Origin: Acidisphaera sp. S103 | GTDB taxonomy: Bacteria; Pseudomonadota; Alphaproteobacteria; Acetobacterales; Acetobacteraceae | Direction: 5' to 3' | Assembly: GCF_009765975.1 (NCBI RefSeq) | Contig: NZ_LMUJ01000064.1 | Location: forward strand, 114,872-178,871 | DNA length: 64,000 bases | Shown here: positions 1 through 64,000 of the stretch, one piece after another | How the letters are laid out: each line of letters begins with the position of its first letter | How positions within the stretch are numbered: position 1 is the first letter of the stretch | The notes under the pieces: generated by a model | Told to the model about the DNA's origin: nothing | Seen by the model: only the letters and a program-made list of their open reading frames with translations | Databases searched by the model: none | Position numbers and translations under genes: made by a program

Positions 1-912
1 ACTCTCGAACAGAAGCTGGAACGCTCTTGCGCCCGTTCGCGCCTTCACGGCGTCGGTAAATGCCCGATAAAGGTAGAAACGATCGATCACCGCCAAGTGG
101 CGGCGCAGCGCACGTGCGAGTTCGGGATCGGACGCAACGCGTGGCTCGTCACGCAGCAACTTTTGCTCCATCGATCGGATACGCTGCAGATCCGCGGCGG
201 ATTGAACGTCCGTCGACGATCCGGCACGCACCCAGTAGCGATACATTGCCTGCGGCGTCAGCCACCATCGGGCACCCCGTAAAAGGCAAGCGGTGTACAG
301 CATAAAATCCTCGGCGAACCGATTTCGCTCGTCATAGCGAAGATCGTGCTGCCGCAGAAAGTCGCGCCGCATGATCGGCTGCAGAAACCCGTAGCTGACG
401 CGCGGGGTCCATCTGCTGCCGACGTTGCCGGCGATGAAGGCGGCGGTGGACAGGAATTTACCCGCTGGCAACGCCCGAGCCGAGATCATTGGTTCGGGCT
501 GTTCGGTGCCGTCTTCCGGGCAGATCAGCAGATTATCGGCAACCAGGTCTGCTTCATGTCGCTGGCCGAGCGCGATCAGGGTCTCGATGCGTTCTGGCAA
601 TATTTCATCGTCGGCGTCGAGTAGCACGACCCAGTCACCGCGCGCCACAGCGAGCCCACGATTGCGCGATGCAGACGGCCCGAGATTGGTGGTGTTCCGC
701 AACAGGCTAACCCGCCTGTCCTGCTGGGCGAAGTTCTCCACAATCGCCGCGGTGGCATCGCTGGAGGCGTCGTCTATGACCAGAATCTCACACCGCTGCT
801 CGGTCTGTGCGAGCGCGGAGGCAATCGCCCGGCGAATGGTACGTTCCGCATTGTACGCGGGGACGACGACCGATGCGCGGATCGGCCCGTCTTGCAGCGG
901 ATCATTCTGCAT
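1..912 (-). CDS. Family 2 glycosyltransferase (3' end cut by window edge)
   Basis: GT-A fold glycosyltransferase expected to transfer a sugar from a nucleotide sugar to a surface glycan or lipid. 304 residues are visible and the frame is open through base 1, so the C-terminus is missing. Visible motifs are the first strand VVVPAYNAE (residues 15-23), the nucleotide-binding VIDDAS (45-50) and the metal-binding LLDADDE (97-103), in the usual order and spacing for GT2. The ATG at 912 lies two bases beyond the stop codon of the PIG-L gene, so the two are almost certainly co-transcribed and translationally coupled. Together with the methyltransferase upstream it forms a glycan or lipid modification unit. 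The acceptor cannot be told from sequence. Confidence 0.9.
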   Translation of the reverse strand, partial: MQNDPLQDGPIRASVVVPAYNAERTIRRAIASALAQTEQRCEILVIDDASSDATAAIVENFAQQDRRVSLLRNTTNLGPSASRNRGLAVARGDWVVLLDADDEILPERIETLIALGQRHEADLVADNLLICPEDGTEQPEPMISARALPAGKFLSTAAFIAGNVGSRWTPRVSYGFLQPIMRRDFLRQHDLRYDERNRFAEDFMLYTACLLRGARWWLTPQAMYRYWVRAGSSTDVQSAADLQRIRSMEQKLLRDEPRVASDPELARALRRHLAVIDRFYLYRAFTDAVKARTGARAFQLLFES

Positions 913-914
913 GG

Positions 915-1691
915 TCACGCATCGATAAGTACCTCAAACGGCCAGTCGAATATCGCGAGGAAGGCAGGCGACATGCGGAACCCTGTCGGATCGTCCTGAA
1001 TCAGATCGGTGATCTGCGACCGGTGACAGGCGATCGCGCGCTGCTTGGCCGCGAGATGATGGGCGATGTCCACACGAGCCCCCCGTAACGGCATAACCGG
1101 AAGCCAGCCGGTGGGCGGCAAGGTCCAGGTCCACACCGGATAGCCGAGGAGCCTTGCGCCAATCTCCCGAGCGACATGCTGTCCCAGCCGATAGGCCGCC
1201 TGATGGTCTGAATGTGGATCATGCGGCCATGTCGTGCAGATAGCACGCACACCGTGCGAACGGGCATACTGTGCGATACGTGCTGCCGCGTCGTTGAATT
1301 GCTTGCCGCGCAACGATACATGTCCATCGGGCAGGCCAAGGAAATCGATCCGATCTTCCGGCAGCCCGAGGGCGGCGATCGCCCGGCGCGCTTCCTGCAT
1401 TCGCAGTGCGGAGAGCCGCGAAGCCGGATACTCGCGCGAGTGAGGGTGCGATCCGGTACCGTCGGTCAACACCATAACATGCACGTCGTGGCCGCGCGCA
1501 TGGTGCTCCGCGATCAGTCCGCCGCATCCCAGACTTTCGTCGTCGGGATGCGGCGCCAGGACCAGCAGGGGTTGGTCGCCAACCACTGTCCGCGAATCGG
1601 CCACAGGGAGATTACGCAACGTATCGAGCACGGCGCCCACGCGTACCATGGGCTGCAGGTAACGCCGAACCCGCGCCGGCAGACGTAGCAT
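915..1691 (-). CDS. PIG-L (LmbE-like) family deacetylase
   Basis: Zinc-dependent de-N-acetylase of the PIG-L/LmbE family, which removes acetyl groups from N-acetylglucosaminyl substrates. The metal-binding HPDDE motif is at about residues 48-52 of the 258-residue product, and the second motif HDPHSDH lies about 110 residues later, as the family requires. The frame is open up to a TTG at 1772, but ATG 1691 has a GGAG eight to nine bases upstream and is preferred. With that start the upstream gap to the methyltransferase is 116 bp. No signal peptide is seen, so it is probably cytoplasmic. Substrate is unknown; the flanking glycosyltransferase and NodS-like methyltransferase suggest a modified amino sugar. 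Confidence 0.88.
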   Translation of the reverse strand: MLRLPARVRRYLQPMVRVGAVLDTLRNLPVADSRTVVGDQPLLVLAPHPDDESLGCGGLIAEHHARGHDVHVMVLTDGTGSHPHSREYPASRLSALRMQEARRAIAALGLPEDRIDFLGLPDGHVSLRGKQFNDAAARIAQYARSHGVRAICTTWPHDPHSDHQAAYRLGQHVAREIGARLLGYPVWTWTLPPTGWLPVMPLRGARVDIAHHLAAKQRAIACHRSQITDLIQDDPTGFRMSPAFLAIFDWPFEVLIDA

Positions 1692-1807
1692 CGCGGTATC
1701 TCCATCTGAAATCAAATCAAGTCTTCGCCGCAACGCTTTCAAACGAAGTGCGCCGGGCGATAGTGCCAGCAAGAAATACGGCGGGTATCAGACCTGTTCA
1801 AGTGACG

Positions 1808-2506
1808 CTAACGAAACCGTGTCGCGGCCTGAGGATGCCCCAGGAGGTCCAGTCGATACGTATCCTCCTGGTATTGCACGCGCGGTTCCAACCCCGTGCG
1901 CTGGATGAACAGATCGGCCGCCTGGTCCCCTGTGCAGGGATCACCCGAGCGCCCTCGCCAGTTCACCAGCAGTACGAGCCCCGTCGCATCGAGACTTGCG
2001 CGCACCCTGTCAGCGACCTTGGCAACGTCTTTTGGTGATAGAAAATACAATACTTCCGACAGCACGATGAGATCGAAATTGCCTTCGGGCCATTCGTCCG
2101 GCACCTGCATCCGGCGGAACTGGACCCACGGTTGATCGGCGCATGCGGCCCGCGCGTCGCGGAGTGGTTGTTCGACGATATCGACCGCCAACAGGGCATC
2201 GCAGCGCGGTGCCAGCAGATGTGTGAGCACGCCGATCGAGCACCCTATCTCAAACGCCGAACCGAAGCGCCGGGTTGGCAGCGCTTCGAGCGTTTTGCGA
2301 TATTTCGCTTGCTCGTATTCGCTGGTGCGAAAGTGCCAGGGGTCGGGGTCCGCGTCGTACATATCCTGGAAGTGCGCGGCATTCCGGGACGAACGATTGC
2401 GGATCAGTGCCGCGAGACGCCTGCCCCCGGGCAGCGCGTGCGACAGCCGATGCAGCCTTTTGGCCGAGAACACGGCCCTTCCGGCCGTGGTAATGGTGCG
2501 AAGCAT
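1808..2506 (-). CDS. NodS-like SAM-dependent methyltransferase
   Basis: Class I SAM methyltransferase. The SAM-binding motif I reads FEIGCSIG (about residues 85-92 of 232), preceded by the DPDPWHF segment typical of NodS-type N-methyltransferases, and followed by LSEVLYF, where the family has its post-II strand. NodS methylates the deacetylated amino group of a chitooligosaccharide, which fits the neighbouring deacetylase and glycosyltransferase. The reading frame is open to 2677, but ATG 2506 has GGAGA five bases upstream and gives a protein of normal NodS length. The longer N-terminus is arginine- and proline-rich and looks non-coding. First gene of the three-gene minus-strand unit. Confidence 0.85.
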   Translation of the reverse strand: MLRTITTAGRAVFSAKRLHRLSHALPGGRRLAALIRNRSSRNAAHFQDMYDADPDPWHFRTSEYEQAKYRKTLEALPTRRFGSAFEIGCSIGVLTHLLAPRCDALLAVDIVEQPLRDARAACADQPWVQFRRMQVPDEWPEGNFDLIVLSEVLYFLSPKDVAKVADRVRASLDATGLVLLVNWRGRSGDPCTGDQAADLFIQRTGLEPRVQYQEDTYRLDLLGHPQAATRFR

Positions 2507-2900
2507 GACGGTCTCCATCATCGCGTGATCGGGTGCGGACAGATCGCCCGGGCCGCAGCATACCCCAATGGGTTTTGCCACATATCTGTTCCGGCACCGG
2601 ACGATTTGCGGGTGCTGTTGTGAGATCGGACGCCCTCTCCCAGGCGATGGCCGCGACGCTGCCCGGCCACGTTTCAACCTGAGAGGTTGCCGTGAGCGGT
2701 GAAGCGATCCACCCTCTGTAAAGGCAACTGTCGACCGGTTGTCGACTGGTGGATGCGAAGGTTGTCACAAAATCACTCGAACGTGCTGCACGACAGTTTG
2801 ATCACGGTCAGCCACCCCGTGATTCTCCTGCGGATCCTTGTAGCATTCCCATCACGGCGGACACGGTGTCGGGTCCGCCGCTTCGAACGGAGGAAACCGC
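2507..2900. other. Divergent intergenic region, no gene seen
   Basis: This 394-bp stretch separates the minus-strand methyltransferase from the plus-strand MFS carrier and should hold promoters for both. I see no convincing coding frame. The only structured part is the inverted repeat at 2707-2754, listed separately. Confidence 0.5.
2707..2754. promoter_or_regulatory. Inverted repeat with two GTCGAC boxes, possible operator
   Basis: Outer arms ATCCACC (2707-2713) and GGTGGAT (2748-2754) enclose two GTCGAC hexamers (2730-2735 and 2741-2746), each itself a palindrome. The position, about 150 bp before the MFS start, fits an operator or promoter-proximal site. No cognate regulator is encoded next to it, so the role is a guess. 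Confidence 0.3.
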
Positions 2901-4193
2901 GTGCCTGAAATCGAGACCATAACGATACGAAAAGTGGCGAAACGGCTGCTGCCGCTCATTTTCCTGCTGTATGTCGTATGCCTGATCGACCGCATAAATC
3001 TGAGTTTCGCGGCCCTGACGATGAACCGCGACCTAGGCCTCAACGCCTATGTCTACGGCCTGGGCGCCTCGATTTTTTTCATCGGGTATTTCGTTTTCGA
3101 GGTCCCCAGCAACCTGCTGCTCGACCGCGTCGGCGCGCGCCTGTGGATCACCCGGATCATGATCTCCTGGGGCCTGGCCTCCGCCGCGATGGCCTTGGTC
3201 AGTGGTGAGACCAGCTTCCTGGTCGTCCGTTTTCTTCTGGGCTTTTTCGAAGCCGGGTTTTTCCCCGGCATGATTCTGTACCTCACCTTCTGGTTTCCAT
3301 CCGCCTATCGGGCGCGCGTTATCGCCGCCTTCATGCTCGCAATCCCGGTGACCGGCGTGATCGGCGGACCACTGGCGACCAGCATGCTGGAACTGAATGG
3401 CACGCTGGGCTTGGCCGGCTGGCAATGGATGTTCCTGCTGGAAGGCATTCCGGCGGCGCTGATGGGCTTCGTCGTGCTGGCGTTCATGACCGACCGGCCG
3501 TCTCGGGCAAATTGGCTGCGCCCCGAGGAGAAACAATGGCTGGAGGACACGCTGCACCGGGAACGGCAGGAGGTTGAGAACGCGCACAGCCGGCTCAGCC
3601 TGTGGCAGGCGCTGATCGATCCGCGCGTGCTGGCGCTGTCGCTGGTCTATTTCGGTATTGGAACAGCGACGTATGGCGTGGTGTATTTCCTGCCGCAGAT
3701 CATCAAGGGCTGGGGCCTGTCGAACCTGCAAACCGGGTTCGTGTCCTCCATACCGGATATCGTCGGCACGATCGGCATGGTGGTCTGGGGCTTTTACTCC
3801 GACCGTTCGACCGACCGCCGGCGCAGCGCCGCCACTGCTTTGTTGGTCTGCACTGTTGGTCTCGTCGGGCTCGGACTGTTCGGTGCTTCGGCCTGGTCGT
3901 TGATCGCGATGGCGATGGTTTCGGTTGGCCTTAACGCGTCACGCCCGTTGTTCTGGGCGCTGCCGTCGCTGTTTCTGAGCCGGACGGCGGCGGCCGGCGC
4001 CATTGCGTTGATCAACGCGCTGGGCAATCTGGGCGGGATCGCAGGGCCGACGATGCTGGGGTGGGTAAAGACGACCACCGGCAGTTTCTCGGGTGGTCTC
4101 TACTTCCTGGGGGCATGCACTTTCATCGCCGCGATCGTGGTCCTGATGTCGGTGCGAGCGCCAAGCCGGGTGGCGGCATCCCTGGCGGAATAG
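2901..4193 (+). CDS. MFS transporter, anion:cation symporter-like
   Basis: Inner-membrane major facilitator of 430 residues with hydrophobic segments throughout, consistent with twelve helices. The DRINLSFAALTMNRDLGL segment after helix 1 is characteristic of the anion:cation symporter branch, which carries organic acids such as tartrate, hexuronates or phthalates by proton symport. Starts at GTG 2901 with GGAGG about eight bases upstream (2889-2893). Followed after 12 bp by a cysteine-cluster protein and then a luciferase-like monooxygenase, suggesting uptake and oxidation of a small organic acid. Substrate is not deducible. Confidence 0.9.
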   Translation: MPEIETITIRKVAKRLLPLIFLLYVVCLIDRINLSFAALTMNRDLGLNAYVYGLGASIFFIGYFVFEVPSNLLLDRVGARLWITRIMISWGLASAAMALVSGETSFLVVRFLLGFFEAGFFPGMILYLTFWFPSAYRARVIAAFMLAIPVTGVIGGPLATSMLELNGTLGLAGWQWMFLLEGIPAALMGFVVLAFMTDRPSRANWLRPEEKQWLEDTLHRERQEVENAHSRLSLWQALIDPRVLALSLVYFGIGTATYGVVYFLPQIIKGWGLSNLQTGFVSSIPDIVGTIGMVVWGFYSDRSTDRRRSAATALLVCTVGLVGLGLFGASAWSLIAMAMVSVGLNASRPLFWALPSLFLSRTAAAGAIALINALGNLGGIAGPTMLGWVKTTTGSFSGGLYFLGACTFIAAIVVLMSVRAPSRVAASLAE

Positions 4194-4205
4194 ACGGGGT
4201 CCAGT

Positions 4206-4775
4206 ATGCGACGGCAGGATTTTCGTAACGAGACGGACGACGACCACCTGCCGGTGATGGTGCCGCGTAGCGATAAGGTGCTGATACAGACGCCGCCGGA
4301 GCGGGTTCGACGGCTGCGGAGGCACCTTATCGTGACGTTGCGGGCAATACGCCGGATGAAGGAGACCGGGCGTTCCACGTCGCCCGCATCCCCGGAACCA
4401 GAGGGCTTCGCGGCGCGTGTTGCCGGCACCGCCTGTGGTCTGTGCAAAGGCTGGTGCTGCAAGAACGGTGAAGATGACGCCTTTCTGGATGAACCGACGC
4501 TGTTGCGTGTGCGGCGGGCAAATCCGGCGCTGAATGCACGCGCGGTGTTGCGGCTGTTTGTCGACCTTGTGCCGGCGGATGCCTACCAGGGATCCTGCAT
4601 ATTTCATGGCAAACAAGGCTGCACACTGAATCGATCGTTGAGATCCGATGTATGCAACAGCTATTTTTGCGGGGGCCTTCAGAACTACCTGGCGGGCGGC
4701 GATGTCGCGACACCGGCCGTCGTTATCGCTGGCGAGGGCGACAAGATGCGTCGTTCACCCATTCTGACCCCGTAG
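4206..4775 (+). CDS. YkgJ-type cysteine-cluster protein
   Basis: 189-residue protein with the metal or Fe-S binding cysteine pattern of the YkgJ/UPF0153 group: CGLCKGWCC (C77, C80, C84, C85), then C131, C139, C150 and C155. The first 60 residues are basic and contain no cysteine. Function of the family is unknown. It starts 12 bp after the MFS stop and is likely co-transcribed with it and with the downstream monooxygenase. Assignment rests on the cysteine spacing only. Confidence 0.65.
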   Translation: MRRQDFRNETDDDHLPVMVPRSDKVLIQTPPERVRRLRRHLIVTLRAIRRMKETGRSTSPASPEPEGFAARVAGTACGLCKGWCCKNGEDDAFLDEPTLLRVRRANPALNARAVLRLFVDLVPADAYQGSCIFHGKQGCTLNRSLRSDVCNSYFCGGLQNYLAGGDVATPAVVIAGEGDKMRRSPILTP

Positions 4776-4851
4776 TCCGCTTCCGTCCTGTTTGACACCG
4801 ATCCCGAAGGTATCCAGACACTCCCCAACACCGACCGAGGGACACAGCGCG

Positions 4852-5856
4852 ATGAAGCTCAGCATGATCGTTCGCGGCCAGCATCCCCCCGGGGATACGG
4901 CACAACATTTGCGCGACGATTTGGACCTTGTGCGATGTGCCGAACGCCTAGGCTTCGACGGCATCGTCAAAGGTTCGCATTTCAGCGCGCACCCGTTCTC
5001 CTCCGTGCAGCAGATCCCGTTCCTGTCCTATTGCGCCGCGATCGCGCCCAGGCTTCGGATCATCTGCGGCCTGGTGCTGGTTCCGTTGCACAAGCCGCTC
5101 GACCTTGCGGAACAACTGGCGACGCTCGACGTTCTGTGCGGCGGTAAACTCGTTTTCGGCGCTGGGATCGGTTACCGCGACGTCGAATTCAAGGCGTTCG
5201 GCGTGCCGCGCGGCCGGCTGGGATCTCGGTTCGAGGAATGCCTGACGGCGATTCGGCGGCTGTGGACTGAGGATTTCGTCGACATGAAGGGTTCTGATTT
5301 CGAACTCGACCACGCCACCTGCTCTGTCAAACCGTTGCAGAAGCCGACTCCGCCGATCTGGATCGGTGCCAATGCCGACGTTGCGATCCGCCGGGCCGCC
5401 CGTATGGGCGATTGCTGGTACATCAACCCGCACAACACACTGGCGACGATCGAGCGGCAGATGGACCTGTACAAGCGTGCCCTGGACGAATATGGGCGGC
5501 CGTTCCCAATCGAAGTGCCGATGCGGCGGGAGGTCTTCGTGGCGAAGTCCCGAACCGAGGCGATCCGCCGCGCCCAGCCTTACCTGGAGGAAAAATACAA
5601 AGCCTATCGCGCCTGGGGGCAGGACAAGGTGATGCCGGCAGGCGACGATTTCGATCATGAATTCGACGCCTTGCTGGAGGATCGTTTCCTTCTGGGCTCA
5701 CCCGCTGAAGTCGCGGATCAACTCAATCGGCTCAATCAGCGTCTTGGGGTGAATCACCTCGTCGCCTCGATTCACTGGCCGGGGATGCCGAACAGTCTTG
5801 CACTGGAACAGTTGCACCTTCTCGCCGAGGAAGTCGGTCCCCTGCTTCGCCCCTGA
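4852..5856 (+). CDS. LLM-class flavin-dependent oxidoreductase
   Basis: 334-residue member of the bacterial luciferase-like superfamily, a TIM barrel using FMNH2 or F420. Recognisable elements are the N-terminal strand and helix ending GFDGIVKGSHF, the GGKLVFGAGIGYRDVEF loop in the middle and the PPIWIGANA strand before the C-terminal third. ATG 4852 has GAGGGA upstream; the open frame reaches back to 4792 but without a better ribosome site. The stop lies two bases from the stop of the convergent DUF169 gene. Reaction unknown; members oxidise alkanesulfonates, chelators, long alkanes or act as F420 reductases. Confidence 0.85.
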   Translation: MKLSMIVRGQHPPGDTAQHLRDDLDLVRCAERLGFDGIVKGSHFSAHPFSSVQQIPFLSYCAAIAPRLRIICGLVLVPLHKPLDLAEQLATLDVLCGGKLVFGAGIGYRDVEFKAFGVPRGRLGSRFEECLTAIRRLWTEDFVDMKGSDFELDHATCSVKPLQKPTPPIWIGANADVAIRRAARMGDCWYINPHNTLATIERQMDLYKRALDEYGRPFPIEVPMRREVFVAKSRTEAIRRAQPYLEEKYKAYRAWGQDKVMPAGDDFDHEFDALLEDRFLLGSPAEVADQLNRLNQRLGVNHLVASIHWPGMPNSLALEQLHLLAEEVGPLLRP

Positions 5857-5858
5857 CC

Positions 5859-6638
5859 TCACGCCGGCGGCTTGCGATCGGCGTAGCTGACCCCCATGCC
5901 GGCGCGCACATCCTGCTGGATGCCGTATTGCGGGAAAGGATAGCGCAGGCCGTTCTTCGACAGGGCCTCCATGCCGGTGATCGCCTGGGTCAGTTGCTCC
6001 GGCGGCAAGGCCATCAGCATCTCATCGTCCAGCACGCCGCCGTAGCGCCGTTCGGCGAAACAGGGAATCGACAGGCTGGGTTGGCGGGTGTTCAGCGCCC
6101 TGCCCCATGAATCCGCACAGGCGGATTCACCGACGACGCTCCAGTCGAACCGTTTGTAACCGGACCATTGCAGGCCGTTGATGAAATACATCATCGCCCC
6201 CGGCGTCGCGTAGAACAGCGCGATATCCGGCGGGTTCAGCCGGCCGGCCGCCAGCGGCGAGACAACCATCGCCTGATATTTGCCGTCCGCCACGCAGTTC
6301 ATCGCCGCCTGGTGTGCGCCGGCATCGTCCGGTGTCGAGTACCACACCCCGACCATCCGCTGGCCGGATTTCCACTCATCATCCTTCGCATTCCCCAGCC
6401 CGATCACCGCTCGGCATTGCGCGCCTACCAGGTTGTCGGCGGTCACGCCCACGGTCCAGCCAAGCCTGGCGGCCTGCGCCACCACCTGATCGAAGGCGTG
6501 AACGGCTTTCGGCCGGCGGATGCGCGGGATCGCCTCCATGTCTTCGGCTCGCTCGAACAGTTTCATGCCAAACGGCGGATTGCGCAGCTTCAACAGGCGC
6601 TCGAGGTCGGCGGCCAGCTTTGTCCAGTCCTGGGTCAT
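5859..6638 (-). CDS. DUF169 family protein
   Basis: 259-residue protein resembling the DUF169 family: WTKLAADLERLLKLRNPPFGMKL near the start, then GQCRAVIGLG-like and QAMVVSPLAAG segments with the conserved ALFYATPGAMM region. The family is of unknown function and often sits beside catabolic or nitroreductase genes. ATG 6638 has GGAGGA upstream. The frame stays open to 7115, but that extension overlaps the esterase gene and is low-quality sequence. Convergent with the monooxygenase gene, two bases between stops. Confidence 0.75.
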   Translation of the reverse strand: MTQDWTKLAADLERLLKLRNPPFGMKLFERAEDMEAIPRIRRPKAVHAFDQVVAQAARLGWTVGVTADNLVGAQCRAVIGLGNAKDDEWKSGQRMVGVWYSTPDDAGAHQAAMNCVADGKYQAMVVSPLAAGRLNPPDIALFYATPGAMMYFINGLQWSGYKRFDWSVVGESACADSWGRALNTRQPSLSIPCFAERRYGGVLDDEMLMALPPEQLTQAITGMEALSKNGLRYPFPQYGIQQDVRAGMGVSYADRKPPA

Positions 6639-6720
6639 GGCGGTATCCTCCGGTTTGTCCGGCATCATCGGCCCTGGCGAGGGCGATGTTAAGACGGATT
6701 CCGCGGGCCGGAAACAACCC

Positions 6721-6760
6721 TTGTCATTCCGGATATAATATGATGATTGGACCGACAACC
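6721..6760. promoter_or_regulatory. AT-rich divergent promoter candidate
   Basis: A locally AT-rich patch lies between the divergent DUF169 and carboxylesterase genes. It contains a perfect TATAAT on the plus strand (6734-6739) and, on the minus strand, TTGTCG separated by 17 bases from TATCCG. Position fits promoters for either gene; no transcription data are available. Confidence 0.3.
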
Positions 6761-6838
6761 TTGCCAACTGGACGGGAAGGTGCCTAGCCTGTCGCGAGCG
6801 CATGACTCCACAGAATAAAAACATCTGGAGTGGAAACG

Positions 6839-8488
6839 ATGATGATGCGATCCGGACAATACGCGGTACGACTGGCCGCGCTGCTGATGGGCTTGTTGCT
6901 GACGGTGGTGGGACCTGCGGCTGCGGACCGAACCGGGCCGGAAATGCGGACGACCGAGGGGCCTGTTCAGGGCCTGACCCGAAACGGCATGAACATATTC
7001 CTGGGCATTCCCTTCGCCGCCCCGCCCGCGGGTGCGTTGCGCTGGCAGCCGCCACAGCCTCATCCGGCGTGGACGCAAACGCTGGATGCGACGAAATTCG
7101 GTAATACCTGTCCACAGATTACCGAACTGGGTGTATTCGCTGGCCCGGTCAGCGTCAGCGAGGATTGTCTTTACCTGAACGTCTTCGCACCGGCGGCGGC
7201 GGGTGGCAAGAAACGTCCCGTCCTGCTGTGGATTCACGGTGGCGGCCTGTTCGATGGTGAAAGCAACGACTACGACGCCAGCGCCTTGGTGAAGGGTGGA
7301 CCAGCCGGTCCCACTGTTGTTGTCACCGTCAATTACCGGCTGGGTCTGCTGGGTTATCTCGGGCACCCCGCACTGGACGCCGAGGGCCATGACTTCGGCA
7401 ATTACGGCCTGATGGACCAGCAGGCGGCGCTACGCTGGGTCCAGCGCAACATCGCCGCGTTCGGTGGCGACCCCGGTAACGTCACCGTCGGCGGACAATC
7501 CGCAGGTTCCACCAGTACCGCTGCGCTGGTGATCTCACCGGCTAGCAAGGGCCTGTTTCATCGGGCGATCTTCGAGAGCGGCCCGCTGCTGACGGTCGCG
7601 CCGCTCGCCTTGGCGGAGAAGCGAGGCTCCGATTTCGCGGCCGCCGCCGGTTGCGGCGGCGATGCAGCCGCCGCGTGCCTGCGCGCGCTGACCGTGCAGA
7701 AAATCCTGTCGCTGCAAGGCACCGCCGCGGCGAATGGGCCATACGTGAACGGGCTGTTGGTGGATGGTAAGGTCTTGCCGATCCCTGCCGACACCGCGTG
7801 GTCCACCGGCCAGTTCAACCATATGCCGATCATGAACGGCAGTGTCGCCGATGAAGGCGCGTTCACCGCCAGCATCAACGAGTTGTTCTTCGGCCCGCTA
7901 TCCGCCGATCAATATGTCAGCCTCATCAAATCGACCTATGGCGGCCCGGCGGGACCCGGGGCGGGGCCACCCGACTATGCCGCCGGAACGCCTGATGCAG
8001 TGCTGGCCCAATACCCGCTCAGCGCTTACCCCAATCCCAGTTCGGCGTGGGTCGCGGTGGGCACCGATGCGAATGTGTGCCGGCATCCGTTCCTCAACCG
8101 CCACGTCTCGGCGTATGTTCCGCTTTACGCTTATGAGTTCGCCGACAAGACCGCGCCGTGGTATTTTCCGCCTTTGAGTTTCGCGCATGGCGCAGCGCAC
8201 ACCATCGACATTCCGTTCCTGTTTGCCGACTGGCACGGCGGTCCGTTGGGGATTCCGCACAAACTCAACGCGACAGAACGCACCTTGTCGGCCCAATTGG
8301 TGGCGGCTTGGACGAACTTCATGTACGCGGGCAACCCGAACCTGAAGGGCGACCAACCATGGCCGCGCTTCACCGCCAATTCGGAGGTCTACTTCTCCGA
8401 GAACGTGCCGAAATCATCCACGATCACGGGTGCGCAATTCGCTGCCGCGCATAAGTGTGCGTTCTGGGATACCGTCCTGATTTATTGA
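6839..8488 (+). CDS. Secreted type B carboxylesterase
   Basis: Alpha/beta hydrolase of the carboxylesterase/cholinesterase family, 549 residues, cleaving carboxylic esters in the periplasm or outside the cell. A Sec signal peptide is visible: RSGQYAVR, a hydrophobic run, then cleavage near GPAAA (about residue 29). The catalytic triad is complete: serine in GGQSAGS (S221), glutamate in VADEGAF (E339), histidine in HGAAHTIDIPF (H454). The oxyanion motif HGGG is at 133-136. ATG 6839 is eight bases after CTGGAG. An MFS carrier and a lactonase follow, so the released acid may be what those genes handle. Confidence 0.92.
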   Translation: MMMRSGQYAVRLAALLMGLLLTVVGPAAADRTGPEMRTTEGPVQGLTRNGMNIFLGIPFAAPPAGALRWQPPQPHPAWTQTLDATKFGNTCPQITELGVFAGPVSVSEDCLYLNVFAPAAAGGKKRPVLLWIHGGGLFDGESNDYDASALVKGGPAGPTVVVTVNYRLGLLGYLGHPALDAEGHDFGNYGLMDQQAALRWVQRNIAAFGGDPGNVTVGGQSAGSTSTAALVISPASKGLFHRAIFESGPLLTVAPLALAEKRGSDFAAAAGCGGDAAAACLRALTVQKILSLQGTAAANGPYVNGLLVDGKVLPIPADTAWSTGQFNHMPIMNGSVADEGAFTASINELFFGPLSADQYVSLIKSTYGGPAGPGAGPPDYAAGTPDAVLAQYPLSAYPNPSSAWVAVGTDANVCRHPFLNRHVSAYVPLYAYEFADKTAPWYFPPLSFAHGAAHTIDIPFLFADWHGGPLGIPHKLNATERTLSAQLVAAWTNFMYAGNPNLKGDQPWPRFTANSEVYFSENVPKSSTITGAQFAAAHKCAFWDTVLIY

Positions 8489-8628
8489 ACCTGGAGGAGT
8501 TGTTCGTCCAACGCAATGAGTGGTAGCGACCGACCGCGCTGTGTTGACCGCGTTGGCAGGGCATGGAAGCTTGCAGGCGATGATCCAATCGCAGGCGAGG
8601 AATATCGCCGTTGCCCGGGAGAGAAGCG

Positions 8629-9972
8629 ATGGCGAAACCTGCCGCGGGAGCGTTCCCGGGTAGCGGCACCGTATCAGCCGAAACGCTGGGCAAGGTGCTT
8701 TGGCGTATCCTGCCGTTTCTCTTTCTTTGCTATGTGGTCAACTATCTTGACCGGGTGAATGTTGGCCTGGCGGCGCTCGCCATGAACAAGGATTTGAACC
8801 TGAGTCCGTCTCAGTTTGGCTGGGGCGCCGGCTTGTTCTTCATCGGCTATTTCCTGTTTCAGATCCCAAGCAACCTTATGCTTCAGGCCGTTGGAGCTCG
8901 GCGCTGGATAGCCGTCATCATGGTGACCTGGGGGGTGATTTCAACCGCAACGGCCTTTGTCAGCGGGCCGATCACGTTTGGTCTTGCTCGATTTCTGCTG
9001 GGCATAGCGGAAGGCGGCTTCGTGCCGGGTGTTTTCCTGTACCTGACCCAATGGTTCCCGGGCGATTGGCGCGCGAAGGCCACCGCCACCTTTCTGGTCG
9101 GAATCCCTGTGGCCAGCATTATCGGCTCACCGATATCCGGGGGTCTTCTGTCAATGCACGAGATCGGCGGCCTTAGAAGTTGGCAGTTGCTTCTGATTTT
9201 GGAGGGCGTACCTGCCATTCTTCTAAGTCTTGCCTGCCTGTTCGTCCTGGTCGATCGCCCGGAGCAAGCGCCCTGGCTTGACCCCGAGGAAAAACAGCAA
9301 CTCATACATCGGCTCGACACGGAACGTCGGCAGATCGAACAGATTCATCGCTTCACGCTGGCGGAGACGCTGGCGAATGGGCGGGTCATCACACTGGCGG
9401 GGATCAATTTCTGTTCCATCATCGGCGGCTTTGGGGTGCAACTCTGGTTGCCGCAAATCATCAAGGGCTTTGGCCTGAACAACGCACAGGTCGGTTGGAT
9501 CAATGCGATCCCGTATGTGTTCGGCGCGGTTGCGATGATCCTGTGGGCGCGCAGTTCCGACCGGGCCACCGACCGCACATGGCACGTTGCGTCAACGACG
9601 CTGTTGGCGGCGGTGGGCCTGGCGATCGCGTCTTGTGTCGGTTCGCCAACATTGTCGCTGGTGGCATTGACCCTGACGATTGTTGGTACACTTTCGTTCC
9701 AAGCGACGTTCTGGGCCGTCCCCGCGACATTCTTGACCGGCCGAGCGGCGGCGGCTGGCATCGCGTTTATTGTGGCGGTCGGCAATCTTGGCGGGTTCGC
9801 GGGCCCTTATCTGATCGGCCGCGTCAAGGAAGCCACCAACAGCTACACGATCGCGCTGCTCGTGCTCGCCGGCTTCCTTGCCTGCAGCACGATCATGATG
9901 CTGATGCTCGGCAACCCCGCCAGAAGAGGCAGCACCGCCATTCGATTTGAAGAAGAAAAGGGAAGATCATGA
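8629..9972 (+). CDS. MFS transporter, anion:cation symporter-like
   Basis: 447-residue inner-membrane carrier with the LDRVNVGLAALAMNKDLNL signature of the anion:cation symporter branch, clearly related to the carrier at 2901. ATG 8629 has GGGAGAG about six bases upstream. Its stop overlaps the start of the SMP-30 gene by four bases (ATGA), so the two are translationally coupled: the carrier most likely imports the substrate, or the acid form of the substrate, of that lactonase. Probable substrate is an organic or sugar acid. Confidence 0.9.
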   Translation: MAKPAAGAFPGSGTVSAETLGKVLWRILPFLFLCYVVNYLDRVNVGLAALAMNKDLNLSPSQFGWGAGLFFIGYFLFQIPSNLMLQAVGARRWIAVIMVTWGVISTATAFVSGPITFGLARFLLGIAEGGFVPGVFLYLTQWFPGDWRAKATATFLVGIPVASIIGSPISGGLLSMHEIGGLRSWQLLLILEGVPAILLSLACLFVLVDRPEQAPWLDPEEKQQLIHRLDTERRQIEQIHRFTLAETLANGRVITLAGINFCSIIGGFGVQLWLPQIIKGFGLNNAQVGWINAIPYVFGAVAMILWARSSDRATDRTWHVASTTLLAAVGLAIASCVGSPTLSLVALTLTIVGTLSFQATFWAVPATFLTGRAAAAGIAFIVAVGNLGGFAGPYLIGRVKEATNSYTIALLVLAGFLACSTIMMLMLGNPARRGSTAIRFEEEKGRS

Positions 9973-10928
9973 CGAAAGACAACAGCCGGTGGGAGTCGAC
10001 GGCGCCGATCCGTTATCCAGACCCGAACATCGTTGTGCTGGACCCAAGATTCGAACGGCTGGTGCTGGGTCATGCCGCGATCGAACGGATCGTGACGGGA
10101 TGCCGGTTCACGGAAGGCCCTGCCTGGTTCGGCGACCTGCGTCAACTGGTGTTCAGCGACATTCCCAATGACTGCCTGATGCGCTGGGATGAGGAAACCG
10201 GCCAGGCTGGCCTGCTCCGCAAGCCCGCTGGGCACCCCGATGGCAACACGCGCGATCGGTTCGGCCGCCTGATCAGTGCCGAACTCGGGACAAGGCGGCT
10301 GACACGCACCGAATACGACGGCAGCGTCACCGTGCTGGCCGATCATTTCGAAGGCACAAGACTGACCGGCGCCAACGACGTGATCGTCAAATCCGACAAT
10401 TCCATCTGGTTCAGCGACAACGGCGCCGGAATTCGCGGCAATTACATGGGCGACAAGGCGTCGCAGGACCTGCCGTTCCGGGTGTATCGGATCGATGGCA
10501 CGACCGGTGAGATGACCATTGCTGTGGGTGACATGGAGCGGCCGAACGGACTGTGTTTCTCGCCGGATGAGTCCAAGCTGTATGTCGTCGATACGCCTTC
10601 GGGCCGGAAGACGACGCATGTCTACGACATGGCCGAAGATGGCCGGACGGCGCGCAACGGACGCGTGTTTTTCGACGGAACGCCGGGTTATGCCGACGGT
10701 ATCCGTTGCGACACCGAGGGGAATGTCTGGTGTGGCTTCTCCGGCGGCGCTGATCAGGACGGGGTCGCGGTGTTCGCACCGGATGGGACCCTGATCGGTC
10801 GCATCCTGCTGCCGGAACGTTGCGCCAACCTGTGCTTTGGCGGCCGCAAGCGCAACCGACTGTTCATGACCGCCAGCCAGTCGGTCTATGCGCTTTACGT
10901 CGAAGCCCAAGGCGCGCCGGGCGGGTAA
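9969..10928 (+). CDS. SMP-30/gluconolactonase family lactonase
   Basis: Six-bladed propeller hydrolase of the SMP-30/gluconolactonase/LRE-like group, 319 residues, which opens sugar-acid or other lactones. Metal ligands expected in the family are present: glutamate in FTEGPAW (E49), asparagine in RPNGLCF, aspartate in YADGIRC; the substrate-binding asparagine of GANDV (N136) is also there. Overlaps the MFS gene upstream by four bases and is followed after 18 bp by another MFS gene. No signal peptide, so it should act in the cytoplasm on imported lactone. Confidence 0.9.
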   Translation: MTKDNSRWESTAPIRYPDPNIVVLDPRFERLVLGHAAIERIVTGCRFTEGPAWFGDLRQLVFSDIPNDCLMRWDEETGQAGLLRKPAGHPDGNTRDRFGRLISAELGTRRLTRTEYDGSVTVLADHFEGTRLTGANDVIVKSDNSIWFSDNGAGIRGNYMGDKASQDLPFRVYRIDGTTGEMTIAVGDMERPNGLCFSPDESKLYVVDTPSGRKTTHVYDMAEDGRTARNGRVFFDGTPGYADGIRCDTEGNVWCGFSGGADQDGVAVFAPDGTLIGRILLPERCANLCFGGRKRNRLFMTASQSVYALYVEAQGAPGG

Positions 10929-10946
10929 ACACGGGAGGAGACGACA

Positions 10947-12200
10947 TTGGCACGGGGTCGGCTGACGCTCTATCTGCTCCTGTTCTTTCTGATCACGATC
11001 AATTACGCGGATCGCATCGCGCTTTCGATCGGTGCGGCGCCTATCGCGGCGGAATTCCATATCTCGCCTGTCGGCATGGGTTTCCTGTTCTCCTGCTTCC
11101 TGTGGAGCTACGTGTTGTGCCTGATCCCGTGGGGCATGATCACGGATCGCATCGGGATTCGCGCCGTCGGTGGCATCGGTATCGCGCTGTGGTCGGCCGC
11201 CACTGTGCTGACCGGCTTCGCGCCCGGTCTGGCGTGGCTGTTCGGGGCGCGTCTGGCCATGGGTGCCGGCGAGGCCAGTGCGTTTCCCGCGGCAGGCCGA
11301 GCGGTTCGCGAATGGGTGCCAGCCAGCGAGTATGGTTTGGCAAGCATGCTGGTCATCAGCGGCGGCTATGCCGGGCCGGCGATCGGATCGGTGCTGTTCG
11401 GCTGGTTCGCCACATCCCTGGGATGGCGCGGCGGATTTGTTGCCCTGGGTTGCATCGGCTTCCTGTGGTTGCTGGCGTCGCTGATGTGGTTCCGAAAGCC
11501 GTCGTCGTCCGCGAGCAACCCGGCGCCCGCACCGGTCGACCACCGGCCCAGCGGCCTTAGGGCGCTTCTGGCAAGCAGCACCATGTGGGGCCTGCTTCTG
11601 ACACAGGGCGCCTGCGTCTATTCGCACTACCTGTTCCTGACCTGGCTGCCGAGTTACCTGCAACTCACGCGCCACCTGACGATCCTCAAGACAGGGTTGT
11701 TTTCGGCGATACCGTTTGCCGTCACCGTGATCTGCAGCTTGGCCATAGCGGCGCTCAGCGATCGTCTGTTGCGCGGCCGAGACGGCCGGACCGGCCAACG
11801 GCGCTTGATGGTGGCCGGGATGATGCTGGTGTCCACCGTCGTGCTGCTGACACCGCTGGTCACCAACATTTGGCTTATTCTCGTCCTGGTCACGGTTTCA
11901 CTGACCGGAACCTCGGCGGCAACCGGATTGAACGCCGCGCTGCTGACCGATCTGCTGCCGTCGTCGTCGAATGCGGGAACGGCGAACAGCGTGTTGGTGG
12001 TGGGCGGCAATGCCTTCGGCATGCTGGCCCCGATCGTGACGGGCTATGTCATCGCCAGCACGGGACACTATGACGCCGCCTGGGTGATTTCCGGTGCGTT
12101 GCTGATAGCGGGTATGATCATCAGCATGACCATGACCCGGCGGCCGATCAGGGCAGGTGCGGATGTGATTGACCGGGCACCATCAGCGGCATCGGCATAA
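10947..12200 (+). CDS. MFS transporter
   Basis: 417-residue major facilitator with hydrophobic helices throughout. The ITINYADRIALSIGAAPIA segment after helix 1 places it near the D-galactonate/hexuronate type carriers but outside the closest group formed by the carriers at 2901 and 8629. The start is TTG 10947, six bases after GGGAGGAG; no ATG in a sensible position competes. It lies between two lactonase-type genes in a five-gene plus-strand run, so a second organic acid or lactone is a reasonable substrate. Confidence 0.87.
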   Translation: MARGRLTLYLLLFFLITINYADRIALSIGAAPIAAEFHISPVGMGFLFSCFLWSYVLCLIPWGMITDRIGIRAVGGIGIALWSAATVLTGFAPGLAWLFGARLAMGAGEASAFPAAGRAVREWVPASEYGLASMLVISGGYAGPAIGSVLFGWFATSLGWRGGFVALGCIGFLWLLASLMWFRKPSSSASNPAPAPVDHRPSGLRALLASSTMWGLLLTQGACVYSHYLFLTWLPSYLQLTRHLTILKTGLFSAIPFAVTVICSLAIAALSDRLLRGRDGRTGQRRLMVAGMMLVSTVVLLTPLVTNIWLILVLVTVSLTGTSAATGLNAALLTDLLPSSSNAGTANSVLVVGGNAFGMLAPIVTGYVIASTGHYDAAWVISGALLIAGMIISMTMTRRPIRAGADVIDRAPSAASA

Positions 12201-12213
12201 GGAGTGATATGTA

Positions 12214-13383
12214 ATGGCTGAAACCGTTGTTCTGTATGCCAGCGTGGGGCCGGAACTGACTCGATACGCCGTCGATGTCGATCGCGCCGAACTGCTGCGG
12301 CAGGAGTCGGTCACCGTCGCGGAAAACGTGCAATACGCCTGGCCGCATGTTTCGGGACGTTATCTATATGTCGCGTCGAGCAACAGCGCATCCGGGATGG
12401 GGCCGGTCGGCAACAGCCATCATGTCACCGCGTATTCAGTGCATCCGGAGTCTGGCGTGCTGGCGCCACATGGCGCGCCGATACCGCTGCCGACACGGCC
12501 GATCCATATGGCCACCGATATCGCGTCCACGCACATTTTGGCGGCCTTCAGCAATCCCGGTGCCTTCCGCGTCTACCGCATCAACGCCGATGCCACGCCG
12601 GGCGATGAAATCCAGCAGGCCGAACCGGTCGATCCCGGCATTTACCCGCATCAGGTGCGCGCGACCCTTGACGATAAGCACGTCATTCTGGTCACTCGCG
12701 GCCACAGTGCCGCGAAAGGCAAGCCGGAAGAACCGGGTGCGCTGAAGGTCTTCCGGTATGCCGATGGCCTGCTGAGCGATGAGGTCTCGATCGCCCCCAA
12801 CGGCGGCTATGGCTTCGGACCCCGTCATCTGGATTTTCATCCGTCCCAGCCTTGGGTTTATGTGTCGCTGGAGCGGCAGAACGCGTTGGCGATGTTTGGT
12901 ATTCAAAACGGCTTGTTGTCCACGGCCCCGCTTTTCACCAAGCCCACATTGGCAGCGCCCGGCGTGGGCGGGGTGCGGCAACTGGCGGGCACCGTCCATG
13001 TCCATCCCAACGGCCGGTTCGTGTATGCGGTCAACCGAGCGTCGGATACGACGGAATTCGAGGGGGCAAAGGTGTTCGCCGGTGGTGAAAACACCTTGGT
13101 GGTTTACGCGATCGACCCGGCGACCGGGGAGCCGACCGCGATCCAGCATATCGACACGGGCGGCATCCATTGCCGGACTTTTCATATCGATCCGTCGGGC
13201 CGTCTGCTGGTCGCCGCACATATCATGGCCATGTCGGTCCGCGAGGGCAGCGGGATACGCAGAATACCCGCCGGCCTGTCCGTTTTTCGCATAACCGAGG
13301 ACGGACGGCTGCATTTCCAGCGGGCATACGAAGTCGAAGTTGGCGACAAAACCATGTTCTGGATGGGCATGGTGACCCTGTAG
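12214..13383 (+). CDS. Seven-bladed propeller lactonase (YbhE/Pgl-like)
   Basis: 389-residue beta-propeller of the lactonase family that includes 6-phosphogluconolactonase YbhE. Repeating blade motifs are visible, among them AWPHVSGRYLYVASS, the GPRHLDFHPSQPWVYV blade and VHPNGRFVYAVNR. No signal peptide. Sits 13 bp after the MFS gene in the same direction as the SMP-30 gene, giving a carrier-lactonase-carrier-lactonase order. It probably hydrolyses a lactone, though many family members have no proven substrate. Confidence 0.83.
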   Translation: MAETVVLYASVGPELTRYAVDVDRAELLRQESVTVAENVQYAWPHVSGRYLYVASSNSASGMGPVGNSHHVTAYSVHPESGVLAPHGAPIPLPTRPIHMATDIASTHILAAFSNPGAFRVYRINADATPGDEIQQAEPVDPGIYPHQVRATLDDKHVILVTRGHSAAKGKPEEPGALKVFRYADGLLSDEVSIAPNGGYGFGPRHLDFHPSQPWVYVSLERQNALAMFGIQNGLLSTAPLFTKPTLAAPGVGGVRQLAGTVHVHPNGRFVYAVNRASDTTEFEGAKVFAGGENTLVVYAIDPATGEPTAIQHIDTGGIHCRTFHIDPSGRLLVAAHIMAMSVREGSGIRRIPAGLSVFRITEDGRLHFQRAYEVEVGDKTMFWMGMVTL

Positions 13384-13446
13384 AGCCTTGCATGACCACG
13401 ATCGACCCACGACATTCGGTTCACGCCTGAAGGAACGGTGCCGCCG

Positions 13447-13752
13447 ATGCCTGACATCACCACCCACTCCGACACCAAGACCGACATAAAAGTCGAGCGT
13501 CCCCGTCTCCACAAAGTAATTTTGGTCAATGACGACTTCACGCCCCGGGAATTCGTCGTGATGGTTCTGAAGGCGGAATTTCGTATGGGGGAAGACCAGG
13601 CCCACCGTGTGATGGTAACGGCCCATCGGCGCGGCGCGTGCGTGGTCGCTGTCTACACAAAGGATGTGGCGGAAGCCAAGGCGACGAACGCGACGGACGC
13701 CGGTCGGCGCAAGGGTTATCCGTTGCTGTTTACCACCGAACCCGAGGAATAG
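13447..13752 (+). CDS. clpS: ATP-dependent Clp protease adaptor ClpS paralogue
   Basis: 101-residue ClpS, the adaptor that binds N-degron substrates and delivers them to ClpA/ClpP. The core VILVNDDFTPREFVV contains the conserved NDD and the peptide-binding pocket region, and the segment RRGACVVAVYTKDVAEAKA carries the VAE motif used for ClpA docking. The YPLLFTTEPEE end resembles the second ClpS copy found in many alphaproteobacteria (ClpS2). The ATG at 13447 is preferred over GTG 13438, which is too close to the AAGGA. No clpA is nearby, so it is an orphan within catabolic genes. Confidence 0.9.
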   Translation: MPDITTHSDTKTDIKVERPRLHKVILVNDDFTPREFVVMVLKAEFRMGEDQAHRVMVTAHRRGACVVAVYTKDVAEAKATNATDAGRRKGYPLLFTTEPEE

Positions 13753-13867
13753 TCCGATTGGCAGCCGCCGCGGTTTTACCCGCGGCCGGATTTGCGGCAC
13801 GCTACGTGTCGTGCCCAACACGGGCGGAAGGAAATCAAGACATGTCACCAATGACCGGAGGACGGCC

Positions 13868-14692
13868 ATGAAAGTCAGCACCATGATCCGTCCCGATCCC
13901 ACTGTTCAACCGCATGACCGGCTACTCGCTCGCATGGCCGATTATGCCCGGCGCATCGAAGCCGGCGGTTTCCCCGGCATATGGGTCGGCGACTCGCTGG
14001 GCCGAGGTCGGGCCACCCTGGATCCGTTGATTGAGCTATCGGTCGTTGCCGCCGTCACCGAACGGGTGGAACTCGGCATTTCCGTGCTGCAACTCCCGTT
14101 GCGCAACCCAATCGAGCTCGCCCACCGGGTCCAATCCGTCCAGGCCCTATCCGGTGGCCGCCTGCGGCTGGGCGTGGGCAGCGGCTCGACGCGCGCGGAC
14201 TTCGAGCTTCTGGGCTACGACTATGACCATCGCTTCGGCATCATGAAGCGTTCACTGGAAACCATGCGGCACGCGTGGCGCGGTGAAGCGGTCAACTCAG
14301 GCGGCACCCTGTCGGTGTGGCCGGGCTGCGAGGGCGGACCACCGATCCTGATGGGCGCCTGGCGCAGTCCGCGCTGGATCACCTTCGCCGCGCAGGAATG
14401 CCAGGGGTGGACGCCCTCGGGCCGCTACAGCAGTTGGGACGACCTTGAGTTGGGTATGAAGATCTACCGCGAGGCCGGCGGCACCAACGCCGTGCTTGCC
14501 AACGTCGCTGTCGACCTGGGCGACCGGCCCGAATCCGCCAGCCTGAAGGAGGTAACAACCTCCCTGGCCTGTCCGCCGGACGAGGCCCGCCGGCGGTTGA
14601 AGCGTATCGAGCAGATTGGTTTCGATGAGGTGCTTCTGGTGTCGCATTCCAGTGTGCTGGAGGACATCGAGCGGGTGCGCGATTTCCTCTAG
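13868..14692 (+). CDS. LLM-class flavin-dependent oxidoreductase
   Basis: 274-residue luciferase-like TIM-barrel oxidoreductase. Family features include FPGIWVGDSLGRG near the N-terminus, ELGISVLQLPLRNPIELAHRV and GGRLRLGVGSGSTRADF. ATG 13868 is preceded by GGAGGA; the open frame to 13664 overlaps clpS and is not used. It is shorter than most family members (about 330), lacking part of the C-terminal insertion region. The stop codon TAG (14690-14692) lies at the edge of a palindromic repeat. Cofactor (FMN or F420) and substrate are unknown. Confidence 0.83.
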   Translation: MKVSTMIRPDPTVQPHDRLLARMADYARRIEAGGFPGIWVGDSLGRGRATLDPLIELSVVAAVTERVELGISVLQLPLRNPIELAHRVQSVQALSGGRLRLGVGSGSTRADFELLGYDYDHRFGIMKRSLETMRHAWRGEAVNSGGTLSVWPGCEGGPPILMGAWRSPRWITFAAQECQGWTPSGRYSSWDDLELGMKIYREAGGTNAVLANVAVDLGDRPESASLKEVTTSLACPPDEARRRLKRIEQIGFDEVLLVSHSSVLEDIERVRDFL

Positions 14693-14724
14693 AGCGCGCT
14701 GACTGTGAACGGTCAGTGCGCTCT
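14691..14724. repeat. Hairpin, 13-bp arms
   Basis: Arms AGAGCGCGCTGAC (14691-14703) and GTCAGTGCGCTCT (14712-14724) pair with one mismatch around an eight-base loop. It begins inside the stop codon of the monooxygenase gene and could end its transcript, though no T-run follows. First of three adjacent palindromes. Confidence 0.6.
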
Positions 14725-14729
14725 AACTC

Positions 14730-14789
14730 TTTGTTTGATCGCGTGATTCACGCCCTGTTGGCGTTCCGCCCAGGGCGACCACGCGCTAG
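14730..14789 (+). repeat. Dispersed intergenic repeat, copy 1
   Basis: About 60 bp starting TTTGTTTGATCGCGTGATTC and ending with CTAG. An inverted copy of similar length is at 62309-62368, with TTTGTTTGATCGC, TGATTCACGC and CGTTCCGCCCAG blocks shared exactly. Lies between a monooxygenase and a thioesterase gene. The pair shows a dispersed non-coding repeat family of this genome. Confidence 0.75.
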
Positions 14790-14843
14790 TGCCCCGAATC
14801 TGAAGTTCGCCACAGCGGGCGAACTTCAGATTCGGGACACTAG
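14786..14843. repeat. Near-perfect long palindrome ending in CTAG
   Basis: Left arm 14786-14811 and right arm 14818-14843 are complementary at 25 of 26 positions around a short loop; both ends are CTAG. Its left end overlaps the right end of the dispersed repeat copy 1. A transcript through it would form a very stable stem. Confidence 0.75.
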
Positions 14844-14860
14844 CTCTTTGTTTTCAGTGG

Positions 14861-14918
14861 CCTGCCGATCCCAGAAATCCGTCGCAAAATGCGACGAACT
14901 TCTGGGGCAGGACACTAG
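14861..14918. repeat. Third palindrome, overlapping a stop codon
   Basis: CCTGCC and CCAGAAATCCGTCGCA on the left pair imperfectly with TGCGACGAACTTCTGG and GGCAGG on the right, followed by GACACTAG as in the preceding palindrome. The final CTAG (14915-14918) contains the stop codon of the minus-strand thioesterase gene. Confidence 0.6.
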
Positions 14919-15766
14919 CTGCTGGATCCGAGTAACGCGGCCGCTTGTTGGCGGATTTCCTCTGGCCAACGGGCGGGACGGCGCGCGTCGAGATCGAGAT
15001 TCACGCCGAACTGGCTGAGCCGCGCGACTTCGGTGTCCGTTCGCGGGTCGGCCATGCGATGGATCATGCGCAACGAGGAGCCGCCGAAGTGACCAATGCC
15101 GGTCTGGACCAGGTACGGCACATCCAGTCGCAAGACGCCAGAGATCTGCAAAATCAGTTCGAAGGTTGAAAAGCCCCGCCGCTGCTGCTGCATGAAGGTG
15201 CTGTCCATGCCGATGGCGGCGCCGAACTGACCAGACGCGTTGGAAAAGCGATGCACGATCGCACCGAGGGCGAAATGGCCAGACGCGTCGACGTCGCCGG
15301 CCTTGACCCGTCCGCGTGCGGTGGGGATGAAACCGTCTGTCGTGGCGGGATCGGACCGGGGTTCGGCAGCCGGACCGTTCCAGCCCGCGATGCGGGATTC
15401 GACGGTGCTGCGTTGTTGCGATGTCAGTGGGGCCGCGGACAGGTCCCAGTGTTCATCGAACCAGGTCACGACCTCACCGTTGGTCGAATCGATAAAACGA
15501 TGGCCGAGGCGCAAGCCGTCCTCGAGGCCGAGCGCGGCGCTTTCGACATGGAAGCTGGCGCCGGCACGGAGTTCGCGGGCGAAGCGGGCGCTGATCCGGC
15601 GGGGAACATCACCTCGGTGCGAGAGATGGTTGATGCCGAGTGCGTCGGCGAGATTGGCTTCCGCCTCTTCCAGCCGGTCAAAGTAATAGGCGACCGTGAA
15701 ATGTTCGGTGACGTCGCACTGCCAGGGCGGTACCGCACCGCGATAGGTCTCAATCCAATTGGTCAT
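14915..15766 (-). CDS. Thioesterase family protein, double hot-dog
   Basis: 283-residue acyl-CoA thioesterase-like protein. Two hot-dog-like halves are recognisable: an N-terminal half with GAVPPWQCDVTEHFTVAYYF and RFARELRAGASFHVESAALGL, and a C-terminal half with VKAGDVDASGHFALGAIVHRF and LRLDVPYLVQTGIGHFG. The first resembles 4-hydroxybenzoyl-CoA thioesterases and those attached to carnitine dehydrogenases (DVTEHF near the catalytic Asp position). ATG 15766 has AAGGTGG upstream. The stop is contributed by a repeat end. Divergent from the serine hydrolase gene. Confidence 0.78.
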   Translation of the reverse strand: MTNWIETYRGAVPPWQCDVTEHFTVAYYFDRLEEAEANLADALGINHLSHRGDVPRRISARFARELRAGASFHVESAALGLEDGLRLGHRFIDSTNGEVVTWFDEHWDLSAAPLTSQQRSTVESRIAGWNGPAAEPRSDPATTDGFIPTARGRVKAGDVDASGHFALGAIVHRFSNASGQFGAAIGMDSTFMQQQRRGFSTFELILQISGVLRLDVPYLVQTGIGHFGGSSLRMIHRMADPRTDTEVARLSQFGVNLDLDARRPARWPEEIRQQAAALLGSSS

Positions 15767-15979
15767 CGTTCCACCTTAACACGTCTTTGCAGCACGGCCC
15801 GCGGCGCCAAGGATCGATGAAGAGTCCGTGACACTTCCCCTGTCGTTGCGCGTGTTCCGCAGGGCTACCGCATCGCGTCGTTTTCGTCCATTCGGTGTCG
15901 CTGGATTGACCCTGTCGCCGCTGTCCGACAGGCTTACGGCGTTCCAGGCATAGACACCCGAGGAACCGGGAGACACGAT

Positions 15980-17200
15980 ATGACCGACAAACCCGCGTTG
16001 CCTCGCGCCGAACCGGAAGCGGTTGGCATGTCGTCCGTTCGGCTAGCCAGGATCGTTACTGCACTCAACAGAGAAATCGAAGCCGGCCAATTGCCTGGCG
16101 CGGTTATCGCGATCGCTCGGCGGGGGCATCTGGTTTTCCATGAGGCGGTTGGTTCCCTGGGTCCGGATCGAAACACCCCGATGCCGCTTGATGCCTTGTT
16201 CGCCATGGCTTCCATGACCAAGCCGGTCACCGGCGTGGCCGGGCTGATGCTGTGGGAGGAAGGACGCCTAGGGCTGGCCGATCCGATCGAGCGGTTCCTG
16301 CCGCAACTCGGCGACCGGCGCGTCGCGATGCTGACGGAAGGCGTCCTTGCCGGACGCGGGCCGATCGAAACGGTGCCGGTCGAGCGATCAATCACGATAC
16401 AGGACCTGATGCGTCATACCTCCGGCCTGACCTATGGGGGACGCGGCACGACGGCGGTGCATGCGCTGTACCCGGCATCTTCCAACGTCGCGGGCGCCAG
16501 TTTGGATGCGGCTTCGTTTCTCGATGGGCTGGCGGCGGCGCCGTTGCTGTATCAACCGGGGACCGTGTGGGATTATGGGCTTTCCATCGACGTCATCGGC
16601 CTGGTCGTGGAGGCGATTTCCGGCCAGACCCTGGGTGCGTTCCTGGAACAGCGGTTATTCCAACCGCTTGGTATGGTGGACACCAGCTTTCAGGTGCCGC
16701 GGGACAAAGTGGCGCGCCTCGCCCGTCCGCTGCCGCGCGATCCCGATACCGGCGCGGCGCAGGTGGTGCCGGATCGCACCCAGGCATTGCGGTTCGAATG
16801 CGGCGGCGGGGGGTTGGTGTCGAGCGCGCTGGATTACCTGCGTTTCGCGCAGATGCTGTTGGGTGGCGGCGTGTTGGGCGAAACGCGCATCCTGGGCCGC
16901 AAAACCGTTGAAGCGATGCGTACCAACCGTGTGACCCCTGACATCGAGAACCGGATCGCCGAACTTGATCCCAATGCGGAAGGGTATGGTTTTGGTTTGA
17001 CGGTCGCGGTTCGGGAGAAGGTCAGCACCCTGATGGGCAGCCCGGGGGAATTTTACTGGAACGGCGCCTATGGGACGCTGTGGTGGGCCGATCCGGCGGA
17101 GGATCTTGCGGTGGTGTTCATGGCTCAGGTGCCCGGCGAGCAGAAGCGGCGGTTTCGGGTGCTGATCAATGCGCTGGTCTATCAGGCGCTGGCGGAATGA
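15980..17200 (+). CDS. Serine hydrolase of the class C beta-lactamase fold
   Basis: 406-residue beta-lactamase/D-alanyl carboxypeptidase-fold hydrolase, EstB-like. The nucleophile motif SMTK is at residues 78-81 and a tyrosine motif lies in VWDYGLSIDVIG. The third box is atypical, with a GAYGT sequence in place of K/HTG, which is common in the esterase members. No signal peptide, so a cytoplasmic esterase is more likely than antibiotic hydrolysis. ATG 15980 follows GGGAG by eight bases. It is 19 bp upstream of the enolase-superfamily gene and probably co-transcribed with it. Confidence 0.85.
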   Translation: MTDKPALPRAEPEAVGMSSVRLARIVTALNREIEAGQLPGAVIAIARRGHLVFHEAVGSLGPDRNTPMPLDALFAMASMTKPVTGVAGLMLWEEGRLGLADPIERFLPQLGDRRVAMLTEGVLAGRGPIETVPVERSITIQDLMRHTSGLTYGGRGTTAVHALYPASSNVAGASLDAASFLDGLAAAPLLYQPGTVWDYGLSIDVIGLVVEAISGQTLGAFLEQRLFQPLGMVDTSFQVPRDKVARLARPLPRDPDTGAAQVVPDRTQALRFECGGGGLVSSALDYLRFAQMLLGGGVLGETRILGRKTVEAMRTNRVTPDIENRIAELDPNAEGYGFGLTVAVREKVSTLMGSPGEFYWNGAYGTLWWADPAEDLAVVFMAQVPGEQKRRFRVLINALVYQALAE

Positions 17201-17219
17201 CTAGGTTGGAGGAATCGTT

Positions 17220-18368
17220 ATGAAAATCACTGACATCATCGCCCATCCGCTGTCCGCCACGCTGCCGCAAGGCCGATGGACGGCGCACGAGAATATGGAT
17301 CGTTCGTTGATCGTTCTTGTGGAGGTCCGCACCGATCAAGGCATCGCCGGGTTCGGCGAGATCGCCGGCAGCCCGCAGACCGTCATCTGCGATCTGGTGA
17401 AGATGTTCGCCGATGTGGTGCGGGGAATGGACCCGCTTGGCCACACGGAAATCTGGACGAAGTTGTTTTCGCTGACGTCACCACGTCCCGGTGGGCTTGG
17501 CGGTTGGGACGGCATGCCGGCGCCCCTGCCCCGCAACCAGCGGCCGCAGGTCATGGCGGCGATCGGCGGGATCGACATCGCCTTGTGGGATATCAAGGGC
17601 AAGGCAGCCGGGTTGCCGGTGTTTCGTGTCCTCGGCGGCACGCGGACTGAAGTATTTACCTATGCGACCGGCGGATACTATCTGGAAGGCGAACCGCTTG
17701 ACGCCGCGGCGAAGGAACTTTCGGGTTTTGTTTCTGCCGGGTATCGTGCGGTCAAGCTGAAATGCGGGGCCCTGTCACTGCCGGATGAGGTCACGCGGAT
17801 CAGGGCGGTGCGGGAGGCGATCGGTCCCGATGTGCTGTTCATGCTGGACATGAATGCCCCGTATGACGTGGCGGGCTGTATCAAGTTCGCGGCGGCGGTC
17901 GCACCTTACGATATATTCTGGCTGGAGGAGCCGTTGCACTGGTATCTGCAGCCGGCCGATTTCCAGCGCCTGGCCGCGGCGTCGCCCATTCCGCTGGCGC
18001 ATGGTGAGCGGGAGTGGCACCGATACACTGTTCGCGATTTTATTGACTCCGGCGCGATCCGTTACGTTCAATTCGATTCCACCCGGCATGCCGGGTTCAC
18101 CGAGTCGTTGCGTATCGCGTATTATGCGGAACAGAAAGGCGTGTTGATCGCACCGCACTCGGTGGGTTATTTGCACGGGCATCTGGTGTCGGCGTTCGGC
18201 GATGCCGCGTTTGCCGCGGAATCGCACGGAGACAATTCGCGGCATCCGATCCATCACGCGATTTACCAGGGCGGGGCCGAGGTGCGCGACGGCTTGCTGT
18301 GCTTATCGGAAGCGCCGGGGTTCGGTGTGGAAATCGATTGGAAGGGCGTCGAGAAATTCCGTGCGTGA
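17220..18368 (+). CDS. Mandelate racemase/muconate lactonizing enzyme family
   Basis: 382-residue enolase-superfamily enzyme. The full catalytic set of the mandelate racemase subgroup can be placed: the KxK pair K179/K181, metal ligands D210, E236 and E263, then D286 and H313 as the Asp-His dyad. It should therefore abstract a proton alpha to a carboxylate, as an acid-sugar dehydratase or racemase. Starts 19 bp after the serine hydrolase stop. The stop sits inside a strong terminator-like hairpin shared with the convergent gene. Substrate unknown. Confidence 0.9.
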   Translation: MKITDIIAHPLSATLPQGRWTAHENMDRSLIVLVEVRTDQGIAGFGEIAGSPQTVICDLVKMFADVVRGMDPLGHTEIWTKLFSLTSPRPGGLGGWDGMPAPLPRNQRPQVMAAIGGIDIALWDIKGKAAGLPVFRVLGGTRTEVFTYATGGYYLEGEPLDAAAKELSGFVSAGYRAVKLKCGALSLPDEVTRIRAVREAIGPDVLFMLDMNAPYDVAGCIKFAAAVAPYDIFWLEEPLHWYLQPADFQRLAAASPIPLAHGEREWHRYTVRDFIDSGAIRYVQFDSTRHAGFTESLRIAYYAEQKGVLIAPHSVGYLHGHLVSAFGDAAFAAESHGDNSRHPIHHAIYQGGAEVRDGLLCLSEAPGFGVEIDWKGVEKFRA

Positions 18369-18398
18369 TGGAGGGCTTCCGAACCCTCCATCACGCAC
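18361..18398. terminator. Bidirectional hairpin between convergent genes
   Basis: GTGCGTGATGGAGGG (18361-18375) and CCCTCCATCACGCAC (18384-18398) form a perfect 15-bp stem with an eight-base loop. It lies exactly between two convergent stop codons and includes the TGA of the enolase-superfamily gene. No strong T-run is present on either side. Confidence 0.7.
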
Positions 18399-18404
18399 AG
18401 CGGG

Positions 18405-19328
18405 TTATTCGGCGGCCAGGTTGGGGGTGAATTCGAGTGGCAAGCCCTTGTGGCCGGTCAGACGCTCGCCTTCCGCGTACATCTCGAAGGCGCGCTTCTT
18501 CAATGCCGGCAGGACCGAGGCGATTTTGTCCAGGTCCAGGTCGGCGGCGATCCCCGGGTAACCGGCGCGCTCGATCATTGGCCCGAGCTTGCGGTTTTCG
18601 ATCTGCTCGAAAGTCCAGTCCAGCGGATCGTCGATGATGGTCAGGTCCCAGTTGGTCCGATGGTTCTTGTTGCGCGGACCGTAATGGTAATGCGCGCCCT
18701 GCCAGAAGCAGTCGAACGCCAGAACCTCCGTCTCCTCGACATAGGCCTTGCCTTTCGATCCGCCCACGTCGGCAAGGACGTGAAGTGCCAGGCCGCCGTC
18801 ACCGTTCCGCTGGCGCCGCATCTCCAGGCCGAACCGGATGTTGCCGGCTTCATAGATGTCCGTGCCGCGGTTGTGCTTGACCGTGTTGCGCTTGCTGATG
18901 AACGTTTCCCGGGCGCAGGCCTCGATGTCGGGCAGAATGCGCTGCACCGCGGCGAGGTTGGTTGCCTGCGCGATCTCTTTGTATCCCGCCCGTTCCAGCA
19001 TCTTGGGAAGCTTCTGGCTCAGCACCCGGACGGTCCAACCGATGGGATTGCCATCGGTGATCGGGTCCATCCGGCAATGCACGCCCATGCCGCCGCCAAC
19101 ACGGCCGGGCGTCATCAGCTCGGGATTTTCCGGGCCGTAGACATAGCTTCTCTCGATGTCGAAGCAGTTGAAGCGTAGCAGTGGCGTTTGCTTGCCGTCC
19201 ACATCGGCGGCCACGTCGATGGAGACACCCTGGTCGGTGTGATCCTCGACGTTGGCATCCCACAATTGGTGCCGGACGATGATGGTTAGCGGATCGGCGT
19301 TAAAGCTGGTTCCTTGTGACTGTGGCAT
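18405..19328 (-). CDS. Unknown protein made of two related halves
   Basis: 307-residue protein that I cannot assign to a family of known function. Residues about 14-141 and 164-283 are two copies of the same domain: LLRFNCFDIERSYVYGPEN matches VLAFDCFWQGAHYHYGPRN, and NPIGWTVR, LERAGY and ILPDIEACARE match DPLDWTFE, IERAGY and VLPALKKRAFE. No signal peptide or membrane segment. ATG 19328 has GGAG about 11 bases upstream. It stands alone between a convergent enolase-superfamily gene and a same-strand Gfo/Idh gene 78 bp downstream of that gene's stop. Confidence 0.8.
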   Translation of the reverse strand: MPQSQGTSFNADPLTIIVRHQLWDANVEDHTDQGVSIDVAADVDGKQTPLLRFNCFDIERSYVYGPENPELMTPGRVGGGMGVHCRMDPITDGNPIGWTVRVLSQKLPKMLERAGYKEIAQATNLAAVQRILPDIEACARETFISKRNTVKHNRGTDIYEAGNIRFGLEMRRQRNGDGGLALHVLADVGGSKGKAYVEETEVLAFDCFWQGAHYHYGPRNKNHRTNWDLTIIDDPLDWTFEQIENRKLGPMIERAGYPGIAADLDLDKIASVLPALKKRAFEMYAEGERLTGHKGLPLEFTPNLAAE

Positions 19329-19406
19329 GGTCGGACGCTCCTGTTGGAGGGGTTTGTGTGATCCTAGAAAGACGGCGGCGCGACCGCAAGTGCGGCCCGC
19401 GCGGTG

Positions 19407-20510
19407 TCAGGCGATCTGCGTCTGTCCAGTTTCCGAGGCTCGCGTGATCATGTCCAGCATGCGATGCCTGGTGACCGCCGCATCGAACCCCGGGACGAAC
19501 GGCTTACCCTCCCGAATGGCTGTCCCCAATGCGGCGTAGAGTTGCGCGACGTTGTAGGGTGATTCGCGTGGCGTCGCGTCCGGCACCCAGCGATATTGGG
19601 CGGGAATTGGCAGCTCGGCCAGCGGCGTGCCGGCGCCACGTGCGCCGCGCACCGACAATTCCTGCCGTTGCGTCGATGCGCGCATTGTCGCTTCCAGCAC
19701 AAGGTCGCCGGTTTCGCCATGGATTTCGAACAGGAACTCCAGCCCGCGGGCCATGCCGCCGCGTACCTGGAACGATACTGCCGCGCCATCGCCGACAATG
19801 CCGCTGACCACAAGCTGATCCGGCGACGTCTTCGTAATGAGTTCGCCGGAACCCGCCAAGGCGATCTTATCGCGCTGGCTGACCACGAACGCCGCGAGTT
19901 GCCGGAATTCTCCCAGGCAGTAGCACAGCGCATCCAGATTGTGCCCGCCGGTGATCGTCATCAGATTGGCGCCGTTATTCCGATCCGCCTGATATGATTC
20001 ACCGAGTGTGGCGCCCCAGTTCGCCGCGTTGACGAACATCGTGCCGGACAGGACGCGCCCGATGTAGCCGTCGGCGATCAGGTCCCTGACGTAGCTGATT
20101 GACGGCGACACCCGGCCTTGCAAACCGATCGCGTGGCGGACGCCGGCTTTGTCCGCCGCCGCGTGCATGCGAACCGCTTCATCGGTGTTCCGGCCCAGGG
20201 GCCACTCACAGTAAACGTGTTTGCCGGCCTCGATCGCCGCCATGACCGGTGCGTAATGGTCGGGTGCCTTCACGCAGACGGTCACCAGATCGACGTCCGG
20301 ATGTGCCGCCAATTGCGCGGCGTCGGCGAAGGCAAGCCGAGCACCGTAATGTTTTGCAGCCGCATCGGCTGATTCCTGGCGAGTGGTGGCGACGGCCACG
20401 ATTTCGAAATCCGGCAATGCTTTCAGGGCCGGAACGTGCGCGATAGAGGCAAAGCCCCGTCCGGCATTCACACCGACAATGCCGACGCGGATCTTGCTTT
20501 TACTGGTCAT
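19407..20510 (-). CDS. Gfo/Idh/MocA family oxidoreductase
   Basis: 367-residue NAD(P)-dependent oxidoreductase. The N-terminal Rossmann fold starts VGIVGVNAGRGFASIAHV, and AIEAGKHVYCEWPLG is the family's EKP-containing turn, here with tryptophan replacing the lysine (EWP). That lysine is often catalytic, so the chemistry may differ. The C-terminal half is the usual alpha/beta domain, and GGHNLDALCYCLGEF holds the conserved histidine. ATG 20510 has AAGGA upstream; the open frame to 20894 runs into the divergent gene. Substrate unknown. Confidence 0.87.
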   Translation of the reverse strand: MTSKSKIRVGIVGVNAGRGFASIAHVPALKALPDFEIVAVATTRQESADAAAKHYGARLAFADAAQLAAHPDVDLVTVCVKAPDHYAPVMAAIEAGKHVYCEWPLGRNTDEAVRMHAAADKAGVRHAIGLQGRVSPSISYVRDLIADGYIGRVLSGTMFVNAANWGATLGESYQADRNNGANLMTITGGHNLDALCYCLGEFRQLAAFVVSQRDKIALAGSGELITKTSPDQLVVSGIVGDGAAVSFQVRGGMARGLEFLFEIHGETGDLVLEATMRASTQRQELSVRGARGAGTPLAELPIPAQYRWVPDATPRESPYNVAQLYAALGTAIREGKPFVPGFDAAVTRHRMLDMITRASETGQTQIA

Positions 20511-20536
20511 GTCAAAAATGTCCTTATCATTTGCCA

Positions 20537-20611
20537 AACATAATGTGCCAGCGTGCCCAAATCCGCAAGCCGCCTCGGCGAGTTGACAGTCACGGTGCGC
20601 GGTGCAAACCA
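20537..20611. promoter_or_regulatory. Divergent promoter candidates
   Basis: In the gap between the divergent Gfo/Idh and MetE-like genes, plus-strand TTGACA (20583-20588) is followed after 17 bases by the weak box AAACCA. On the minus strand a TTGCGG is followed 17 bases later by CATTAT. Boxes match consensus only partly. Confidence 0.3.
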
Positions 20612-20658
20612 TGCCTCGCGAGCGAAAGACGGCGTGTTCGATACAGGGAGCTACGTCA

Positions 20659-21825
20659 ATGCTGAAAACGACCAGTAATCTGGTGCTGCCGACCGCGATC
20701 ACCGGGTCATATCCGCGTCCGCTGTGGTTCGACATGAGCCTGAACGGCAGATCGTTCAAATCAGCCCTGGGCGAATCTTTGTTTCGAGAGCAGTACCTGG
20801 ACGCCGTCGCCGCGGTCATCAACGCGCAGGAAGCCGCCGGGCTGGACATCGTGACCGACGGCGACAGCCGCTTCGACCTGGCTGTCGGCGGCAAGTCCTG
20901 GTTTTTCTACCCGATCGAGCGCCTGGGTGGGATAAGCGGGCATCGCGATACGTCGCGAGGCTGGATGGGCCGGCATGACCTGCGCCCGGGTAAAATCCTG
21001 TGGGAGGTGCAGGAGGCGTATCAGCCCAGCATCGTGTCGGGGAAACTGACCCGCGGTCCCTGGGAATACACGGCGCTGTGGCAGGTCGCCCAGCGCCTGA
21101 CGGATCGTCCGGTGAAGTTTGGCGCCATCTGTGCGCCGGCGCTCGCCAGCATGCTCTGGAATGAGTTTTACGTCGACGACAAGGCGATGATTCTCGATCT
21201 GTGCGATATCATGAACGCGGAACTGCGTGAACTGGCCGCCGCGGGCTGCCCGCTGATCCAGGTCGAGGAACCGCCGCATCACGGCCGTTCGCTGCGTCCC
21301 GATTGCACCGACGCCGACCTGGAATTCCTGACCGAGGCCTTCAACCGGCAGCTTGCCGGTGTCGACGCGGAAATCTGGGCGCATACCTGCTGGGGCAATC
21401 CGAACCAGCAGCGCGTCTACTGGGAAGTGCCAAGCTATGAACGGGCGATGCCGCATTTGTTGCAGCTCAATGCCGATGTGATCACCTTCGAATGCGCCAG
21501 CAGCGACGGCAAGGACCTGCATCTGTTCGGCAAATACGGGACCGACAAGAAGATCGGCATCGGCGTTGTCAACCACTGCAACACTGTTGTGGAACCGCCG
21601 GAATACGTGGCCGGCCTGATCCGCCGAGCGCTTGAGTTCATTCCGCCGGAGCGGTTGGTGATCACCACGGATTGCGGTTTCGGGCGTGAGGGGCTTAGTC
21701 GCCGCATCGCCTATTACAAATGCGTCTCGCTGGTGGAGGGCACCAACATTGTGCGTCGCGAACTCGGCCTGCCGGAAGCACGCGTGCGGGCATCCGATCC
21801 CGCGCTTTACTTCGGCAAACGATGA
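20659..21825 (+). CDS. Cobalamin-independent methionine synthase-like protein (MetE C-terminal type)
   Basis: 388-residue TIM-barrel protein matching the C-terminal catalytic half of MetE. The zinc site of the family appears intact: AHTCWGN supplies His and Cys, ITFECASS the Glu, TTDCGFG the second Cys; QVEEPPHHG and ITGSYPRPLW are also typical. It lacks the N-terminal duplicated half of full MetE (about 750 residues), as in archaeal MetE and in proteins of unrelated methyl or C-S chemistry. ATG 20659 has GGGAG upstream. Isolated and divergent from Gfo/Idh, so a catabolic role is as likely as methionine synthesis. Confidence 0.82.
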   Translation: MLKTTSNLVLPTAITGSYPRPLWFDMSLNGRSFKSALGESLFREQYLDAVAAVINAQEAAGLDIVTDGDSRFDLAVGGKSWFFYPIERLGGISGHRDTSRGWMGRHDLRPGKILWEVQEAYQPSIVSGKLTRGPWEYTALWQVAQRLTDRPVKFGAICAPALASMLWNEFYVDDKAMILDLCDIMNAELRELAAAGCPLIQVEEPPHHGRSLRPDCTDADLEFLTEAFNRQLAGVDAEIWAHTCWGNPNQQRVYWEVPSYERAMPHLLQLNADVITFECASSDGKDLHLFGKYGTDKKIGIGVVNHCNTVVEPPEYVAGLIRRALEFIPPERLVITTDCGFGREGLSRRIAYYKCVSLVEGTNIVRRELGLPEARVRASDPALYFGKR

Positions 21826-22011
21826 TCGCGGCCATGAGGCCTGGTCCGTCGGCAAGACACCCCCGACGCAACCACCTTCCGGCGGCAACGGCATGATGGC
21901 GCAAGCCTGACCCGATGAAGCGGCCAGTACTCACACGGCCTTGGCGGCGGTTCTACACTGTTAGTATTCGTCGTTTACTGTAGATGAACAGTCCGAATCC
22001 AACTAAAACGG

Positions 22012-22479
22012 TCACCTCGCATAGTTCGCGTTGCGCCCTCGTGCCGGTTCAAGTGACGCTGTGATCAGTGGAGCACACCGAAATACCATCGCCGCCCGGC
22101 TTTCGACATTCAGCTTGGCGAATATCCGGCGCAGATATGTTGCCACCGTCCATTCGCTGATCCGCAGCCGATAGGCAATATTCTTGTTCGCATGCCCCTG
22201 CGCCACCAGGATGGCGATTTCAAGCTCCCGGCTCGTCAGGCGGGCCACCACATCGTCTACGACCTCGTCCTTGTGCTGCTCCTCGATAACGATCAATCCC
22301 AATCCACCCAGTTCAAATCGGCAGATTTGCGTATGCTCCGCATCGGCGTGCAAGTCCGATGCCAGCGTTACGATGAACTGGCGGTCGCCCAGTTCAATCC
22401 GCCCAACCTGACGAATATGGGATTTGTCACGGCCATTTCGGGCAGACATAAAGCCGTTGGCAGTGGACTGCTCGGCCAT
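22012..22479 (-). CDS. LuxR-family helix-turn-helix regulator
   Basis: 155-residue DNA-binding protein with a C-terminal GerE/LuxR domain: LTSRELEIAILVAQGHANKNIAYRLRIS then TVATYLRRIFAKLNVESRAAMV. The N-terminal 80 residues match no receiver or autoinducer domain that I recognise and read as a small beta-rich sensor (ELGDRQFIVTLASDL). ATG 22479 is chosen, with GGAG about 11 bases upstream; the frame is open back to TTG 22617, directly after the DUF4438 stop. It ends a minus-strand run of otherwise unknown genes and is the obvious candidate to control them. Lower GC than its neighbours. Confidence 0.82.
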   Translation of the reverse strand: MAEQSTANGFMSARNGRDKSHIRQVGRIELGDRQFIVTLASDLHADAEHTQICRFELGGLGLIVIEEQHKDEVVDDVVARLTSRELEIAILVAQGHANKNIAYRLRISEWTVATYLRRIFAKLNVESRAAMVFRCAPLITASLEPARGRNANYAR

Positions 22480-22617
22480 TTGTATGCAACTCCACCTATT
22501 TACGGCGACAACAGAGAACAGAAGAAAAATGTCCGCTGAAACAGGTTGTATCAACCGAAAACATTTTCTTGGCGTCGAACCCGTTGTGTAACTAGTAAGA
22601 TCAAATGTCCTCGCCAA

Positions 22618-23631
22618 TCAAGTAAAGGCCATCTTTTCACGAAAAGTTGAAACCTGTTGACGGACAGGCGGTTTGGCTGACACAGTACGTCCGGCAAGCG
22701 GTTGCCGTGCGCGTGGTGGAAGGACCGCGCGGCGTTGATAAATATAGGCAATATTGGCGTCGCTATCGCGGACGGGTCGCAGGCATGACGCCGGGCCGGT
22801 CAGCAGCGGTGTCACGCCAGGTCCGTGGGCGGCCGTCGTACTGTCGCTGTGGATCACAACACCAATCGTTATGTGGCCCCCGCGCCAGGCGGCACCGAAG
22901 CGCGCGTCGCTGTCCAGCACCGCGACCAGGTCACCAAACCGTAGCGTATCCAAACGATGGCGCCTGCGCGTTGGCGGATCAAATAGCTGAATGTCAAAAT
23001 CGCCGCGCCAGACATTGTTTTTGCCAAGCCCGGATCCGATGATCGCGGCCGGAACCATGTGGGTTACGCGCACCTCCAGCACGCCATCGTGCGCGCGCGG
23101 CTTCCAACGCCGTAACAGGCCTGGTGCACAATTGGTGACGGTAATTTGCTGAAAGTCAGGTAATTGCAGTCCCATGCCACAAGAATAGATTTGAATTTTG
23201 TCACCAATATTAAGCCGATACAGTGTCTTTTTATCGAAATCGACCAGCACATGGTCCGCACCGCCATGCTTGCCGGTCACCATGCCAACCGCGCCCGTCG
23301 CCGGACCGCTGACCACCCGCGCCGGATTACCAACACAGGCGCTGGTCAACAAAGCCATATTCGGACCATTTGCGGCGCCAATGATTTCGCGGCCGTTATT
23401 GTGCAGCGACACACCCGGCTCCACATGGTCGGCCGCGAGACCGACGCAGGGATCGCCAATCCGGCAATTCAGCGAGATTCCGCCGGTGCCGGGCAGTACC
23501 CGGGGCACGCCATCCTGGCCGATCCTGTAAGGGTTCGCGCGGCCGACCGGATGGGCGATCTGTCCCATCACCGCCTGGATGACCAACTCACCCGCGTTCA
23601 GCCGCAGCGGTTCAATGCGACCATTTGCCAC
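22618..23631 (-). CDS. DUF4438 domain protein
   Basis: 337-residue protein resembling the DUF4438 family (the group of Thermotoga TM1086), whose function is not established. Characteristic stretches are QIAHPVGRANPYRIGQDGVP, GTGGI, GDPCVGLAADHVEPGVS and GAVGMVTGKHGG. GTG 23631 follows GGGGGAGG by about six bases; the frame is open to 23784 without a better site. It overlaps the upstream gene's end by 20 bp, so translation is likely coupled. Base composition is less GC-rich than the rest of the cluster. Last unknown gene before the LuxR regulator. Confidence 0.78.
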   Translation of the reverse strand: MANGRIEPLRLNAGELVIQAVMGQIAHPVGRANPYRIGQDGVPRVLPGTGGISLNCRIGDPCVGLAADHVEPGVSLHNNGREIIGAANGPNMALLTSACVGNPARVVSGPATGAVGMVTGKHGGADHVLVDFDKKTLYRLNIGDKIQIYSCGMGLQLPDFQQITVTNCAPGLLRRWKPRAHDGVLEVRVTHMVPAAIIGSGLGKNNVWRGDFDIQLFDPPTRRRHRLDTLRFGDLVAVLDSDARFGAAWRGGHITIGVVIHSDSTTAAHGPGVTPLLTGPASCLRPVRDSDANIAYIYQRRAVLPPRARQPLAGRTVSAKPPVRQQVSTFREKMAFT

Positions 23632-24472
23632 GGTAATCCTCCCCCGCCAGATCGTACCAGAATGCGAGGGCGTCTTCCCACGCCCCTTTGACCGGCCTGG
23701 GCTCCAGTTCAGCCAGGAAACCGCCATCTTCCCCGCCATTGGCGAAGTCGTGCCCGAGCGGCAGCCTGCTGTGTCCGGGGGCAACGATATGCACGACGAC
23801 GAGACGCAGGCCGCCCCACAGGAATCCGGCCAGCCCGGCCTCGACCAGCATCTGCATCAGCAGGCCGCGCTCGATCGAGACCAGGTCGTCGACCAGTTCC
23901 AAACGCCGGCACGGCAGGTGCCACGCTTTCAGATGGTGGCACAGTGGAGGATCACCCTGGCCGCCGCGGCAGAGCAGAACCGACCCCGGCAGCAACGCCG
24001 TCAGCGCGGCCGCATCGCGCGTGGCCGCGACCATCGGCCCACTGGCCTCCACCGCTCGGGACAGACGCCCGTCCAGCGCTTCCGCCATGGCTTCCCACTG
24101 CGGCACCAGCGATTCATCCATGCCGGGCGGCAAACAGCTTTCCCGCACTGCGTCGCGCACCCAGCACAGCCGCCCGCTGCCTGGCCCGGCTGTATCGCGC
24201 AATCCTTGCCAGATGCGCAGGGCCTGACGCACTTCATCCGCATCGGGACTGCCGCCCTTGGACCACATCAATGCGGACGGCTCGCGGTCGTAGAGCAGCC
24301 AACTGTCCAGGATGTTCAGGAACTCGGGTCCCAACCAGATCTCGGCGTGGCCAGCCAGCCCGCGTATGAAGGCCGCCCCATCATGCGACAGGCAAAGATG
24401 GGGGTCGACGACGCAGCGCCAGCGCCGGCGGCTGATGTGCACCGATAAGTCGGGCTCCAGGCTCCGGACCAT
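23612..24472 (-). CDS. Unknown protein, cluster gene F
   Basis: 286-residue protein with no family I recognise. It is rich in tryptophan and leucine (IWLGPEFLNILDSWLLYD, LAGFLWGGLRLVVVHIVAPG), mostly soluble-looking and without a clear signal peptide. A central segment DAAALTALLPGSVLLCRGG and a C-terminal WEDALAFWYDLAGEDY are distinctive. ATG 24472 has GAGGGAG upstream. Lies 45 bp after gene E and overlaps the DUF4438 start by 20 bp, so it belongs to the same transcript. Possibly a specificity or chaperone partner of the DUF4438 protein, which is a guess. Confidence 0.65.
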   Translation of the reverse strand: MVRSLEPDLSVHISRRRWRCVVDPHLCLSHDGAAFIRGLAGHAEIWLGPEFLNILDSWLLYDREPSALMWSKGGSPDADEVRQALRIWQGLRDTAGPGSGRLCWVRDAVRESCLPPGMDESLVPQWEAMAEALDGRLSRAVEASGPMVAATRDAAALTALLPGSVLLCRGGQGDPPLCHHLKAWHLPCRRLELVDDLVSIERGLLMQMLVEAGLAGFLWGGLRLVVVHIVAPGHSRLPLGHDFANGGEDGGFLAELEPRPVKGAWEDALAFWYDLAGEDYRGKWSH

Positions 24473-24517
24473 GCGCGCCGCTCCCTCAAGGGTGTGACCA
24501 TTCCGGGCTGGACCCGG

Positions 24518-25633
24518 TTACAGATCGGCGAACGCAGGCTGAAGTTCCCGCCGCATTTTGGTCCCGAACACATCGTGCTGCACTTGGGGTGGCGCGCCGA
24601 CGAAACCGCGGCCCTCGGGGGTCATGCGGTAGGCCGCCAGCCACGCCTCGGCATGCTGGCCGATCTGCCCCATCTCCGTCTGGAACAGTGATGGGTCGAT
24701 CCCGGTCTTGAAATCATGGTCGGCGACGAACAGCAGGATGCGCCGCCCACTCTCGGCCATCTTGGCGCGCTGCGAGATGTCAGCCATGCCGCCCAGGTAA
24801 CGTTGCGACACCGCCTCGACCACGTTCCACCGCGTATTCGCATCGAACGCCTTCTTGATATCGGGGGCATCGAGCAGCGTCAGCACCTGCTTCAGATAAT
24901 GCCCGGTTTCCATCGACAGTGCATAGATGCTGCCGTAAGTCGCACGGTTCAGCGCATAGCGCAGATCGATGCCAAGCCGTTGCACCGTCGCGACGCTGCC
25001 GAATGCTCGGTTTCCAATCTGCTGGCCGCCGCGGATGACGTCGCCGATCCGCAGATCGCGGAGGTATTGTGCGACCGCGCCCATGAACCCGACGAGCTGG
25101 CGATGGAAATTCCGGTTGACCACGCCTTGCGTGCTTCCGTTGCCGCCATAGTTGAACGCCCGGCGATACGCTGCTTCCCGATGCCGTAGCGAATATCGTT
25201 GCGGCTGCCATTTTTCCAACAGGTACAGCCCCTTGGCGCCAGGTCCGCGGGTCAACTTGATGCTGCCGGAATGGAACAGGCGCAGCAGCACGTTCACCAC
25301 CTGGAATACTTTCGAGCGTTCATACTGATAGATAAAGTACAGTTCCGCCGATGCGTGCAACTGACTGGAGACGTAACTATAGTCGAAGTCCGGCTTCAGA
25401 TACGGGTACGCGATTTCCTCGAAGCCCACCGGGCCTTTCGGACCGACACCGATCATGTCGAGGAACCCGTCGCCGCCGCCCGGGGCCTCGGCGCCTTTTT
25501 CCGACAAGTCGGCAAAGCGCTCCTCGAACTGCTGCGCGTACGCCTGACGGTCTTCGGGCGGGACATTGGCGAGCTGGTCGCGGATAAAGCGGTCCCAGAG
25601 TCGCTGGATCGTTTCCGTTTGCTGGATGGTCAT
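24518..25633 (-). CDS. Unknown helical protein, cluster gene E
   Basis: 371-residue protein, apparently all-helical, without a recognised domain. The N-terminus is charged (ETIQRLWDRFIRD, then PPEDRQAYAQQFEERFADL). The centre holds FEEIAYPYLKPDFDYSYVSS, which is tyrosine-rich, and FQVVNVLLRLFHSG. Sequence LRIGDVIRGGQQIGNRAFGS is followed by a helical C-terminal half. No signal peptide or membrane span. ATG 25633 is preceded by TAGGAG. Lies 51 bp after gene D in the same direction. The size and helicity would suit a structural or scaffold component. Confidence 0.65.
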   Translation of the reverse strand: MTIQQTETIQRLWDRFIRDQLANVPPEDRQAYAQQFEERFADLSEKGAEAPGGGDGFLDMIGVGPKGPVGFEEIAYPYLKPDFDYSYVSSQLHASAELYFIYQYERSKVFQVVNVLLRLFHSGSIKLTRGPGAKGLYLLEKWQPQRYSLRHREAAYRRAFNYGGNGSTQGVVNRNFHRQLVGFMGAVAQYLRDLRIGDVIRGGQQIGNRAFGSVATVQRLGIDLRYALNRATYGSIYALSMETGHYLKQVLTLLDAPDIKKAFDANTRWNVVEAVSQRYLGGMADISQRAKMAESGRRILLFVADHDFKTGIDPSLFQTEMGQIGQHAEAWLAAYRMTPEGRGFVGAPPQVQHDVFGTKMRRELQPAFADL

Positions 25634-25684
25634 CGAACAGCTCCTAGACTGATGGTGCCGATTACTTCGCCACGCTGATGGCGC

Positions 25685-26548
25685 TTACTTCTTCTTCCGA
25701 GCCTGCACCTTGCGGACGGGGTTGCCGGCCTGTCGCATCGGGCGGGCCTGGGTTGTCCGGACTGGCTCGTCGGGGTCCCTATTCTCGCCCTCTTCCACCA
25801 CGACGATGACGGGCGAACCGGCTTCGCGCACGGCTTCTCCCAGCGCCTCCGTTGCGGCTTCCGATTCGCCCAGTTCGAAGCCCATTTCAACGACACGATC
25901 GGACAGGCCGCGATGCGCGGCATCAAGCCGCAGGACATGCGCTTCCAATGCCTGAATCCTGGCATCGCTGGCGGACTTCGCGGTCTGTAGTTCGGTGATC
26001 CCGGCAGCCCCTTTCTCGATTGCCTTCTCCTGGCTATCGACTACCGCGTGCAATTGCTCGACCGGCATTTTTACAAAGGGTTTCAGCATTTCCCCGAAGT
26101 CGGAGATGAACGGACTGACCGTGTGCTCCGCGGCGACGTCTTGGGCGGCCGCTGCTGCGCCAGCGGTGCCTTGGCTGGCGGCCCCCGGCGGAGCCGCCGT
26201 GCCAACAGCTCCGCCAAGCGGGGTCGCCGCACCAGACGATCCTCCTGTCGGCGATGTGGCTGCCGAATGTTTGCTGCCTGCCGCCGCGCCCGGAACGATA
26301 TAGTCGACATATTTCTTTATGTTTTTCTCGATAGCCTTTACTTCGCCGACCAGTTCCGCCAGCAGTAACGCTTTGATGGCCGAAATCCCGACCAGCGTGC
26401 CGCGGACCTCGTGGCGATCCAACAGCTCCCTCAGATCGCCCAACACATCGGGCACGATCAGCGCGGCCAGGGACGACACAGGCGGTGGCGTGCCTGCTCC
26501 GCCTGCGCTGGAACTGCCGCTCCCTACGACAATGAGTGAATCGCTCAT
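25685..26548 (-). CDS. Unknown coiled-coil protein, cluster gene D
   Basis: 287-residue protein in three parts: an N-terminal helical domain (about 25-90, LAALIVPDVLGDLRELLDRHE then EVKAIEKNIKKYVDYIVPG), a low-complexity Ala/Gly/Ser/Thr linker (about 90-145) and a predicted coiled coil (about 165-245) ending in a basic tail with RKVQARKKK. The start ATG 26548 overlaps the stop of gene C as TGATG, so the two proteins are translationally coupled and probably made in fixed ratio. No known family. The architecture fits a tether or adaptor between larger components. Confidence 0.65.
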   Translation of the reverse strand: MSDSLIVVGSGSSSAGGAGTPPPVSSLAALIVPDVLGDLRELLDRHEVRGTLVGISAIKALLLAELVGEVKAIEKNIKKYVDYIVPGAAAGSKHSAATSPTGGSSGAATPLGGAVGTAAPPGAASQGTAGAAAAAQDVAAEHTVSPFISDFGEMLKPFVKMPVEQLHAVVDSQEKAIEKGAAGITELQTAKSASDARIQALEAHVLRLDAAHRGLSDRVVEMGFELGESEAATEALGEAVREAGSPVIVVVEEGENRDPDEPVRTTQARPMRQAGNPVRKVQARKKK

Positions 26549-28416
26549 CACACTTTCCTCGCGATAATATCCAGGCTCTGTTCGTATTGCTGCGGCAGGG
26601 CCGGCGCCATGCGCGGCAGTTTGCCGACGTTGGCCTCGTAAGCCGCCTGCCGGATCACCAGCTTGAGCAGCCGGAACACGTATTGCTGATCGCCGGCCTC
26701 CAAAGACACCGTGCGCACCAGATTTTCCCAGCGCTCTTCAAGGCTTTCCTGAACGCGCAGTTCTTCCGCCAGGCCCCGTCTCTGCCGTTCATCCAATAGC
26801 GGCGGTGGCACTTTGGTTGACGGGATCTGGTAGTAGCGCGTGAACGCCCGGTCCAGACCTTTGACCTCCATGGTCGCGGTTGCGTAGTCGGCCCGGATCT
26901 GTGCCAGATCGGCCTGTAATTTCGAGCCGGGTACGGCATATTCGTTGATGGGACCACCGGCGAAGTTGGCAGAGCCGCCCGTCACCAGTTTGTAAATCAC
27001 ATCGATGATCGACCAGAACGCCATAGCCCGCCACTCGGTCGGGCCGCCCTCGCTGGTCAATGAACCAAGCGCCAGCAAGTCGATCCCGCGGTCCAGTTCC
27101 AGGAGCAGCATGTCGAGCAACACCTGTGGCTGCACCCCGCGCGCGCTGTTGCTTGGGAACAACCCGTCGAAAATTGTCGCCAGGGTGCCGCGTACCGAAA
27201 TCAGGTCGAAAAGACTGTTGTCGTCTTCCAACTGGTTCATGTTGTAGAGGCCGTACAGCAGGATCGGCGGCCGGGCGATGCGCAGCAGGCGCAGCCCGCC
27301 GGCGGGACGGAAAGTCTCGGCGAACAGTTCCAGAGCCTGCAGATAGGATTCCAGCGGCGGCGAACGGTCGAAATGCCCGTCCTCCCGCGACATCGCGCCG
27401 GGCGCGACGATCGCCATGCGCCGGAACCGCTCGATATCGAGCTGCGCTGTCACCCCTAAAGCCCGCAAGCCGTCGGACGTGCCATTGTGTGCCCGTGTGA
27501 TCAGCCCATCCATGGTCTGGGCGATTTCGTTTTCCAACAGCAGCGACCGCAGATCGCCCTGGCCCTGCTCCTCCAGCCACAGATAAAGCCGGCGATAGGC
27601 GTCGATGCCGCGCGGCCAGTCATTCGGCGTAACCGACTGTTGTGAGCCGCCATTGAAGTTGCGCAGTGCGTAGATCACCGCGTCGCGCCGCTGTTGCAGT
27701 TCGGGTACCGGCACTTGCAGCAAGTAATACCCGGTCGCGAAGCCGACACTGGCCAGCGATTCGCCCAGCATCACCAGCAGCACGGCCGCAACCTCATCCA
27801 GCGCGCGTCCCAGCCGGCGGAAGTTCTGAGTCATGCCGGGCGACAGCGACCCGACGAAACGCGCCATACGTGCGTATTCGCCGAGCTGGCGCCGCACCGC
27901 GATCACCTTGTCGCGCTGGGTCGGGTCCAACCCCTGCCTCGCGGCGGCATGGCCCTGGATGACGGCGGCCCGGATCGAGTCGCCCCAGCCCTGCATTTCA
28001 GGCGTTATGTCGTTAGTCAGCGGGTTGCTCGCCAGGTCGATCAGCGCTTTCTCCACGTCGCCGTTGGCGATGCGGAATTCGGTGTCCGACGAACTGGACT
28101 GCGCCGCCAGCGATGGCTGCTGCGCCAGCATCGCAGCGGGCGGCAGGCTGGGCAGACCCATCAGTTCCTGCCGGAGTCCGGCGGCTTGCGGCAGATCCTG
28201 ATAATAGGACATCAGCCCTTCGGCGATCTGCCTGGCGTCCCGTGGATTGCTCACCTTCAGGTGGTTGCGCAGCATATTATCCAGCGCGAGGCCGACATGC
28301 CCGTTGCTGCCGTGGCTATTATGGCCGCCTTGACCACCCTGGCCATGCGATGCGCCGTTGAGCGACGAGCTGTGGGACCCGCCTCCGCTGTAGTAACTGT
28401 TCGGGGAAAGGGACAT
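26548..28416 (-). CDS. Unknown large protein with Gly/Ser/His-rich N-terminus, cluster gene C
   Basis: 622-residue protein, the largest of the unknown cluster. The first 40 residues are low complexity (Gly, Ser, His, Asn, for example GGQGGHNSHGSNGH). The rest is mainly helical, with one hydrophobic stretch near residues 208-238 (AAVLLVMLGESLASVGFATG) that could be a membrane or core helix. NPRDARQIAEGLMSYYQDLP near residue 57 looks like a compact helical domain. ATG 28416 follows GAGGT. Ends in TGATG coupling with gene D. No family recognised; a structural or membrane-associated role is plausible. Confidence 0.65.
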   Translation of the reverse strand: MSLSPNSYYSGGGSHSSSLNGASHGQGGQGGHNSHGSNGHVGLALDNMLRNHLKVSNPRDARQIAEGLMSYYQDLPQAAGLRQELMGLPSLPPAAMLAQQPSLAAQSSSSDTEFRIANGDVEKALIDLASNPLTNDITPEMQGWGDSIRAAVIQGHAAARQGLDPTQRDKVIAVRRQLGEYARMARFVGSLSPGMTQNFRRLGRALDEVAAVLLVMLGESLASVGFATGYYLLQVPVPELQQRRDAVIYALRNFNGGSQQSVTPNDWPRGIDAYRRLYLWLEEQGQGDLRSLLLENEIAQTMDGLITRAHNGTSDGLRALGVTAQLDIERFRRMAIVAPGAMSREDGHFDRSPPLESYLQALELFAETFRPAGGLRLLRIARPPILLYGLYNMNQLEDDNSLFDLISVRGTLATIFDGLFPSNSARGVQPQVLLDMLLLELDRGIDLLALGSLTSEGGPTEWRAMAFWSIIDVIYKLVTGGSANFAGGPINEYAVPGSKLQADLAQIRADYATATMEVKGLDRAFTRYYQIPSTKVPPPLLDERQRRGLAEELRVQESLEERWENLVRTVSLEAGDQQYVFRLLKLVIRQAAYEANVGKLPRMAPALPQQYEQSLDIIARKV

Positions 28417-28445
28417 GACCTACCTCGTTTCGTTGGGTTCGCGGA

Positions 28446-29843
28446 TCAGGATGCCAGCGCCGCTTGCGCGGCACTGATGGTGACGGGGGCGGACGGATGG
28501 TCTTCAGTCAGGCGGCCGACCAACTGCGTCGAGAGTGATCGAGGCTGCAGCCGGCCGGTCTGCAAGGCGTAGCTGGCGGCGCTGACCAGATAGCGGGGCG
28601 GCAACGACCGGTCCGGCAGGCGGCCCTCAACCAGATGCCGCTTTCCCGCAAGGATCGCGTCCTGGTCCTCCCGCCGGAACCGGATGATATCCGCCAGCGC
28701 CCGGTGTGCCAGGTTTCGCCGTGTCTGGTAGGCGATCTCATCGACAATATGCGGCATCAGCTTGTCCGTGCTACGTAGCAGCCGTTCGGGCAGGCGATGG
28801 AACCGACGCGGATTATACAGGGTTCGCCACACGCGATCGAGCCGCGTCGCATCCGTCGTGAAACCCATGCGGCGCAGCATTTCCACCAACAGCAGGACGC
28901 GCAGGAATCCGGTCGGGTGGGCACCGGCCCGATAGGTCAGCGCGCGCGGCGCGGGATGCGCCAGGAACAGCGCCATGCCCCAGGCCACCGCCGGCCCGCC
29001 GAGCAGCATCGCCGCCAGGTCGGCGAAAATTTCCTTGTGCCAGCGGCCATAAATCACGGCCAGTCGAGGATCGCCTGATACGGTCATCACCCGCTTGGTG
29101 ACGGCGATCTTGTTTTCGTACCAGATTCCCATGTCGGCTTGCAGGTTGTGCGCGATTTCATGGACGAACACCGGCTCCCACGGGTTGTCGCGATCCCAGG
29201 GGATGCGAATCACCGGAAACGGGTTCGATTCACCCAGCAGCCGGGTCAGCACCACACCCCGGCGCATCGTCGCCGGCGAGTAGCCATGTTCCATGTACGT
29301 GACCGGTGCCAGGGCTTTGCCGCTGAGCAGGCGTGGCGCGTGCTGTCGCACCGCGTCGTAACAGTCGCGGGCGATGACGTCGTGCGCCGCCAGGGCCGGT
29401 GCATAGGTGCTGCCGCGTTGGCTGAACACCTCGAAGAACATGCCGAAGGCGCGGCGGGCGCGATCGATCTCGCGCTCGACCAGGGCGATATCGATCAGGA
29501 CGCGCTGCGGCCTTGTGCTCGTCCACTCACGCTGCACGGTCCGCACACGGCGGGCTATTTCGTGATCGATGGACGTCAGGCGATCGTTCGCTGCTTTGAA
29601 ATGGTCGGGGGACGGAGCAAAGGGCAGGTCCTGCGGCCGGATGCCCACGGAGTCATAGTCGATCCGCGAAAGGCGGCGGGCTCGGGCTGTCAGCCCGATG
29701 ATCCGCTCCCGCAGGAACGCGCTGACTTCGAGGATTGCCTTCGCACCCATGGCTGGACGTCCTACTGGCCGGGCGACATGCAGGGTCGCATGTCGGCGTG
29801 TTCGGAAGGCGGCGGGGTCGTTGGGGGCGGCCGGCTGTTGCAC
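28446..29843 (-). CDS. Putative zinc metalloprotease (HEIAH), cluster gene B
   Basis: 465-residue protein with a zincin active site: HEIAH at 228-232 in PVFVHEIAHNLQADMG, and about 40 residues later HKEIFADLAAML, whose E271 is a suitable third ligand. This is a gluzincin pattern. The approach sequence IPWDRDNPWEPVFVHEIAH is unlike families I know. No signal peptide or membrane span is apparent, so the target should be cytoplasmic. The start is GTG 29843 (GGGGGAAG close upstream); ATG 29750 with AGGA is an alternative that removes 31 residues. Second gene of the unknown cluster, 31 bp after gene A. Confidence 0.72.
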   Translation of the reverse strand: MQQPAAPNDPAAFRTRRHATLHVARPVGRPAMGAKAILEVSAFLRERIIGLTARARRLSRIDYDSVGIRPQDLPFAPSPDHFKAANDRLTSIDHEIARRVRTVQREWTSTRPQRVLIDIALVEREIDRARRAFGMFFEVFSQRGSTYAPALAAHDVIARDCYDAVRQHAPRLLSGKALAPVTYMEHGYSPATMRRGVVLTRLLGESNPFPVIRIPWDRDNPWEPVFVHEIAHNLQADMGIWYENKIAVTKRVMTVSGDPRLAVIYGRWHKEIFADLAAMLLGGPAVAWGMALFLAHPAPRALTYRAGAHPTGFLRVLLLVEMLRRMGFTTDATRLDRVWRTLYNPRRFHRLPERLLRSTDKLMPHIVDEIAYQTRRNLAHRALADIIRFRREDQDAILAGKRHLVEGRLPDRSLPPRYLVSAASYALQTGRLQPRSLSTQLVGRLTEDHPSAPVTISAAQAALAS

Positions 29844-29874
29844 CGGCTTCCCCCAACATTGGTGGTCTGCTTAC

Positions 29875-30915
29875 TCAGCCCGACGTGATTGTCAGGTGAA
29901 TCGGTCCATGGAACCGCATCGTGCGCCGCCGTCCGCAGCTCGGGCAGACCGCACCCGACGCCCGCAGGCCGCTGTGGCGCGCAGTACCGAGCGCCATGGC
30001 GGTACCCGTCATGGCGGTACCCGTCCGGTGCGTCCGGAACCGGTTCCGGCCCATCCCGCGGGCCATGCCCCGATGATGACGCCGCCCGGGGCGCAGGCGC
30101 ATGCGGTGCGTGGTCTGCGCCAGTTTGCGCAACACCCGTGGCGAACGAGCCGCCGCCTTCACGGTTTGGGCAACCACGCGTGGCAGATGGCGTACCGGTA
30201 GACGCTTGCGAGCAATCACTTTCCGAGCGTGGCTGACGATGGCCGGCATCGCCTGCACCGCCTTCGGTCCGTGCTTGCGCACCAGATGCTTGGTTGCAGC
30301 GGTAACGGTCTTCACCAGCGCCCGGCGCTGCGGACGCGGCAGAGCAGCCGTATGATGCTTCAAGGCCGACTTGATCGCCACGCCTGCAATGGCGGGGGCG
30401 AGCGCATCGATCGCCTCTTCATCGTCGGCGAAATCGGCGAGATCGTCGAACCCATCCATTTCGTCGGCTTCATCGGCCATGACCTTACCGACGATGTCGG
30501 CGGCGCGGCCGATGAGTTGGGCTTGCGGGATGGGAATCATCTTGGCGAGCGGTGCCACCCAGCGGGCACCCTTGCCGATGGCGCCGCCGACCTTCTTCAG
30601 GGCCCTACCGAGCCCACTCCAGAATTCGTCGGCATCGGCTGCCTCCAGCGCGTCAGTGACGCCTTCTTCCAGCTCGTCCGCCGACTCCTCGTCGAACGTG
30701 TCGCCCGGGTCGTCCAGTTCGTCGAATTCGTCCATGGCTTCGAACTCCGCGGGAGCGTCGAATCCGTCGTCATCGAATTCGTTGACGTCGTCGAATTCAT
30801 CGGATGCCTCCAGTTCGTCGGCGCCTTCGAATTCGTCAAAGGCGCTGTGACCGCCTTTGCCTTCGGGCTCTTCCGCCATTTCGTCCAACAGGTCTTCATC
30901 GAATCTATCGCTCAT
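29875..30915 (-). CDS. Charge-segregated protein, cluster gene A
   Basis: 346-residue protein with extreme charge segregation. Residues 1-97 are acidic with repeated DEF/FDE units. Residues 98-147 form a cationic amphipathic segment (SGLGRALKKVGGAIGKGARW then VAPLAKMIPIP). Residues 148-170 are acidic again and 182-346 strongly basic, ending in a CPSC pair (324-327). This layout resembles uncharacterised acidic-repeat proteins in other bacteria. ATG 30915 follows a CAGGAGAGCAACG ribosome site. First gene of the cluster, 31 bp before the zinc protease, with a 443-bp upstream gap for regulation. It could be a precursor processed by that protease; this is speculation. Confidence 0.65.
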   Translation of the reverse strand: MSDRFDEDLLDEMAEEPEGKGGHSAFDEFEGADELEASDEFDDVNEFDDDGFDAPAEFEAMDEFDELDDPGDTFDEESADELEEGVTDALEAADADEFWSGLGRALKKVGGAIGKGARWVAPLAKMIPIPQAQLIGRAADIVGKVMADEADEMDGFDDLADFADDEEAIDALAPAIAGVAIKSALKHHTAALPRPQRRALVKTVTAATKHLVRKHGPKAVQAMPAIVSHARKVIARKRLPVRHLPRVVAQTVKAAARSPRVLRKLAQTTHRMRLRPGRRHHRGMARGMGRNRFRTHRTGTAMTGTAMALGTARHSGLRASGAVCPSCGRRRTMRFHGPIHLTITSG

Positions 30916-31358
30916 CGTTGCTCTCCTGGTGATCGGGCGATGTGCCCTGGTCAGTACGCTGGGGACGCGGTTTCTACCGGGCCTCGAATGGCGTTGCGGC
31001 GCGGCGGACCCGATCGCCGGCGCAGAGTTCGGGCGTGTCCGCGGGTCTTCTCGCGGCGGTCAAACACATCGGCCGATGGTGTGTCGCTGCCAACCCTGAT
31101 GCGGACAGGAAACGATCGCGGGTTTGCTTCAGGCGGCATGACAATCCTCGGTGGTTCCCGGGGACGAAATCATCAGCCCCCTGTTCCAGGCCAGATTGAG
31201 CCACAATGGATTTGCGGCAGGATAGTCACACGATGCTGGTCGCGCGGGCTGGGTAGCTTGTCTGAGTGACGGGCGGGGTCGCGACTCACGCTTCTTCGCG
31301 ATCGGATACCGGCCGGGATCGTCCCCGTCCGCAGCATGTCCTGTTTACGCGCGGCCGG
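30916..31358. other. Intergenic region upstream of the unknown cluster
   Basis: 443 bp without a convincing coding frame. It separates the end of the ABC-transporter operon from cluster gene A, both on the minus strand, and must hold the terminator of the former and the promoter of the latter. I could not pick a specific hairpin or promoter box with confidence. Confidence 0.5.
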
Positions 31359-32165
31359 CTAAGCCCGCCATCGCGACATTCCCTTCTCGATCCGCGTCAG
31401 CACCTCGGTCAGCGCGACACTCAGGATCACCAGGATCAGTACCGCCGCGTAGGTTCCCGCCGCGTCATAGATGCCCGAATGGTAGGCGATCAGGTAACCG
31501 ATACCGCTGTTGGACGCGATCAGTTCCGCCAGCAATGTGTTGGAAAACGCATAGCGCACGGCGATCCGCATGCTGGTGAAGATCCACGGCAGCGCGGCGG
31601 GGATCAGCACCTTGCGAATGATCTCGGCGCGTGTCGCTCCCATCAGCCGCAGCGCTCGCGGCAAATCGGGGTCGATGTTGTGGACGCCGTCGATCGTGCT
31701 GCTGAAGACAAGGAAGAAGACGACCAAGGTAACCAGTACGACCTTCGACAGCACGCCGATCCCGAACAGGATGATCAACAGGGGTGCCAAGGCGATTTTC
31801 GGCAGTGAATAGGCGGCGAAGATGAAGGGCGACATAACCTTGTCGAGCCGGGGCAGCAGGCCGAACACCAGGCCAAGGCCCACACCGATCGCACAGCCCA
31901 ATGCATAGGACGTGCTCATGACCGTCAGCGTGGCGAATAACTGGTGCCACAGCGTGCCATCGATGATCCAGCCCAGCAGCGCCATGACGATGGATTGGGG
32001 ATCGCTCGCCCAGAAACGCATGCCTGGGCCGGGCAGGTACTGCCACGCCGCGAGCAGAGCCGCGAGGATGCCAATACGCGCCAGGATGCGGCCCGGCGTG
32101 CTGTCGAACACGGCCCGGGCGCGTTCGGCGAAGCCGATCCTGGCGGTCAATGCGAGGTCGGACAT
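31359..32165 (-). CDS. ABC transporter permease (SsuC/TauC/NrtB family)
   Basis: 268-residue inner-membrane subunit of a nitrate/sulfonate/taurine-type importer. The EAA loop that contacts the ATPase reads GVHNIDPDLPRALRLMGATR followed by AEIIRKVLIP, and about six hydrophobic helices are visible. It lies 22 bp after the ATPase gene and ends the eleven-gene unit. The operon also holds a related permease at 32990, so the transporter may be a heterodimer or two importers share one ATPase. Substrate inferred only from context: an aromatic acid or sulfonate. Confidence 0.9.
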   Translation of the reverse strand: MSDLALTARIGFAERARAVFDSTPGRILARIGILAALLAAWQYLPGPGMRFWASDPQSIVMALLGWIIDGTLWHQLFATLTVMSTSYALGCAIGVGLGLVFGLLPRLDKVMSPFIFAAYSLPKIALAPLLIILFGIGVLSKVVLVTLVVFFLVFSSTIDGVHNIDPDLPRALRLMGATRAEIIRKVLIPAALPWIFTSMRIAVRYAFSNTLLAELIASNSGIGYLIAYHSGIYDAAGTYAAVLILVILSVALTEVLTRIEKGMSRWRA

Positions 32166-32187
32166 CAGCCGGACCGCCGGCGGGGCT

Positions 32188-33003
32188 TCATAGGTCGGTT
32201 CCTTTCGTCACCTCATCTTTTAGCTCATCCCACAGCGCCTCATGCAGGCTGGCGAACTCCGGCGAGAAACGTGCCTTGAACACGTCCAGGGGCCGCTGGA
32301 TCGGCACATTGCGGATCGCCCGGATGCGGCCGGGCCTGGCACTCATGACCACGACGCGGTCGGCAAGGGTAATGGCTTCGCCCAGATCGTGAGTGACGAA
32401 CAGGACCGTCATCTTCCGCAGCCGCGTCAGGAACTGAAGTTGGTCCAGCATCACCAGCCGAAGTTGCGCGTCGAGTGCCGCGAACGGTTCGTCCATCAAC
32501 AACGTTTCCGGCTCGTAGATCAGCGTCCGCGCCAAGGCCACCCGTTTGCGCATGCCGCCGGACAGTTCGCTGGGATAATGATGTTCGAACCCTTTCAGTC
32601 CCACGAGTTCGATCATCTGCGCAACCTTGGTGGCGGCATCGGCACGCGGCATGGGACGGCACTTCAGCTCCAGCGCGACGCCGATATTGGATGCAACGTC
32701 GCGCCAGGGCAGCAGCGTGTCTTTCTGGGTCATGTAGCCGACCTTGCGATTGAGGCCGGCAATAGGCTGACCATCATAGGCCACCCTGCCCTGCGTCGGC
32801 CCCAGCAAGCCGGCCACCATGTTTAAAATGGTCGATTTCCCGCACCCGCTGGGGCCCACCAAGGCCACGAACTCGGCTTTTTTCACGGACAAATCGATGG
32901 GCTGCAGGGCCTGGACACGGCGGCCTCGCGCTTCGAAGTCGCGGCTGGCGCCAAGTAATTGGATCTTCGGGGTTGCCGCCTCGGCGGCGCTATTGCGCTG
33001 CAT
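32188..33003 (-). CDS. ABC transporter ATP-binding protein (SsuB/TauB family)
   Basis: 271-residue ATPase energising the importer. Walker A GPSGCGKST, signature LSGGMRKRVALA, Walker B LLMDEPFAALD and the switch region FVTHDLGEA are all intact. ATG 33003 overlaps the upstream permease's last codons by 14 bases, coupling their translation; the TTG at 33030 is not needed. Downstream permease begins after 22 bp. Cytoplasmic face of the inner membrane. Confidence 0.93.
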   Translation of the reverse strand: MQRNSAAEAATPKIQLLGASRDFEARGRRVQALQPIDLSVKKAEFVALVGPSGCGKSTILNMVAGLLGPTQGRVAYDGQPIAGLNRKVGYMTQKDTLLPWRDVASNIGVALELKCRPMPRADAATKVAQMIELVGLKGFEHHYPSELSGGMRKRVALARTLIYEPETLLMDEPFAALDAQLRLVMLDQLQFLTRLRKMTVLFVTHDLGEAITLADRVVVMSARPGRIRAIRNVPIQRPLDVFKARFSPEFASLHEALWDELKDEVTKGTDL

Positions 33004-33763
33004 GGCGCCACCGCAGCAGCCAGGTTTCAAGCCTGGTGGCCGACCCGCTGGTCAGGATGCCGAGGGCCATAAGGATCACCAGGGCCGCATACAGCGACGT
33101 CATGTCGAACTGCTGTGCCGCATTGTTCAGCAGGAAGCCGATACCGCCGCGGCTGCCCAGCATCTCCCCCGTGGTCGCGGCGACCAGGGCGTAGGGCAGC
33201 GCGACCTTCAGCCCGCCGATGATCCACACGACACTGGCCGGGCCGATCACCTTGCGGAACACCTCGGTCCGGCTGGCCCCCATCAGGTGCAAGGCGCGGA
33301 TCAGGTCTTCATCCACCGACTCCGCGCCGGCGAAGGTGTTGAAGAAGATCAGGAAGAACACGACGATGGACACCAGGACGATTTGCGGCATCTGCCCCAA
33401 TCCGAACAGCATGATGAACAGTGGCGCCAGCGAAATAAGCGGCACGCTGTAAAGCGCCACGATGATCGGCCGCAATATACCCGCCAGGACCCGCATACGT
33501 CCGAGCGCCAGGCCACACAGGACGCCGCATGTGGAGCCCAGGGCGAGGCCGGTGGCGATTTCCTCGATCGTCGTGGTGATGTGGAACACGAGACCGTCGG
33601 AGGCCCAGGCCAGCAGGCGCAGTCCCACAAGGCCGGGCGTGCTGACCCACGGGGACCCGGAGAGCCGCCCTGCCGCTTCCCATACCAGTGGGATCGACAA
33701 GGCGACCACAACGCGCCACACGCCGATCATACGGTCGCCGGCCGCCAGCGCCTGGGTCGCCAT
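32990..33763 (-). CDS. ABC transporter permease (SsuC/TauC/NrtB family)
   Basis: 257-residue permease with the EAA motif in GAESVDEDLIRALHLMGASR and then TEVFRKVIGP. About six hydrophobic segments. Related to, but clearly distinct from, the permease at 31359. Starts four bases after the binding-protein stop and overlaps the ATPase start at its own 3' end. Having two different permeases in one operon is less common in this family than a homodimer and suggests a heterodimeric channel, as in a few thiamine-precursor type systems. Confidence 0.9.
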   Translation of the reverse strand: MATQALAAGDRMIGVWRVVVALSIPLVWEAAGRLSGSPWVSTPGLVGLRLLAWASDGLVFHITTTIEEIATGLALGSTCGVLCGLALGRMRVLAGILRPIIVALYSVPLISLAPLFIMLFGLGQMPQIVLVSIVVFFLIFFNTFAGAESVDEDLIRALHLMGASRTEVFRKVIGPASVVWIIGGLKVALPYALVAATTGEMLGSRGGIGFLLNNAAQQFDMTSLYAALVILMALGILTSGSATRLETWLLRWRHAAQ

Positions 33764-33767
33764 TGTG

Positions 33768-34802
33768 CTACCCCTTCATCGCCTCATGCGCGAGGTCGGG
33801 CGTCACCACCTGCGAGTACGGCACCGACAGCGATGGCTTCAGGCTGACGTTCAGCGTGGACAAGGTCTTGGTGTACCGCGCTTCTTCAATATCGGGCACC
33901 ATCGGCACGCCTTTGACGAAGAGGTCGAACGCCTGGCGATATGCACCGTCATCCATTTCGACGAAGCGATGGCGTATGGCCGCGGCGGCCTTGTCCGGTT
34001 GGGTATGGGCAAATGTCATCGTGGCCGCGAATGCGCGCACGGCCGACAGCAGCAACGGCCGCTTGGTTTCCAGCGTCTGCCGGCTTGTGGACAGGCACAG
34101 ATACGCATAGTTGGTGAATTCCGGCACTTCGCCCGTCATGGCGTCGATGACAACCATTGCGTTGTCCTTGGCGACCGCGGTGGTGGAAAACGGCGGTCCC
34201 CAGACGAAGCCATCAATGCCCCCGGCCTCCAGCGCCGCCAGCATCGGCGCACCGCCACCGACCGGCTGCAGGCTGACCTCGGTTTCCGGGGTCATGCCAC
34301 GGGCCAGAAACAGCGTGCGAACGAATTCTTCAGTGCTGGAACCGGGAGAACTGATACCGAGGCGCAGGCCGTGCAGGCGCTTGACCTTGTCGCCGAGAGA
34401 AAGGCCGGCGGTGAAGCCGTTCTTCTCCACGGCCTTGCGCGACAGCACGATACTCATGGGAAAGGCGTTGAAGCAGGAGGACACGGCGACAAGACTGCCA
34501 CCGCGCGCATCAGCCTGCATGTTCTGTTCGATGCCGAGCGTCGACATTTCGGCGCTGCCACCCAGGATCGAGGCGGCCTGCCGCGTACCCGATCCGACAT
34601 CAAGAATGGTGATGTCGAGGCCCTGCTGTTTGAAGAAACCACCATCCACGGCCAAGTACGGGGTCATGAAGAAAAGACCCTGGCCGCCGACGGTCAGCGT
34701 CGCTTTCCGCAACGGCGTTTCAGCGTGTGCAAGGGAACTGACGCCCAACGCCGTTCCGGCCGTGAAAATTTTGACGACCTGCCGTCTCGACCAAGCAGCC
34801 AC
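33768..34802 (-). CDS. ABC transporter substrate-binding protein (NitT/TauT, NMT1-like)
   Basis: 344-residue periplasmic binding protein. The N-terminus AAWSRRQVVKIFTAGTALGVSSLAHA is a signal peptide with a twin-arginine SRRQVVK motif, so Tat export is likely, with cleavage near AHA. The mature part begins with the typical LTVGGQGLFFMTPYLAVDGGFFKQQGLDI. Start GTG 34802 has GGGGGA about eight bases upstream; the frame is open to 34904. Recruits the substrate for the two permeases. Likely ligand is the compound oxidised by the Rieske enzyme in the same unit. Confidence 0.88.
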   Translation of the reverse strand: MAAWSRRQVVKIFTAGTALGVSSLAHAETPLRKATLTVGGQGLFFMTPYLAVDGGFFKQQGLDITILDVGSGTRQAASILGGSAEMSTLGIEQNMQADARGGSLVAVSSCFNAFPMSIVLSRKAVEKNGFTAGLSLGDKVKRLHGLRLGISSPGSSTEEFVRTLFLARGMTPETEVSLQPVGGGAPMLAALEAGGIDGFVWGPPFSTTAVAKDNAMVVIDAMTGEVPEFTNYAYLCLSTSRQTLETKRPLLLSAVRAFAATMTFAHTQPDKAAAAIRHRFVEMDDGAYRQAFDLFVKGVPMVPDIEEARYTKTLSTLNVSLKPSLSVPYSQVVTPDLAHEAMKG

Positions 34803-34916
34803 GCGTTCATCCCCCTGATTGGCACGTATATCGGCAAGAATGCCGCTTGGGTTTGCCCCTTCGCGCCTTGTCGCGACCATAAGACGCTTGCCCCATGGCC
34901 GCAACTGGAGGGATTC

Positions 34917-35873
34917 CTACCCCAATTTCACCAGCTTCTGCATGCAGCGGATGTCTTGATCCTCGGGGATCGGGGTGCCTTTGTTCTTCATCGCGGTCCG
35001 GGCAACCTCCCCCACATAGATGTCGCCGCGTGAATCCACGGCCACGCCGTGCGGTGACGTAAACTGGCTCGATTGCTCCCGCGAGGCATCGCCCACCCTG
35101 GCGATCCGCTTTCCATCCAAAGTCCACAGGCTGACACGGGGGCCAATGCCTGGCGACCGGACGTTCACCGCCATGCTGGGTCCGCTCTCACCGATATAGG
35201 CGATGGGGTTGCGGCCGCGCGTCATGCACAGTCCGCACGGACGGTGCATGTTGTGCCAGTGCGTCTCGAACTTGCCCTGGCCGTTGAACACCTGGATCCG
35301 ATGGTTTTCCCGATCCGCGACGTAGACCCAGCCGTCCTCATCGCAGCAGATGTTGTGGACGATATTGAATTCACCTGGATCGGTGCCTGGTTGTCCCCAG
35401 GAAAACAGCAGCTTGCCGTTGGGATCGTATTTATGGACGCGGGCGTTGCCGTAGCCGTCGGCGACATAGAGGTCCCCTTGCGGTGACAGCGCCGTATGGG
35501 TGCAGCGGTTCATTGGATCGCCGCTCATATACGGGGCCGGTTCGCCAGGGACGCCGATCTGCAACAGCATCTTGCCGTCCGTGGTCATCCGTCGGACGGT
35601 GTGATCGCCATCGTCGGTGCAGTATAACGTGTCGTCCGGAGCCACATGCACGCCGTGCGGCCGAGCGAACAGACCCTCACCCCATGAGCGCAGGAAATTG
35701 CCCTCCCGATCGAACACGATCATCGGATGCTTGCCGCGGCTGAACACGTAGACATTGTCCTTGCTGTCCACGCCGACGGCGGCGACTTCGCCGTATCGCC
35801 ATCCATCCGGCAGCCTGCCCCAGTTCTCTATGACCTCGTAACGGTACTCGCCTTCACCGATGATGATCGTCAT
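34917..35873 (-). CDS. NHL-repeat beta-propeller protein
   Basis: 318-residue six-bladed propeller with NHL-type repeats (KDNVYVFSRGKHPMIVFDREG, APDDTLYCTDDGDHTVRRM, GDLYVADGYGNARVHKYDPNG, GWVYVADRENHRIQVFNGQG). Resembles the peptidylglycine alpha-amidating lyase-like proteins found in catabolic operons. No signal peptide is evident. ATG 35873 has GGAGA upstream. Twenty bases after the SDR gene and 114 bp before the binding-protein start. May be a hydrolase or lyase of a pathway intermediate, but activity of such bacterial proteins is mostly unproven. Confidence 0.82.
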   Translation of the reverse strand: MTIIIGEGEYRYEVIENWGRLPDGWRYGEVAAVGVDSKDNVYVFSRGKHPMIVFDREGNFLRSWGEGLFARPHGVHVAPDDTLYCTDDGDHTVRRMTTDGKMLLQIGVPGEPAPYMSGDPMNRCTHTALSPQGDLYVADGYGNARVHKYDPNGKLLFSWGQPGTDPGEFNIVHNICCDEDGWVYVADRENHRIQVFNGQGKFETHWHNMHRPCGLCMTRGRNPIAYIGESGPSMAVNVRSPGIGPRVSLWTLDGKRIARVGDASREQSSQFTSPHGVAVDSRGDIYVGEVARTAMKNKGTPIPEDQDIRCMQKLVKLG

Positions 35874-35893
35874 GGATTGTCTCCGTTCGGCGC

Positions 35894-36727
35894 TCAGTAA
35901 TGGGTCGTCCACTTGGAGTTCAGCGCGTCCTCGATACGGCGGTGGCGCGCCTTGATCACGTCGGCGGGCACGGCGCTGACGAACGCGTAGAATGTCTTGG
36001 TCAGGATCGCGTCCACCACGCGGTCACCCACTTTTCGTGGGTCCAGGCCGGTGGCCGCGAGACGTTCGGCCAATGAGGCTTCCTCTTTGTCGCGCACTTG
36101 CGGGCCGCCCAGATGATCCGGGCGGTTGCGAGCGCCGCGGGCGATGTTCGTGGCGATCGGGCCGGGGCACAGGACGGAGACACCGACCGGCGTTCCCGCC
36201 AATTCGTGCTCCAGTTCCTCGGACAGCGACACGGCGGCGTATTTGCTCATGGAATACGGGCCCTGGTCGGTGCCGCGGCGGTTTTGGAAGCCGGCGACCG
36301 AGGCGGTGTTGACAATGTGACCTTCTTCCCCGTGCTTCAGGATGGCGGGAACGAAGTGACGGATGCCGTGGATGATCCCCCAGACATTCACGCCGATGAC
36401 GAATTCCCAGTCGCGGACCGGCACATCGACCAGTTTAGTGCCGTGTGTCGGCACGCCGGCGTTGTTGCAGGCGATATGAAGTTTGCCGAAATTGCGTTCC
36501 GCCTCCGCCAGCGCATCGATGACAGATTGTTCCTGGGTCACGTCGATCCGCACCGGCATGACGCGCTTGTTGGTGCCGGACAGGCCGTGGGCGGCGGTCT
36601 CCACCGCTTCCTTCTGGATATCGGCCATCACCACGTTGGCGCCGGCTTCGGCGAGCGCGGTGGCGATGCCAAGCCCGATGCCGGAAGCGGCGCCGGTGAC
36701 GATGGCGGTCTTGCCGGAGATGTCCAT
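35894..36727 (-). CDS. Short-chain dehydrogenase/reductase
   Basis: 277-residue SDR with all classical motifs: cofactor loop TGAASGIGLG, CNNAG, the catalytic serine in NTASVAGF and YSMSK as YxxxK. Asp in VVMADIQ after the second strand suggests NAD preference. ATG 36727 follows AAAGG. Twenty bp after the amidohydrolase gene. In the operon context it could oxidise a cis-dihydrodiol formed by the Rieske oxygenase, restoring an aromatic diol. Confidence 0.9.
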   Translation of the reverse strand: MDISGKTAIVTGAASGIGLGIATALAEAGANVVMADIQKEAVETAAHGLSGTNKRVMPVRIDVTQEQSVIDALAEAERNFGKLHIACNNAGVPTHGTKLVDVPVRDWEFVIGVNVWGIIHGIRHFVPAILKHGEEGHIVNTASVAGFQNRRGTDQGPYSMSKYAAVSLSEELEHELAGTPVGVSVLCPGPIATNIARGARNRPDHLGGPQVRDKEEASLAERLAATGLDPRKVGDRVVDAILTKTFYAFVSAVPADVIKARHRRIEDALNSKWTTHY

Positions 36728-36747
36728 GTGCTGAACCTTTCGAATGC

Positions 36748-37824
36748 TTAGGGCGTGGTCAGCCGGTAGACCTTCGCCGCGGTGCCGCTGTACAGCGCGG
36801 TCTTCTCGCTGGCCGAGGCGTTGGCGGTGATACGCTTGAACGCGTTCCACAGCGCGGTGTAGCTGCAGGATTGCTTGTCCGGCGGGAAATTGCTTTCGAA
36901 CATGCAGCGTTCGACACCGAAGGCTTCGATGCAGGGCTCGATATATTGCCGCCATGCCGCGGCCAGGTCCTCGGACGAGGGTGGAATGTCACGCTCGTGG
37001 AAGTCGAAACCGACCGAGATCATGCCGAGGCCGCCCAGCTTGCAGTAGACGTTCGGGCTTTTGGCTAGTTCCTGGATGTTTTTGCGCCAGGTGGTCAGGT
37101 TTTCCTGACGGTGGCCGGCATAGGGTCCGACACCGAGGATACCGCCGACATGGTTCAGGATGATGGTGGTGTCGGGGAAGGAACGGGCGAGATCGATCGC
37201 ATCCGGTAGTTGCGGATGATACTGCCATGACTCGAAGCTCAATCCCAGTGGTGCGAGTTGGGCGAAGCCTTCGCGGAATGTCTTGTCCATGACCAGATGC
37301 AGCGGGACCGCGCGGGATGCGTAGTCGGCGACCGCCTTGTGGTCGTCCCAGGCCACGCCGTGACGCAGGCCGCGCAGACGTCCGCCGCCGGCGGTGATCT
37401 CGGCTTCCAGCAGCGCGCGCACCTTGGCGGCGCCGAACGTCAGGTCGCCGCCGCCGATGATGCCCTCGGCGACACGGCAGGGGCCGTAGCCGCCGGATGC
37501 GCTCATCGCCGCGATGCCGTTGACGAATTCGACCTCACCCAGCGCCGCCATCTCCCGCGGCCCCTCCTTGCGATACATCGCTCGGCATTCCAGGAAGACC
37601 GTGGAGACGATGTTGTGGCCACCACCGATATCGGACAGCAGTTGCGGCAGCAGGTAGTGGCCGCGATGCGCCTGGTCCCAGAAATGGTGGTGCGGATCGA
37701 TGATCGGCAGATCGGGTTCCAGTGCCGTCTCGGCCGGACGCTTCGCCAGCCAGGCGTTCAGTGCGACGTCATCGGGGCGGGTGGTGCCTCGGTAGGGGCC
37801 TTTAGCTTCGGCGACCTGGGGCAT
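36748..37824 (-). CDS. Amidohydrolase-2 family protein
   Basis: 358-residue TIM-barrel metal hydrolase or decarboxylase of the amidohydrolase-2 family, which includes 2-pyrone-4,6-dicarboxylate hydrolase and ACMSD. The metal motif reads IIDPHHHFWDQAH near residue 45. VMDKTFREGF, TIILNHVGG and CMFESNFPPDKQS are further family landmarks. ATG 37824 has CGGAGGAAAC upstream. Between the small gene at 37892 and the SDR. Likely acts on a ring-cleavage product or aromatic carboxylate. Confidence 0.87.
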   Translation of the reverse strand: MPQVAEAKGPYRGTTRPDDVALNAWLAKRPAETALEPDLPIIDPHHHFWDQAHRGHYLLPQLLSDIGGGHNIVSTVFLECRAMYRKEGPREMAALGEVEFVNGIAAMSASGGYGPCRVAEGIIGGGDLTFGAAKVRALLEAEITAGGGRLRGLRHGVAWDDHKAVADYASRAVPLHLVMDKTFREGFAQLAPLGLSFESWQYHPQLPDAIDLARSFPDTTIILNHVGGILGVGPYAGHRQENLTTWRKNIQELAKSPNVYCKLGGLGMISVGFDFHERDIPPSSEDLAAAWRQYIEPCIEAFGVERCMFESNFPPDKQSCSYTALWNAFKRITANASASEKTALYSGTAAKVYRLTTP

Positions 37825-37891
37825 GACTGTTTCCTCCGTTCGGGTTGCGGCGAGACTAACCGGAAGAGAGGGCGATCTCAAAATCGCGAGG

Positions 37892-38092
37892 CTACGGGCG
37901 GATCTCGACGACGTCCTGCGCGAAGATCATGTCTTCCGTCCCGACCATAGCCGGATCGTCAGCCGACGACAGGTACCGCGCGAACAGCCAGACGCCGTCT
38001 TCCGGATTAACAATTATTTCGACTTCGGCGCCGCTGCCCAGCATGACACGTGTGCCGACGGCGAGGGCGCGAACGTTGATCGGATCGCTCAT
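37892..38092 (-). CDS. Small unknown protein in the Rieske operon
   Basis: 66-residue acidic protein without cysteines, therefore not a ferredoxin. Pattern AVGTRVMLGSGAEVEIIVNP, then DGVWLFARYLS and FAQDVVEI suggests a small beta-barrel. The ATG (38092) overlaps the stop of the Rieske alpha gene by four bases (ATGA), so it is translationally coupled and very likely a real accessory of that enzyme. No function known to me; possibly an assembly or activity factor. Confidence 0.7.
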   Translation of the reverse strand: MSDPINVRALAVGTRVMLGSGAEVEIIVNPEDGVWLFARYLSSADDPAMVGTEDMIFAQDVVEIRP

Positions 38093-39474
38093 TGTGCCGC
38101 CTGCGCCGCGGTTTCATGCCGCCATGGCATCAGTTCGTCCCAACTGTCGGCTTCCATGAACTGGGCCCAGCGGCGATATAGGTTGCGCATGGGCTCCTCG
38201 CTGGCTTGTGCTTTGGTCAGGTCGATCACCCGGCCGGGGATTTGCAGCCCGTCCCACTCGTAGTTTTCCACGGCGTGGCCCATGCCCATTTCGTAGGTGT
38301 AAGGGTAGCGCCGAGCGATGACGCCTCGGCTGGCGGCGTGGGCGTAGTTCCAGTTTTCCATGTCGTCCTGTTCCGTCATGCCGGCGGGGCCGGAGTAACG
38401 GATGTAGTAATCGCGGAGGAAGTTCTTGACCTGTTGCGGTGCGTCGCGGTCGACGAAGAAGAAACGCCAGACCTCGGTTTCGTGTGCGCTTTTCGGGTGC
38501 CAAACTGCCAGCGTGCGTGGCTGCCGGGGCAGCAGCGCCACATTGGGAAAGATCTCACCGGGCGCGCCCATCAGACGGTTGTTGCTACCGGGTCGGCGCC
38601 GCCGTTCTTCCTCGCAATGGCGAAAATACTCGGCCACTTCGGGGGAATTTTGGTAGGCGGCCTGTGGTTGGTGATCTTTCGGCAGCGCGTAGGTGATTGT
38701 CTGGTGGCCGCGATCGGGCAGCGCGACGTGCAGCTTGCGGGCCACGTTCAGCTCATTGTAATCGCGCCGGCTGCGGCCGCTTGGGCCGGCGCCGACAAGG
38801 TCGACCGAACGGTGTGAGATGTTGTGGTAGGTGTCGCCGCTGAAATTCTCCGCCGGGAACTTCCAGTTGCACGGAATGATCCATTTCTGCACGCCGCCGA
38901 TCAGTTCCGCCTGCCCTTCCCTTCCATCCCAGCCGTCGAGGATCAGGTCGAGGAAGCGGCGGAATTCACCGAGGTGTTCGAGGAACGGTGGGGCCGAGGC
39001 GTCCCAGTTGGCCCAGACGGTGCCCTTGTAGCAGGCGAGTTGGGCGACCGGAACGAGACCCCATTTCGTCTTGTCGAGTTCGGAATGATAGGCCTCGCGG
39101 AAAAACGGCACGCCGACCAGGGCGCCGTCGGTGCCGTAGCTCCAGCCGTGATAGGGGCAGGTGAAGACCGCGGCGTTGCCGTCGTCGTAGCGGCACACTT
39201 TCATGCCGCGATGGCGGCATGAATTCAGGAACACGCGCACCGCACCGGAGCGATCGCGGCAGAGGATCACCGACTCCTCGCCCATGCGGGAGACGAAAAA
39301 ATCACCATTGTTGGGGATTTGGCTTTCGTGGCCGACGAACAGCCAGGAGCGGGCGAAAACACGTTCCTGTTCCTGCGCGTAGATGTCTTCGTTGACGAAG
39401 ATCTCGCGGCTGATCTGCCCCGAGGTCAGGTCGACGAGGCCGGAATGGTAGCCTCGCGTTGCGTTCATCGGCAT
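38089..39474 (-). CDS. Rieske aromatic-ring-hydroxylating dioxygenase, alpha subunit
   Basis: 461-residue catalytic subunit. The Rieske [2Fe-2S] ligands are C86, H88, C106 and H109 (CRHRG and CPYHGW). The mononuclear iron site is H217 and H221 in DTYHNISH, with the third carboxylate probably in EQDDMENW near residue 376. The bridging aspartate position is D214. It should add both atoms of O2 to an aromatic ring. The beta-subunit gene lies 54 bp upstream. No reductase or ferredoxin gene is in the window, so electrons must come from elsewhere. Confidence 0.95.
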   Translation of the reverse strand: MPMNATRGYHSGLVDLTSGQISREIFVNEDIYAQEQERVFARSWLFVGHESQIPNNGDFFVSRMGEESVILCRDRSGAVRVFLNSCRHRGMKVCRYDDGNAAVFTCPYHGWSYGTDGALVGVPFFREAYHSELDKTKWGLVPVAQLACYKGTVWANWDASAPPFLEHLGEFRRFLDLILDGWDGREGQAELIGGVQKWIIPCNWKFPAENFSGDTYHNISHRSVDLVGAGPSGRSRRDYNELNVARKLHVALPDRGHQTITYALPKDHQPQAAYQNSPEVAEYFRHCEEERRRRPGSNNRLMGAPGEIFPNVALLPRQPRTLAVWHPKSAHETEVWRFFFVDRDAPQQVKNFLRDYYIRYSGPAGMTEQDDMENWNYAHAASRGVIARRYPYTYEMGMGHAVENYEWDGLQIPGRVIDLTKAQASEEPMRNLYRRWAQFMEADSWDELMPWRHETAAQAAQ

Positions 39475-39528
39475 CGCTGTTCCCCCATTTCACGCGTGAC
39501 CGTGGAAGGCGCGAACCACGCGGTTGAG

Positions 39529-40068
39529 CTAAAAGAAAAACGTCAGGTTCTTCGTCATCAGGACATTCTGGTCCAGAATGATTTTCCGCCGGGCGATCAA
39601 CCAGCCGTCGTCCGAACGGCGCAGCGTGTCCTCGCGTTTGCCGACAAGGATGTCGGTTTCTGTTTCGACACGGTTGCGGTAGATCAGGAACCGGCTTTTG
39701 GCGATGACCTCTCGTGCCGAGGCGGCGTTGGGCGTCACCTGAAGCAGTTGCACGTTCGATACCATGTGGGTGATGCGCGATTGCGGTTCCTCCGCCCAAT
39801 GGATGCCGGTCTGGATCTGACGCACCCGGCGGACCAGGGTCTCCTTGCCTTCATCGAACCAACTGATGTCTTCGGCCTCGCGGGTGAACTCGCGGGTGGT
39901 GTCGCCGTATTTGACGTTGCGTCGCATCGGCATCCAGTAACGGATGTCGTCGGCCAGCAATGCCAACCATTCGTCGTGCCGGCGTTCATCGAGCAATTCC
40001 GCCTCGGCGTACAGGAAACTGGCGATCTCCTGGGTCAGCAGCAGTCCGGCGATGCGATCGTCGGTCAT
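39529..40068 (-). CDS. Aromatic-ring-hydroxylating dioxygenase, beta subunit
   Basis: 179-residue structural subunit with the NTF2-like fold, forming an alpha3beta3 complex with the alpha subunit. Recognisable segments: EIASFLYAEAELLDERRHDEW at the start, DDIRYWMPMR, and SRFLIYRNRVETETDILVGK followed by REDTLRRSDDGWLIARRKI. Overlaps the stop of the 3-hydroxyisobutyrate-dehydrogenase-like gene by four bases (ATGA). It precedes the alpha gene, an order opposite to the common alpha-beta arrangement. Confidence 0.93.
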   Translation of the reverse strand: MTDDRIAGLLLTQEIASFLYAEAELLDERRHDEWLALLADDIRYWMPMRRNVKYGDTTREFTREAEDISWFDEGKETLVRRVRQIQTGIHWAEEPQSRITHMVSNVQLLQVTPNAASAREVIAKSRFLIYRNRVETETDILVGKREDTLRRSDDGWLIARRKIILDQNVLMTKNLTFFF

Positions 40069-40958
40069 TGTTTGCCTCCCTGTGGCGGGGAACGCAATTC
40101 GGTGCCGGCCATCGCTTCCAGCACGCGGGCGACAACGGGGAAGCCTTCCTGACCCCAGCCGAACGCCTGGGCGCGTTTGTAGAGATCGGACGCGAGTGCG
40201 CCCAGCGCCGCCGGGGCACCAACGTCGCGGGCCAACTGGCAGGCGAGTTCGATATCCTTGGCAACGATGTCGAGTGTGCCGCCGGCGGCGAAAGTGCCGG
40301 GAAACACGCCTCGGGGGATGTTGTCGAAGGTGCGGCTTTGGCCGGCGCTGACCGGCACGATACGGGCCAGGATGTCGAGGTCGATTCCGGCCTTGGCGGC
40401 AACCAGCATGCCTTCGATGGAGGCGATGAAATTGGTGTAGCCGAGGTACTGCGTCACCAGCTTGGCGGTGGCGCCGGCACCGCTGGGGCCGACGTGGAAG
40501 ACATTTGCGGCGATGGCTTGGAACAGAGGATGATACCGCGCAAAGGCGGCGTCGCTGGCACCGACCATCATGGTCATCGCCGGTGGACGGCCGCTAACCG
40601 GGGCGTCAATCAGTTCGACGCTGCGCTGCCGGCAGGCCTCGGCGACACGGGCGACGGTTTTGGGTGCGTTGGTGGTCAGGTCGATATGGGCGGTGTTCGG
40701 TTGCAGACCGGCCAGGATACCGGTTTGTGGCGTCAACATCGCTGCCTCGAATTCCGTCGGACCGGGAAGCGAGGTGAACACCACCTCGCTGTCTCGGGCC
40801 GCGGCGAAGGCTGTTTCGGCGTGGATGGCGCCTTGGGCGCACAGGGCGGCGGTAGCGTCCGGGTTGCGGTCATGCACCGTCAGCGTGTGGCCGGCGCGGA
40901 TCAGGCAGCCGGCGATCGGGGTTCCCATGGTGCCGGTGCCAACAAAGCCAATTCGCAT
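40065..40958 (-). CDS. 3-hydroxyisobutyrate dehydrogenase-like NAD(P) oxidoreductase
   Basis: 297-residue beta-hydroxyacid dehydrogenase. Rossmann motif IGFVGTGTMGTPIAG at the N-terminus, substrate loop DAPVSGRP, and catalytic lysine in GAGATAKLVTQYLG. It oxidises a beta-hydroxy acid or reduces a tartronate-semialdehyde-like compound. ATG 40958 is preceded by GGGAGGG; a frame continuing to 41423 lies over the divergent GNAT gene. First gene of the eleven-gene unit, so the operon promoter lies between 40959 and 41045. Confidence 0.9.
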   Translation of the reverse strand: MRIGFVGTGTMGTPIAGCLIRAGHTLTVHDRNPDATAALCAQGAIHAETAFAAARDSEVVFTSLPGPTEFEAAMLTPQTGILAGLQPNTAHIDLTTNAPKTVARVAEACRQRSVELIDAPVSGRPPAMTMMVGASDAAFARYHPLFQAIAANVFHVGPSGAGATAKLVTQYLGYTNFIASIEGMLVAAKAGIDLDILARIVPVSAGQSRTFDNIPRGVFPGTFAAGGTLDIVAKDIELACQLARDVGAPAALGALASDLYKRAQAFGWGQEGFPVVARVLEAMAGTELRSPPQGGKQ

Positions 40959-41045
40959 TTGCCGCCCTCCCTTTGGGAAGGCATCATTGGCCGGCCGGTC
41001 GTCAATGACAAGCGAATCACGTGTGCGGAGCGATGGAGACGGAGG

Positions 41046-41495
41046 TTGAAAAGCCGTTACGGGCTTGAAATCCGAGCGGCTGGTGGGGCGGACGCGCAGG
41101 GTTTGTGCGAATTGCTGCACGCGGCTGGGCATGTCATCGCACCTCGGGTGATGGCGGAGCGGCTGGAGGCCATGCGGGACGGGCCTGGCGCGGCACTGAT
41201 TGCGGCGGAATGGGGGCCTCCATCCGGGGTGGTGCTGCTGCACTGGTACCGGACGCTGGATGCCGCGCAGCCGACGGCACAGATCACCATGCTGCTGGTA
41301 GCCCCGGACGACCGGCGACGGGGGATCGGCCGGCTGCTCATCAAAGCCGCGGCACAGGCCGCTCGGATTGCCGGCTGTGGTGCCCTGGAACTGCTGGCGG
41401 CGCCGGAGGAACGGACACTGCACGCATTCTGCCTGGCCACCGGGTTCCAGGAGACTGGGCCTCGGTTTCTGCGGCCGCTCCGCAAGAATCGATAG
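41046..41495 (+). CDS. GNAT family N-acetyltransferase
   Basis: 149-residue acetyltransferase. Motif A for acetyl-CoA binding is ITMLLVAPDDRRRGIGRLLI, followed by a helix and the C-terminal strand with ALELLAAPEERTLHAFCLATGF. Start TTG 41046 with GGAG six bases upstream is my choice; the open frame extends further left, but only over the antisense of the dehydrogenase gene. It lies divergent to the Rieske operon. Acceptor unknown. Confidence 0.75.
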   Translation: MKSRYGLEIRAAGGADAQGLCELLHAAGHVIAPRVMAERLEAMRDGPGAALIAAEWGPPSGVVLLHWYRTLDAAQPTAQITMLLVAPDDRRRGIGRLLIKAAAQAARIAGCGALELLAAPEERTLHAFCLATGFQETGPRFLRPLRKNR

Positions 41496-41577
41496 GGCGT
41501 TCCCCGTCCAGGACTATCGGGGAGGCAGCGGCGGTTATAGGCTGAGCGCTAATCGGAGAAGCGGGGGACATCGATCG

Positions 41578-42912
41578 ATGCGCGCGACCAACCGACAGAT
41601 GCATATGGGCGTTTTCGTGCTGGGAACCGGCAACCATACCGCCGGCTGGCGCTATGAGGGCGCCGCCGCCAGCCACATCGATCTTCCCGTGATCCAGCAG
41701 ATCGCCGCGATCGCCGAACGCGGCAAGTTCGACCTGCTGTTCATCTCCGACGCGATGGCGATGGACCCGACCGATCATCCGTCCTTCATGTGCCGGTTCG
41801 AGCCGACCTCACTGATTTCGGTGCTCAGCGCGTTGACGACGCATATCGGGCTGGGGGCGACGGTCTCCACCAGTTTTACCGAACCGTTCAACGTCGCGCG
41901 TCTGTTCAGTTCGATCGACCATCTCAGCGGTGGCCGAGCGGCGTGGAACGTGGTGACCAGTTCGAACCCGAAGGCGGCGCTGAACTTTAACCGCGAGGAG
42001 CACCTGGAGCACGAGTTGCGCTACCAGCGCGCCAACGAATTCGTCGATGTCGTCAGGGGGCTGTGGGATTGCTGGGATGATGGCGCGATCGTCGCCGACA
42101 AGGCCACCGGGCGTTTCATCGACGAAAGCAAGGTCCGGACGCTCGACCACAAGGGGCAGTTCTTCCAGGTCAGGGGGCCGGTCAATATCGCTCGCAGCCC
42201 GCAGGGACATCCGGTCATCATCCAGGCAGGCGGGTCGCCGTCGGGGCTGGCGTTGGCGGCGCGCACGGCGGATGTCGTGTTCTCGGTGGTGCAGGATCTG
42301 GACTCGGCCAAGCGGGCTTATGCCGACCTGAAGGGGCGCATGGCACAGTATGGGCGGTCGCCGAATGAGCTGGCGGTGCTGCCGGGGGTGATGCCGATCA
42401 TTGGCGCCACCGAGGACGAGGCCAGGGAGAAGTTGTCTACGCTGCAGGCGTGGCTGACGCCCACCAATGCGGCGACCCTGGTGGCCAGCCGGATCGGTTA
42501 TGACGTGTCCGGGCATCCGCTGGATGGACCGGTGCCGCCTCCGCCGCCGTTCCAGGGCAGCCGGACGTTTTCCACCGTGCTGTATGAAACGGCGCGACGG
42601 GAGAACATGACCCTGCGCGATCTGTACAACCTGACGGCGGCGGCTCGGGGTCACTGGGTGCTGTGCGGCACGCCGGAGAGCATCGCCGATTCGCTGGAAG
42701 AATGGTTCACTGGGATGGCGGCGGACGGGTTCAATATCCTGCCACCGTATTTCCCAGGCGCGTTCACGGATTTCGTCGATCTGGTGGTGCCGATCCTGCA
42801 GCGGCGCGGTCTGTACCGGTTGGACTACCAGGGACAGACGTTACGCGATCATCTTGGGCTGGACCGTGTGACCGCCATGGTGCCGCGGCGCAAGGCGGTG
42901 GGCGACGGTTAG
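41578..42912 (+). CDS. NtaA/SnaA/SoxA-type flavin monooxygenase
   Basis: 444-residue luciferase-like monooxygenase of the NtaA (nitrilotriacetate) and DszA type, which uses FMNH2 from a partner reductase. Typical stretches: HTAGWRYEGAA, FDLLFISDAMAM, GGRAAWNVVTSSN, HPVIIQAGGSPSG. ATG 41578 has GGGGGA upstream. It lies 82 bp after the GNAT gene and converges with the TIGR03084 gene. Likely substrate is a chelating amine, sulfone or similar xenobiotic-like compound. No flavin reductase is adjacent. Confidence 0.87.
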   Translation: MRATNRQMHMGVFVLGTGNHTAGWRYEGAAASHIDLPVIQQIAAIAERGKFDLLFISDAMAMDPTDHPSFMCRFEPTSLISVLSALTTHIGLGATVSTSFTEPFNVARLFSSIDHLSGGRAAWNVVTSSNPKAALNFNREEHLEHELRYQRANEFVDVVRGLWDCWDDGAIVADKATGRFIDESKVRTLDHKGQFFQVRGPVNIARSPQGHPVIIQAGGSPSGLALAARTADVVFSVVQDLDSAKRAYADLKGRMAQYGRSPNELAVLPGVMPIIGATEDEAREKLSTLQAWLTPTNAATLVASRIGYDVSGHPLDGPVPPPPPFQGSRTFSTVLYETARRENMTLRDLYNLTAAARGHWVLCGTPESIADSLEEWFTGMAADGFNILPPYFPGAFTDFVDLVVPILQRRGLYRLDYQGQTLRDHLGLDRVTAMVPRRKAVGDG

Positions 42913-42935
42913 GTCCGCGGAGCGAAGGCCCGCCA

Positions 42936-42964
42936 TGACGATGAGAGAGTGACGGCTCTCGTCA
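42936..42964. terminator. Weak hairpin between convergent genes
   Basis: Between two convergent stops, TGACGATGAGAG pairs with CTCTCGTCA with one bulge around an eight-base loop. Not followed by a T-run. Possibly a shared terminator. Confidence 0.35.
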
Positions 42965-42988
42965 AACGATCCGGTTCGCCGCAAGTCC

Positions 42989-43801
42989 TTATTGCTGACG
43001 CTGGGGGGTGGTGAAGCGGGTTCCTGGGGGTGGGGGATTTTCGGGTGGACCGGCGAAGCACTGGGCGAGGCTCATCCAGGTGCGGGCTGGTTCACCGGTG
43101 ACTTTCAGGCTCGTGTCGGCGATGTTTCGGACCTGGGTGACGACCTGGCAGAAGTCCAGCGCGTCGCCGTCGACGCTGTTGCCAGGTGCCGGATCGTTCC
43201 ATTCCCAGACGGCGCCGGATGGGCCGTTCAGGCGGACGTAGGGCGCGGGTCCGGGAATCGATTGGCCGCGATTGGCGAAGGTCCAGCCGTAGGTGCGGAC
43301 GCCGATTTCGACGATGTTGCGCAGCCGGTCCGTTGCCTGGCGTGTCGCGCCCATCAGGTCGTAGATCGCCTGGCCGTGCGCCCATGTCTCCATTTGGCGT
43401 GCGGTGGCGAACATGCGCACCCCCATGTCGGGGCCGTACCAGGTCAGACGCGCATTGGGGAGCAGCGCGGAGAGGCTGTCGCAGAGATCGGCCATGGTGG
43501 CGTGCCAGCGTTCGAGCAGGCGTCGTCCGGTCAGCGAACCCAGGCGCTGGCGGGCTTCCTGGACTCGGGTCAGGCCGGCGTCGCGTGCGGCCTGGATTTG
43601 TATCCTCAGGCGGGTGAAGGGTTCGGGACCGGCGACGGACGCCGCCGCCATCAGGTCGCTGTCGTGCAGATGCTGCACGATGTCGTTGACCGTCCAGGCT
43701 TTGAACAGGGTGGCGCGCTGCCAGTCGTTTTCGTCGAGCGTGGCGAGCAGGGTGTGCAGTTCGTTCGCCTCCGCTCGGAAATCTTCGGCCTGTGCCAGCA
43801 T
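42989..43801 (-). CDS. TIGR03084-type DinB-like metal-binding protein
   Basis: 270-residue helical-bundle protein with the mycothiol-isomerase-like (MDMPI/DinB) N-terminal fold: LATLDENDWQRATLFKAWTVNDIVQHLHDSD, with HDSD and the later METWAHGQAIYDLMG supplying the histidine metal ligands. Matches in pattern the TIGR03084 group of unknown reaction. ATG 43801 has GAGGA upstream. Ten bp after MmgE/PrpD and last gene of the four-gene unit. It may isomerise or detoxify an intermediate. Confidence 0.78.
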   Translation of the reverse strand: MLAQAEDFRAEANELHTLLATLDENDWQRATLFKAWTVNDIVQHLHDSDLMAAASVAGPEPFTRLRIQIQAARDAGLTRVQEARQRLGSLTGRRLLERWHATMADLCDSLSALLPNARLTWYGPDMGVRMFATARQMETWAHGQAIYDLMGATRQATDRLRNIVEIGVRTYGWTFANRGQSIPGPAPYVRLNGPSGAVWEWNDPAPGNSVDGDALDFCQVVTQVRNIADTSLKVTGEPARTWMSLAQCFAGPPENPPPPGTRFTTPQRQQ

Positions 43802-43811
43802 GACATGGTCC

Positions 43812-45158
43812 TCAGGTTGCGGGATGGAGTGCGGCGACCAGGGGGGCGATGGTCGCCAGAGTGTCCAGTTGCCAGACCGAGCCGATGACGGCGTCAACCG
43901 AACCGGTGAAACCACCTTGGTGGGCGAGGTCACGCAGTTTCGCCTCGATTTCCGCGTCGGTCAGAGGGTCGGCGGTGCTGCCCTTGGCGTGTGTGACGGT
44001 TGCTGTCAGCACGCGGCCGTCATGGGTGCGCACGGTGGCGGTGGCGGCGCCGCGCGGGCTGTTGGCGTCCAGTTCCGCTCGCGTCAGTGCCCGCAGTGCG
44101 GCGACGGCCGGGTCATGGACCGCGGCGTCGGAGAATTCCCACAGCCCTGCCCGGCCGAACTGAAAGGCGACGGCGGCGCAATGGTGGATGCTGACACGCG
44201 CGTCGCGGTCGTTCACGACGGTGCGATCGCCTCGGTCCAGCAGAAGCTGGTCGCCGGAAACGGTGATGCCGGCGATCTCGGCCACGGTCAGTCGGTGATC
44301 CCGGCGCAGTGCCAGGCAGGCATCGACCACGGCGTGCATGACGATCCCCGCTGGATAGGGTTTGTAGGTGTTGGCCGCCAGTTCCCATTGTTCGCCCAAG
44401 CCGGCCGTCGCGGTGGCGACATCCGGTTCGTCGCCCATTGCCCGGGCCCAGCCCAATGCGCCCTCGATGGCGGATGGCGCGGCGGTGTAGCCGGATTCCG
44501 CCAGCAGCGCGGCGAACAGGCCGTTGCGGGCGGCATTGCCGACGCTGACGTTCTTGGCCGCGCTGGGCAGGTTTTCGACAATCCCGGCCGACTGGCTGGC
44601 GGCGATGCCTAACGCGTGGGCGGTGCGTTCGGCATCGAAACCCAGCAGTTTCGCGGCGGCGGCAGCGGCGCCGAAAACGCCGCAGGTGGAGGTGATATGC
44701 CAGCCGCGTGCGTAATGACCCGGTGATACCGCGTTGCCGATGCGACAGGCGACCTCGGCACCGAGGATGAAGGCGTGCAGCAGCGTCGCACCGGACAGTC
44801 CGCGCTGCTCCGCCAAAGCCAGTACCGCGGGCGCGACCGGCGCCGTCGGGTGGATGACGGTGCGCAGGTGGGTGTCGTCGTAATCGAGCAGGTTGCCGCC
44901 GATCGCGTTGACGAAGGCGGCACTGACCGGGTCGAGGCGTTCGGTGCGGCCGATGACCGTGACCCGATCGGCGCCGGACAGCGGCAGCAGCACCCGCACG
45001 GCCATCTCGACCGGTGGGGTGGCGGCAACACCCAGCGCGCAGCCGATGAAATTCAACAGTGACCGCTTGCCTTCGTGCCACACGGCGCCCGGTATGCTGT
45101 CGCGCCCCGAGGCCGCAACAAACCGCCCGAGTTGTTCGGTAATCGTCAACGCCGCCAT
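43812..45158 (-). CDS. MmgE/PrpD family protein
   Basis: 448-residue protein of the 2-methylcitrate dehydratase (PrpD) and iminodisuccinate epimerase family. Landmarks: RSLLNFIGCALGVAATPP, GNLLDYDDTHLRTVIHPTAPV (conserved DxDDTH-type motif), SPGHYARGWHITSTCGVFGAA and YKPYPAGIVMHAVVDA. ATG 45158 has GGAGGCAAGAAGG upstream. In an operon with CaiB-type CoA transferase rather than prpBC, so it is likely a dehydratase or isomerase for another hydroxyacid, not methylcitrate. Confidence 0.9.
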   Translation of the reverse strand: MAALTITEQLGRFVAASGRDSIPGAVWHEGKRSLLNFIGCALGVAATPPVEMAVRVLLPLSGADRVTVIGRTERLDPVSAAFVNAIGGNLLDYDDTHLRTVIHPTAPVAPAVLALAEQRGLSGATLLHAFILGAEVACRIGNAVSPGHYARGWHITSTCGVFGAAAAAAKLLGFDAERTAHALGIAASQSAGIVENLPSAAKNVSVGNAARNGLFAALLAESGYTAAPSAIEGALGWARAMGDEPDVATATAGLGEQWELAANTYKPYPAGIVMHAVVDACLALRRDHRLTVAEIAGITVSGDQLLLDRGDRTVVNDRDARVSIHHCAAVAFQFGRAGLWEFSDAAVHDPAVAALRALTRAELDANSPRGAATATVRTHDGRVLTATVTHAKGSTADPLTDAEIEAKLRDLAHQGGFTGSVDAVIGSVWQLDTLATIAPLVAALHPAT

Positions 45159-45261
45159 CCTTCTTGCCTCCGGGCAGGCGCGGGCCGCACCTCCACGCTT
45201 GAATCAGCGTGACACATCCCGTGGGACGCGGGCAATTCGCGGCGGGGACAGACGCCCTGCC

Positions 45262-46491
45262 CTACAGCACCCCTTCGCCCTTCAGACTCTCCACCTCGGC
45301 GGCCGACAGCCCCAGCCATCCGTGCAGCACGTCCCCGGTATGCTGCCCCAGTATCGGCGACGCCTTGACCTTCGGCGGCTTGCCGTTCACCCGCACCGGC
45401 CAGGCCGGCATCTTGAACCCGCCATGTGTCGGATGCTCCATCGTCTGCATGATACCGCGTTCGACGAAGCTGGGGTCGTTCTGCAACTCCATCGTGTCCA
45501 GAACCGCGCCGGCGGGGATACCGGCGCCGCCGACCAGCGCCATCGCTTCATGCTTGGTCCGGGTCTGCGTCCATTCCCGGATGATCGGGTCGAGTTCGGC
45601 GTCGTTTTTGACCCGCAATGTCGGCGTGTTGAAGCGCGGATCGTCGATCAGGTCTTCGCGGCCCATCACCTTGCACAGGCGCGACCAGTGTTCGGGATTG
45701 CCCCGGCTGGTCATGATCCATACGTAGTCGTTCAGGCCACCGGGTGCGCAGGGATACAGGCCGGATGGGCCGTTGGTGCCGCCTCCCGAACGGGTGCCGT
45801 CACGCTCGACGGCTTTGCCGAACTTGGCCTGGGTTGAGAAATTGGTGCGCATGTAATGCAGCATCGCATCCTGCATGGCGACCTGCAGCCGGCATCCCTC
45901 ACCGGTTTTGTCACGCTTGCGCAACGCGCCGAGGATGGTGATCGCCATGGTCATTCCGGTGCCGGTATCGCCCAACGAGATGCCGGGCTTCACCGGCTGA
46001 CGGCCGCGTTCCCCGGTGACGCTGATGGTGCCCCCGGTCGCCTGGGCGATCATGTCGAACGCCAGATTTTTCTCGTACGGGCTGCCGGTGCCGAAGCCCT
46101 TGATCTGGCAGAAGATGATGCGTGGATTGAGCGCCTTCACCTCGTCGTAACCCAGGCCCAGACGCTCGATGGTGCCGGGCGCCATGTTTTCCACGCAGAT
46201 ATCCGCCTTGCGCAGCAAATCCTTCACGATCTCCAGCCCAAGCGGGGATTTCAGGTTGACCGTGATCGATTTCTTGTTCGCATTGAACATGTGGAAGTAG
46301 TACGGATCGTCATCCGGCTGACCGGGACGAAGGCGGCGGCCGGGATCGCCGGTGCGTGGGTTCTCGATCTTTACGACCTCGGCACCCAGCCAGGCGAGTG
46401 CTTCGGTGCAGGACGGGCCAGCTTCGAACTGGGTAAAATCGACAACCCGAACGCCGGCGAGGAAGTCGAGGTCGGTGCTGCTTTCAGCCAT
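45262..46491 (-). CDS. CaiB/BaiF family III CoA transferase
   Basis: 409-residue CoA transferase, which moves CoA between carboxylic acids. Family signatures: GVRVVDFTQFEAGPSCTEAL, GAEVVKIENPRTGDPGR, PRIIFCQIKGFGTGSPY and the catalytic aspartate in LAFDMIAQATGG. ATG 46491 has GGAGGA upstream. It lies 27 bp after the monooxygenase gene and 103 bp before MmgE/PrpD in one direction. Would activate the acid produced by the monooxygenase. Confidence 0.93.
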   Translation of the reverse strand: MAESSTDLDFLAGVRVVDFTQFEAGPSCTEALAWLGAEVVKIENPRTGDPGRRLRPGQPDDDPYYFHMFNANKKSITVNLKSPLGLEIVKDLLRKADICVENMAPGTIERLGLGYDEVKALNPRIIFCQIKGFGTGSPYEKNLAFDMIAQATGGTISVTGERGRQPVKPGISLGDTGTGMTMAITILGALRKRDKTGEGCRLQVAMQDAMLHYMRTNFSTQAKFGKAVERDGTRSGGGTNGPSGLYPCAPGGLNDYVWIMTSRGNPEHWSRLCKVMGREDLIDDPRFNTPTLRVKNDAELDPIIREWTQTRTKHEAMALVGGAGIPAGAVLDTMELQNDPSFVERGIMQTMEHPTHGGFKMPAWPVRVNGKPPKVKASPILGQHTGDVLHGWLGLSAAEVESLKGEGVL

Positions 46492-46518
46492 GACAGTATC
46501 CTCCGGTTGCATCTTCTT

Positions 46519-47736
46519 CTATTCGGCCGCGATGGTGGCGGGCACCACCGGTTTGATTTTCGCCATGTTGCCGCCGAAGCGTTCCCTGAATGCGGCGGTA
46601 TCGATTTCTTCCAGGTCGATCTGCCGATTGAGCACCTGTTCCTTCCACTTCAACAGTGTCGGATGGGCTGCCTGGAATTCCGGCATTACTTCCTTGGCGA
46701 ACAGTTCAAGCGACCCGCAAATATGTTCGTGGGTGTTCTTTCCAGCCTGGTTCAGCAACACGACCTGGTCGATGTTTGACGACTGGAACTTTTGCAGCTT
46801 CTTCCGAATGGTATCAGGCGAACCGATCAGGCCGCCGCGCAACGCCGAAGCGTGCGCCTCCGGATTGGCGTTTTTCCATTTGTTGTATTCGTCCCACATG
46901 TTGACGGTGCCCGGTGGCGGCCGCTGCCGGCTGCTGCTCGCACCATAGTATTTCAATGAGAACTGGAAGAATGTGTCGCCATCGGCGCGCTGCCGGGCTT
47001 CTTCATCGGTCTTGGCGCACATGAAGAACGAAACCAGCGCGATATTGGGGTTTGCCTGGTAGTCGGCGAGCTTCTTCTGCCGCTTGACGAAGGCGTTGTA
47101 GTAAGCATGGACCCAGGCATGCGCGGCATCGGCCGAGACAAACTGAAAACCGAGCGCACCCATGCCCCATTCCCCGCATTTGGCGAGTGTATCCAGTTGC
47201 GAGCATGCCACCCAGAGCGGGGGATGCGGCTTTTGTGCCGGTTTCGGCAATACATTGCGCAACGGCATGTCGAAATACTTGCCGTGATGCTCGCTGCCGC
47301 CGTCCTTGAACATGGGGAAGATCGCCCGCACGGCTTCCTCAAAGATTTCCCGCTTGTCGCCCATCTTCACGCCGAACGGTTCCAGCTCGGTCTCCGACGC
47401 GCTTTCGCCCATGCCGAATTCGCATCGTCCGTTCGACAGCAGGTCCAGGGTCGCGATCCGCTCCGCCACCCGGGCCGGATGGTTGGTGGTCAGTTGGCAG
47501 ATGCCGTGACCCAGCCGGATATTTTTGGTCCGCTGGCTGGCGGCGGCGAGAAAGGACTCTGGCGCGGGGGAGTGAGAATATTCCTCAAGAAAATGGTGCT
47601 CCACCTGCCACGCGTGATCGTAGCCGAGTTTGTCGGCGAGTTCGATTTGCGAGAGCGCGTTTTGGTAAAGGGTCAATTCATCGCCCGGATGCCACGGGCG
47701 CGGCAACTGCAGTTCGTAGAATATCCCAAATTTCAT
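46519..47736 (-). CDS. LLM-class flavin-dependent monooxygenase
   Basis: 405-residue luciferase-like enzyme close in pattern to the alkanal monooxygenase alpha type: MKFGIFYELQLPRPWHPGDE, DKLGYDHAWQVEHHFLEEYSHS, IRLGHGICQLTTNHPARVAERI and SNGRCEFGMGESASETEL. ATG 47736 has AGGAGCGGA upstream; the longer frame is non-coding in character. First gene of the unit with CaiB, MmgE/PrpD and TIGR03084, and divergent to an MFS gene across a 207-bp gap that presumably holds both promoters. Confidence 0.9.
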   Translation of the reverse strand: MKFGIFYELQLPRPWHPGDELTLYQNALSQIELADKLGYDHAWQVEHHFLEEYSHSPAPESFLAAASQRTKNIRLGHGICQLTTNHPARVAERIATLDLLSNGRCEFGMGESASETELEPFGVKMGDKREIFEEAVRAIFPMFKDGGSEHHGKYFDMPLRNVLPKPAQKPHPPLWVACSQLDTLAKCGEWGMGALGFQFVSADAAHAWVHAYYNAFVKRQKKLADYQANPNIALVSFFMCAKTDEEARQRADGDTFFQFSLKYYGASSSRQRPPPGTVNMWDEYNKWKNANPEAHASALRGGLIGSPDTIRKKLQKFQSSNIDQVVLLNQAGKNTHEHICGSLELFAKEVMPEFQAAHPTLLKWKEQVLNRQIDLEEIDTAAFRERFGGNMAKIKPVVPATIAAE

Positions 47737-47943
47737 CGGTCCGCTCCTATTGTTTCGTTGCCGACTTCTACCGGCCGGATCGCGGTCGTCGGATAACAGT
47801 CTATCGCGCGTGACGGCCCTGTCCATCTTTGCACCCGGCCGGATTGCACCGACTCATCAAACGGCACAGCATCCGGCCGCAGTCGATCGTCTTTCAATCG
47901 GAAAGAAGCTGCCTCGACGGCGGCGCAGAAGGAGAACGGACAC

Positions 47944-49221
47944 GTGGCAGGCAATTGGATACCTCCGGCCGGCACGGCGGATAACATCGCCGCGACTTCC
48001 TGGTATCGCGAGATCACACCACAAAGCTGGCGCGTGCTGTGGTTTGCCGGTCTCGGCTGGATGTTCGACGTCTACGATTCGTTCGTTCTGTCGCTGACCA
48101 TACCCGCGCTGATCGCGGCCTTCGCGCTGTCGAACGCTGAAGCCGGCACCATCGGCAGCATTCTCGCCGCTGGATTGATCGTCGGTGGCATCGTCATGGG
48201 CTGGGTCGCCGACCGCATCGGACGGGTACGCACGCTGTATCTTAGCATCCTTGTCTACTCGCTGTTCACCTGCCTCACCGCCATCGCACCTTCGGCTACC
48301 TGGGTCGCGGCATTGCGCTTCCTGGGCGGGCTGGGCATGGGTGGAACATGGACGTCCGGTGCGGCACTGGTCGCGGAGACATGGGGGGCGAAGCATCGCG
48401 GCAAAGGTGGCGCCCTGATGCAGATGGGCCTGCCGCTCGGTTCCATGCTGGCGATCGGCGTCACCGCTTTGATCACCAGCCTGATGGGCGGGCTGAACCA
48501 CGGCGGATGGCGCGTGATCTACGGTCTTGGCTTCCTGCCGGCGCTGATCCTGCTTCCGGTTGCCCTGCGCACGCCGGAATCGCCTGTGTGGCGTGCCCGA
48601 GCGACATCGACAGGCAAGTCTGGGTCGATCGCCGATCTGTTCCGCGGCGGCAATGCGCGCGGGATGCTGCTGGCTTTCAGCTTCATTTTCTTCGCGCAAT
48701 ACATCTACTGGGGTGTCTTCACCTGGACGCCAACCTTTCTGGTCAGCGTCAAGCATTTGAATTTTGTGCGGGGCCTCGGCTTCGTGCTGTCGCAGCAGTT
48801 CGGATCGCTGATCGGGTTCCTGGTTTTCGCGGCGCTGGTCGACCGGCTTGGCCGCCGGCCGACCTTTATCGGCTTCCTTGTCATCGGCGCAATCGCCGTG
48901 GGTGTGCTGGTGTTGGAGGCCGATCCGCGCGTGTTGTTGGCGACCATGTTCTTCACGGGGTTCGGCATCACCGGCATCTTCGCCGGCATGGGACCATTCA
49001 CCGCGGAGATGATGTCGAACACCGCTTCGCGTGGCCTGGCGATGGGTCTCGCCTATAACGGCGGGCGCATTGGCGGGCTGATCGCACCCGTACTGATCGG
49101 GGCTCTTGCCACCAGCGCGCAGGGATTTGCCGCTGGGATGGCAACGACGATCGTCGCCTTCATCCTGGCGATCGGCGTCATCCTGATCTGCCCCGAAACG
49201 CGAGGAACCGAGATTCGCTAA
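47944..49221 (+). CDS. MFS transporter, aromatic-acid or sugar-acid type
   Basis: 425-residue major facilitator with an N-terminal GWMFDVYDSFVLSLTIPALIA and the loop 2-3 motif GWVADRIGRVRTLYLS typical of the aromatic acid:proton symporter and related groups. Hydrophobic segments through the whole length. Start GTG 47944 with GGAGAAC ten bases upstream. Divergent to the monooxygenase/CaiB unit, so it probably imports that pathway's substrate. Convergent with the TetR gene after 49 bp. Confidence 0.88.
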   Translation: MAGNWIPPAGTADNIAATSWYREITPQSWRVLWFAGLGWMFDVYDSFVLSLTIPALIAAFALSNAEAGTIGSILAAGLIVGGIVMGWVADRIGRVRTLYLSILVYSLFTCLTAIAPSATWVAALRFLGGLGMGGTWTSGAALVAETWGAKHRGKGGALMQMGLPLGSMLAIGVTALITSLMGGLNHGGWRVIYGLGFLPALILLPVALRTPESPVWRARATSTGKSGSIADLFRGGNARGMLLAFSFIFFAQYIYWGVFTWTPTFLVSVKHLNFVRGLGFVLSQQFGSLIGFLVFAALVDRLGRRPTFIGFLVIGAIAVGVLVLEADPRVLLATMFFTGFGITGIFAGMGPFTAEMMSNTASRGLAMGLAYNGGRIGGLIAPVLIGALATSAQGFAAGMATTIVAFILAIGVILICPETRGTEIR

Positions 49222-49270
49222 GCCGGCGTCGGCAAGGCAAGCCTTCGCCGCGGTGATCGCGGCAGCAGCA

Positions 49271-49870
49271 TCAGCAGCCGAACAGCTTGCGGCCAACCAC
49301 CCGGAGAAACTCGGCCCATTCCGCCTGGAACGCCGGGTCTTTGGCGTCCTTCCCGGTCACCAGCCGGGTGATCTGGGTGAACGCGATTGGATAGGTGGCC
49401 AGGCTGAGCGTGGCCAGTTGGATCAGCCGCCAATCCATGTCGGCGGGCAGGCCACCCTGTTGCTGGATGTCGTGGATGGCTTCGCCGTAAGCGGCGAGAC
49501 GCTGGCGCCGATCCTCCTCGCCGGGGACGACGCGATTGCGCGCGCTCGCTGCCTCCCAGGCGAGAAAGCGCAGGTAATCCTGGTCACCTTTGCGTTTCTC
49601 GAACCGGGTCGCGATCAAGTCCGCCGGGTTCTCCGGAAGCGTCTCCCGCCAGTGTATCGCGGGCCGGAACTTGCTGTCGTGAACCGCCTGGAACAGCGCT
49701 TCCTTGCCGCCGAAATGGTGATGGATCAGTTGCTTGCTGACCCGAGCGCGGCGCGCCACGCCGGATAGGGTGGTGCCGTCGAAGCCGCGCTGGGCGAACT
49801 CCTTCGCCGCCGCGTCGATCACCCGGCGGCGCGTCCGCTCCGGATCGCGTGTCCTTGTTTTCGTTGTCAT
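49271..49870 (-). CDS. TetR/AcrR family regulator
   Basis: 199-residue repressor-type protein. The HTH reads TTLSGVARRARVSKQLIHHHF followed by GGKEALFQAV, standard for TetR; the C-terminal ligand domain is not recognisable. Starts at ATG 49870 by preference; ATG 49885 and GTG 49891 are also open. It is divergent to the ABC-importer operon starting at 49968 and convergent to the MFS gene, so either may be its target; the divergent position favours the importer. Confidence 0.88.
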   Translation of the reverse strand: MTTKTRTRDPERTRRRVIDAAAKEFAQRGFDGTTLSGVARRARVSKQLIHHHFGGKEALFQAVHDSKFRPAIHWRETLPENPADLIATRFEKRKGDQDYLRFLAWEAASARNRVVPGEEDRRQRLAAYGEAIHDIQQQGGLPADMDWRLIQLATLSLATYPIAFTQITRLVTGKDAKDPAFQAEWAEFLRVVGRKLFGC

Positions 49871-49967
49871 CCGGCTTCGTCCCATCGCCACGCTACTTTA
49901 CCGTCGTCCAACTATTGACAGCCAGGGCGTTCTTGGAAAGCCTGGGTGAAATCACGGGGCGAACGTC

Positions 49968-51092
49968 ATGCCGCTACACACGGGATTGGAAACGTCCATC
50001 CAACGCCGGCGCCTGCTGCTGACGGCGGCCGGTGCGGCGGTTGCGCGACCGTTGACCGCGGCACGCGCCGCCGACACGGTCGAATTGGTCACCGTCACCC
50101 CGACGCTGATCGACGCCGCGAAGCGCGAGGGCACCGTCGTCGTGCGCTACAGCAGCCCAGTGGATGAGATGACGCAGATGGCCACCGCCTTCGAGGCCAG
50201 GTTTGGCATCAAGGTTCAGGTGGATCGCAAGGTCGGCGTGGTGGGCACACAGCAATTCGCGACCGAGGAACGCGTCGGCCGGCACGTCATGGACGTGAAC
50301 TACTCCGCCGATCCGGCCGGCATGTCCGATCTCGCGGAGGAAGGGTTCTATCTTCGTTTCACGCTGCCGGACGCACTGCCGTTGCTTGATAAAGGCGCGT
50401 ATATCCCGGAACTTGGTTACTGTCCGAAATGGACCGAGATCGTTATATCCTACAATCCCGACCACATCCCCTTGGCGCAGGCTCGGGAGCAGTTCAAGAC
50501 GTGGCATGGCCTGCTCGATCCGAAGCTGAAGGGCAAAATCGGAATGAACGAGCCGGCGGGAGGCGGTGTGCCCCTGGCGACGTATCTGATGTTCTATCGG
50601 CTGCCGCAATACGGCCGTGACTTCGTTGCCAAGCTGGGTGAGCAGAAGCCGCGCTTGTACCCCGGTTCGGCGCAAGGCCGTGAAGACCTCGCGGCTGGTG
50701 CGATCTCGGTGTACGTGCCGAACTGGGAGTCGATCGCAATGATCACCTTCCTGAAAGGTGACCGGACACAATGGACCTATCCGGAGATCGCCCCCACCTT
50801 CGCCAACACCTATCTGTGCATCTCTAGCCACGCGCCGCATCCGGCCGCCGCGCGGCTGTTCACCGCTTGGTTCTTCACGCCGGAAGGCGCCCGCACGATG
50901 GAGTTGGCACAGGCCAAACCAACTCTGCAGGGTATTCCGGATGAGCGGACGGCGGTGGCCAAACTGAAACAAACGGATTGGTGGCGACCCTTCCCGGAGC
51001 AGATCCGCTGGATTCCCGACACCAACGATTGGGTCAAGAATTCCGAAGACCTGATCCCGGATATGCGTGAGGCACTGGGTTGGCAACGGTAA
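49968..51092 (+). CDS. ABC transporter substrate-binding protein, Fbp/Pot-like
   Basis: 374-residue periplasmic binding protein of the iron/polyamine type (family 1). Signal peptide with RRRLLLTAAGAAVARP and cleavage near AARA; the triple arginine could be read by Tat. Mature start VELVTVTPTLIDAAKREG then VVVRYSSPVDEM is characteristic, and WTEIVISYNP and GKIGMNEPAGGG follow. Tyrosine ligands for iron are not obvious, so an organic ligand is plausible. Its 3' end overlaps the permease start by 13 bases. Confidence 0.86.
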   Translation: MPLHTGLETSIQRRRLLLTAAGAAVARPLTAARAADTVELVTVTPTLIDAAKREGTVVVRYSSPVDEMTQMATAFEARFGIKVQVDRKVGVVGTQQFATEERVGRHVMDVNYSADPAGMSDLAEEGFYLRFTLPDALPLLDKGAYIPELGYCPKWTEIVISYNPDHIPLAQAREQFKTWHGLLDPKLKGKIGMNEPAGGGVPLATYLMFYRLPQYGRDFVAKLGEQKPRLYPGSAQGREDLAAGAISVYVPNWESIAMITFLKGDRTQWTYPEIAPTFANTYLCISSHAPHPAAARLFTAWFFTPEGARTMELAQAKPTLQGIPDERTAVAKLKQTDWWRPFPEQIRWIPDTNDWVKNSEDLIPDMREALGWQR

Positions 51093-52804
51093 CGCCCAAC
51101 CTGGACCTTTTTGGACCATTGCCGCGCCGTCTTGGCATGAGTGTGGTGCTGGCCGTATCCGCCGCGCTGGTGCTGGCACCGGTTCTCGCCGTGATCTATG
51201 GCGCGTTCCGCACCCGCCCGCCCGGTGCGCCGCGGGCAGCCTTCACTCTGGCGAAGATGGCGCAAGCTTGGGGCGGGATCTTCACCGGTGGCTGGACCCA
51301 GGCACCCACTGTCAACACGATCCTGCTCGCCATCCCTGTAACGATCGTGGCGACCGCGCTGGGTGTCGCGCTCGCCTGGGCGGTGACGCGTACGGACATG
51401 CCGGGGCGCCGCACGCTGGAACTGCTGTTCCTGGTCCCGCTGCTTTACTCGCCGCTGGTCAGCGTGATCGGGTGGACGGTGTTGGCCGACCCCGGCGCCG
51501 GGCTGCTGAACCGGGCATGGGCGGGGGTAACCGGGGCACATGCACCGCTGTTCGATGTGTATTCTTATGGCGGCATTGCCTTCGTCATGGTGTTCTACTT
51601 CGCGCCCTATGCGTTCCTGCTGTGCGCCGGTGCGTTTCGGGCGTTGGACAGCACGCTGGAGGAAGCGGCGGCGATGTCCGGTGCGGGGTTGTTGCGGCGC
51701 CTAGGGTTCGTGACGTTCCCGCTGATGCTTGCGGGCATTGGCGCCGCATCCCTGTTCATTTTCACGCTGGCGCTGGAGCAATTCGCTATCCCCGGCTTTC
51801 TGGGCGCACATGTGCATTTCGATACGCTCGCCTATGCGATTTTCGAGCGCACCAGCACATATCCGAGCGACCTGCCGGGAGCGGCCGCGGCGGGTACGTT
51901 GTTGCTGGTGTTGTCCTCCATCGGGCTGTACGCCTATCGCCGGCTGACGCGCCATGCCGGCCGGTTCATCAGTGTGACCGCGCGTGGCTACCGAGCGGTG
52001 CCGACAGCGCTGGGGCGTGGTGGGATGGTGCTGACGGTTATCTGCGCGGCCTTGTTCGCGATTGGTGTGGCGTTGCCGTTGGCCGCTGTGCTGCTGCGCG
52101 CCTTGCTGCCGGTGCGGACGGCATCGGTCGATCTGTCGGCACTAGGTTTTGGCAATTTCACGCAATTGTTCGCTGCCGGAGACTTCCTCCTCGGCCTGCA
52201 AAACACGGCCTGGCTGGCGTTCGGTGCCGCCACGATCTGTGCGGGACTTGGCCTGCTGATCGGATCGCTGCTGGTTCGTCGCCGATCCGCTGGACTGTCG
52301 GCGCTGGACTATCTGGTGGCACTGCCGATCGGCATCCCCGGCACGGTGTTCGGCGTCGGCATGCTGTGGGCGTATGTCCGGACCCCACTTTACCTGACGC
52401 TGTGGATCCTGCTGCTGGCGTTCACGGTGCGCTATCTGGTCTATGCCGTTCGTACGGTCGGCGGCAGCATGATGCAGATCGATCCGGTGCTGGAAGAAAG
52501 CGCCGCGATCGCCGGCGGCACGCCACTACGGACGTTCCTGTTCGTCGATCTTCCCTTGCTGAAGCCGGCGATCGCATCGGCCTGGCTTCTGGTGTTCCTG
52601 ATCGTGATGCGGGAGATCAGCGCCAGTGTCATCCTGTATGGCGCTGACTCGGTGACGGTACCGATTCTGACGTGGAACTATCTGAACGATGGTTCCTACG
52701 GCACCGCCAGCGCGCTGGCGATCGTGCAGGTGGTCGCGGTTGGACTTGTTGTGATGTTGTTGCGCTGGCTGTTCGGGGCCGACATCCGTGCTCGGTCGGA
52801 GTAG
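51080..52804 (+). CDS. ABC transporter permease, FbpB-type duplicated
   Basis: 574-residue permease formed of two permease halves fused in one chain, as in FbpB/ThiP. Two EAA-type loops are visible: RALDSTLEEAAAMSGAGLLR in the first half and IDPVLEESAAIAGGTPLR in the second, so the protein can form the whole channel alone. Start TTG 51080 has GAGG seven bases upstream and overlaps the binding-protein gene. Inner membrane, about twelve helices. The ATPase gene begins four bases after its stop. Confidence 0.9.
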   Translation: MATVTPNLDLFGPLPRRLGMSVVLAVSAALVLAPVLAVIYGAFRTRPPGAPRAAFTLAKMAQAWGGIFTGGWTQAPTVNTILLAIPVTIVATALGVALAWAVTRTDMPGRRTLELLFLVPLLYSPLVSVIGWTVLADPGAGLLNRAWAGVTGAHAPLFDVYSYGGIAFVMVFYFAPYAFLLCAGAFRALDSTLEEAAAMSGAGLLRRLGFVTFPLMLAGIGAASLFIFTLALEQFAIPGFLGAHVHFDTLAYAIFERTSTYPSDLPGAAAAGTLLLVLSSIGLYAYRRLTRHAGRFISVTARGYRAVPTALGRGGMVLTVICAALFAIGVALPLAAVLLRALLPVRTASVDLSALGFGNFTQLFAAGDFLLGLQNTAWLAFGAATICAGLGLLIGSLLVRRRSAGLSALDYLVALPIGIPGTVFGVGMLWAYVRTPLYLTLWILLLAFTVRYLVYAVRTVGGSMMQIDPVLEESAAIAGGTPLRTFLFVDLPLLKPAIASAWLLVFLIVMREISASVILYGADSVTVPILTWNYLNDGSYGTASALAIVQVVAVGLVVMLLRWLFGADIRARSE

Positions 52805-52807
52805 CCA

Positions 52808-53872
52808 GTGACCGCGATCCGTATCGCCGGCCTCAATCGCCGTTTTGGACCTGCTTTTGCGGTCGAGGGCTTGGACCTTGAGATTGCGGCAGGGGAGTTT
52901 TTGACGCTGCTGGGACCGAGCGGTTCGGGGAAGACAACGACTTTGCGGATGTTGGCGGGGTTGGAACGGCCGGATTCGGGAACGATACAGGTGGGCGGCC
53001 GGGTGATGAACGGGCCGGGCGTGTTCGTCCCGCCACACAAGCGCAACATGGGCATGGTGTTCCAGAGCTATGCCGTCTGGCCGCATCGGACGGTCTATCA
53101 GAACGTTGCCTTTCCGTTGCGCGTGCAACGTGTCTCGCGCGCCGACGAGAAGGCCCGTGTTGGGCGGATACTGGATCTGGTGGAACTGCCAGCCTCCGAC
53201 TTCGCCGACCGCTACGCCAGCCAGTTGTCCGGCGGGCAGCAGCAGCGCGTGTCGCTGGCCCGCGCCCTGGTGGCCGATCCCGATGTCATTCTGTACGATG
53301 AGCCGCTGTCCAACCTGGACGCCCGCTTGCGCGACGCCATGCGCACGCTGTTGCGCGACATCCATGGCCGCATCCGCACGACGGCGCTGTACGTGACCCA
53401 CGACCAGACCGAGGCGATGGTGCTGTCGGACCGGGTCTGCATCATGCAGGCCGGCCGCATCGTGCAGCAGGGGACGCCCCGCGCGCTGTACGACAATCCC
53501 AGCAACATGTTCGTGACTGAGTTCATCGGCGGCGCCAACGCACTGCCGATCGTCGAACAGGACCGCGCTCGGCAGCAGGTCGGCATTGCCGGCGGCGTGC
53601 GCATTCATGTCGCGAACTGGAATGCGGGTTCGGCGTCGCGCCTTGTCATTCGCCATCACCATGTTCAGTTGCTGCCCGCCGACGCGACGGCCTGCAACGC
53701 GATCGACGCGACCGTGCGTGACGCCGTGTTCCTGGGCGATCGCGTTCGTTTCACGTTGCAGGCCGATTGCGGGTTGACGCTGATTGCCGATGCTGTTGCC
53801 TCACCCGGCTTACCCATGCCGGGCAGCCGGATCCGCGCCGTCCTGCCGGCCGCGTTGTGCATCATTATTTAG
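52808..53872 (+). CDS. ABC transporter ATP-binding protein (Fbp/PotA-like)
   Basis: 354-residue ATPase: Walker A GPSGSGKTTT, Q-loop GMVFQSYAVWPH, signature LSGGQQQRVSLA, Walker B ILYDEPLSNLDA and switch YVTHDQTEA. The C-terminal quarter is a TOBE regulatory domain (RLVIRHHHVQLLPADAT). Start GTG 52808. Completes a one-permease importer with the two genes before it, and the Ldh-family gene follows after 14 bp. Confidence 0.93.
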   Translation: MTAIRIAGLNRRFGPAFAVEGLDLEIAAGEFLTLLGPSGSGKTTTLRMLAGLERPDSGTIQVGGRVMNGPGVFVPPHKRNMGMVFQSYAVWPHRTVYQNVAFPLRVQRVSRADEKARVGRILDLVELPASDFADRYASQLSGGQQQRVSLARALVADPDVILYDEPLSNLDARLRDAMRTLLRDIHGRIRTTALYVTHDQTEAMVLSDRVCIMQAGRIVQQGTPRALYDNPSNMFVTEFIGGANALPIVEQDRARQQVGIAGGVRIHVANWNAGSASRLVIRHHHVQLLPADATACNAIDATVRDAVFLGDRVRFTLQADCGLTLIADAVASPGLPMPGSRIRAVLPAALCIII

Positions 53873-53886
53873 GGAGAACATCAGAG

Positions 53887-54903
53887 ATGGCCCAGCAGCC
53901 TGCGTTGCTCGATGCGGACGGCCCGGACACGGTGCGCATGACGCCTGACGAGGCGCGTGCCCTCGGCGAGGAATCGTTGTGCCGGCTTGGTTATCCTCAG
54001 GACGAGGCGGCGATCATCACCGACCAGCTTATCGACAACGCGCTGTGCGGCTACCGCTTTGCCAGCCTGCCCCGTATTCTTGCCATCGCCGGCGACGAGA
54101 AAACGCGGCAGCCGCGCCGGCCGGTGACGGTGATCCGCGAGACGCCAGTTTCGGCTTTGCTGGATGGCGGCAACAACGTCGGCTACGTCGCCGCGTATCG
54201 TGGTGCCGAGATGGCGATCGACAAGGCGAAAGTGTCCGGGATCGCCGTCATTGGTGTGTCCGACAGCTATTACAGTGGCCGCAACGCATACTATGTCGAA
54301 ATGATTGCCCGAGCGGGGCTGGTCGCCATCCATACAGCCAGTGCCAAACCGCGGGTGTTGCCGCCGGGTGGCACACGGCCGGCGCTGGGCACCAACCCGA
54401 TCGCAATCGGGTTCCCGAGCGAGGGGGAGCCTGTCGTCTACGATATCGGTACCGCATCGATGATGTGGGGTGAGGTGCTGCTGCACGCCCAGCTCGGGCT
54501 GCCGATCCCCGACGGCGTGGGGTTCGACGCGGCGGGACAACCCACCGCCGACGCCAACGAAGTCGTCAAGGGCGGTGTCGTGCCCTTCGCCGGCCACAAG
54601 GGTTACGGGCTGTCATTCGCCATACAGGCGCTGGGGTTGCTTGCCGGCGCAGCGATCCCGCGTGGGCAGGTGCAGGATTATGGCTTCCTGTTCATCGCGA
54701 TCGACCCGGCTATCCTGCTGGGCCCCGGCGTGTTCGCGGGCCAGATGTCGGAGCTGGTGGAGCGCATGAAGGCAACGCCGCTCGCTTCGGGCGTCGACGG
54801 GATACGCATCCCCTCCGAACGTGCATTTCACGAGCGTGCCCGGCGGCGGGAGGAAGGAATCGTGCTGGACCGCGTGGTGGTGGAGTCGTTGCGGGCGCTG
54901 TGA
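53887..54903 (+). CDS. Ldh-family oxidoreductase lacking the usual catalytic histidine
   Basis: 338-residue protein of the malate/L-lactate dehydrogenase (MDH2/AllD/ComC) family. The landmarks RPALGTNPIAIGFPS, YDIGTASMMWGEV and PFAGHKGYGLSFAIQALG are present. However, the NSxHFG segment carrying the catalytic histidine is replaced by DSYYSGRNAYY (residues 126-136, tyrosine at the His position), and the SHG motif near residue 58 is YRFASLPR. The chemistry may differ from lactate or malate oxidation. ATG 53887 has AGGGAGAA upstream. Last gene of the importer operon, thus probably acting on the imported compound. Confidence 0.85.
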   Translation: MAQQPALLDADGPDTVRMTPDEARALGEESLCRLGYPQDEAAIITDQLIDNALCGYRFASLPRILAIAGDEKTRQPRRPVTVIRETPVSALLDGGNNVGYVAAYRGAEMAIDKAKVSGIAVIGVSDSYYSGRNAYYVEMIARAGLVAIHTASAKPRVLPPGGTRPALGTNPIAIGFPSEGEPVVYDIGTASMMWGEVLLHAQLGLPIPDGVGFDAAGQPTADANEVVKGGVVPFAGHKGYGLSFAIQALGLLAGAAIPRGQVQDYGFLFIAIDPAILLGPGVFAGQMSELVERMKATPLASGVDGIRIPSERAFHERARRREEGIVLDRVVVESLRAL

Positions 54904-54972
54904 GGGCGATGGAGGCCGTTCAGGCCGTGAGGATGCTCAGGCCGCCGGGCGAAGAGTCCGCATCGACCACCG

Positions 54973-56052
54973 TTACGCCGCATGCATGCGGTCTGGATTG
55001 CGTTCGGCGAGAAGCGGCCGCACCCAGCGTCCGAAGCGCGTCGCTTCCTCATCGTGCAGGTAGCCGGACAGGCAGAACGATGTGCAGCCCAGGTCGATGA
55101 ACTGCTGTAGCGTGTCGGCACACTGACGCGGATTGCCCACCACGACGATCCCAGCCCCCGGCCGCACCCGGGTCACCCCGGTCCACAGATGCGGGCCGAT
55201 CAGGTCGCCATGCTCTTGCGCCAGTTGCTGCACCCGCTGGTTGGCGGCGGAGCCGGCATAATGGGTGCGAATGAAACGAGTCTGCGCCTCGGTCACGCCG
55301 CGCACCAGTTCATGCGCGGCGTCCCATGCCAGCGCCTCGGTCTCGCGGCACAGAATCTGCAGCCGCATGCCGAAGCCGATGGTGTCCGCCCTTCCATGCC
55401 GAGCCGCCATGCCGCGAATCTTGGTGATGTTGTCGGCGATGCGGTCCGGCGTGTCGCCCCAGAACAGATGGACGTCGGAATGCTTCGCCGAAAGCGCCCA
55501 CGCCTCCGCCGACCCGCCGCCGAGGTAGAACCGCGGCACCCGCGACGGGTGGGGTGAGATGCGGGCGCCCTTCAAGGTGTGGAAACGGCCTTCGAAATGC
55601 ACCGGCCCGCGCGTGGTCCACAGCGCCTTCATGATGGAGACGTCTTCTTCCATCAGCGCGTAGCGGTCTTCCTTGGCCATAACGATGCCCTCGGCCGCCG
55701 CGTCGGCCTCGCTCTGCCCGGCGATCAGGTTCACCGCCAGACGGCCGCCGGACAGCCGATCGAAGGTGGCGCCCATCTTCGCCAGTTGCACCGGGCTGAC
55801 ATAGCCGGGCCTGGCGGCGACCAGCGCCGTGATGCGTTTGGTCTTCGCCACCGCCATGGCCGCGCTGATCCAGGCTTCCCAGCAGGCGGCATCGACGGGA
55901 ACCAGGAAATACTCGAACCCGGCGTCCTCGGCGGCGAGCATCACACGGTCGAACAACGCCGCCGATGGCGGAATGAACGCCTCGCGGTCGCCATAACACG
56001 TCGTGTCGCCCCAAGTGGGCAAAAACCATCCGAATTCGAGCGGTGTCCGCAC
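54973..56052 (-). CDS. SsuD-like FMNH2-dependent monooxygenase (LLM class)
   Basis: 359-residue luciferase-like enzyme of the alkanesulfonate monooxygenase branch: FGWFLPTWGDTTCYGD, GFEYFLVPVDAACWEAWI, ITALVAARPGYVSPVQLAKM, SGGRLAVNLIAGQSEADA, RFYLGGGSAEAW. GTG 56052 with AAGGGAAG upstream is preferred; ATG 56091 adds 13 residues. Convergent with the Ldh gene and divergent to GMC oxidoreductase. Could release sulfite from a sulfonate; no ssu transport genes are directly adjacent. Confidence 0.87.
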   Translation of the reverse strand: MRTPLEFGWFLPTWGDTTCYGDREAFIPPSAALFDRVMLAAEDAGFEYFLVPVDAACWEAWISAAMAVAKTKRITALVAARPGYVSPVQLAKMGATFDRLSGGRLAVNLIAGQSEADAAAEGIVMAKEDRYALMEEDVSIMKALWTTRGPVHFEGRFHTLKGARISPHPSRVPRFYLGGGSAEAWALSAKHSDVHLFWGDTPDRIADNITKIRGMAARHGRADTIGFGMRLQILCRETEALAWDAAHELVRGVTEAQTRFIRTHYAGSAANQRVQQLAQEHGDLIGPHLWTGVTRVRPGAGIVVVGNPRQCADTLQQFIDLGCTSFCLSGYLHDEEATRFGRWVRPLLAERNPDRMHAA

Positions 56053-56180
56053 GGCGGTGCTTCCCTTGTCGTCGGGACGACTGTAACGCATGCGGCGCGG
56101 GTCTGGCCAACCGTCTCGACCTTTTGCGATTCTGGAGGCATCCTTCCGCCCATAACAATTTGCCGGGCAGGGGCCGCCGC

Positions 56181-57779
56181 ATGAACGAAATGGTGGATGT
56201 GTTGATCATCGGTTCCGGCGCGTCCGGCGCCGCGGCGGCGTGGAGCCTGGCCGACACGCGGATGCGCATTCTGTGCCTGGAACAGGGCGATTGGATGAAA
56301 CCGTCCGACTTCCCGAGCAACGGGCGGGACTGGGAGGCTCGGCGATACGCCGATTTCGATATCAGCCCGAACCGGCGGGCGCGGGACACGGATTACCCGG
56401 TGAACGATGACAACTCCCCGATGAAGGTGGCCAACTTCAATGCCGTCGGCGGTGGGACCGTCATGTACACGGCGCATTATCCGCGCATGCACCCGTCGGA
56501 TTTCCGGGTGCGCACGCTGGATGGAGTCGCCGACGACTGGCCGATCGACTACGCGACGCTGGAGCCGTTTTTCGCCGAGAATGACCGCATGATGGGCGTT
56601 TCGGGCCTGGCCGGCGACCCCGCCTATCCGCCGCATCAGCCGCCGATGCCGCCGCTGCCGCTGGGCAAGACCGGCGCCCGTTATGCCAAGGCGATGAACA
56701 AGCTGGGCTGGCACTGGTGGCCATCCGACACCACCATCGCGACCACCGAGTATGACGGCCGAGCGCCCTGCATCAACCTGGGTCATTGCACCCCCGGTTG
56801 CGCCCAGGGCGCGAAAGCCAGCACCGACATCACGTATTGGCCACATGCCATACGAGCAGGGGTGGAACTGCGGACCCGTTGCCGCGTGCGGGAGATTACC
56901 ACCAACGAACATGGTATGGCCTCTGGTGCGATCTATTACGATGCCGACGGGGTCGAGCAGTTCCAACCCGCCGAAGTTGTCATCGTGGCCTGCAACGGCA
57001 TCGGTACACCTCGGCTGCTGCTGAATTCGGCGTCGTCCCGGTTCCCCAACGGGCTGGCCAATTCCAGCGGCCTGGTCGGCAAGAACCTGATGCTGCACCC
57101 GTGGCCGCAGGTCTTCGGTTATGTCGACGAACGGGTGGATGGCGACCGAGCGCCAATGCTGTCGATATGGAGCAAGGAGTTTTACGAGACCGATCCGAAC
57201 CGCGATTTCGTCCGCGGCTATACGCTGCAGTTCACCCGCGGCACCGGTATCGTCAACGAAGCGATCACCAGCGCCGCCGCCGGACGCCTGCCCTGGGGCC
57301 AGGACCACCACAGCACCTATCGCAAACTGTTTCACAAGCGGCTGCAAATCGGCATCGCCTGCGAGGATCTGCCGGAGGAGCACAACCGTGTCACGCTCGA
57401 CCCGGTGCTGAAGGACAGCCACGGCATCCCGGCCCCGAGGATCGACTACGTCATCGCCGAAAACTGCCGCCGCATGATGGAACACGGCATCGCCCGAGCC
57501 GAGGAAATCCTGACCGCCGCCGGCGCTACCAACCTGCACGCGGCCCGTGTCGCGCTCAACAGTCCGGGTCATCTGCTTGGCACGGCCCGCATGGGGGATG
57601 ATCCGGAACGTTCCGTCGTTAACGCGTGGGGCCGCAGCCACGACGTGAAGAACCTGTTCATCGTCGATGGCAGCATCTGGGTCACGTCCGGCGGCGTGAA
57701 CCCTACCTCCACCATCCAGGCGCTGGCGCTGTATGTCGCGGACAGCATGAAGAAGCGCCTGGCCACTCTGTTCGATTGA
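56181..57779 (+). CDS. GMC oxidoreductase, gluconate/sorbitol dehydrogenase type
   Basis: 532-residue FAD enzyme that oxidises an alcohol or sugar acid. FAD motif IIGSGASGAAAAW (about 9-21). The cysteine-rich segment CINLGHCTPGCAQGAKAS is typical of membrane-linked gluconate 2-dehydrogenase flavoprotein subunits. The C-terminal active-site histidine is in HLLGTARMG and the asparagine in VNPTST. ATG 56181. Seven bases upstream of the subunit 3-like gene. The usual cytochrome c subunit is not present, so the electron acceptor is unclear. Confidence 0.9.
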   Translation: MNEMVDVLIIGSGASGAAAAWSLADTRMRILCLEQGDWMKPSDFPSNGRDWEARRYADFDISPNRRARDTDYPVNDDNSPMKVANFNAVGGGTVMYTAHYPRMHPSDFRVRTLDGVADDWPIDYATLEPFFAENDRMMGVSGLAGDPAYPPHQPPMPPLPLGKTGARYAKAMNKLGWHWWPSDTTIATTEYDGRAPCINLGHCTPGCAQGAKASTDITYWPHAIRAGVELRTRCRVREITTNEHGMASGAIYYDADGVEQFQPAEVVIVACNGIGTPRLLLNSASSRFPNGLANSSGLVGKNLMLHPWPQVFGYVDERVDGDRAPMLSIWSKEFYETDPNRDFVRGYTLQFTRGTGIVNEAITSAAAGRLPWGQDHHSTYRKLFHKRLQIGIACEDLPEEHNRVTLDPVLKDSHGIPAPRIDYVIAENCRRMMEHGIARAEEILTAAGATNLHAARVALNSPGHLLGTARMGDDPERSVVNAWGRSHDVKNLFIVDGSIWVTSGGVNPTSTIQALALYVADSMKKRLATLFD

Positions 57780-57786
57780 GGCGGAT

Positions 57787-58236
57787 ATGCAGAACGAAAT
57801 AACCCTTTCGGCCGAGGAAACCCGCGATCTGCGATGTGTCGCCGGCGTGATGATCCCGGCCAATGCTGAATTTGACGTGCCCGGCGCCGACGACGCCGCC
57901 ATCTTCGCCGACATTGTGGCGTCCCTGGGCCGCGATTTCGCTGATGTGCGGCTGGCGCTCGGCAGGCTCGCGGCGCTGGGAGGCAGCCCGTTCGCCGACC
58001 TCGACGAAACACGCCGCCAAGCGGTGGCCGCATCGTTCCAGGCCGAAGCCGGCGCGCCGCTGGCCGCCCTGTCGCGGTCGGTGCTGCAATGCTACTACCG
58101 CGACGACCGGGTGATCCACTCACTCGGTATGGAACCCCGACCGCCGTTCCCCAAGGGACACGTGCTGGAACAGGGCGACTGGTCGTTGCTGGACCCCGTG
58201 CGTACACGGCCGAAAATGTGGCGCGACGTGCCGTAA
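57787..58236 (+). CDS. Gluconate 2-dehydrogenase subunit 3-like protein
   Basis: 149-residue small subunit similar to gluconate 2-dehydrogenase subunit 3. The N-terminal LSAEETRDLRCVAGVMIPAN and C-terminal DDRVIHSLGMEPRPPFPKGH are the conserved ends of the family. It lacks the Tat signal peptide that many such subunits carry, so the complex may stay in the cytoplasm. Seven bases after the GMC gene; the pair forms the dehydrogenase. Confidence 0.8.
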   Translation: MQNEITLSAEETRDLRCVAGVMIPANAEFDVPGADDAAIFADIVASLGRDFADVRLALGRLAALGGSPFADLDETRRQAVAASFQAEAGAPLAALSRSVLQCYYRDDRVIHSLGMEPRPPFPKGHVLEQGDWSLLDPVRTRPKMWRDVP

Positions 58237-58307
58237 AGCGGGGCGGTTGGCCGATGGGCGGGGAGCGACTATGGTCGGCGAAGCTGAACGTAGTAGGAGA
58301 TATGGCG

Positions 58308-58772
58308 ATGGCCGATGCAATACTCGCACCCAACCTGCCGCAATGGATGAAGGAACACACCGACCGCTATCTGGCCAGCGGCGGCACCGACGGGCATATG
58401 TACAAGATGACCCGTCCCGACATCGGCGAATTGACGGTGGCATCACTGCTGCTGATCACGAAAGGGCGTAAGTCAGGACAGTCCTACATTTTCCCGCTGT
58501 TCTACGGGGAAACCGGCAAGAGCTACTTCGTGATCGCCTCCAAGGGCGGCGCGCCGGAACATCCCGGTTGGTACCGCAATCTGCAGAGCAACCCGGAGGT
58601 CGATATCCAGGTCGGCACCAAAAAGATGAAGGCGCATGCCAGGACGACTTCTGGTGAGGAACGCGCTCGGCTTTGGAAGGATGCGGTTGCCTTCTTTCCG
58701 CCCTATGCCGACTACGAGGTCAAAGCGGGTGATCGGGAAATCCCCGTGGTGGTGCTGGATCCCGTCGGTTAG
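58308..58772 (+). CDS. DUF385/Ddn-like nitroreductase-family protein
   Basis: 154-residue split-barrel flavin or deazaflavin (F420) binding protein: LLLITKGRKSGQSYIFPLFYG, YFVIASKGGAPEHPGWYRNL and NPEVDIQVG are the family core. Ddn relatives reduce nitro compounds with F420H2; many proteobacterial members are uncharacterised. ATG 58308 is eight bases after AGGAGA (ATG 58302 is too near). Follows the subunit 3-like gene by 71 bp. Whether the organism makes F420 cannot be told here. Confidence 0.83.
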   Translation: MADAILAPNLPQWMKEHTDRYLASGGTDGHMYKMTRPDIGELTVASLLLITKGRKSGQSYIFPLFYGETGKSYFVIASKGGAPEHPGWYRNLQSNPEVDIQVGTKKMKAHARTTSGEERARLWKDAVAFFPPYADYEVKAGDREIPVVVLDPVG

Positions 58773-58799
58773 AGCGGTACCACCGTTCCGTCACCATGA

Positions 58800-58871
58800 T
58801 GGCCGGGCGTGTCCCGGCCACCTTCGCATCGACGGACGAAGCGCGGATGGCCCGGACTTCGCCGGGCCATC
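58800..58871. terminator. Two GC-rich hairpins between convergent genes
   Basis: TGGCCGGG and CCCGGCCA (58800-58820) form an eight-bp stem, and GATGGCCCGG with CCGGGCCATC (58846-58871) a perfect ten-bp stem. They lie between the convergent DUF385 and ThuA-like genes. Either could stop transcription from one or both sides; T-runs are absent. Confidence 0.5.
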
Positions 58872-58948
58872 ACAGTGAGAGGGTGGCGGTTGGCAAATTC
58901 TTTTTCCCGGCATCGCCATTCTGATGCCTATGGGGCGCGTCTCACCCA

Positions 58949-58962
58949 TAACGTATACGTTA
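58949..58962. promoter_or_regulatory. Perfect 14-bp palindrome TAACGTATACGTTA
   Basis: TAACGTATACGTTA reads the same on both strands. It is about 17 bases beyond the stop codon of the ThuA-like gene in the gap between convergent genes. Its AT-rich core stands out from the GC-rich surroundings, as protein-binding sites often do. Regulator unknown. Confidence 0.4.
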
Positions 58963-58978
58963 CGATGTGCCTCTGACG

Positions 58979-59776
58979 CTACGCGGTGCCCCAAGAAATG
59001 GCATTGCGCAGCAGCGTGGTGAAGGCGTCGGTATCCCACGCACCCCGCAGTGTGGCCGGCGTCGGATCCCCCGCCTGCGCCTGACGGGACGCTGGGCTAT
59101 GACAGTGCCCAAGCGCAAAGTACGTCACACCACCCTGACCCACATCGCGCGTGTAGCCGAGAACACGGGTCCGGCCGTCGGGCTGCAGCGACGTATCGGC
59201 GGGATACAGGGTGCCGATGGCAGGCGACACAGCGTCGGGGCCATACTCCGCGGTCAGCAATATCCGGGTTGATCCCGGGTCTTGCAGTTCGATGAAATAC
59301 GGTTCGTCCTCGACCAGAAACGAACCGCCGATCCCACGGGTCAGCGGATGATCGACGTCGCTGACGTCAACACGGAACCCGCAATACGGTGGATGGGTCA
59401 GGAAGAAACTTCCCAGCAGCGCGTGGTGCTCCGATTTCACCGTGCGGCGCTGGCGCACCCCCTCGACCCGCTCCGCACGGCCGCCGCTGGTGCCATGCAG
59501 GCCCAGCCAACGACCGCCTGATTCCAGCCAGGTCCGGATTGCTCGGCACTGCGCGGCATCGGGATGGGGACCAGCCACGTAGGTGACCAGCAACCGACTG
59601 ACCGGCAGCCATTTTTCGACATCGGAAAAATCGTTGCCGACCGACGCCGGAACGTTCGCCTCCGCGAGCAATTCCAGCAGACGCAATCGCGCATAATCGT
59701 GGTCATGCCCGGCGGCCGAACCGGGTGGGAAACCGCCGGCGATCAGATGGGTTCGGCGGGGTTTGCTGTCTGTCAT
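58979..59776 (-). CDS. ThuA-like protein (trehalose utilisation family)
   Basis: 265-residue protein with the ThuA-like class I glutamine amidotransferase-type fold: LIAGGFPPGSAAGHDHDYAR at the start, TYVAGPHPDAAQCRAIRTWL, GGRWLGLHGTSGG and FALGHCHSPAS. ThuA acts in disaccharide oxidation; many relatives are uncharacterised. ATG 59776 has GAGGAG upstream. Last gene of the minus-strand unit with a class II aldolase and GMC oxidoreductase, 51 bp after the aldolase. Confidence 0.8.
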   Translation of the reverse strand: MTDSKPRRTHLIAGGFPPGSAAGHDHDYARLRLLELLAEANVPASVGNDFSDVEKWLPVSRLLVTYVAGPHPDAAQCRAIRTWLESGGRWLGLHGTSGGRAERVEGVRQRRTVKSEHHALLGSFFLTHPPYCGFRVDVSDVDHPLTRGIGGSFLVEDEPYFIELQDPGSTRILLTAEYGPDAVSPAIGTLYPADTSLQPDGRTRVLGYTRDVGQGGVTYFALGHCHSPASRQAQAGDPTPATLRGAWDTDAFTTLLRNAISWGTA

Positions 59777-59827
59777 GGGGACTCCTCGCGGAAGGCGTGG
59801 CGGCTTCGACCGCCGCCACGCGTGATC

Positions 59828-60616
59828 CTACGCCGCGTAACCCGGATCCTCACGATCCAGCTTGCGGCGGAACGCGGCCCATTCCAGATGCGCACCGGGC
59901 GACCGGCTGCCCTCGCTGTACATCTTGGCACCGATGGCGCTGGTCCGGTCGATCGCGTCCTGGGATGGGAAGTGGATGCCCGATCCGGCCTGTGCCGCCA
60001 ACTGGATTTCGCAAGCCCGCTCCACGCGCCCGAGGAGGACGAACGCCTCACCCATGGTGCGGCCGGCGGTCAGGGTGCCGTGATTGCGTAGGAACAGGAT
60101 GCTGCCGTCGGCGATGTCGCGGACGAGGCGGCGGCGTTCGTCGTCGTCGCTCGCGGGGCCTTCATAGTCGTGGTAGCGCACGCGGCTCATCAGGATCAGC
60201 GCGTTCTGCGAAATCGGCAGCAGCCCATCCTTCTGCGCGGAAATCCCGGCGCCGGCGGACGAATGCAGATGCATCACCGAAGCGATGTCCGGCCGAGCGG
60301 CCAGGACCGCGCCGTGAATGACTTCGCCGGCCTTGTTGATGCCATGCGGACTGTCGCTGAGGATATTGCCCTTGGTGTCCAGCTTCACCAGCGAAGACGC
60401 GGTGATTTCCTCGAAGAACAGGCCCAGCGGATTAATCAGGTACTGATCGGTCGTTCCGGGCACGCGCAGCGAGAAATGATTGCCCAGCATGTCGTGCCAG
60501 CCGAAGCGGGCGGCCAGGCGATAGGCGGCGGCGAGATCGAGCCTGGCTTCCCATTCCTGCGGGGAGAAACCATGCTTGTTCTCTCGGAGATTGGTGATTT
60601 GCGTTGCGGCGGACAT
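59828..60616 (-). CDS. Class II aldolase/adducin family protein
   Basis: 262-residue metal-dependent aldolase or decarboxylase-type protein. The zinc-binding histidines are in VMHLHSSAG and LRNHGTLTAG, and FGWHDMLGNHFSLRVPG is the N-terminal substrate loop region. Such proteins cleave or decarboxylate hydroxylated acids; substrate unknown. ATG 60616 follows GGAAGGAAAA. Lies between the GMC oxidoreductase and ThuA-like genes. Confidence 0.9.
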   Translation of the reverse strand: MSAATQITNLRENKHGFSPQEWEARLDLAAAYRLAARFGWHDMLGNHFSLRVPGTTDQYLINPLGLFFEEITASSLVKLDTKGNILSDSPHGINKAGEVIHGAVLAARPDIASVMHLHSSAGAGISAQKDGLLPISQNALILMSRVRYHDYEGPASDDDERRRLVRDIADGSILFLRNHGTLTAGRTMGEAFVLLGRVERACEIQLAAQAGSGIHFPSQDAIDRTSAIGAKMYSEGSRSPGAHLEWAAFRRKLDREDPGYAA

Positions 60617-60685
60617 GGGTTTTTCCTTCCTGAATGCATGCGATCGAGACCCAGCCTGGGACGGCTCGCCCGCTTAGTCAACAAA

Positions 60686-62284
60686 CTACGCCGCTGCCAG
60701 CACCAGCCGCGATGCCTTCTCACCGATCATGATGGACGGCGCGTTGGTATTGCCGGACGTCAGCGTCGGCATGATGGAGGCATCGGCCACGCGCAGTCCT
60801 TCCATGCCATGCACCCGAAGCTGGTCGTCCACCACCGCCATCGGGTCCGATCCCATCTTGCAGGTGCCAACGGGATGATAGGTGGTCTCGGCATTGTTCC
60901 TGGTCCAGTCAAGCAATTCATCATCCGACTGGATATTGATACCGGGCGTGATTTCGCTGGTGGCGATACCCTGCATGGCGGGCGCGTCCATGATGCGGCG
61001 GGTGATGCGCATCGCCTCCAGGGTAACCTCCCGATCCAGTTGCGCGCTGAGGAAGTTGAAACGAATCGCCGGCGGCCGGTTCGGCGATTTCGAAGATACG
61101 TGGATGCTGCCGGTGCTTTCCGAACGCAGGATGTTCATGATGGCGGTCATCCCGGATTGTTTCGCCAGCTGGAAATTCGCCCCCACCAGGAACGGCACGA
61201 ACGAAATCGCCGCATCAGGCGCATCCAGCCCCGCCCGCGTGCGGATATAGGCCCTGATCGGCGCGGCGGGCAGACCCAGCAAGCCCTTGTGGGTCAGACC
61301 GTATTTCAGCGCCTGCCAGACCAGACCCAAGCCCCGCGCCTTGTCGTTGTAGGTCATGCCGAGGCCGGGCGAGACCGCCCATTTCATGCGCGGTGCGTAA
61401 TGGTCGCGCAGATTCTCGCCGACGCCCTTCAACTCGTGCCGGACTTCGATGCCGAGGCCTTGCAGTCGGTCCGGCTGTCCGATGCCGGACAGTTCCAGCA
61501 ATTGCGGCGAGTTGATCGATCCGCCGCTGACGATCACCTCCCGGTTCGCCCGCGCTTCGACGGATTGCCCGTTCAGCGTGTACCGCACCCCGACGCAGCG
61601 TTTGCCTTCCAGCAGCAGGGATTCCGTCAACGCGTTGGCTTGGATCGTCAGGTTCGGACGGCTGCGGGCGGGGTCGAGGTAGCAGACCGCCGTGCTCATG
61701 CGGCGGCCTTTGCGGATGGTGGCCTGGGTCATGCCGATGCCGTCCTGAGACGCGCCGTTATAGTCCTTGGTGTAGTTGATGCCGACCTGACCGGCGGCCT
61801 TGATCAGGGCGTCGTACAGCGGGCCGGATTCGTTGCTTTCGGTGACCTTCAGCAGACCGTCGCGGCCGCGATATTCGTCGTCCGCCTCGCCCTGGTAGCT
61901 TTCCATGTCGCGGAAAATCGGCAGCACCTCGCGGTAGCTCCAGCCACGATTCCCCAGTTGCGCCCAGGTGTCGTAGTCCTGCGACTGGCCACGCACGAAT
62001 ACCATGCCGTTGATCGACGACGATCCACCCAGCAGCTTGCCGCGCGGGATGGGGACACGGCGCTGGCCGGTGCCGGCGTCGGGCTCCGACGAATACAGCC
62101 AGTTGGCAGCCGGGTTTTCGATCAGCTTGGCGAAACCGACCGGAATGCGCGACCAGGGATGGCTCTCCCGTCCGGCTTCCAGCACCAGCACCTTGTGCTT
62201 GCCATTGGCGCTGAGGCGGTTGGCCAGCACCGATCCCGCCGATCCCGCGCCGACCACGATATAGTCGAAGACCTGGTTGTCCAT
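60686..62284 (-). CDS. GMC oxidoreductase, choline dehydrogenase-like
   Basis: 532-residue FAD-dependent alcohol dehydrogenase. FAD motif VVGAGSAGSVLANRL (about 11-25); GMC signature GKLLGGSSSINGMVFVRG; active-site histidine in YHPVGTCKMG and asparagine in SGNTNAPSIMIGEKAS. Different branch from the GMC at 56181: no cysteine-rich segment. ATG 62284 has a GGGGGAA upstream. It is separated from the SDR gene upstream by 89 bp that hold a repeat element. Confidence 0.93.
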   Translation of the reverse strand: MDNQVFDYIVVGAGSAGSVLANRLSANGKHKVLVLEAGRESHPWSRIPVGFAKLIENPAANWLYSSEPDAGTGQRRVPIPRGKLLGGSSSINGMVFVRGQSQDYDTWAQLGNRGWSYREVLPIFRDMESYQGEADDEYRGRDGLLKVTESNESGPLYDALIKAAGQVGINYTKDYNGASQDGIGMTQATIRKGRRMSTAVCYLDPARSRPNLTIQANALTESLLLEGKRCVGVRYTLNGQSVEARANREVIVSGGSINSPQLLELSGIGQPDRLQGLGIEVRHELKGVGENLRDHYAPRMKWAVSPGLGMTYNDKARGLGLVWQALKYGLTHKGLLGLPAAPIRAYIRTRAGLDAPDAAISFVPFLVGANFQLAKQSGMTAIMNILRSESTGSIHVSSKSPNRPPAIRFNFLSAQLDREVTLEAMRITRRIMDAPAMQGIATSEITPGINIQSDDELLDWTRNNAETTYHPVGTCKMGSDPMAVVDDQLRVHGMEGLRVADASIMPTLTSGNTNAPSIMIGEKASRLVLAAA

Positions 62285-62308
62285 TTTTGTTTCCCCCGAC
62301 GGCGTCTT

Positions 62309-62377
62309 CTAGAGCATGATCGCGCTGGGCGGAACGTCCAGAGCGCGTGAATCATGCGATCAAACAAAACGCTCTAG
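62309..62377 (-). repeat. Dispersed intergenic repeat, copy 2
   Basis: Inverted relative to the copy at 14730-14789 and similar over about 60 bp. Bounded by CTAGAGC (62309-62315) and GCTCTAG (62371-62377), with inner arms GCATGATCGCGC and GCGCGTGAATCATGC. The right end contains the stop codon of the SDR gene (62374-62376). Confidence 0.75.
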
Positions 62378-63210
62378 TAACTCGGTTTCGCCGGAAACGG
62401 CGTCAGTTGCAGCTCATGGGTCCAGCAGGACCGGTCCTGGGTATGCAGGTAGTAGAACGCCTCGGCAATCTTGACCGGGTTCATCACCATATCAGGCTGC
62501 TTCTGCGATTTCGGCAGCGCCCTGGTGCCGGGCGAATCGATGGTGCCGTCGATCACCACATTCGCCACATGCACGCCGTGTTCGGAGTATTCCTCGGTCA
62601 GCACCTGCGCCAGCGTGCGCATCATCACCCGGGGATAATACAGCGACTGTCCCGTCAGCCGCTTGCGCCCGCGCAGCGAACTGGAGTTGTTGGAGAAGAA
62701 AAATGACCCTGCGCCGCGCTTCCGCATCGCCGGCAGCACTTCCTTGGCGACGAGAAAGGGGCCCCGGCTGGCGATATGCATGGCGGTGTCCAGCATTTCC
62801 ACCGAAATGTATTCGAGCAGTTCTTTCTCCGGCGGCAGATCGCGGCCTTCCAGGTAACCGGCGTTGTAAACCAGCACGTCCGGATCGCCGGCCTCCTGGC
62901 GGATCGTGGCGAACGCCGATGCGATGGACTGTTCGGAAACAAGATCCATCTCGACGATCATGCAGTCACCGCCTTGCGTTTTGATGGCATCGGCCAGCGC
63001 CGCCGCGTTGGCTCGCGCGCGGGTGGTCAGCACGACACGGAAACCTTCCTGCGCGAATTTCTGTGCGATGGCGCCGCCAATGCCCCAGCGGACTCCGACG
63101 GGCAGGTGGCTGTCGTCCAGGGTCTTGCCGTGCGCCAGCTTGGTGTTACGGCCGTCGGATTGCCATTTGGAGGTGGCACCGACGACAACGGCGATGGGTT
63201 TTTGGGCCAT
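62374..63210 (-). CDS. Divergent SDR with cofactor-loop insertion and no YxxxK lysine
   Basis: 278-residue SDR-fold protein. The glycine-rich cofactor loop is split by about 27 residues: VVVGATSKWQSDGRNTKLAH, then GVRWGIGGAIAQKFAQEG, where usual members read GAxxGIG directly. YNAG is present (115-118), as is FSNNSSS with candidate catalytic serines. The catalytic tyrosine region is SLYYPRVMMR, with valine or methionine where lysine is required. Either cofactor binding and catalysis work differently or the protein is no longer a dehydrogenase. ATG 63210 has AGGAAA upstream; its stop lies in a repeat element. It follows the amidohydrolase by 24 bp. Confidence 0.85.
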   Translation of the reverse strand: MAQKPIAVVVGATSKWQSDGRNTKLAHGKTLDDSHLPVGVRWGIGGAIAQKFAQEGFRVVLTTRARANAAALADAIKTQGGDCMIVEMDLVSEQSIASAFATIRQEAGDPDVLVYNAGYLEGRDLPPEKELLEYISVEMLDTAMHIASRGPFLVAKEVLPAMRKRGAGSFFFSNNSSSLRGRKRLTGQSLYYPRVMMRTLAQVLTEEYSEHGVHVANVVIDGTIDSPGTRALPKSQKQPDMVMNPVKIAEAFYYLHTQDRSCWTHELQLTPFPAKPSY

Positions 63211-63234
63211 TGGGATCGTTTCCTTTTGCTTTGT

Positions 63235-64000
63235 TCAGGCGCTGCGATTCCAGCCCCACCAGGCGCAGAGCGCACCGCCCATGATAAGTTTTTTGTCCTG
63301 GTCGTTGAGCCAGGGGAGTTCTTCCGTGAACATCGTTACGCATTGGTGCCAGGAACACGGCATTTTGGTGATGTCGGTGCCCCAGAACATACGGTGGGGA
63401 CCGAAGGCGTCGTAAATTTGTCTCAGGTAGGTGTGCATTTTCGGGAACGGGTAGGGTTCGCTGGAATAGCCCGGCGCGCCGGTGGCTTTGACCGCCACGT
63501 TGGGGAATTTTGCCAGGGCCAGCAGCGCGGGTATGTGGGTCATGGCCTCGGCGTCTTTTAGGGTGGTCAGGCCGCCTCGGCCGCCGAGATGATCAATGGT
63601 CAGGCGCAGGCCCGGATGGCGCTGGGCGATACGGGCGATGTCCGTCAGGGAGTCCGTTGCCAGCATGGCGATGGGGATGCCGGCTTTCTCGGCCTCGGCC
63701 CAGAGCCAGTCGATGGTGCCGTCGGCGAGCCACTGGCGGGCGGGGTCGTGCAGGAAGGTGTAACGCAGACCCAGCATGCCGGGTTGATTTTTGTGGGTGG
63801 CGATGCGGGTGCGAGAGCTGGGTTGATCGAGGGGTAGAGACCCCATGATGGCGAAGCGGCCGGGGTAGTCCCGGGTGGCCTGAACGGCCATTTCGGTGGC
63901 GTTGGGATCCCAGCCAGGGGGATGGATAACGGCGGCGTCCACCCCGCCCTCGTCCATCAGAGCGATGGCCTCCGCGGGGGTAAAGTGGGTGATCTGCCGG
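63235..64000 (-). CDS. Amidohydrolase-2 family protein (5' end cut by window edge)
   Basis: About 254 residues are visible and the frame is open to base 64000, so the N-terminus with the first metal-binding HxH is outside the window. Visible landmarks: DEGGVDAAVIHPPGWDPNA, RLTIDHLGGRGG with the conserved His, and MFWGTDITKMPCSW with the catalytic Asp region. Related in type to the amidohydrolase at 36748. First visible gene of the minus-strand unit with the SDR, GMC oxidoreductase, aldolase and ThuA-like genes. Confidence 0.87.
   Translation of the reverse strand, partial: RQITHFTPAEAIALMDEGGVDAAVIHPPGWDPNATEMAVQATRDYPGRFAIMGSLPLDQPSSRTRIATHKNQPGMLGLRYTFLHDPARQWLADGTIDWLWAEAEKAGIPIAMLATDSLTDIARIAQRHPGLRLTIDHLGGRGGLTTLKDAEAMTHIPALLALAKFPNVAVKATGAPGYSSEPYPFPKMHTYLRQIYDAFGPHRMFWGTDITKMPCSWHQCVTMFTEELPWLNDQDKKLIMGGALCAWWGWNRSA

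What the first reader, a model, noticed from the sequence alone, without database searches (positions are those of the whole stretch)
22012..30915. Candidate undescribed system: seven unknown genes plus a LuxR regulator
Seven same-strand genes (A 29875-30915 through DUF4438 22618-23631) are spaced 31, 29, TGATG-coupled, 51, 45 bp and a 20-bp overlap, so they form one transcript, and a LuxR-type regulator gene follows. Products are: a charge-segregated protein, a zincin protease, a 622-residue protein with a Gly/Ser/His-rich start, a coiled-coil protein, an all-helical protein, an unknown and a DUF4438 protein. None looks metabolic, unlike everything around them. My inference is a multiprotein assembly with a proteolytic maturation step; the protease and the putative precursor are the first two genes.
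Basis: partly seen in the sequence, partly recalled or inferred. Interest (0 to 1): 0.8.

Follow-up and report, generated by a model that had tools for sequence, protein, structure and literature searches.

The report
Conserved uncharacterised protease–precursor operon
Seven neighbouring genes of unknown function plus a regulator turn out to be one gene block that recurs, largely in the same order, in very different bacteria; it pairs a metal-dependent protease with a charge-masked, membrane-peptide-like protein, and the papers searched do not describe it.

Summary
In detail: seven minus-strand genes plus a LuxR-type gene lie at window 22012-30915 with the stated spacing. The block is conserved. 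Of 82 distinct loci chosen by a B relative (five phyla), A lies directly upstream of B in 77; four of the other five start at a contig edge. B-C-E-F follow in order in 63 of the 70 loci with room. DUF4438 is found in 59 of 82, a trypsin-like protease in 29, the LuxR-type gene in 69. It is rare and patchy, and the B tree suggests transfer. No Pfam, NCBIfam, PADLOC or PHROGs family matched A-F credibly.

New anatomy: A has an acidic N-terminal half, a strongly amphipathic cationic segment, a basic C-terminal half and, in 85 of 120 rows, a GPVxIxI-like tail. B keeps HExxH plus a KE..D strip. E is almost frozen; D appears hypervariable. F's model resembles PIN domains, weakly.

Best reading: A is a charge-masked, possibly membrane-active precursor processed by B within a conflict-type system. 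Inferred, not shown.

The parts
29875..30915 (-). Gene A, 346 aa: acidic N-terminal region (residues 1-100: 45 D/E, 2 K/R), DEFW junction, cationic amphipathic segment, basic C-terminal region (residues 181-346: 39 K/R, 0 D/E), C-terminal GPIHLTI tail
   Evidence: A immediately upstream of B in 77 of 82 loci
30490..30624 (-). A residues 98-142, cationic amphipathic segment right after the DEF junction; net charge +6, maximum helical moment 0.69 in the window copy (below the family median 0.79)
29878..29907 (-). A C-terminal tail GPIHLTITSG, the window's version of the family's GPVxIxI-like tail
   Evidence: 85 of 120 complete A rows; 2 of 1247 other mechanically called ORFs
28446..29843 (-). 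Gene B, 465 aa, predicted gluzincin metallopeptidase without an N-terminal hydrophobic stretch (GTG start; ATG at 29750 also possible)
29148..29162 (-). B HEIAH zinc-binding motif (third ligand probably the E of HKEIFAD, codons at 29031-29039)
   Evidence: HExxH in 83 of 83 rows; KE..D strip in 83 of 83 (76 as H[KR]E..[AS]D, 7 as QKE or PKE)
26548..28416 (-). Gene C, 622 aa, Gly/Ser/His-rich start, no known family; no structure predicted here
25685..26548 (-). Gene D, about 287 aa from the TGATG-coupled ATG, coiled-coil-like, in the fast-evolving position between C and E
24518..25633 (-). Gene E, 371 aa, all-helical model, the most conserved protein of the block
23612..24472 (-). Gene F, 286 aa, alpha/beta model nearest to PIN domains, with nearly invariant D23, D107, D153
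22618..23631 (-). Gene G, DUF4438 (both domains), relative of Thermotoga TM1086 of solved structure
22012..22617 (-). Gene H, small regulator with a C-terminal LuxR/GerE helix-turn-helix; start uncertain

Best explanation
The block encodes one co-inherited protease-effector system without a recognisable NTPase. A is made as an inert precursor: its acidic N-terminal half masks a cationic, strongly amphipathic helix and a basic C-terminal half. The probably cytoplasmic zincin B (in some lineages with the trypsin-like T) processes A, most plausibly near the DEF(F/L/V/W) junction, and frees a membrane-active or polycation effector. C, E and the variable D form the scaffold that holds or triggers it; F (PIN-like) and lineage-specific partners (GIY-YIG-like, methyltransferase-like, DUF4438) add further activities, and the LuxR-type H controls expression. 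Most likely use: biological conflict (self-killing on infection, or antagonism after lysis). Shown here: co-inheritance, domain anatomy, conserved zinc-site residues. Inferred: location, cleavage of A by B, masking, membrane action, scaffold role, conflict role.
For: A directly precedes B in 77 of 82 loci, and B-C-E-F are in order in 63 of 70 loci with room. Zinc-ligand pattern in 83 of 83 rows (partly selected by the search pattern). A segments: 97 of 120 rows, median charge +8, helical moment 0.79 against 0.45 in 1488 charged background windows (0.7% reach the A median), 82 of 97 beat shuffles at p<0.05. C-terminal tail in 85 of 120 complete A rows (33 of 50 representatives under 60% identity) against 2 of 1247 other called ORFs. 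[DE]EF[FLVW] somewhere in 42 of 50 representatives. No hydrophobic N-terminal 12-mer in B (0 of 83 rows) or T (0 of 31 rows). B-like proteins lie beside CHAT, C25, S8, patatin and phospholipase D genes and a large ATP-binding protein on two rhizobial plasmids, and E-like proteins beside S8 proteases. Patchy distribution and probable transfer. F model nearest PIN domains.
Against: No cleavage, toxicity or defence data. The A segment was anchored on [DE]EF[FLVW] taking the most cationic anchor, so its charge is partly selected; 23 of 120 A rows gave no segment and 15 of 97 did not beat shuffles; the window's own segment is weaker (+6, 0.69). The junction pattern can arise by chance in acidic repeats. 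35 of 120 A rows lack the tail by my pattern. The background ORFs are mechanical calls and include spurious ones. PADLOC found no defence family in A-G, and B has no phage or viral-contig relative. The window's flanks look metabolic by my reading of translations. E and B are very conserved, unlike arms-race proteins. G is unexplained. The CHAT link rests on two weak partial hits (25% identity over 53%, 33% over 37% of B) without an adjacent A. Location rests on hydropathy alone, and starts are uncertain; C has one borderline hydrophobic stretch.
Confidence: 0.4

Rival explanations
1. A nucleic-acid-handling assembly: the basic half of A binds DNA or RNA, its acidic half keeps it soluble, and F (PIN-like) with the GIY-YIG-like partner cut nucleic acid; the proteases remodel or switch it.
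For: Residues 181-346 of window A hold 39 K/R and no D/E; F model resembles PIN domains; GIY-YIG-like gene in 19 distinct loci by my reading and a Pfam GIY-YIG hit just above cut-off (E=1e-4) in the distant type L102.
Against: The amphipathic helix suits membranes; PIN match is weak (best E 0.085); no nucleic-acid-binding family credibly matched in C, E or F; the window copy lacks the GIY-YIG-like gene.
Confidence: 0.22
2. A self-assembling protein particle or compartment: E is the conserved shell or core, C and the variable D decorate it, A is tagged cargo (C-terminal GPVxIxI docking strand), and the proteases mature it.
For: E is 97-99% identical within three close groups and 81% across seven cyanobacteria while the ORF in the D position falls to 10%; a short C-terminal tail is shared by most A.
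Against: E model is all-helical with no PDB match at E<0.1; no phage or viral-contig relative of B and no PHROGs match for A-G; nothing shows oligomers.
Confidence: 0.2
3. A domesticated phage or tail-like particle cluster.
For: Multi-gene same-strand block with a protease and helical and coiled-coil-like proteins; T of a relative matches one PHROGs family of unknown function (phrog_13651, E=1.9e-5).
Against: No PHROGs match for window A-G; no phage record and no viral contig encodes a B relative.
Confidence: 0.03
4. Unrelated housekeeping genes that happen to sit together.
For: Flanking genes look metabolic by their translations.
Against: B-C-E-F in order in 63 of 70 loci with room, over five phyla; E found in only 3 of 98 relatives' genomes, own included.
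Confidence: 0.02

Closest known systems
Zincin metallopeptidase + FxSxx-COOH-type precursor modules of VMAP/FtsH ternary conflict systems (PMC7159879; passages and section 24 seen)
   Same: A zincin encoded beside a fast-diverging precursor with a more conserved C-terminal motif; considered a peptide toxin or signal module.
   Different: None of the eight window proteins matched vWA, MoxR, FtsH, radical SAM or AP-ATPase families; A is large (median 349 aa) with acidic and basic halves and a GPVxIxI-like tail; mostly Proteobacteria and Cyanobacteria.
Protease-nuclease pairs of Hachiman, AVAST and canu defence loci (PMC12799240; passages seen)
   Same: A protease encoded beside a pro-effector kept inactive until cut; trypsin-like proteases.
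   Different: Those nucleases are MBL-fold and sit with other defence components such as HamA/HamB, Avs1a or a caspase; here the nuclease-like protein is PIN-like and no NTPase is apparent.
Bacterial gasdermins with partner proteases (listing and abstract starts seen; mechanism recalled)
   Same: Membrane-active effector released by a partner protease.
   Different: Recalled: gasdermin is a different, beta-rich fold with a short C-terminal inhibitory peptide; A is acidic/basic with an amphipathic helix.
LypABC CARD-NLR-like lysis system (PMC13236601; outline and passages seen)
   Same: Peptidase-based lysis machinery under a dedicated regulator in an alphaproteobacterium.
   Different: Trypsin-like domains fused to ATPase and endonuclease domains; the terms metallopeptidase, zinc and LuxR do not occur in its main text.
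DUF4438 / Thermotoga TM1086 (PDB 3dcl, 3n99)
   Same: Gene G is a full-length relative (E about 9e-57).
   Different: No function is given by Pfam; no paper in the library holds the term DUF4438.
Cationic antimicrobial peptides with anionic pro-regions (cecropin, defensin type; recalled, no call)
   Same: Acidic pro-region next to a cationic amphipathic helix.
   Different: No signal-peptide-like start, much larger protein, a second long basic region, zincin partner.

Membership tests
Zincin (gluzincin) metallopeptidase, gene B | HExxH zinc-binding helix | tested here: met
   83 of 83 rows; one of the two search patterns was HE[VI]AHNLQ, so this is partly selected
Zincin (gluzincin) metallopeptidase, gene B | Downstream Glu third ligand | tested here: met
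   KE..D in 83 of 83 rows: 76 as H[KR]E..[AS]D, 7 as QKE or PKE (the other search pattern was [WL]HKE[IS][FY]AD); ligand role inferred
Zincin (gluzincin) metallopeptidase, gene B | Statistical match to a known peptidase family | tested here: not met
   No Pfam family, only a non-credible NCBIfam hit, no PDB sequence
PIN-like nuclease, gene F | PIN alpha/beta fold | tested here: inconclusive
   Model pLDDT 87.7; 8 of the top 12 PDB matches are PIN domains of EST1A/SMG6 and SMG5, but E 0.085-0.85 and TM to query 0.19-0.24
PIN-like nuclease, gene F | Conserved acidic active-site residues | tested here: inconclusive
   D23, D107, D153 nearly invariant in 62 sequences; closeness in space not measured
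DUF4438, gene G | Both Pfam domains above cut-off | tested here: met
   170.4 and 145.9 bits against 24.9 and 27
FxSxx-COOH type peptide-processing module | Zincin beside a variable precursor with a conserved C-terminal motif | tested here: met
   the motif differs (GPVxIxI-like, not FxSxx, RxD or acidic); that A is a precursor is inferred
FxSxx-COOH type peptide-processing module | Linked vWA-MoxR or FtsH ternary genes or AP-ATPase | tested here: not met
   None of the eight window proteins matches such a family; Walker A-like strings in at most 3 of 82 rows of any gene family; genes further out were not scanned
Known anti-phage defence systems | PADLOC family match in the core genes | tested here: not met
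   No match for A-G; H matches CARF3 models over its helix-turn-helix part only, T of a relative weakly RT-Protease_XI E=0.0085
Phage-derived particle | PHROGs or viral relatives | tested here: not met
   No PHROGs match for A-G, one for T (unknown function, E=1.9e-5); no B relative in phages or viral contigs
Antimicrobial peptide precursor | Cationic amphipathic helix next to an anionic pro-region | tested here: met
   (sequence computation only)
Antimicrobial peptide precursor | Membrane permeabilisation after processing | not testable with these tools
   needs a bench test

The most novel reading that the evidence does not exclude
A previously undescribed, horizontally spread bacterial conflict system that needs no NTPase: a charge-masked, cecropin-like effector (A) held by a helical scaffold (E, C, hypervariable D) and released by a dedicated cytoplasmic zincin (B), with lineage-specific second proteases and nucleases and its own LuxR-type regulator.
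Probability: 0.3. Interest if true: 0.88.

Novelty: categorically new. Interest (0 to 1): 0.74.

Why it matters
A block of about eight to ten genes kept largely in order across Proteobacteria, Cyanobacteria, Myxococcota, a planctomycete and a desulfuromonad, with six core proteins that none of the four family libraries tried could name, is probably a whole machine of unknown purpose. It makes testable predictions (a protease-substrate pair, a junction, a tail, three nuclease-like aspartates) and places DUF4438, a family with a solved structure and no stated function, in a conserved setting.

Tried and rejected
Phage-particle reading: disfavoured, as B has no phage or viral-contig relative and A-G no PHROGs match. 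Known defence family: no PADLOC match for A-G. Homology of C and E: hhalign found none. C-prime of the distant type as an E homologue: co-linear over 229 and 202 columns but P 0.047 and 0.031, probability 1-2%, so left as a suggestion. Fold match for E: none credible. Pfam scans of 62 F and 68 C sequences gave only scattered sub-threshold hits; one F member matched fvmX1 at 0.051, judged chance. PDB profile searches with F, C and E gave nothing convincing. Insertion site in the genus: the two flanking genes are themselves patchy (matches in 6 of 33 and 9 of 33 genomes, own included), and no listed relative had both on one contig, so no empty site could be read. Window A has no second copy in its genome and no plasmid relative. 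Promoter and terminator scan uninformative. Paper searches by composition returned no paper. A search of 143 relatives of G156 for more C-prime found only G156 itself.
Full report
OBSERVATION. B may start at an in-frame ATG (29750) rather than the GTG at 29843. Pfam sees credibly only DUF4438 in G and the GerE helix-turn-helix in H; NCBIfam only helix-turn-helix models for H; the other listed hits are far below cut-off. DUF4438 matches Thermotoga TM1086, of solved structure.

DOES THE BLOCK RECUR? It is rare. Counts include the window's own genome. With the window E protein: 3 of 98 genomes among relatives (one, G023, has only E-like proteins in another setting) and 5 of 398 across the phylum, two of them marginal. 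With profiles: B in 5 of 398 (two of them the distant type) and E in 3 of 398. Where a close relative exists, so does the block: G053 (L005) has A-B-C-(D)-E-F, a trypsin-like gene and the LuxR gene; G264 (L011) has A-B-C-(D)-E-F-G, two small genes, the trypsin-like gene and the LuxR gene; G192 (L012) has A, an acidic ORF, B, an unmatched 619-aa ORF, E and the LuxR gene. A scan of 84,980 species genomes with a four-sequence B alignment gave 108 relatives, the best 80 kept: Proteobacteria, Cyanobacteria (including Microcystis and Leptolyngbya), Corallococcus and another Myxococcaceae, Candidatus Kuenenia and a Desulfuromonas. With the window and L012 these make 82 distinct loci. Profile searches of six frames placed each family. 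Of the 82: A in 78, B in 82 (by selection), C in 80, E in 76, F in 67, G in 59, H in 69, T in 29. Most misses of A, C, E and H lie at or near ends of the held DNA. F is really absent from the five Corallococcus loci that reach past E and from L012 and L013; L013, the window's nearest relative, also has H far upstream on the other strand. A sits directly upstream of B in 77 of 82; four of the five exceptions have B at the contig edge, the fifth is L012. B-C-E-F follow in order in 63 of the 70 loci with more than 6.5 kb after B. Of 67 loci with A, B, E and H, 60 also have C and F; 38 carry DUF4438 without the trypsin-like gene, 16 carry both, 12 the trypsin-like gene without DUF4438, one neither. 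H is last in the block in most loci, but upstream and divergent in many betaproteobacterial ones and one Pseudomonas, and convergent in Corallococcus.

SPREAD. In the B tree the window copy pairs with an Acetobacteraceae metagenome copy (L013, 100/100) inside a 40-row clade with cyanobacteria and gamma- and betaproteobacteria (96/95), away from Roseomonas, Belnapia and Pseudoroseomonas copies. Transfer is the simplest reading; the tree has one very long branch (L012) and many metagenome bins, and the tool warns that label changes alone do not prove transfer. Plasmids gave 3 records with B and 2 with E, all distant; phages and viral contigs none for B.

ANATOMY OF A. Across 121 rows the first half is net negative in 110 and the second half net positive in 120. 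Between them lies a segment after [DE]EF[FLVW]: found in 97 of 120 rows, median charge +8, median maximum helical moment 0.79, against 0.45 in 1488 charged windows of other called ORFs, 0.7% of which reach the A median; 82 of 97 beat shuffles at p<0.05. I took the most cationic anchor per protein, so charge is partly selected; the shuffles keep composition; the background ORFs are mechanical calls, some spurious; rows are related to one another. The window's segment is weaker than most (+6, 0.69). The C-terminus carries a GPVxIxI-like pattern near the end in 85 of 120 complete rows, against 2 of 1247 other called ORFs. With near relatives removed (under 60% identity), 33 of 50 keep the tail and 42 of 50 hold the DEF pattern somewhere; in acidic repeats that pattern can also arise by chance. 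A loose N-terminal motif was present in 77 of 120. The likeness to cecropin is recalled and in style only, not a database match.

B, T AND LOCATION. B keeps HExxH and a downstream KE..D strip in every row; both strips were search patterns, so this is partly selected. Neither B nor T has a hydrophobic N-terminal 12-mer (0 of 83 and 0 of 31 rows), so they are probably cytoplasmic; this is hydropathy with uncertain starts, not a signal-peptide predictor. T of L011 matches Pfam Trypsin (E=4e-11); over 31 T rows, some of them fragments, the His motif was seen in 29 and the strict Ser motif in 23.

C, D, E, F. Within three close groups (Mesorhizobium; Aromatoleum; Roseateles with a Rubrivivax bin) E is 97-99% identical, B 92-94%, A 88-90%, F 68-87%, H 75-81%, and the ORF in the D position only 52-72%; across seven cyanobacteria E is 81%, and D 10% over the 15 pairs of six. 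D was picked mechanically as the longest ORF between C and E, so its values may be too low in places. In 15 loci the C-E gap, counted with 60-bp margins, was under 250 bp and no D was called; in some of these the C ORF is long (769-800 aa in L033, L057, L066), so D may be fused to C. The E model is all-helical (mean pLDDT 77) with no PDB match under E 0.1. F was modelled well (mean pLDDT 87.7, pTM 0.86); 8 of its top 12 PDB matches are PIN domains of human EST1A/SMG6 and SMG5, at weak E (0.085-0.85) and low TM. D23, D107 and D153 are nearly invariant. C has no family; a Cys cluster occurs in 37 of 81 C rows but not in the window's.

PARTNERS AND DISTANT TYPES. A gene with a Cys-rich start and a GIY-YIG-like tail (my reading; the L056 copy has no Pfam hit) occurs in 19 distinct loci; in L011 it lies between DUF4438 and the trypsin-like gene. 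A methyltransferase-like gene (my reading, not scanned) occurs in 8 distinct loci. A distant type in two genomes (L102, L103) and on three plasmids (L109-L111) has an acidic A-prime, B-prime and C-prime; L102 also encodes a Pfam GIY-YIG domain just above cut-off (E=1e-4). On two rhizobial plasmids, partial B-like matches sit beside annotated CHAT proteins, with a C25 peptidase and a large ATP-binding protein in one and S8, patatin and phospholipase D genes in the other; no A-like gene is annotated there. E-like proteins sit beside S8 proteases in L096 (annotated) and L006 (my reading). Such neighbours are common in conflict systems (passages of PMC8195603 and PMC7159879).

MECHANISM. The strongest inference is the A-B pair: adjacency this constant, with a zincin and a masked precursor, is what a protease-substrate pair looks like. 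That the product is membrane-active is the best fit of the helix; nucleic-acid binding by the basic half is the main rival. A conflict role is supported by patchiness, probable transfer, the variable D and the neighbours of distant B-like and E-like proteins, and weakened by the lack of a PADLOC match for A-G, the window's metabolic-looking flanks, and the near-frozen E and B. The LuxR-type gene suggests conditional expression. I put 0.4 on the whole statement and would put more on the A-B pairing alone.

COMPARISON. The nearest described design found is the zincin plus FxSxx-COOH-type precursor module of ternary conflict systems (PMC7159879, section 24): same logic, but here no ternary, radical SAM or ATPase gene among the eight, and a different tail. 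Nuclease-protease pairs (PMC12799240, passages) share proteolytic activation. I found no paper on this block: searches (DUF4438, none; TM1086: 7 papers, listing only, mostly on a worm allele of that name; none; related systems), in an open-access library that lacks most subscription journals.

NOVELTY. No described system with this composition was found, and A-F of the window fall outside Pfam, NCBIfam, PADLOC and PHROGs; I rate it categorically new as a system, with the caveat that its working principle may prove a known one.

Noticed in passing
L006 (G023:C98) and L096:7711-15867: A separate kind of cassette pairs an E-like protein with an S8 subtilase; in L006 at least two paralogous proteins begin with a (P)EVR..LL..F..LP-type motif. 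Those scanned matched no Pfam family.
   Followed up: partly
   Followed up: partly
L094 and L095: Partial B-like matches sit beside CHAT proteins, with a C25 peptidase and a large ATP-binding protein (Sinorhizobium) or S8, patatin and phospholipase D genes (Bradyrhizobium).
   Followed up: partly
L026 and L031: Roseateles puraquae and a Methylotenera metagenome bin carry nearly identical B (branches 0.003 and 0.01): recent transfer or a binning error.
   Followed up: no
L093:1322-4018: A WD40-repeat protein with a TIR-like start is encoded near the distant A-B-E cassette of a Paraburkholderia megaplasmid (reading of the translation only).
   Followed up: no
window 26548-28416: The window C protein lacks the C-x(2-4)-C-x-C-x(4-10)-C cluster present in 37 of 81 C rows.
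   Followed up: no
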